Below are positions 1 to 19,873 of a stretch of DNA of 19,873 bases, one piece after another; the first letter of the stretch is position 1, and each line of letters starts with the position of its first letter. A model generated the notes under the pieces. It was not told the DNA's origin, ran no database searches, and saw only the letters and a list, made by a program, of their open reading frames with translations. This stretch comes from Chloroflexota bacterium (GTDB lineage: Bacteria > Chloroflexota > Anaerolineae > Anaerolineales > UBA4823), in contig JAUWLJ010000002.1 in assembly GCA_030613705.1 (NCBI GenBank), positions 1-19,873 on the forward strand, in the 5' to 3' direction. The translations under genes and the position numbers were made by a program.

Positions 1-494
1 CCCCTCAGGCGGCCCCATACCCCAATATCCCCTCCCGCAACAATCTCGCTTCCAGGATTTACATCACCTATAACGACCACATGTCCGAAATGCTGGATAC
101 TGTATCCAGAACGTAAAGTGCGGCGCACAAGCACGGCTTCCTCACCGGTCAGGGCAGTATCAATTGTGTGGATGGTTCGCTCTGGGCTGGGTTTATTAAT
201 CCTTGTTGCCAGTCCAAGTAATTGCGCATTTTGTTGAGTGACTTGGGAGTTGCTGAGGACCGCCCACAGAGCGAGCCCATCATCGGTGAGCATATCCCGC
301 AGCTGTCCTAATTCGGCGGCATGGATGACATGGTTCCCAACATCCAAGATCAGTCTTCCACCCCGCAGAAATTCGGATTGCTCCTTGATTTGCTCCTGTA
401 ATGCGGCTTTCGCTTCGGGCCAATCATCATCGCAAACAGTGATCAACAACCCTTCGCGGATGCCCTTGATTTGCACCTTGGCGTGATCGTCCAT
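1..494 (-). CDS. minC: septum site-determining protein MinC, partial (C-terminus beyond the window)
   Basis: This is the cell-division inhibitor that, with MinD, blocks FtsZ-ring assembly away from mid-cell. The reading frame runs leftward from ATG at 494 and is open to the window edge (164 codons). Residues 1 to about 95 look like the MinC N-terminal domain. The last visible residues contain the C-terminal domain signature VIGDVNPGSEIVAGGDI, followed by GVWGRLRG, which is typical of the MinC beta-helix that binds MinD. An in-frame stop lies 11 codons upstream of the ATG. No good Shine-Dalgarno sequence is visible. The gene follows mrdA after 86 bases on the same strand, the familiar mreBCD-mrdA-min order, so minD is expected just outside the window. 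The family call is secure; the start is less so. Confidence 0.93.
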   Translation of the reverse strand, partial: MDDHAKVQIKGIREGLLITVCDDDWPEAKAALQEQIKEQSEFLRGGRLILDVGNHVIHAAELGQLRDMLTDDGLALWAVLSNSQVTQQNAQLLGLATRINKPSPERTIHTIDTALTGEEAVLVRRTLRSGYSIQHFGHVVVIGDVNPGSEIVAGGDIGVWGRLR

Positions 495-564
495 AGTTTT
501 ATCAGGCTGAGGTCGGACCAGGCGAATTTAATGATTATCCGAACCCAAAATGAAATTAGAATTG

Positions 565-573
565 ATTATAGCA
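565..573 (-). promoter_or_regulatory. possible internal promoter (extended -10) for minC
   Basis: On the minus strand the sequence TGCTATAAT forms a perfect extended -10 element (TGn plus TATAAT). It lies 71 bases upstream of the minC start and just after the mrdA stop. No good -35 hexamer is seen, which is tolerable for an extended -10. It could supply minC independently of the mre operon. Confidence 0.4.
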
Positions 574-580
574 TGAACTC

Positions 581-2659
581 TTAGGGATTTTGAGCAGCGG
601 TATCCCCAGCTTTTATCTCGAAATAAGCCTCTAAAAACTGGCGTACAATCGGCCCTGCAACCGTTGCCCCTTCACCACCATTATAGACAAAAGCAATCAC
701 CGCGATTTCAGGGTCATCGTACGGGGCATAGGCAGTGGTCCAGGCGTGAGTTGGCCAGTTCCCGGGGATGCACAAATTCTTCTCATTTGTATACTTGTCG
801 CAATACTCAGCCGTTCCGGTTTTACCAGCGACTGAGATATTGACATTTTCGAATTCATCAGCCAGGGTGCCAATCAGGACCGCCTGGCGCATACCTTCTT
901 GAACCTTTTCAATCACCCAGGGTTCCACGGTTTTCTTTTCGCCGGTGAGCTTGCTTTCGCATCCCCCGGGGCTGCTCGGATCGTCGAATATATCGATCAC
1001 GGGGTCACGGGTGATGTCCCAAACCGGATCTGGTACGAAAGACTTAATGATATTGCCATCACTATCCAGAATTTCTCGCAGAATAGTTGGGCGCATTAAT
1101 TCACCATCATTGGCGATAGTTGATGCAGAGAGCAATACCTGGAGCGGCGTGGCGATGATAAATCCCTGGCCCACACTGGCAATATAAGTATCTCCACTAG
1201 ACCAATTTTCTCCCTGGTTGATGCGCTTCCAGGTCGGATCGGGGATGAGACCATCTTCTACCAAAGGTAATTCGATTCCAGGGAAATTGCCGTAACCGAG
1301 TGCGCGCGCATAAGTGCCTAACCGACAGATACCCAAGCCTTCAGGAATTTCATCCTCGAAACCACCTCCTAGCTTGTAGAAGTAGACATTGCTGGAATTA
1401 GCCAGACCATTGACGAAGTCAATTTCCCCAAAACCGGCATCGTTCCAATCGACAAACTCACGGGAGCGCGGATTTAGTTCATTCGCTGAAAATTTTTCTT
1501 CGATAACAATCTTGGGTGGTGCTTTAATTATCTGTTCCGGTGTGACAACCCCTTCATTGAGAGCCCCCACTGCGGTGACCAGTTTGAATACAGATCCGGC
1601 CGGCAGCTCGTCTCCTACCGCATGATTGAGCATCGGATTGCGAGGGTCTTCCGAGAGCTGCTCGAAATAGTATTGAGGGATTATCCTTGCCATGCGGTTA
1701 TTCTCATAGCTTGGATAAGAAACCATCGCCAGAACCTCTCCGGTTTTGGGGTTTAAGGCGATTACCACACCACTATTCATGCGCATCTCGCCGAAATAAG
1801 CGTTCCATTCGTCGAGTTCTCGTACCAATATCGATTCGGCGGCGCTCTGTAAGCGTGAATCAATCGTTAAATGCAGATTAAAACCAGGTGTGGGATTAAC
1901 AGGGGGGACTATATCGCGAAGTACTTGCCCTCCGACATCGACTTCGACCAATCGTTCGCCATTATGTCCACTTAAGATAATTTGGAAATATCGCTCACAC
2001 CCTGCGTATCCGACTTTGTCGCGGTTAGGGATAAAATTTCGCTGGCGATAATATTCTTCTTCATCCGCAGAAATTGGGCCAAGGAAACCAATAATATCAG
2101 CTGTGAGAGATCCAGTGGGATAATCCCTGACTGATTCAATCTCGATATCTACGCCAGGTAAATCTACCGCCTCTTCCTTAATAATCATTGCAGTTGTGCG
2201 GTCGATATTGCATTTGATTCTGACTGGAGCGTAGGGGGCAGTGGTCTCACCATATTCTACAATTTGGGCGATGCCATGTTCAGATCGGCAAGGGACATAA
2301 AGGTCTTCCAAGGAGCCTAAGTTGATGGGCACATTGACCAGCTCGGAAAGCTGGCGGAAGATCTCCTGGATTGCCCCTAAGTCGTCAGGGAGATCAGATG
2401 GAATAATGACAACATTATAAGACGGTATATTTCGCGCTAAGATGTAATCATTCCGGTCAAAGATAATCCCACGTTGTGTAGGCAGGTTGATCTCACTGAT
2501 TCGGTTTTCTTCTGCCTGGGCGATCCATTCAGGGCTTTCAAGAATCTGTAAGGTGAATAAACGTCCCAAGTAGATCAGAAAAACAGCGATGATGGCGATT
2601 CCAAATACGATTATCCGCCAGAGCTGCACGTTGTTCGTGAGATTCGCATTACTGTTCAT
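581..2659 (-). CDS. mrdA: penicillin-binding protein 2 (peptidoglycan D,D-transpeptidase MrdA)
   Basis: This class B penicillin-binding protein cross-links peptidoglycan during lateral wall elongation, working with MreB, MreC, MreD and RodA. The protein has 692 residues. A short cytoplasmic N-terminus is followed by one membrane anchor (about 13-35), a dimerisation domain with the RGIIFDRN motif (63-70), and the transpeptidase domain from about 290. All three active-site motifs are intact: S356-V-F-K359 with the nucleophile Ser356, S422-S-N424, and K613-T-G-T616. A C-terminal Gly-rich segment (VYNGGEGA) is usual for the family. Several cysteines (445, 567, 620, 630) sit in loops of the extracytoplasmic domain. 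The gene lies 79 bases after mreD in the same operon. Only a weak AGGTG-like ribosome site precedes the ATG. Confidence 0.96.
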   Translation of the reverse strand: MNSNANLTNNVQLWRIIVFGIAIIAVFLIYLGRLFTLQILESPEWIAQAEENRISEINLPTQRGIIFDRNDYILARNIPSYNVVIIPSDLPDDLGAIQEIFRQLSELVNVPINLGSLEDLYVPCRSEHGIAQIVEYGETTAPYAPVRIKCNIDRTTAMIIKEEAVDLPGVDIEIESVRDYPTGSLTADIIGFLGPISADEEEYYRQRNFIPNRDKVGYAGCERYFQIILSGHNGERLVEVDVGGQVLRDIVPPVNPTPGFNLHLTIDSRLQSAAESILVRELDEWNAYFGEMRMNSGVVIALNPKTGEVLAMVSYPSYENNRMARIIPQYYFEQLSEDPRNPMLNHAVGDELPAGSVFKLVTAVGALNEGVVTPEQIIKAPPKIVIEEKFSANELNPRSREFVDWNDAGFGEIDFVNGLANSSNVYFYKLGGGFEDEIPEGLGICRLGTYARALGYGNFPGIELPLVEDGLIPDPTWKRINQGENWSSGDTYIASVGQGFIIATPLQVLLSASTIANDGELMRPTILREILDSDGNIIKSFVPDPVWDITRDPVIDIFDDPSSPGGCESKLTGEKKTVEPWVIEKVQEGMRQAVLIGTLADEFENVNISVAGKTGTAEYCDKYTNEKNLCIPGNWPTHAWTTAYAPYDDPEIAVIAFVYNGGEGATVAGPIVRQFLEAYFEIKAGDTAAQNP

Positions 2660-2738
2660 ATAATATTTGCAACACCTGTGTCATTTATACCAGTAATTTA
2701 CAGCTGCCAGAATTAATTTATCCACAATGATGGTTGGG

Positions 2739-3239
2739 TCAAATTTCAATTGCTTCCGGATACAACCAGTTGGCTAAATCGCCGATCAAAGCATAAACAG
2801 GCACTGCGAGCAGCAAATTGAGCAGGGCGCTGGGGATAGTGATCAGGTAAAATGCCTCGATCAAAGGGATCGGTGTGCCATTTATCAATAAAGCAGCAAC
2901 CGAGATTGTGTGGATGATCAGCGTTGCAAACACAGTTGCCGTGATCATTGCTAACAGTGGTCGTTGCCAGAATATCCGCCGCAAGTATATCGCCACGCCA
3001 GTGATCAAAACATAGGCGGGGATTATCGCCAGGGCTGGGACAGCGGTTGCCAAACTGGTCAACAAGCCAGCGATGATACCCCAATGCCAGGCAGTTGTTA
3101 CTCTAACCTGAACCGCCCAGGCAACGACGATTAACAGGACCAGATCGACTGTCCCATGCAGCAAGTGAACTTGGCTGAAAACAGCTGATTGGACGATCAC
3201 CATCAAGGCCAGGATCGGAATTGCCAGGAAGATAGCCAT
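2739..3239 (-). CDS. mreD: rod shape-determining protein MreD
   Basis: A small polytopic membrane protein of the elongasome, needed with MreB and MreC for rod shape. Its 166 residues are almost entirely hydrophobic, with about five predicted membrane segments (roughly 5-24, 32-48, 54-90, 96-118 and 130-155). Length and hydropathy match MreD, a family with low sequence conservation, so position between mreC and mrdA is a main part of the evidence. The gene starts at ATG 3239, 67 bases after the mreC stop, with a partial GGTG ribosome site. A 112-residue frame on the same strand inside it is a frame shadow. Confidence 0.88.
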   Translation of the reverse strand: MAIFLAIPILALMVIVQSAVFSQVHLLHGTVDLVLLIVVAWAVQVRVTTAWHWGIIAGLLTSLATAVPALAIIPAYVLITGVAIYLRRIFWQRPLLAMITATVFATLIIHTISVAALLINGTPIPLIEAFYLITIPSALLNLLLAVPVYALIGDLANWLYPEAIEI

Positions 3240-3306
3240 TCTACACCATCATGAATTTATCAAAGTGTGCATTCACCGGATTCTAATGATTCCTGACCCC
3301 ATCACT

Positions 3307-4149
3307 TTAAGGAGTGCCAGGTGTGGGGATGAGCGGAGCAATATTTACTGGTCTAAAGTTGACGATCACCAGCACGATCTCGAGTTGGGAGAAATCTACA
3401 ACGGATTCCACAGTTGCGGTCTGAAAGAGTTCGACTGGTCTTTGGCGCACACCGCTGACCTGCCCGATTAACATATCTGGGGGAAAATTACCACCCAAGC
3501 CTGAGGTTAGGACAAGGTCTCCGGTTTGAATATTGGCATCCTGGGAAATAGCTTCTACGGAAATATCGCCGGTGATGGAACCTTGGAGCAATCCTTCGGC
3601 TCCTGTAGGTTGAATACGGACATTTATTGCGGTATCGGGATCGGTAATCAGCTGGACGCGGGCTCCATCTGCGGTGACCGCAGCTACCCGTCCTACCAAA
3701 CCCTGGGAGGAGACTATTGGCATCCCACGTCGCAAACCATCATCAGAACCGCGGTTGATAATTACGTAGTGCAAGAAAGGGCTGATATCACGACCGATCA
3801 CCGCGGCAGTAATGTACTCGTTTTCGGAATGTGTTCGGGCGAAATCCAACAAGGCAGACAGAACTTGCAGTTCGGAATTCTGTTGTTGAAGCTCGATGAT
3901 CTGTGATTGCAGACGGGAAACTTCAGCTTCCAACTGGTCATTAATCTGGGCTAATCGAACGACATCTCGCGGGGCAGTCATAAAATCACGGATGGCGAGA
4001 TAACGGCTTGCCAACCAGGTTTGGGTTGAGATGAAGGGGGATAAAGCAACTCGGGAAATAGGAGTAAGATATCCACCTAACGCCAGCAGGAGGATACCAA
4101 CGACCAAAATCGCCAGAGCGGCTGTTTGAAAAGAACGAGGTAAATTCAT
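3307..4149 (-). CDS. mreC: rod shape-determining protein MreC
   Basis: An extracytoplasmic scaffold of the elongasome that contacts PBP2 and links it to MreB and MreD. The 280-residue protein has a single membrane anchor at about 9-28, a coiled coil at about 66-100 (heptad-like LEAEVSRLQSQIIELQQQ), and the conserved MreC beta-domain, including the VIGRDISPF and INRGSDDGLRRGMPIV segments (117-146) and VGRV (152-155). Length is normal for the family. The start ATG lies only 12 bases after the mreB stop with no obvious ribosome site, which suggests translational coupling to mreB. Confidence 0.95.
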   Translation of the reverse strand: MNLPRSFQTAALAILVVGILLLALGGYLTPISRVALSPFISTQTWLASRYLAIRDFMTAPRDVVRLAQINDQLEAEVSRLQSQIIELQQQNSELQVLSALLDFARTHSENEYITAAVIGRDISPFLHYVIINRGSDDGLRRGMPIVSSQGLVGRVAAVTADGARVQLITDPDTAINVRIQPTGAEGLLQGSITGDISVEAISQDANIQTGDLVLTSGLGGNFPPDMLIGQVSGVRQRPVELFQTATVESVVDFSQLEIVLVIVNFRPVNIAPLIPTPGTP

Positions 4150-4161
4150 TCAGAATTTGGG

Positions 4162-5229
4162 TTAGTCGTGGTGTGTGCTGCCGCGCTCTAACCCTACTAA
4201 AAACTGTGCCAGATGTTCGTAATCTTCCAAAATCATGCTGGCTCCGCGAACCACACAAGTCATGGGATCTTCTGCTACCCAAACCCGGACATGAAGTTCG
4301 TCGCTTAATCGACGATCTAGGCCGCGCAGTAACGATCCACCTCCAGCGAGTGTAACTCCAGATTCCATCAGGTCGGCGACGATCTCTGGAGGACATTCAT
4401 CCAGGGCATCTTTTATGGTATCGATGACGGTCAAGACAGAACCCGAGATCGCTTCCCGGATTTCCACTGATGACACTTCAACGGCTTCGGGCAACCCGGT
4501 GACCAAATTTCGTCCGCGTAAAGTTAGGGTCGTCTCCTCAGGCAAGTGGTAAGCAGAACCAATCGTGATTTTGGACTGTTCTGCCATCCGTTCTCCGATT
4601 AACAGGTTGTATTTGTTACGCATATATTGGACGATGTCCTCGTCCATCTCATCACCGGCGACACGTAAAGATCTTGAGATGACAACCCCACCCATGGAGA
4701 GGGCAGCTACTTCAGTGGTGCCGCCGCCAATATCGACGATCATGCTGCCACGGATCTCTGATACCGGTAATCCCGCTCCTAAGGCAGCTGCGACTGGTTC
4801 TTCAATTAATCCAACCTCGCGCGCACCAGCTGACATAGCCGCATCATAAACAGCTCGTTTTTCTACTTCGGTGACTCCAGAGGGGATACCGACGATTACC
4901 CGGGGACGAGGGACAGGCACAATGCTTTGCTGGTGTGCTTTTCCGATGAAATATTCCAGCATCGCTTCAGTGATCTCGAAATCAGAGATCACGCCATCTC
5001 TGAGGGGACGCACTGCAATGATATTTGCCGGAGTCCTCCCGACCATCTCTTTGGCTTCCGCGCCAATGGCTTTAGGCTCGCGAGATCGCTTATCAATGGC
5101 AACCCAGGAAGGCTCTCTGATCACGATGCCTTTGCCGCGCACACTCACCAGAGTGTTGGCGGTGCCTAAGTCTATGCCAATATCGAGTGAAAAAAACCCC
5201 AGTAGCCAGTTAAGTGGGTTGAAAGCCAA
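4162..5229 (-). CDS. mreB: rod shape-determining protein MreB (bacterial actin)
   Basis: A cytoplasmic actin homologue that forms membrane-bound filaments guiding wall synthesis. The 355-residue protein has the actin-fold nucleotide motifs: phosphate-1 loop DIGIDLGTANT (16-26), connect-1 region EEPVAAALG (143-151), phosphate-2 loop DIGGGTTEV (166-174) and the adenosine-site GGGSLLRGLD near residue 300. Residues 2-14 (AFNPLNWLLGFFS) form a hydrophobic or amphipathic N-terminal segment that could anchor the filament to the membrane. The start codon is TTG at 5229, chosen because AAAGGAG lies 7 bases upstream and no ATG precedes the DLGTANT motif at the right distance. It is the first gene of the leftward operon. 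Confidence 0.97.
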   Translation of the reverse strand: MAFNPLNWLLGFFSLDIGIDLGTANTLVSVRGKGIVIREPSWVAIDKRSREPKAIGAEAKEMVGRTPANIIAVRPLRDGVISDFEITEAMLEYFIGKAHQQSIVPVPRPRVIVGIPSGVTEVEKRAVYDAAMSAGAREVGLIEEPVAAALGAGLPVSEIRGSMIVDIGGGTTEVAALSMGGVVISRSLRVAGDEMDEDIVQYMRNKYNLLIGERMAEQSKITIGSAYHLPEETTLTLRGRNLVTGLPEAVEVSSVEIREAISGSVLTVIDTIKDALDECPPEIVADLMESGVTLAGGGSLLRGLDRRLSDELHVRVWVAEDPMTCVVRGASMILEDYEHLAQFLVGLERGSTHHD

Positions 5230-5236
5230 ATTGGGG

Positions 5237-5243
5237 CTCCTTT
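5237..5243 (-). promoter_or_regulatory. ribosome binding site fixing the mreB TTG start
   Basis: The minus strand reads AAAGGAG, a near-perfect Shine-Dalgarno sequence, ending 7 bases before TTG at 5229. It supports the non-ATG start. Confidence 0.8.
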
Positions 5244-5317
5244 GCGAATGGATTTGTAGGTGCCAATTTTATCCCTGGTTTAAATCGAGCTCCTCACACA
5301 CCTGCAAAATCAGCACG

Positions 5318-5326
5318 ATTATACCA
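5318..5326 (-). promoter_or_regulatory. putative extended -10 promoter of the mre operon
   Basis: The minus strand reads TGGTATAAT, a perfect extended -10 element, about 90 bases upstream of the mreB start. The -35 position is poor, which is common with TGn promoters. It leaves an untranslated leader of about 80 bases. Confidence 0.6.
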
Positions 5327-5375
5327 TTGAACAGATAGTACCCTAGTTCTAGGTCAATCCACAGTGTTTTTATTG

Positions 5376-5397
5376 GTTGGTGATGGATTTCACCAAC
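5376..5397. repeat. perfect 8-bp inverted repeat between the mreB and glmS promoters
   Basis: GTTGGTGA at 5376-5383 and TCACCAAC at 5390-5397 are perfect inverse complements separated by 6 bases. The right arm is followed by TTTTTG. It lies just upstream of the glmS -10 element (5416-5421), covering the place where the -35 region would sit, and about 50 bases upstream of the mre promoter. It may be an operator for a regulator of either unit or a short hairpin terminator. The sequence does not decide between these. Confidence 0.45.
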
Positions 5398-5415
5398 TTT
5401 TTGCCCGAATCATTG

Positions 5416-5421
5416 TATAAT
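5416..5421 (+). promoter_or_regulatory. putative -10 element for the glmS leader transcript
   Basis: A consensus TATAAT sits about 75 bases upstream of the predicted ribozyme cleavage site, so a transcript started near 5428 would contain the whole ribozyme. No convincing -35 hexamer is found at the usual distance. The inverted repeat at 5376-5397 occupies that area. Confidence 0.5.
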
Positions 5422-5494
5422 GGTCACCCCAAAGTCTATCTTACAAGGAGGTGTCTAGATCAGCGAAGTTAAAAGGAAATAAATCGAGGGAAGA

Positions 5495-5790
5495 CCAGCG
5501 CATGGACTCAGGATGTGGGAACCACTATGTGATATTGATTTGATGTTCAATAATAATGAACAAACAGCATCAATATCAGAGTGAAACCATTGAATGAGTT
5601 GACGAGGATGTGGGTTCCCGGTCGCAAGGCTGGGTTAATCCCAGAAAGAATATCAGAGTTCTGGGAGAAAATCGAATGATCAGCGGAAGCCCTCTGGGCA
5701 GGTCACAGTCCAATGCCTATCCCTCCAACTAAGAACCTTGCAACAAAGCCGGGCGAGTGATCGGACGGACAAAACTGCAGGGAGTGACAG
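5495..5790 (+). ncRNA. glmS ribozyme (GlcN6P-activated self-cleaving riboswitch)
   Basis: In the glmS 5' leader the conserved core of the glmS ribozyme is present in order: AGCGC at 5497-5501 (predicted cleavage between A5497 and G5498), GAGTTGACGAGG at 5596-5607, ATCGA at 5671-5675 and AGCGG at 5682-5686. P1 closes as GACTCA (5505-5510) with TGAGTT (5595-5600) and is extended by CACT/AGTG, GATATTGAT/ATCAATATC and GTTCA/TGAAC into an arm of about 96 nt. P2 can form as GGGTT (5612-5616) with AGCCC (5688-5692). A P4-like helix pairs CCTTGCA (5736-5742) with TGCAGG. A P3.1-like pseudoknot can pair GTCAC (5702-5706) with GTGAC (5784-5788). The extra hairpin CCCAGAA/TTCTGGG (5640-5665) sits in the P2 loop. 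The known function is GlcN6P-dependent cleavage that lowers glmS expression. Confidence 0.88.
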
Positions 5791-5898
5791 AAAACCTATT
5801 GACATGAGGGTGTTGCGTATAGCCAAGCATCACAGCCACAACCAATGCCATCCATTCAGGCAGCGGCACCCAAACAGAATGTTTTTGGAGGGTATCTT

Positions 5899-7740
5899 AT
5901 GTGTGGAATCGTAGGTTATATCGGACCCAAGGATGCTACACCGATCATTCTAAACGGGTTAAGACGCTTAGAGTACAGGGGTTATGACTCTGCTGGAATC
6001 GCTGTTATAGAAGGGGGAAAAATTGAGGTTCGTCGGGATGCAGGCAAATTAGACCGCCTGGTTGAACTGGTGAATGAAGTCCCTCTACACGGCCAAATTG
6101 GTATCGGACACACACGCTGGGCGACCCATGGAGAGCCGAGTGCCAGAAATGCCCATCCTCATTTGGGCGCAAGTGGTACTGTGGTGCTGGCTCATAACGG
6201 AATTGTTGAAAATTACATAGAGCTTCGTGAAGAACTGAGCGCAGAGGGGGTGGAGTTCAAATCTGATACGGATACTGAGGTGATAGTGCAGCTTGTGGAC
6301 CGTTACCTTTCTCTGGAGATGAGTTTTGTTGAGGCAGCACAAAGAGCTTTTTCCCATCTGAAAGGTGCGCACGGGATCGTTCTCCTTTCGACAAAAGAAA
6401 CAGATAAGATCGTGACCGCACGGATCGGGAACGCGGGGGGTGTTGTAATCGGGATTGGTCAGGGAGAGATGTTTGTTGCCTCGGATATGCCAGCTATCTT
6501 AGAGCATTCTCGCCAAATGGTGTTTCTTGAATCAGGACAAATAGGTGTTGTGAAACGAGATGGATTAGCAGTAATGACATTAGATGGAAAACCGGTGGTC
6601 TTCGATGAACACACTGTTGCCTGGGACCCTGTAGCAGCCGAAAAGGGTGAATACCGCCATTTTATGCACAAAGAAATCCACGAACAGGTCCGCTCATTGA
6701 CAGATACCATCGGTGGGAGGGTAGATTTCGATGCTGGACGCATATATTTGCCGCAGCTCAACCTGACTCCAGAGCTGGCCCAGCGGATAAACAAGGTCTT
6801 CATCACAGCTTGTGGGACTGCTTCCCACGCTGGTATGGTCGGTAAAACGCTTATTGAGCGTATTGCGCGTGTGCCAGTAGAGATGGACATCGCCTCGGAG
6901 TTCCGCTACAGAGATCCGATTCTGGATGAGAATACAGCGGTGCTGGCAATCAGCCAATCAGGTGAAACAGCGGATACTCTGGCCGCAATGGAAGAAGCCA
7001 GGCAAAAGAAGGCAACCTTGTGGTCAATCGTTAACGTAATCGGTTCGCAAGCCATGCGGATCTCAGATGGATATATATCAATGCAAACCGGTCCTGAGAT
7101 CGGAGTAGCTTCAACGAAGGCTTATACAGCACCGTTGGTGGATCTTTATATGCTGGCAGTATTATTGGCAGACTTACGCGGCAGCTTGAATGAGAGCAAT
7201 CGACGTGAGTTGGTGGCTGATTTGCGATTGGTTCCTGATTTGGTCAGTCGATGCCTCGACTTGGAACCGGAAGTTGAGGAAGTGGCTTGGGCTTTGAAGG
7301 ATTTCTCGCACTGTCTCTATTTAGGACGAGGAATCAATATGCCCACGGCCTACGAGGGGGCTTTGAAACTGAAGGAGATTTCATATATCCATGCTGAAGG
7401 CTATCCGGCAGGTGAGATGAAACACGGTCCGATCGCATTGATCGATGAGAATATGCCCATTGTCGTGATTGCACCTCGCGATCCCTGGTATGAGAAAATG
7501 TTCAGCCAGATCGAGCAAGCTAAAGCTCGTGGTGGGATTGTGGTTGCAGTGGCGACAGAGGGAGACGACGTGATCTCAGCTCTCGCTGATCATGTTCTCT
7601 GGGTGCCGCCTACTCCTTGGATGCTAAGTCCAGTTACCACAGTGATCCCCTTGCAGATCCTCGCATATCATATCGCCGCATTGCGAGGCCTGGATGTGGA
7701 CCAACCTCGAAATTTAGCCAAATCGGTGACAGTTGAATAA
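5899..7740 (+). CDS. glmS: glutamine--fructose-6-phosphate aminotransferase (GlmS)
   Basis: Makes glucosamine-6-phosphate from fructose-6-phosphate and glutamine, the first committed step to UDP-GlcNAc and peptidoglycan. I place the start at ATG 5899, giving MCGIVGY: Cys2 must become the N-terminal nucleophile after Met removal, and GGAGG lies 7 bases upstream. The frame is open back to 5845, but that start would bury the cysteine. The 613-residue protein has a class II glutaminase domain (HTRWATHGEPS, AHNGIVENYIELRE) and then two SIS sugar-isomerase domains (CGTASHAG, SQSGETADT, STKAYTAP in the first; EGALKLKEISYIHAEGYPAGEMKHGP spanning the second). The C-terminus NLAKSVTVE is canonical. The glmS ribozyme in its leader implies feedback control by the product. 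Confidence 0.97.
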   Translation: MCGIVGYIGPKDATPIILNGLRRLEYRGYDSAGIAVIEGGKIEVRRDAGKLDRLVELVNEVPLHGQIGIGHTRWATHGEPSARNAHPHLGASGTVVLAHNGIVENYIELREELSAEGVEFKSDTDTEVIVQLVDRYLSLEMSFVEAAQRAFSHLKGAHGIVLLSTKETDKIVTARIGNAGGVVIGIGQGEMFVASDMPAILEHSRQMVFLESGQIGVVKRDGLAVMTLDGKPVVFDEHTVAWDPVAAEKGEYRHFMHKEIHEQVRSLTDTIGGRVDFDAGRIYLPQLNLTPELAQRINKVFITACGTASHAGMVGKTLIERIARVPVEMDIASEFRYRDPILDENTAVLAISQSGETADTLAAMEEARQKKATLWSIVNVIGSQAMRISDGYISMQTGPEIGVASTKAYTAPLVDLYMLAVLLADLRGSLNESNRRELVADLRLVPDLVSRCLDLEPEVEEVAWALKDFSHCLYLGRGINMPTAYEGALKLKEISYIHAEGYPAGEMKHGPIALIDENMPIVVIAPRDPWYEKMFSQIEQAKARGGIVVAVATEGDDVISALADHVLWVPPTPWMLSPVTTVIPLQILAYHIAALRGLDVDQPRNLAKSVTVE

Positions 7741-7826
7741 AGATCTATGTATGCCTGCCTCGAGGTGTGGAATGTGCACACCGGCTTATAATCCAACATG
7801 AAAACTGTGTTAGAAACTGTTAGGAA

Positions 7827-7856
7827 TTGATCATATTCACAAGAAAGGCTTATAAT
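7827..7856 (+). promoter_or_regulatory. putative sigma70-type promoter upstream of the flippase-like gene
   Basis: TTGATC (7827-7832) and TATAAT (7851-7856) are separated by 18 bases and lie about 57 bases before the TTG start at 7913. A second GGCTTATAATC copy occurs at 7783-7793 without a matching -35. Confidence 0.55.
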
Positions 7857-7912
7857 CAGCAGCTAATATTAAGAAACTCTATGGAAGATGATTCCATGGT
7901 GAAGGAAGAATT

Positions 7913-8902
7913 TTGAAGAAACGTATTCTATTAGCATTAGTAGTGACGCTGATTATCGGAGGGCTCTTTTTTTGGTTGGTTGATCTGGACCAAGTAATCG
8001 AGCAGCTGCGTCAGGCTGATTGGCGTCTCTTGGCGGCCGCGATTGGAGCACTTTTGGTCGCCTATGTGCTGTTAGCTGTACGTTGGCGATACTTGTTGGG
8101 AAACAGACCTGGGTTTTTTTCATCGTTTCACTCAGTTAATATTTCCAACCTGGTTAACAGTTTAACCCCCATCCCGGAAATTGCTGTGAGAGTTTTGATC
8201 ACCGGCGGTGGTTCAGGTATGTCGATACCTGGTGCTACCTCAGGCATGCTGGTTGAGCGTTCCTTGGAACAAGTCATGCGTGTTCTGGCGTTCCTGATCG
8301 CACTATTGACTGGTTATGTTATTGCCTTTAAAACTAGTTCCATGCTGGTCAATGGGGGTCTAATTCTAGTTTTCTTGGTATTGATGATATTGATCATCCG
8401 TAATGCTGAAAGCATTGTGTCGTGGATACAAATCCAACTCACTCGTTTTCCAAGGCTTGATCAACGGCGGGTTGAGAATGTACTTTCAGACCTGGTAGAT
8501 GGATTGCGAATGGCCGGTGGTCCTAAGCAGCTGACATATGGCTGGTTTATGTCGTTTGGAATCTGGGCCGCTTTTTTCGTCTTTGCTTATCTGGTGTTAC
8601 TGGGTCTGAATATCCATCTCCCGGTAGAGCAGATGGTGGCGATCACCCTGTTGACTCTGGCTGTTGCCCCCCCATCGGCACCAGGTACGCCGGGTTTGTA
8701 CCAGGCGACCATCGTGGGAGCCCTATCCTTAATTGCTGGACTCGACCCGGCTCTGATGACAGCCTACGCGATCATGGTGCATATCCTGCAGGTGATCCCG
8801 CTGATTGTCCTTGGAATTTGGGGCGCACTGGGCACCAACCTTCATTTGCGGACTTTGTTCCAACAACGCCAAACCGTCCCAGTGGAAGGAGATGAAAGAT
8901 AG
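7913..8902 (+). CDS. flippase-like / UPF0104 (YbhN, LPG-synthase TM type) integral membrane protein
   Basis: A 329-residue polytopic membrane protein of the lysylphosphatidylglycerol-synthase transmembrane family (UPF0104). Members include lipid flippase domains and archaeal AglD relatives; most have no proven substrate. About eight membrane segments are visible (roughly 4-22, 38-56, 122-140, 144-160, 206-226, 236-256, 262-282 and 288-308). Family-like conserved elements are RWRYLL (57-62), the N-S-L-T-P-I-P-E loop ending in an R (82-93) and ER (115-116). The start is TTG at 7913, preceded by AAGGA about 7 bases upstream. No ATG lies in frame nearby. It has its own promoter after glmS, so the shared orientation does not prove a link to amino-sugar metabolism. 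Substrate unknown. Confidence 0.85.
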   Translation: MKKRILLALVVTLIIGGLFFWLVDLDQVIEQLRQADWRLLAAAIGALLVAYVLLAVRWRYLLGNRPGFFSSFHSVNISNLVNSLTPIPEIAVRVLITGGGSGMSIPGATSGMLVERSLEQVMRVLAFLIALLTGYVIAFKTSSMLVNGGLILVFLVLMILIIRNAESIVSWIQIQLTRFPRLDQRRVENVLSDLVDGLRMAGGPKQLTYGWFMSFGIWAAFFVFAYLVLLGLNIHLPVEQMVAITLLTLAVAPPSAPGTPGLYQATIVGALSLIAGLDPALMTAYAIMVHILQVIPLIVLGIWGALGTNLHLRTLFQQRQTVPVEGDER

Positions 8903-9023
8903 GTTGATCTTCAGATAGATTGATTATTAATTCTGCACTTCATTGCCTTGTGAGGGTGACTAACCTTTGCAGGGCCGTTTTGTTTAAATGGGATAGAATT
9001 AATCTCAAATTAAATGATGTGAG
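8903..9023. other. AT-rich intergenic spacer with a weak promoter candidate
   Basis: There is no gene here. A TAGAAT hexamer at 8994-8999 could be the -10 element of the following small ORF, but the nearest TTGCAG (8967-8972) is 21 bases away, too far for a standard promoter. Confidence 0.3.
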
Positions 9024-9233
9024 ATGATAGTGGATCATAAACAGGACTTGGTCAGAATGTTAATCGCACGGCTGGAGCGGCTGTCTGCTGATTCATATTG
9101 GGCACACCAGGCAAGCGGAGTGCGAGGCTCACTGCTGCGGTTGCTGGAGGCAGGGGAACTCGATTCAGAGCGGGGCGGCCCCTTGGTCGAGAGGGGATTT
9201 TATTTGTTAGAGAAAGCAGCCAAGGAGAAGTAA
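9024..9233 (+). CDS. small hypothetical protein, about 67-69 residues
   Basis: I do not recognise this protein. It is short, soluble and probably all-helical, rich in Leu, Arg and Glu. A conserved-looking core, SADSYWAHQASGVRGSLLRLLE (residues 21-42), contains an S-YWAH-ASG-RGSLL pattern. Codon use is like the neighbouring genes, and the frame ends cleanly at TAA. The start is uncertain. ATG at 9024 is immediately preceded by GTGAG with no spacer, so GTG at 9030 (two codons later), with that GAG about 7 bases upstream, may be the true start. Two frames overlapping it (one antisense, one in another phase) look like shadows. It stands alone, with intergenic sequence on both sides, so context gives no role. 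Confidence 0.55.
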   Translation: MIVDHKQDLVRMLIARLERLSADSYWAHQASGVRGSLLRLLEAGELDSERGGPLVERGFYLLEKAAKEK

Positions 9234-9604
9234 GTAATCGAGTATGGGGGATGGTTAGAAGCATAAACCCAAGTTCATAATTAAAAATATATTTAGAACA
9301 CCATTTCCATTCCGAATAAAATTTTTCCGTTGCCTTAAGCCCACAGGGCGGCACGACCTGCGCTGGGCGCAGACGAAGCGAGTGCAGTCAAAGCGTGGCA
9401 GTCCATCACGGGATTGAGCTAATTATCGAAAAGATATACTTCGACTACTTTCTGCTCTGCTCAGTATCCTTCCCGGTGTGCATTGTTGCGAATTCGGAGC
9501 CGGGAACAATCGAAGCGCATTGTTGGGCAAAAAAAATCATCTAATGCTATCGATACACAACCATCCACGAAATTATTCTTGTTTTGTCTTCGAGAAGAAC
9601 AGGA
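9234..9604. other. 371-base non-coding gap with a GC-rich block and short repeats
   Basis: No convincing gene is seen. The flanks are AT-rich, but 9331-9420 is a GC-rich block containing the perfect hairpin CTGCGC-TGG-GCGCAG (9358-9372) and odd stretches such as GACGAAGCGAGTGC. It resembles a dispersed intergenic repeat more than a gene. The 9-mer GCATTGTTG occurs twice (9480-9488 and 9517-9525), and the second copy forms AACAAT/ATTGTT with 9506-9511. An A8 run follows at 9529-9536. None of these makes a proper terminator for the leftward regulator gene. Confidence 0.4.
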
Positions 9605-10228
9605 TCAAGATGTTTCTGATGAGGAGATAATCTTTCCGATTAAAAACACGCAAAACCCGTCGGCCAGGTGAGCTTTGGATTCGATCTGGGTTACGGAATC
9701 ACCAACAAGGATTTCGACCAGGTAAGTGTCCAGCCGGCATAATTCGGGGTGTTCGGGACGGAGATCTGCGAAAGGACAATGCTCGAAAAACATCCTCGGC
9801 GCATCCGCATGCGCCTCCCAGCGAGCCTGGTAACCGAGAGTGTTGAGCTGCTCGGTTGCTTGAACAAGACGTTGGGCTAGGGGGCCGCGCGGGGAAACTT
9901 CGCCTGCTAAATGGCTGGCAACACGCTGCAGATATCTTGCTTCTGCATCTGGTGGGAGATCCTCGAGAGAAGTGGTCAGCAGGGCACTGGAAAGTAAATC
10001 GAAATTGTCCTGTAGAGCCAAAGCCATTAGACTGAATCGCCGGGCTGGACGCCCCCGGCGACCTCTGCGGTCCTGACCAGTGGTGATTACCAACCCTTCC
10101 TCAATCATATGGGAAAGATGGTGGCGTACATTCGCCTGGGTGACTTGCAAGGCGCGGCTGAGTTCAGCTGCTGTTGCGCCAGGTTTATTTCTGATTAAGT
10201 CCAGCAGTCGCTGGCGGGTGGATTTCAC
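9605..10228 (-). CDS. HTH transcriptional regulator with SufR-like C-terminal cysteines
   Basis: A 207-residue DNA-binding regulator. Residues 4-70 form a winged helix-turn-helix of the ArsR/DeoR-like type (TAAELSRALQVTQANVRHHLSHMIEEGLV, then a basic wing RRGRRGRPARRFSL). The C-terminal half has Cys151, Cys164 and Cys193, spaced C-x12-C-x28-C, with Ser178 where a four-Cys C-x12-C-x13-C-x14-C pattern would have its third cysteine. SufR-family repressors ligate a [4Fe-4S] cluster with such cysteines, so cluster sensing is a reasonable inference but not shown. The start is GTG at 10228 with a weak ribosome site; no in-frame ATG is available upstream. The gene is divergent from the iscX-nuo unit, with a palindrome between the two promoters, so it probably controls both itself and that unit. 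Confidence 0.85.
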   Translation of the reverse strand: MKSTRQRLLDLIRNKPGATAAELSRALQVTQANVRHHLSHMIEEGLVITTGQDRRGRRGRPARRFSLMALALQDNFDLLSSALLTTSLEDLPPDAEARYLQRVASHLAGEVSPRGPLAQRLVQATEQLNTLGYQARWEAHADAPRMFFEHCPFADLRPEHPELCRLDTYLVEILVGDSVTQIESKAHLADGFCVFLIGKIISSSETS

Positions 10229-10291
10229 AGTGGCTTGCTCTGGAAAAATTTCTTGGTTAATCTCACTGGTGGCAAATCCTCCATGTGCCCG

Positions 10292-10297
10292 ATTATA
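10292..10297 (-). promoter_or_regulatory. putative -10 element of the regulator gene
   Basis: The minus strand reads TATAAT here, about 64 bases upstream of the GTG start. Its -35 area (about 10315-10320) falls inside the inverted repeat at 10310-10337, which fits autoregulation. Confidence 0.55.
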
Positions 10298-10309
10298 CCT
10301 TTAATTGTT

Positions 10310-10337
10310 ATTAACGCAAATAATAATTAGCGTTAAT
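10310..10337. promoter_or_regulatory. candidate operator: perfect 8-12-8 inverted repeat
   Basis: ATTAACGC (10310-10317) and GCGTTAAT (10330-10337) are exact inverse complements with a 12-base AT-only spacer (28 bases total). It lies 6 bases upstream of the -35 box of the rightward promoter and overlaps the -35 area of the leftward one. Centre-to-centre spacing of the arms is 20 bases, about two helical turns, as expected for a dimeric HTH protein bound on one face. The adjacent regulator is the obvious candidate ligand. Confidence 0.65.
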
Positions 10338-10343
10338 CAAGCT

Positions 10344-10371
10344 TTGACAGGCATAATTTATCCGGTATAAT
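10344..10371 (+). promoter_or_regulatory. strong sigma70-type promoter of the iscX-nuo unit
   Basis: TTGACA (10344-10349) and TATAAT (10366-10371) are both perfect consensus hexamers, 16 bases apart. Transcription should begin near 10377-10380, at or next to the GTG start of the first gene. Confidence 0.8.
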
Positions 10372-10379
10372 TAGCCATT

Positions 10380-10598
10380 GTGAAGTCAGAAGAGAACACC
10401 TTGACCTGGGAAGATTCCTACGCCATAGCCCAGGAATTATTATTGTCACATGCAGATATAAATCTAGAAGACGTTTCATTGATGATGATCTTTCACTGGA
10501 CCTTGGATTTACCTGGTTTTGTGGATGATCCTGAGCTGGCAAATGATGCAATATTGGCAGGAATTTATCAAGAATGGTATGAGGAGGTAGCTTGGTGA
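10380..10598 (+). CDS. IscX-like Fe-S cluster assembly protein
   Basis: A 72-residue acidic protein matching the IscX (YfhJ) pattern: [14 protein letters not shown] near the N-terminus, a central [21 protein letters not shown] segment and a C-terminal W-x-E-E. This parallels the family's WTDS..I.......P..DP....F.DMHQWI..L..F.DDP..SNE.IL..I...W.DE. E. coli IscX binds IscS and iron and tunes Fe-S assembly. Here the family's D-M before H-W is replaced by M-I. The annotated GTG (10380) would be nearly leaderless, because the -10 box ends at 10371. TTG at 10401, with GAAGAG upstream, is an alternative giving a family-typical N-terminus. The stop overlaps the nuoB start (TGATG), implying coupled translation. 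No iscS or iscU is in the window. Confidence 0.8.
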
Positions 10599-11251
10599 TG
10601 ACAGAAGAAGTAAATATCCCTGGGTACGATATCCCTCCCGAAATGGAAGGCCAGGTAACGATCACTGCGCTGGATAAAATTTATAATTGGAGCCGGCGAA
10701 ATTCAATTTGGCCAATGATGTTTGGACTGGCCTGCTGCGGAATCGAAATGATCTGCGCCGCAACAAGTCGCTATGATTTCTCCCGATTTGGGATGGAAGT
10801 GATGCGACCCAGCCCTCGCCAGAGCGATTTGATGATCGTGTCGGGGACGGTGACCAAGAAGATGATCCCGCAGATTGTACGTCTGTACAACCAGATGCCC
10901 GAACCGAAGTATGTTTTGGCGATGGGTGCCTGCGCCTCTGGAGGCGGCCCATTTAAAGAGGGCTACAGTGTTGTAGATGGCGTTGACAAGTTTATCCCAG
11001 TTGATGTTTATGTCCCCGGTTGCCCTCCAACTCCCCAGGCTTTAATCCACGGACTGATTACCCTGCAGAAGAAAATCGATAAGCAATCGATCAAGAATGT
11101 GCGTTGGTACAGCAAAGATCCTGTTGAACCGATCCCAATACCTTTGTTGGGACCCGATCTGATGGATCCCCGCGATTATGCATTGATTAAACAATATGGC
11201 ACCGAGAAGCTGGCTGAGGATCAACAGGTCCCCGCGGCAGAAGAAGCCTAA
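10598..11251 (+). CDS. nuoB: NADH-quinone oxidoreductase subunit B (NuoB)
   Basis: A complex I Q-module subunit that carries terminal [4Fe-4S] cluster N2 and passes electrons to quinone. I choose ATG 10598 (217 residues), which overlaps the iscX stop as TGATG with GAGGAGG 10 bases upstream. GTG 10595 (spacing 7) is nearly as good. Cluster N2 ligands are present: the tandem Cys46-Cys47 ([10 protein letters not shown]), Cys112 (MGACASGGG) and Cys142 (VPGCPPTPQ). The family motif R-P-S-P-R-Q-S-D-L is also present. Residues after about 175 form a Pro- and acid-rich tail longer than in E. coli NuoB. nuoA does not precede it. nuoCD follows after 14 bases. Confidence 0.97.
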
Positions 11252-11265
11252 ATTGGAGTGAAGAA

Positions 11266-13008
11266 ATGAGCGAAGAAGTCCTTGTTGAAGAGAAAACTGA
11301 ATTAGAAGAACGTTTTCCGGAGATCAGCCGGGATGATCGTAAGGGGTATGAAGGATTTATAGTCCCAACCGAGAAGCTAGTTGAGTTTGCCTCCGTTTTG
11401 CGGGATGAATTTGGCTATGACTTCTTGTCCTCAGTAACCGGTGTGGATTATTTGCCGGAGGATCGGATGGAAGTGGTCTATCACGCTTACCAGACAACCG
11501 GAGGGCCTGGGTTATTCTATAAAGTTCAGGTGGATCGCGATGATCCGGTAGTACCATCACTCACTCCAGTCTTTCCAGGAGCAAATTTGCAAGAACGAGA
11601 AGCATGGGATTTGATGGGTATCCGCTTTGAGGATCACCCCAATCTGAAGCGAGTCTTGCTGTGGGAAGGATTCGAAGGACATCCGCTGCGGAAAGATTGG
11701 CGGGAACCGTTTTACGAAGGCGATGGCAAGCCATTTAAGAGCCGCTGGCCAGGTGGGGAAGTGATCCGGGCGGAAGATAGTAATCCCTTCAATAAGAATG
11801 TGGATTATCCAGGAGGTTTTGATCCTGAGCAATGGACACCAGCAAACGAGACAGCCGTATATGCTGGTGTGGGTAGGCTTGATCATGCGGTGAGCGAGAC
11901 TGCCTTGAGCAACGACCAGATCATCGTGAACCTGGGTCCACAGCACCCATCAACACATGGTGTCTTCAGAATGGTGGTTCGCCTGGAAGGAGAGACGGTT
12001 GTCGCTCTCGAACCTGTCATGGGCTATCTGCACCGCAACCATGAGAAGATTGGGGAACGCAACACCTACTTAATGAACATACCGTTCACCGATCGGTTGG
12101 ATTACTTCAACTCGATGAGCAATAACTTTGGGTACGTTTTAGCGGTTGAGAAGCTGATGGGGGTGAAACCACCGGAACGGGCTGAGTACATCCGGGTGAT
12201 GATGGCAGAATTAACCCGCATCGTCAACCATCTGACGGCCATTGGTTTCCTGCTGAATGATCTGGGGGCATTCTTTACCCCATTGCTGTACGCTTTTAAA
12301 GAACGGGAGTTGATCCTGGACATCTTCGAAGCGGTTAGCGGCTCGCGGATGATGTGTAATTATTACCGTTTTGCGGGCGTGGCACGTGATTTGCCAGAAG
12401 GTGTATTTGAGCAGGTAAAGAATCTGGTGCTGCATAGATTATCTGGACAAGTGGACGATCTGGATACTTTCCTGACCGACAACGAGATCGTCCGCGCTCG
12501 GACAATGGGCATTGGTGTACTGACTGCCGAAGAGGCGATTGCCCATTCAGCAGTCGGACCTGTATTGCGAGCATCAGGCGTCCCATATGATGTGCGTCGG
12601 GCTGACCCATATGGAATTTATGACCGTTTTGAGTTCGACGTCGCGGTGCGCTACCATGGCGATATTTACGATCGATACTTGATTCGTCTGGATGAAATTC
12701 GCCAGAGCATTCGCATATTGGAGCAGGTGATCCAGGATATACCTGATGGACCGATCCAGGAAGGAAAACCTCAGTACCAGGTTCGTGTACCCGCCGGAGA
12801 GGCGTATGGTCGAGTCGAGGGCCCCAAAGGCGAGTTGGGTTTCTACGTTGTTTCCAATGGTAAACCAAATCCCTGGCGTTATCACGTGCGGGCGCCATCC
12901 TTCATTAACTTATCTGCCCTGGATGTGATGTGTAAGAATTATAAGATTGCCGATGTAGTCTCTATCTTGGGCTCAATTGACATAGTGCTAGGTGAAACGG
13001 ATCGTTAG
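11266..13008 (+). CDS. nuoC: NADH-quinone oxidoreductase subunit C/D fusion (NuoCD)
   Basis: A 580-residue fusion of two complex I Q-module subunits. Residues about 28-150 are the NuoC (30 kDa) domain, with its signature EREAWDLMGIRFEDHPNLKRVL and RKDW (110-144). A linker (about 150-215) leads to the NuoD (49 kDa) domain, starting NLGPQHPSTHGVFR (222-235) and including GYLHRNHEKIGERNTY (253-268), MAELTRIVNHL and the C-terminal SILGSIDIVLGETDR. The NiFe-binding CxxC pairs of group 4 hydrogenases are absent, so this is a quinone-site subunit, not a hydrogenase. Such C/D fusions occur in several bacterial lineages. A GGAG ribosome site lies about 8 bases before the ATG. It sits 14 bases after nuoB and 51 before nuoI. 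Confidence 0.96.
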   Translation: MSEEVLVEEKTELEERFPEISRDDRKGYEGFIVPTEKLVEFASVLRDEFGYDFLSSVTGVDYLPEDRMEVVYHAYQTTGGPGLFYKVQVDRDDPVVPSLTPVFPGANLQEREAWDLMGIRFEDHPNLKRVLLWEGFEGHPLRKDWREPFYEGDGKPFKSRWPGGEVIRAEDSNPFNKNVDYPGGFDPEQWTPANETAVYAGVGRLDHAVSETALSNDQIIVNLGPQHPSTHGVFRMVVRLEGETVVALEPVMGYLHRNHEKIGERNTYLMNIPFTDRLDYFNSMSNNFGYVLAVEKLMGVKPPERAEYIRVMMAELTRIVNHLTAIGFLLNDLGAFFTPLLYAFKERELILDIFEAVSGSRMMCNYYRFAGVARDLPEGVFEQVKNLVLHRLSGQVDDLDTFLTDNEIVRARTMGIGVLTAEEAIAHSAVGPVLRASGVPYDVRRADPYGIYDRFEFDVAVRYHGDIYDRYLIRLDEIRQSIRILEQVIQDIPDGPIQEGKPQYQVRVPAGEAYGRVEGPKGELGFYVVSNGKPNPWRYHVRAPSFINLSALDVMCKNYKIADVVSILGSIDIVLGETDR

Positions 13009-13059
13009 TCTCCAGGTGATTTCGTACTCCTGACTAGGTATCCACAACGGAGTTTGATT

Positions 13060-13710
13060 ATGGCTGATATGTATGGTAAAGGACTTCTGAAGGGTTTGGG
13101 TGTCACAATTAAACACTTCATGGACACCTATCTGGAAGATATCCGCTGGTTATCGCGCGGAAAACACCGCTATTACACTGCAGAAGGGATTGATAGTCGA
13201 AAGAGCTTTGATACATCTGGCATCTTTACTGTGCAATACCCGGAAGAGAGATTGCCAGTGCCGGAGGAATTTCGCTTTATTCCATTCCTGATTTACGAAG
13301 TAAATGAAGATGGGGAAACACAAGATCGGTGCACTTCGTGCGGTATTTGCGCTAAGGTCTGCCCACCCCAGTGTATCTGGATCGAACGGACCAGTGATCC
13401 AGACACAGGCAGACCGGTTCCCGAACCTGAAGAGTTTTACATCGATATAGACATTTGCATGAACTGCGGCTTGTGTGCTGAATTCTGCCCATTTGATGCG
13501 ATCAAGATGGATCACGATTACGAGATATCGGTATATAATCGCCTCGAGAAAAATATCTTTAATAAGGAGCGGCTCTCACGGCCGGTTTCGTATTACGCAT
13601 CGATTCGACCCACAAATTATGCCCGGGAGGAAGCTGCACGAGCCGAAGCTGAAGCTGCAAAAGCTGCCAAAAAAGCAGCCAGAGAAAAGCGATCAAAGAG
13701 TGGTAAGTAA
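13060..13710 (+). CDS. nuoI: NADH-quinone oxidoreductase subunit I (NuoI), 2x[4Fe-4S] ferredoxin type
   Basis: A complex I connecting-arm subunit with clusters N6a and N6b. I place the start at ATG 13060 (216 residues), with GGAG 7 bases upstream, rather than TTG 13054. Two full ferredoxin motifs are present: C91-x2-C94-x2-C97-x3-C101-P and C133-x2-C136-x2-C139-x3-C143-P. The N-terminus (GLLKGLGVTIKHFM) is the amphipathic membrane-contact helix typical of NuoI. After about residue 185 the protein ends in an Ala/Lys/Glu-rich helical tail (EEAARAEAEAAKAAKKAARE), an unusual extension. No nuoH, J, K, L, M, N or E, F, G follows. The next gene is mrp. Confidence 0.96.
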   Translation: MADMYGKGLLKGLGVTIKHFMDTYLEDIRWLSRGKHRYYTAEGIDSRKSFDTSGIFTVQYPEERLPVPEEFRFIPFLIYEVNEDGETQDRCTSCGICAKVCPPQCIWIERTSDPDTGRPVPEPEEFYIDIDICMNCGLCAEFCPFDAIKMDHDYEISVYNRLEKNIFNKERLSRPVSYYASIRPTNYAREEAARAEAEAAKAAKKAAREKRSKSGK

Positions 13711-13782
13711 TAACAGAGACAGCGAGTCTCAATTATAATAATTTGTGAATTTTCAACGGTAGATTAGATAAGGAAAATTGGA
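13711..13782 (+). other. short spacer with weak hairpin between nuoI and mrp
   Basis: GAGAC (13716-13720) and GTCTC (13726-13730) can form a 5-bp hairpin, followed by AT-rich sequence including TATAAT (13734-13739) but no T-run and no -35 box. It may be an attenuator or nothing. mrp is probably still read from the upstream promoter. Confidence 0.25.
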
Positions 13783-14868
13783 ATGGTAAATGTAAATATT
13801 GTAAGTGAACAAGCAGTCATGGATGCGTTGAGCAAGGTCCAGGAACCCGAGCTGCACAATGACCTGGTCAGCCTGAACATGATTCGCGATGTTAGTATTG
13901 ATGGAGAAGAAGTTGGTTTTACAGTGGTGTTGACAACGCCAGCCTGCCCGCTGCGATCGCAGATCGAGCGTGAGGCGCGTGAAGCTGTTGTCTCAATTCC
14001 AGGTGTAAAAACTGTGGCAATCAAAATGGATGCCAATGTGCCCTCTGATGGCAGGCAGCGCGGCCTCTTGGAATTGCCGATCCGCAATGCAATCGCGGTC
14101 GCCTCCGGGAAGGGTGGTGTGGGTAAGAGCACCTTGGCCGTGAATCTGGCAGTTGTATTAGCCAAATCTGGCGCCCGCGTAGGTCTGCTGGATGCAGACA
14201 TATATGGACCAAATATCCCTACCATGATGGGTGTGGACCACTTACCACCTGCTGGTGAAGATAAATTAAAACCAGCTGAAGCTCATGGCGTGAAATTGAT
14301 GTCGATCGGTTTCATGGTGAAAGCTGATCAACCCTTGATCTGGCGCGGGCCGATGCTTCACTCTGCGATCCGCCAGTTTCTGAGTGATGTTGACTGGGGG
14401 GAGCTGGATTACCTGATTGTCGACCTTCCACCTGGTACGGGAGATGCCGGCTTAAGCCTGGCGCAATCGATGCCATTAAGCGGGGGGGTGATCATAACCT
14501 TACCGCAGCAGGTTTCGCTGGATGATGCCAGACGAGGTCTGGAGATGTTCCGCCAAATGAATGTTCCGATCTTTGGAGTAGTTGAGAATATGAGCTACTT
14601 GGAACTGCCTGATGGAACCCGGATGGATATATTCGGTGAGGGAGGTGGAGAAAGACTGGCTCAAGAAAGTGGAGTTCCATTTATTGGTGCCATCCCTATG
14701 GATCCAGCAGTGCGAGTAAGCGGCGATCAAGGCGTCCCTATCACAGTGAGCGATCCTGATTCCCCAGTTGCCCAGGCATTGAATGCTATCGCCATGGATG
14801 TGGCTGCCAAAGTCAGCGTAGCGGCGATGCAAAATAACGATTTTGTTCCCATCACGATGGTCGGATGA
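13783..14868 (+). CDS. mrp: Mrp/ApbC-type P-loop ATPase, Fe-S cluster carrier, lacking the CxxC pair
   Basis: A 361-residue protein with an N-terminal MIP18/DUF59 domain (about 8-88; conserved TTPACPL with Cys55) and a P-loop NTPase domain from about 100. The deviant Walker A is GKGGVGKST (109-117), followed by [12 protein letters not shown] and DLPPGTGD. Mrp/ApbC proteins bind and transfer Fe-S clusters using a C-x2-C in the ENMSxFxCPxCG segment. Here that place reads [18 protein letters not shown] (268-285), so both cysteines are gone while the flanking ENMS and IFGxGGG are kept. The ATPase should work, but cluster carriage by the usual bridging ligands should not, leaving Cys55 as the only conserved thiol. 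Its position after the nuo genes suits Fe-S maturation. The stop overlaps the next start (ATGA). Confidence 0.93.
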
Positions 14869-15782
14869 TTATGAGCCAGACAAAACATTTGGTCGTTGGC
14901 GTTCGTTTCCAGAAGGTGGGGAAAATTTATCATTTTGATGCCAGGAAGTTCAACGACCTTCGCACCGGGGACTTTGCTGTCGTTGAGACCAGCCGGGGAA
15001 AGCAATTAGGAGAGGTGGTTCAAATATTGGATGAACCCTCCTTACCGCCCCATGGTTCATGGAAGCCGATCAAGCGCAAAGCCACACCACGTGACCTCTT
15101 GCTGCGCCAGATCTGGCAGCGTAAAGCTGTAGAAGCGATGATCAACTGCCGCGCTAAAGCGGCTGAAATGAAGATCGTGGGGGTAAAGATCGTATCAGCG
15201 GAATTCACTTTTGATGGAAAACGGCTCTCCTTCTTATACAGCACTGAGACTGAAGAAAGAGTTGATCTAAAATCCTTGAAAAAGGCGATCCAACGTACCT
15301 ATCAACGCTCAAGAGTTGAAATGCGCCAGATTGGACCGCGCGATGTCGCGAAAATTATTGGCGGGATGGGAGCATGCGGAATGGAATCGCGCTGCTGCTC
15401 GATTTTCTTGACCGAGTTCAGCCCCATCTCGATCAAGATGGCCAAGGAACAAGGTATCTCTTTGACGCCTTCTGAGATCACCGGTATGTGTGGCCGCTTA
15501 CGCTGCTGCCTGATTTATGAGTACCAGCAGTATATAGAGGCACGCAAGGTGCTGCCTAAACGTAATAAACGGGTAATCACCCCTCAGGGAGAAGGGAAGG
15601 TTGTCGACATCTATCCTCTCAAGGACTCCGTGCTCGTTGAAGTAGAGGGGGTGGGAAGAGAGGAATTTGGGCGTCTCGATATTCAGCCATGGGACGAAAT
15701 GGAAGAATTACGAAGAAAATCCGCAGAGCCTTGTGACAAACACGAAAACGGTGAATGTAATTGTGGCAAGGGAGTAACTTGA
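14865..15782 (+). CDS. PSP1 domain protein (RicT/YaaT-like)
   Basis: A 305-residue protein of the PSP1 C-terminal-domain family. B. subtilis RicT (YaaT) is the best-studied member and forms an Fe-S-containing complex with RicA and RicF that affects RNase Y processing and development. Conserved cysteine motifs are present: [12 protein letters not shown] (167-178; Cys171, 177, 178) and GMCGRLRCC (207-215; Cys209, 214, 215). After the domain, a charged tail ends in C290-D-K-H...C298-N-C300, a possible extra metal-binding cluster. The ATG at 14865 overlaps the mrp stop, suggesting coupling. ATG 14871 is a possible alternative. No ricA, ricF or holB neighbour is present. Confidence 0.9.
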
Positions 15783-16510
15783 ACGAGGCTGAGACACCTG
15801 ACAACTGGAATTCCCCGCAGCGCATCCTGGTGATCCTGGCACACCCGGATGATCCAGAGTTTTTTTGTGGAGGTACTATCGCCCGGTGGGTCCTTGCCGG
15901 GCACCAGATCTCCTATTGTTTGTTGACATGTGGGGATAAAGGTACTTCAGATCGAACTTTTACTCCGGATGCTTTGTGTATCCAACGCCAGAGTGAACAG
16001 ATGGCTGCGGCGGCTGTGTTGGGTGTGCACCAGGTTCGTTTTCTGGATTACCCGGATGGGTATCTTGTGCCCAATCTGGAATTGCGGAAGGAGATCACCC
16101 GGGTGATCAGACAAGAACAACCCGATGTGCTGGTAACCTGCGACCCAACCAATCTGTATGTGCGGGAGACCTATCTCAACCATCCGGACCACCGGGCCGC
16201 GGGCCAGGCAACCCTGGATGCAGTGTTTCCTGCCGCGCGTGACCATTTGAGTTTCATCGAATTGTGGCGAGATGAGAATCTTGAACCGCACGTTGTTCGC
16301 GAAGTGTGGATCTCCTTACCACAGAAAGCTAATGTTTCCTTGGATGTGACGGAACATTGGCAATTGAAGCTCCGGGCACTCTCTGAACACAAGAGCCAGA
16401 TTAGAGATCCTGAACAGTTAGAAGAACGCTTGCGCACGCGGCATACACCCGACAGCAACTCAGAAAACCCACGTTTTGAAGAATATTTTATGAGGATAGT
16501 ACTCGCTTAA
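15779..16510 (+). CDS. PIG-L family (LmbE-like) zinc-dependent deacetylase
   Basis: A 243-residue LmbE/PIG-L hydrolase. The family removes acetyl groups from N-acetylglucosamine-type substrates (GlcNAc-PI, mycothiol and bacillithiol precursors, diacetylchitobiose). I place the start at TTG 15779, which overlaps the PSP1 stop as TTGA with AAGGGAG just upstream. The frame is open back to 15761, but that would extend the overlap. Zinc motif 1 is AHPDDPE (His22, Asp24, Asp25) and motif 2 is NHPDHR (His135, Asp137, His138). A Rossmann-like start RILVILAHPDD supports the fold. The substrate cannot be told from sequence. Coupling to the PSP1 gene is structural evidence for co-expression only. Confidence 0.92.
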   Translation: MNEAETPDNWNSPQRILVILAHPDDPEFFCGGTIARWVLAGHQISYCLLTCGDKGTSDRTFTPDALCIQRQSEQMAAAAVLGVHQVRFLDYPDGYLVPNLELRKEITRVIRQEQPDVLVTCDPTNLYVRETYLNHPDHRAAGQATLDAVFPAARDHLSFIELWRDENLEPHVVREVWISLPQKANVSLDVTEHWQLKLRALSEHKSQIRDPEQLEERLRTRHTPDSNSENPRFEEYFMRIVLA

Positions 16511-16653
16511 AGTGGAAATTTGATTTACAATCGATTCCCTGAAGATAAACAAATACATATTTCCTGGTCAGGTTTGAATATATCGGGAATTATAAAATAA
16601 TTCTCCAATATCCACCCAAGGGGACCCTAATTGTTAGAATCTATGGAGGCATC
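16511..16653. other. intergenic spacer with 7-3-7 palindrome
   Basis: An AT-rich spacer. GAATTAT (16587-16593) and ATAATTC (16597-16603) are perfect inverse complements around AAA. It could be an operator or part of a -10 region (TATAAA at 16592-16597) for the downstream amidohydrolase. No standard -35 is found, and no T-run marks a terminator. Confidence 0.35.
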
Positions 16654-17826
16654 GTGATCGATTTTCTAAGTGAGGCACAGGAATTGTTCGAATACACTCG
16701 CGATTTGCGCAGAGATTTTCACCGCCATCCTGAACTAGGATTTCAAGAGGTGCGCACAGCTGGGATCGTAGCCCGTGAATTGACCGATCTAGGTCTTGAA
16801 GTGAGTACAGGTGTGGGGAAAACAGGTGTTGTGGCAACACTGGAGGGTGGCAGTCAGGAACCAGTCGTGCTGGTGCGCTTCGATATGGATGCACTTCCAA
16901 TCCAAGAAGAGACGGGTGCTGAATATGCTTCCCAAACGCCGGGTATCATGCACGCTTGCGGTCACGATGGACATACTGCTGCGGGTTTGGCAGTGGCCCG
17001 CATGCTGGATGCTCGTAAAGAGGAATTGGCGGGGACGGTTAAATTCGTCTTCCAGCCTGCGGAGGAAGGTCTCGGCGGCGCGGAGGCGATGGTTGCGGAT
17101 GGGGTTTTAGAAAATCCCAGACCTGATCTAAGCCTATCCCTTCACCTGTGGAACGGCAAACCTGTTGGTTGGATAGGTGTCACCCCTGGACCTACAATGT
17201 CGGCCTCAGACCGGTTTACGGTCAAGATCGTTGGGCGTGGTGGACATAGCGCCTCTCCATACCTGGCAATTGATCCGGTTGTGGCAGGCGCTCAAGTGAT
17301 TTCCGCCCTGCAGAATATTGTGGCTCGTAATGTAGACCCACTCGAGTCAGCGGTTGTGACAGTCACCAGCATGACTGGGGGAGAGGCTTTCAATGTAATC
17401 CCAGAGACTGTCGAGTTGAAGGGCACTATCCGCTCATATAATCCAGAAATACGCAAGCTGGTCTTAGAACGTTTTGAAACAATCACCACCGGCATCGCAG
17501 AGGCGCTGAGCTGTCGGGCAGAAGTGGAGTTAAGGCGTGTGACACCAGCGGTCGTTAATGACCCCGAGATGGCAAGACGAGTTCAAGAGGTGGCGGCCAG
17601 AGTGTTTCCAGATTCTACGATCGATAACCAGGAACGCACGATGGGCTCGGAAGACATGGCATATATGATGGAAGACATCCCCGGCTGCTATTTCTTCGTA
17701 GGCTCGGCCAACCATGAAAGCGGCCTGGATGCAGCCCACCATCACCCGAAATTTGATTTTGACGAAAGCGCCTTACCGCGCGCCGCGGCTTTGATGGCTT
17801 CGGCTGTGGTTGAATTTCTGGATTGA
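16654..17826 (+). CDS. M20D family metal-dependent amidohydrolase (N-acyl-amino-acid / IAA-amino-acid hydrolase type)
   Basis: A 390-residue dinuclear metallohydrolase of peptidase family M20D, which cleaves amide bonds of N-acylated amino acids (hippurate, N-acetyl amino acids and similar). Metal and catalytic residues are visible: Cys102 and His104 in HACGHDGHTA, Glu137-Glu138 in QPAEEG, His164 in LSLHLW and the C-terminal His363 in AHHHPKFDFDE. The lid/dimerisation domain spans about 183-295 (DRFTVKIVGRGGHSASP). The start is GTG 16654, with GGAGG only 4 bases upstream. The ATG at 16643 hits a stop at once. The exact substrate is unknown. It follows the PIG-L gene by 143 bases and may be a separate unit. 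Confidence 0.94.
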   Translation: MIDFLSEAQELFEYTRDLRRDFHRHPELGFQEVRTAGIVARELTDLGLEVSTGVGKTGVVATLEGGSQEPVVLVRFDMDALPIQEETGAEYASQTPGIMHACGHDGHTAAGLAVARMLDARKEELAGTVKFVFQPAEEGLGGAEAMVADGVLENPRPDLSLSLHLWNGKPVGWIGVTPGPTMSASDRFTVKIVGRGGHSASPYLAIDPVVAGAQVISALQNIVARNVDPLESAVVTVTSMTGGEAFNVIPETVELKGTIRSYNPEIRKLVLERFETITTGIAEALSCRAEVELRRVTPAVVNDPEMARRVQEVAARVFPDSTIDNQERTMGSEDMAYMMEDIPGCYFFVGSANHESGLDAAHHHPKFDFDESALPRAAALMASAVVEFLD

Positions 17827-18008
17827 ACCCTGCTTCGAGTTACAATTTCTAAGAATACAATTGTTTTCTCGAGATTAAATCCTTTTGAAGATTGTCATTC
17901 GGCGATTGATGGCTTAGCCATCCTGTTGGCGTGAAACATCAATTTTTCAGTCCGATTTCTATATTCAGACGTTTAATAAATGGTGGCAAGTGATTGGGTG
18001 ATGATGAA
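17827..18008. other. intergenic spacer with a short hairpin
   Basis: GATGGC-TTA-GCCATC (17908-17922) is a perfect 6-bp hairpin without a downstream T-run. Nothing else is recognised. Confidence 0.3.
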
Positions 18009-19232
18009 ATGTCCAAATTTCTGAAAATTATTGCCTGGCTGATCGGCATTTTGGTTGGAATTGTAGCTTTGATTCTGTTAGTTGCCATTTTGGTCTACCC
18101 TTATGAATACGTGCGCCGGGTGTTAATCTGGCAGGAATCCGACGTAGGTGATTATCTAAATAACTTCCCCTCACGCGAGTTGGTCGCTGCTCCAACAGCC
18201 TTCTACTTTAACGATGCACCAGCTGAGGAGCGTGTCGCCGGGCATTTCGAAAGGCTGCTCCAGGTGGATGATTTTGATGCTTTTTTGGAGAGGGAGAACA
18301 CGCAGGCGTTCATCGTCATTCAGGATGATGCCATTCTATTCGAGAAGTACTTCAACGAGACGGGGCGTGATTCGCTGCTGACATCTTTTTCAGTCGCAAA
18401 ATCCTTTGCCTCAGCCTTGATCGGAATCGCTATCACCGAAGGATATATCCAAAGTGTTGATGACCCGATCACTGATTATTTACCAGAATTGGCAGCCAGA
18501 GAGCCAGGTTTTGAAGCTATCACCATCCGCCATCTGCTGATGATGGCTTCCGGACTTGACTACCAAAATATGCGCTGGGCAATATTAAACGGCGACGATC
18601 CCTTAACGACTTACTATCCAGACCAAAGAAAAGCAGCTCTTGAGTTTCCCCAAATCATAAATCCACCGGGTGAATATTTTCAATACAATAAGTACCACCC
18701 ACAATTGCTGGGTATGATCCTGGAGCGAACCACTGGAAAAACCGTGACTCAATATATGCAGGAGAAAATCTGGGATCCACTCGGGATGGAGTTTGGTGGG
18801 TCAATGAATCTTGATAGCGAATCGAGCGGTTTTGAAAAGATGGAAGCCGGGATCAATGCGCGGGCAATTGATTATGCAAAGTTCGGGCGTTTGTATTTAC
18901 AAAATGGTGAATGGGAAGGGGAGCAAGTGATTCCCAGTTCTTGGATCGAGGAATCGATTCAGGTTGACCAGGGTGATCATGGTTCAGCTTATTATCCCGA
19001 TGAGTTTGGGCAAATGATTTATGATTCCCTGGGAGGTTATTACAAATATCTATGGTACGGATATTTCCGTGAAGGTGATGATTTTGATTTCACAGCGGAA
19101 GGCGATCATGGCCAATATATTTATATTTCTCCTTCAAAGAAGCTGATCATTATCCGTAACGGCACGGCATATGGAGAGCTCGGGAATGAGGATTGGTTAA
19201 GACTCTTCCACCAATTCGCTGGTGAATATTGA
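18009..19232 (+). CDS. membrane-anchored serine beta-lactamase-family hydrolase (class C / AmpH-like)
   Basis: A 407-residue protein with an N-terminal membrane anchor (about 4-30 of MSKFLKIIAWLIGILVG...), so the catalytic domain is probably outside the cell. The beta-lactamase/transpeptidase-like domain has S-V-A-K with nucleophile Ser128 and Lys131, then HLLMMASGLDY. The second motif reads FQYNKYHPQLLG, where Tyr226 is kept but the usual Asn of YxN is Lys. The third motif is the His-Gly type (GDHGQYIYISPSKKL), as in esterases and 6-aminohexanoate-dimer hydrolase relatives. Function could be a D-amino-acid peptidase, esterase or amidase; true beta-lactamase activity is less likely. ATG 18009 is chosen over TTG 17994, which adds MGDDE before the anchor. 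Confidence 0.87.
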   Translation: MSKFLKIIAWLIGILVGIVALILLVAILVYPYEYVRRVLIWQESDVGDYLNNFPSRELVAAPTAFYFNDAPAEERVAGHFERLLQVDDFDAFLERENTQAFIVIQDDAILFEKYFNETGRDSLLTSFSVAKSFASALIGIAITEGYIQSVDDPITDYLPELAAREPGFEAITIRHLLMMASGLDYQNMRWAILNGDDPLTTYYPDQRKAALEFPQIINPPGEYFQYNKYHPQLLGMILERTTGKTVTQYMQEKIWDPLGMEFGGSMNLDSESSGFEKMEAGINARAIDYAKFGRLYLQNGEWEGEQVIPSSWIEESIQVDQGDHGSAYYPDEFGQMIYDSLGGYYKYLWYGYFREGDDFDFTAEGDHGQYIYISPSKKLIIIRNGTAYGELGNEDWLRLFHQFAGEY

Positions 19233-19264
19233 AAATGGTGGGGGAGAACAAACATTAGATCGTG

Positions 19265-19278
19265 AATCAATATTGATT
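19265..19278. repeat. 14-bp perfect palindrome
   Basis: AATCAAT followed directly by ATTGATT is a perfect palindrome in the spacer after the hydrolase gene. It may be a protein-binding site. The function is unknown and it could be chance in AT-rich DNA. Confidence 0.3.
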
Positions 19279-19336
19279 AGGAATTTGAAATGCCGTTTCG
19301 TGGATTGGAAAGATATTGGGGGGTTAAGTAACTATT

Positions 19337-19378
19337 AAAACCAGCAATGTGTTCAACTGCAGGCGGGCGACTGGTTTT
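19337..19378 (+). terminator. possible terminator-like stem with T-tail
   Basis: AAAACCAG (19337-19344) and CTGGTTTT (19371-19378) are perfect 8-bp inverse complements with a 26-base GC-rich loop. The stem ends in TTTT. The long loop and A/T stem ends make it a weak but plausible end for the hydrolase transcript, located about 105 bases after its stop. Confidence 0.35.
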
Positions 19379-19381
19379 CGC

Positions 19382-19410
19382 TTGACGGTTGATTGTTGCC
19401 ATGGTAGAAT
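19382..19410 (+). promoter_or_regulatory. putative sigma70-type promoter of the GntR gene
   Basis: TTGACG (19382-19387) and TAGAAT (19405-19410) are 17 bases apart, and TGG before the -10 gives an extended element. Transcription would start near 19417, leaving a leader of about 57 bases. Confidence 0.6.
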
Positions 19411-19430
19411 GGTAATCATCAGAATAATCG

Positions 19431-19447
19431 GATTAATTGGATTAATC
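19431..19447. promoter_or_regulatory. candidate operator of the GntR regulator (7-3-7 palindrome)
   Basis: GATTAAT-TGG-ATTAATC is a perfect inverted repeat located just downstream of the expected transcription start and 26 bases before the ATG. A partial copy, ATAATCGG, lies just upstream. The position fits negative autoregulation by the downstream GntR-type protein. Confidence 0.5.
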
Positions 19448-19473
19448 AAATTAAATAACCGAGAATTGTCACC

Positions 19474-19873
19474 ATGATGCCCAAAAGCCTTTCATCAGAT
19501 TTCCTGAATTACCTAGCTGAAACTTACCAGATGGATAAGGATAGTGAACACCTGCCCTCCTTGCAGGTATTGAGCAAGCAGCTGGGAGTCAGCGTTTCAT
19601 CCTTACGAGAGCAAATGGAAGTTGGCCGTGCATTGGGCTTGATTGAGGCAAAACCCCGTACTGGCCTGCGCCGCTTACCTTACTCATTTTTTCCGGCTGT
19701 CAATCAATCTTTAACTTATGCCATCACGATTGACCAGGAATATTTCTTGAAGTTTGCAGATTTGCGCCGAAATCTGGAAGCTGCTTTTTGGTCCCAAGCG
19801 GTATATCTGCTTACCGAAGAAGACAAAGTTAGTTTACAAGAATTGGTCGATAAAGCCTGGGAGAAACTGCGGG
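19474..19873 (+). CDS. GntR/FadR-type transcriptional regulator, partial (runs off the window)
   Basis: The reading frame from ATG 19474 is open to the window end (133 codons). Residues 8-68 form a winged helix-turn-helix of GntR type: LPSLQVLSKQLGVSVSSLREQMEVGRALGLIEAKPRTGLRRLP, with the characteristic R-T-G in the wing. After a linker, FLKFADLRRNLEAAFWSQAV (91-110) resembles the first helices of an FCD-type effector domain (usual pattern LxxxRxxLE), so the FadR subfamily is likely. The effector is unknown. ATG 19477 is an equally possible start, and the ribosome site is weak. It has its own promoter and a palindromic candidate operator. Confidence 0.85.
   Translation, partial: MMPKSLSSDFLNYLAETYQMDKDSEHLPSLQVLSKQLGVSVSSLREQMEVGRALGLIEAKPRTGLRRLPYSFFPAVNQSLTYAITIDQEYFLKFADLRRNLEAAFWSQAVYLLTEEDKVSLQELVDKAWEKLR

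Follow-up and report, generated by a model that had tools for sequence, protein, structure and literature searches.

The regulator gene divergent from iscX-nuoB-nuoCD-nuoI on contig JAUWLJ010000002.1 probably encodes a SufR duplicate that has exchanged suf for a new target, the Fe-S arm of an additional complex I, which it would tune to Fe-S status. Fe-S control of the nuo operon, as read from sequence, is well supported by comparison. The relatives show a divergent gene pair, a dedicated predicted operator, co-occurrence of this operator with the regulator and retention of three SufR cysteines, and a genome scan shows no clear excess of non-nuo sites. In several families of one Chloroflexota order a suf-linked SufR is found together with a second copy that has its own putative operator at a complex I operon. 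In many anaerobic Chloroflexota the second copy is back-to-back with the complex I Fe-S arm, which suggests tuning to Fe-S supply. If true, transcription would tie complex I directly to Fe-S status, and the operator, register and ligand residues for this link are already predicted. The loci also suggest that IscX is a factor linked to complex I in bacteria where neither IscU nor HscA is recognisable.

The window is the whole stretch of DNA that was analysed, 19,873 nt of the contig, and coordinates are window positions. The regulator gene is on the minus strand, divergent from iscX-nuoB-nuoCD-nuoI on the plus strand, and mrp follows. Family models place every gene where the original prediction had put it. 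The features are as follows.

9605 to 10228, minus strand: SufR-paralog regulator, nuo-linked type; N-terminal winged helix and C-terminal domain with C151-X12-C164-X28-C193
10292 to 10297, minus strand: predicted -10 element of the regulator's own promoter, TATAAT, 26 nt from the operator centre (sequence)
10310 to 10337, no strand: conserved 28-bp palindromic operator (putative), ATTAACGCAAATAATAATTAGCGTTAAT (sequence and conservation)
10344 to 10371, plus strand: sigma-70 promoter match for iscX-nuoB-nuoCD-nuoI; TTGACA, 16 nt, TATAAT; 12/12
10380 to 10598, plus strand: iscX; GTG start 8 nt past the -10; stop overlaps the nuoB start (TGATG)
10598 to 11251, plus strand: nuoB; ATG start, Shine-Dalgarno-like GAGGAGG at 10581-10587
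11266 to 13008, plus strand: nuoCD fusion; PF00329 and PF00346 fused
13060 to 13710, plus strand: nuoI; ATG start, two Fer4 stretches (4Fe-4S motifs), charged C-terminal tail
13710 to 13739, plus strand: possible separate mrp promoter; ATAACA, 18 nt, TATAAT; 10/12, a consensus match only
13783 to 14868, plus strand: mrp; PF01883 (DUF59-type) and PF10609 P-loop NTPase, without the CxxC cluster-ligand motif
14865 to 15782, plus strand: ricT/PSP1-family gene (NF041131, 201.1 bits), overlapping mrp

The iscX mRNA is possibly leaderless, because the GTG start is so close to the -10. A ricT/PSP1-family gene often adjoins mrp in the relatives.

The window regulator has an ArsR/HTH_5 winged helix (Pfam E 1.5e-9). 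Its best NCBIfam match, over nearly the whole length, is TIGR02702 (SufR_cyano), with 33.7 bits versus a cut-off of 178.8; five suf-linked copies of the same group are also below this cut-off (88-108 bits). The AlphaFold model is confident (pLDDT 90.8). No SufR structure for comparison could be recognised, either by sequence in the PDB or in the 50 listed fold matches. Homologs are present in 56 of 61 genomes. There are 104 matches, of which 98 were examined, the six omitted being short and weak (E > 4e-5). Forty-nine lie within 3 kb of iscX or nuoB and diverge from it, 46 adjoin suf genes (five of them assigned by sufT only) and three are unlinked. Both copies occur together in most cases: a separate suf-linked SufR gene is found in 40 of the 49 genomes that have a nuo-linked regulator. 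In the regulator tree the suf-linked copies form one clade, with support 100/99; the branches are long and the tree is rooted at its midpoint, thus the direction and time of the duplication are not proven. A single regulator copy was found in the window's own genome, which is 58% complete. Identity with SufR itself was considered and rejected, as the suf-linked SufR forms a separate clade elsewhere in the relatives. Judged by these relationships, the regulator is a SufR paralog and not the suf-linked SufR. This corrects the earlier label of SufR-like: the suf-linked SufR is a separate gene in the relatives.

The three cysteines of the window regulator are well conserved. C151, C164 and C193 are found in 48, 48 and 46 of the 49 nuo-linked copies, with all three in 46, and in 42, 42 and 41 of 42 in an added named set of nuo-linked regulators. 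The exceptions are L116, which has none of the three, and L088 and L097, which do not have the last in its aligned column. In excerpts of a study of M. tuberculosis SufR (Rv1460), C203, C216 and C244 (CX12CX27C) are required, whereas C242 is dispensable (PMC6034842). The window regulator displays this three-ligand arrangement, CX12C with a third cysteine about 27 residues on; thus the Cys-containing regulator of the original prediction has kept the cysteines needed in the mycobacterial protein. The Synechocystis ligands are numbered C164, C171 and C206 in a 2026 review (PMC13421787), which does not fit the CX12C spacing. All 46 suf-linked copies have four cysteines. None of the 49 nuo-linked copies has the third of these in its column, though L106 has a Cys in the neighbouring one.

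The palindrome that had been noticed in the shared promoter region is at 10310-10337, with arms ATTAACGCAAAT and ATTAGCGTTAAT of 12 nt each, 92% complementary and 4 nt apart. Taken by itself in this one region, its improbability is no more than moderate (p = 0.013 in 300 dinucleotide shuffles), and per-genome shuffles of the palindrome alone give p < 0.05 in 27 of 45 regions. It is beyond chance because it is conserved across relatives, as a putative operator of 28 bp with the consensus ATTTACGCAAATATATATTTGCGTAAAT, between the regulator and the iscX/nuoB genes. A matrix test is stronger than the per-genome shuffles: the operator is above the 99% null in 41 of 45 short intergenic regions (42 of 49 counting all regions), with a matrix trained on the sites that it scores. 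There are two held-out versions of this test. A matrix trained on one family (f1) recovers the operator in 10 of the 14 genomes from other families, at p 0.002 each, which is the floor of 500 Markov shuffles, and exceeds a score of 13 in 0 of 39 suf regions. In the other, 74 of 80 named NuoB loci had enough upstream DNA, and a regulator is within 600 bp in 61 of the 74. The operator is present in 51 of the 61 named loci with a regulator near, versus 1 of the 11 where no regulator was found (Fisher p 3e-6). With records shared with the 45 regions removed, the figures are 32 of 40 versus 1 of 11 (p 3e-5).

Of the 61 genomes, 49 have a regulator of this type that diverges from iscX or nuoB; the genomes are related and such counts are not independent events. 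The operator is missing from 7 of 49 regions (families f3, f4, f5, f11 and f15). Ten of the 61 named loci also fall below the threshold of 15, for example Leptolinea sp. HRD-7 with a score of 6.8 and Levilinea saccharolytica with 13.6; some members of the group have thus altered the site or lost it. Both the divergence of regulator and nuo and the dedicated predicted operator recur in several families of the order; a neighbourhood not conserved in relatives, which would have refuted the original prediction, is not what the comparison shows. Descent from one ancestral operator was considered and is doubtful: the regions of distant families share TTTGTCAAA or a like box together with TTGACA, at a variable spacing of 24 to 61 nt, and these shared boxes may be merely the divergent -35 boxes.

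The putative operator overlies the -35 region of the regulator's own promoter and ends just short of the nuo -35. In the window the nuo -35 begins 20 nt after the operator centre, the sigma-70 match being directly past the palindrome. From the operator centre, the nuo -35 is 17-20 nt away in 34 of 41 sites. The distance to the regulator -10 is 25-28 nt in 34 of the 40 sites where this element has 5/6 matches or more. The predicted operator holds a near-fixed register to both promoters.

The window nuo genes most likely encode the Fe-S arm of an additional complex I, one without NuoEFG, a view that comes from the gene content of one genome, G003, a single contig. There, a nuoA-N-like cluster (L323; B, E, F, H and I called by family, D by BLAST, the others by ORF order) is separate from nuoBCDI. 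So is another cluster, L324, which has nuoA, H, J, K and four L/M/N-type ORFs, and no NuoEFG is linked to the nuoBCDI Q-module. The three complex I subunits are present as originally described, but most likely belong to this second complex. The iscX product is a member of its family (PF04384, 47.3 bits, cut-off 25; TIGR03412, 45.9 bits, cut-off 40.4), and the gene is directly 5' of nuoB in 40 of 42 order-level loci and in 24 of 24 phylum-sample loci, window included. IscU and HscA are each above cut-off in 0 of 41 genomes. IscX is a dispensable part of the proposed unit, as iscX is absent from 23 of 61 named loci and the regulator-nuoB pair is kept there. The linkage is thus to nuo, and the view that it follows IscX was rejected. 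An IscX-nuoB pair with no regulator match in 1.5-kb flanks, beyond which or through divergence a regulator could escape, is found at eight sampled loci elsewhere in the class and four of the same order. Mrp had been described as an Mrp-type carrier, and this part needs correction. The product has no CxxC in the ENM...FG segment where ApbC/Nbp35/Ind1-type carriers have their ligands, nor is one found there in any of 38 relatives (one of them cut off before the segment), and mrp may have its own promoter. Overall, the earlier interpretation is partly supported.

In the mechanism that we propose, SufR was duplicated and one copy was rewired from suf to the NuoB, NuoCD and NuoI arm of a complex I most likely without the NADH module. 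A regulator homodimer would hold an Fe-S cluster through C151, C164 and C193, bind the palindrome at 10310-10337 and set iscX-nuoB-nuoCD-nuoI transcription by cluster status, with IscX, where present, as a co-regulated Fe-S helper. The regulator would also repress its own gene, since the operator covers its -35 region. As the operator is upstream of, and not over, the near-consensus nuo core promoter, the holo-protein may activate nuo, so that an ample supply of clusters would lead to the Fe-S arm being made, or it may be a repressor that acts from upstream. Possible, but on the doubtful side, is a dedicated one-operon switch in which the holo SufR duplicate represses itself and, from the operator immediately 5' of the nuo -35, activates only the Fe-S arm of the NADH-module-less complex I. 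The cell would then build the arm only if it had the means to fill the arm's clusters, and Fe-S supply would gate complex I assembly through a dedicated sensor.

It should be considered that the operator may serve the regulator's own gene only, with nuo a passive neighbour under a strong constitutive promoter. The position over the regulator's -35 region and the complete TTGACA/TATAAT core of the nuo promoter agree with this, but the distance to the nuo -35 is kept as tightly as that to the regulator -10. Moreover, an operator is still upstream of iscX where the regulator is 1.4 kb (G060/L097) or 4.2 kb (L279) away. The G060 site is one of 40 strong operator matches in 1.03 Mb of relatives' DNA, and the other 39 are at regulator promoters. 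G052 (gap 2.3 kb), in which no operator was found, speaks neither way. Autoregulation alone also leaves the nuo linkage across several families unexplained, and we regard it as quite unlikely. nuo genes are frequently under Rex-, Fur- or Crp-type regulators, and the palindrome could be the site of such a global regulator, the adjoining gene being incidental. This is very improbable, as a site that tracks the regulator and has matches away from nuo at the control level is a poor fit. A pattern scan covered 36 genomes and allowed up to 2 mismatches. Of the 28 places that it returned, 12 are at the nuo locus; the other 16 compare with 14 for the reversed control pattern. The scan is insensitive: with 5 mismatches to the pattern, the window's own site escapes it. 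Six of the seven places with 0 or 1 mismatch are at nuo (the exception is G011:C221). A wide regulon was likewise rejected, with non-nuo places at the control level in this insensitive scan. Ten stretches with other complex I genes gave a single weak match (15.6), upstream of a NuoC-G-containing cluster in G022, which may hold a second operator target.

A different alternative accepts control of iscX-nuo by the regulator, but has it sense thiol oxidation, a metal or a ligand, via the same cysteines or none. The missing third suf-type cysteine, the spacing before the last cysteine (X30 in 35 of 46 nuo-linked copies versus X27 in 46 of 46 suf-linked copies; X28 in the window) and the weak match to the SufR model are in its favour. 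Yet the cysteines that are kept match the spacing of those described as needed in the excerpts on Rv1460 (PMC6034842), the genes beside the regulator code for Fe-S subunits and for a member of an Fe-S assembly family, and its nearest paralog is suf-linked; this alternative is unlikely, and sensing of Fe-S status is the reading that we prefer.

No described SufR-nuo regulatory pair was found in the literature searched, in agreement with the original prediction. The known SufR proteins (Synechocystis sll0088, Mycobacterium Rv1460, Streptomyces), as portrayed in excerpts of three sources (PMC8593673, PMC13421787, PMC6034842), share with the window regulator the winged helix, a C-terminal domain with conserved ligand cysteines, a palindrome in the target promoter and, frequently, divergence from the target. 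They are linked to suf and recognise CAAC-N6-GTTG, whereas the window regulator adjoins iscX-nuo and the conserved site is ATTTACGCAAATATATATTTGCGTAAAT. The window type also differs in a site upstream of the target's -35, in three conserved cysteines instead of four and in a score far under the SufR model cut-off. The same review excerpt (PMC13421787) describes ftrC as co-transcribed with suf in one cyanobacterium. Mitochondrial NUBPL/Ind1, a complex I assembly factor, is also a Mrp-family P-loop protein (PF10609) tied to complex I; the window mrp product differs in having no CxxC and thus lacks the usual means of holding a bridging cluster. The window IscX aligns to E. coli IscX (YfhJ; 2bzt, 1uj8) over the whole domain, but is encoded just 5' of nuoB, in a group with no IscU or HscA above cut-off in the 41 genomes. 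Also close are the 46 suf-linked SufR copies of the same genomes, which are homologous, mostly divergent from sufC/sufB, and likewise have a palindrome between divergent promoters. Their site is different, TGTCAATATTTAAGATAATTATCTTAAATATTGACA, in 39 of 39 regions scored (with a matrix trained on the same 39, two longer regions left out), and, unlike the nuo-linked operator, it contains or abuts the suf -35, with 12 or 15 nt from centre to -35.

The linked gene cluster named in the original prediction is confirmed; the gene positions and order are correct, with a regulator gene on the minus strand followed by iscX, nuoB, nuoCD, nuoI and mrp, all on the plus strand. The contig (C124 of genome G000) belongs to a fragmentary genome, 58% complete; its named relatives are in many cases filed as Anaerolineales or Anaerolineae, in others as Chloroflexota only. 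Features discussed here are:

9605-10228, minus strand, regulator (SufR paralog)
10310-10337, palindrome between the regulator and nuo genes, candidate operator
10344-10371, plus strand, sigma-70 promoter match (12/12 consensus match)
13783-14868, plus strand, mrp

iscX and nuoB overlap at TGATG, and a Shine-Dalgarno-like GAGGAGG precedes nuoB. The iscX start is only 8 nt past the -10 of the plus-strand promoter, thus the iscX transcript may be leaderless. An in-frame start 4-14 nt past the best -10-like hexamer is found in 20 of 37 relatives.

The neighbourhood, whose conservation across relatives had been proposed as a check, is kept. Of 61 genomes, 56 carry regulator homologs and 42 carry IscX. 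Mapping of the window proteins on fetched loci shows the regulator and the divergent order IscX-NuoB-NuoCD-NuoI-Mrp-RicT in the window's family and in further families of the same order; PIG-L and M20 genes are frequent additional neighbours. Of 104 regulator matches, 98 were sorted (six short weak ones omitted): 49 lie within 3 kb of a divergent iscX or nuoB, 46 are adjacent to suf genes (five assigned by sufT alone) and 3 are unlinked. Where IscX is missing, the regulator and nuoB are directly divergent. Among 80 NuoB loci from named database records, 74 have sufficient upstream DNA, and the regulator is found within 600 bp in 61 of these. IscX is present in 38 of the 61; it was not seen at the regulator-bearing loci of Anaerolinea thermolimosa, Levilinea saccharolytica and Leptolinea sp. 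HRD-7. Named loci with long enough downstream DNA show NuoCD (55/56), NuoI (56/56) and Mrp (53/56). In a phylum sample of 301 genomes IscX occurs in 24, every one from the window's class, and nuoB is directly 3′ of it in all 24 loci (window counted). Genome G004, from the same genus, has an apparently split iscX (loci L064 and L204), with the first part adjoining the regulator and the last part adjoining nuoB elsewhere, by either rearrangement or misassembly.

The candidate operator is a 28-bp palindrome with the consensus ATTTACGCAAATATATATTTGCGTAAAT. Of the 45 regulator-nuo intergenic regions scored, 41 have it above the 99% null; four further regions (found in G060, not in genomes G052, G053 and G040) bring the count to 42 of 49. 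In a held-out test with a matrix trained solely on the window's family, the operator was recovered outside that family in 10 of 14 genomes (six families), every one reaching the 500-shuffle floor, whereas the 39 suf regions gave none. A different palindrome is present in all 39 suf regions scored (two longer regions omitted). In the named set the operator is found at 51/61 loci with a nearby regulator vs 1/11 where no regulator was found (p 3e-6), or 32/40 vs 1/11 without the records common to the 45 regions. Fetched DNA totalling 1.03 Mb holds 40 strong matches, of which 39 are at regulator promoters and one is upstream of iscX, 1.4 kb from that genome's regulator. Six genomes supplied ten stretches bearing other complex I genes, and these show a single weak match (15.6; L332:1970-1997, genome G022). 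It lies upstream of that genome's other complex I cluster, which includes NuoF, and conceivably marks a second target there.

In distant families the regulator-nuo regions share a TGTCAA box, then TTGACA, in place of the main operator, which may represent either operator turnover or merely divergent -35 boxes:

TGTCAA/TTGACA regions: genomes G059, G046, G038, G050, G053, G040 and G052; loci L232 and L244

Some suf intergenic regions (L121, L122, L124, L131 and L145) seem to have operator-like and promoter-like stretches twice in tandem.

Distances from the operator centre to the two promoters vary little: the nuo -35 follows it by 17-20 nt at 34 of 41 sites, and the regulator -10 is 25-28 nt away at 34 of the 40 sites where that element is good. 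Thus the operator overlies the -35 region of the regulator and merely abuts the nuo promoter. The suf palindrome centre is 12 nt (27/39) or 15 nt (12/39) from the -35, and the palindrome therefore extends into it. Inferred from geometry, this arrangement fits plain repression, and the shifted position at nuo leaves room for activation of nuo. From sequence comparisons, the proposal that the regulator would exert Fe-S control over the locus is well supported, with the identities of the regulator, the complex I set and Mrp corrected.

The regulator, predicted as SufR-like, is indeed a homolog, but a SufR paralog: a separate suf-linked gene, usually divergent from sufC and sufB with sufT following, is also found, among copies examined, in 40 of the 49 genomes that carry the nuo-linked type. 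SufR model scores are 88-108 bits for five suf-linked copies and 31-36 bits for four nuo-linked copies, with 76 for one copy from a distant family. In the tree, the 46 suf-linked copies form a single clade (support 100/99), and 44 of 49 nuo-linked copies fall in one group (98/87) that includes one unlinked copy; the five others, of distant families, are closer to the suf-linked copies. Each of the 46 suf-linked copies carries four cysteines, and all of them show the spacing CX12CX27C. The nuo-linked copies keep cysteines 1 (48/49), 2 (48/49) and 4 (46/49), and none of the 49 has the third in the aligned column (L106, one such locus, has one in the adjacent column). In the 46 copies with all three, CX12C is followed by X30 (35), X28 (5) or X27 (6). 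In the window's own copy the three cysteines are C151, C164 and C193.

As for partners of IscX, IscU and HscA were each found above cut-off in 0 of 41 genomes. The mrp gene is at the locus as predicted, but its product is doubtful as an Fe-S carrier because CxxC is absent: an 18-residue stretch (not shown) is at the position of this motif in three solved relatives, and 0 of 38 relatives have CxxC, one of them ending before the motif position. The first Mrp domain retains a cysteine motif, TTPACP, in 33 of the 38. Between nuoI and mrp, 6 of 9 relatives examined, and not the window, have a small Cys-rich ORF of ~100-120 aa (like GSCASCQADSYKAMHGCTQCA...RRFRGSD), possibly a novel Fe-S or zinc protein of the operon:

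Small Cys-rich ORF: loci L208, L213, L217, L227, L239 and L248, e.g. L213:11060-11413

The predicted complex I subunits NuoB, NuoCD and NuoI are encoded at the locus, but the set they belong to is corrected. At least two NuoH copies are present in 35 of 41 genomes. The single contig of genome G003 has two further clusters, both standing apart from nuoBCDI. One, L323, is nuoA-N-like, with B, E, F, H and I called by family, D by BLAST and the others from ORF order. The second, L324, carries nuoA, H, J and K together with four ORFs of L/M/N type, of which three were scanned with Pfam. Identity between the window and L323 proteins is 55% for NuoB and 41% for NuoD. Thus nuoBCDI most likely completes the second complex I set, that of L324, without NuoEFG.

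No publication joining SufR and Anaerolineae was found, and the sole paper with SufR and nuoB together appears to concern a mycobacterial kinase; the 20 papers listed by a third search do not mention SufR. Most subscription journals were outside these searches, and absence is not proof. M. tuberculosis SufR is reported to require C203, C216 and C244, with an extra C242 dispensable (PMC6034842), and a 2026 review gives C164, C171 and C206 as the Synechocystis SufR ligands (PMC13421787). The latter numbers, however, do not match the CX12C-type spacing seen here, which counts against the likeness. For complex I, two gene sets are reported in Chloroflexus aurantiacus, one of them loosely arranged, with nuoM duplicated and nuoG absent (PMC3150298).
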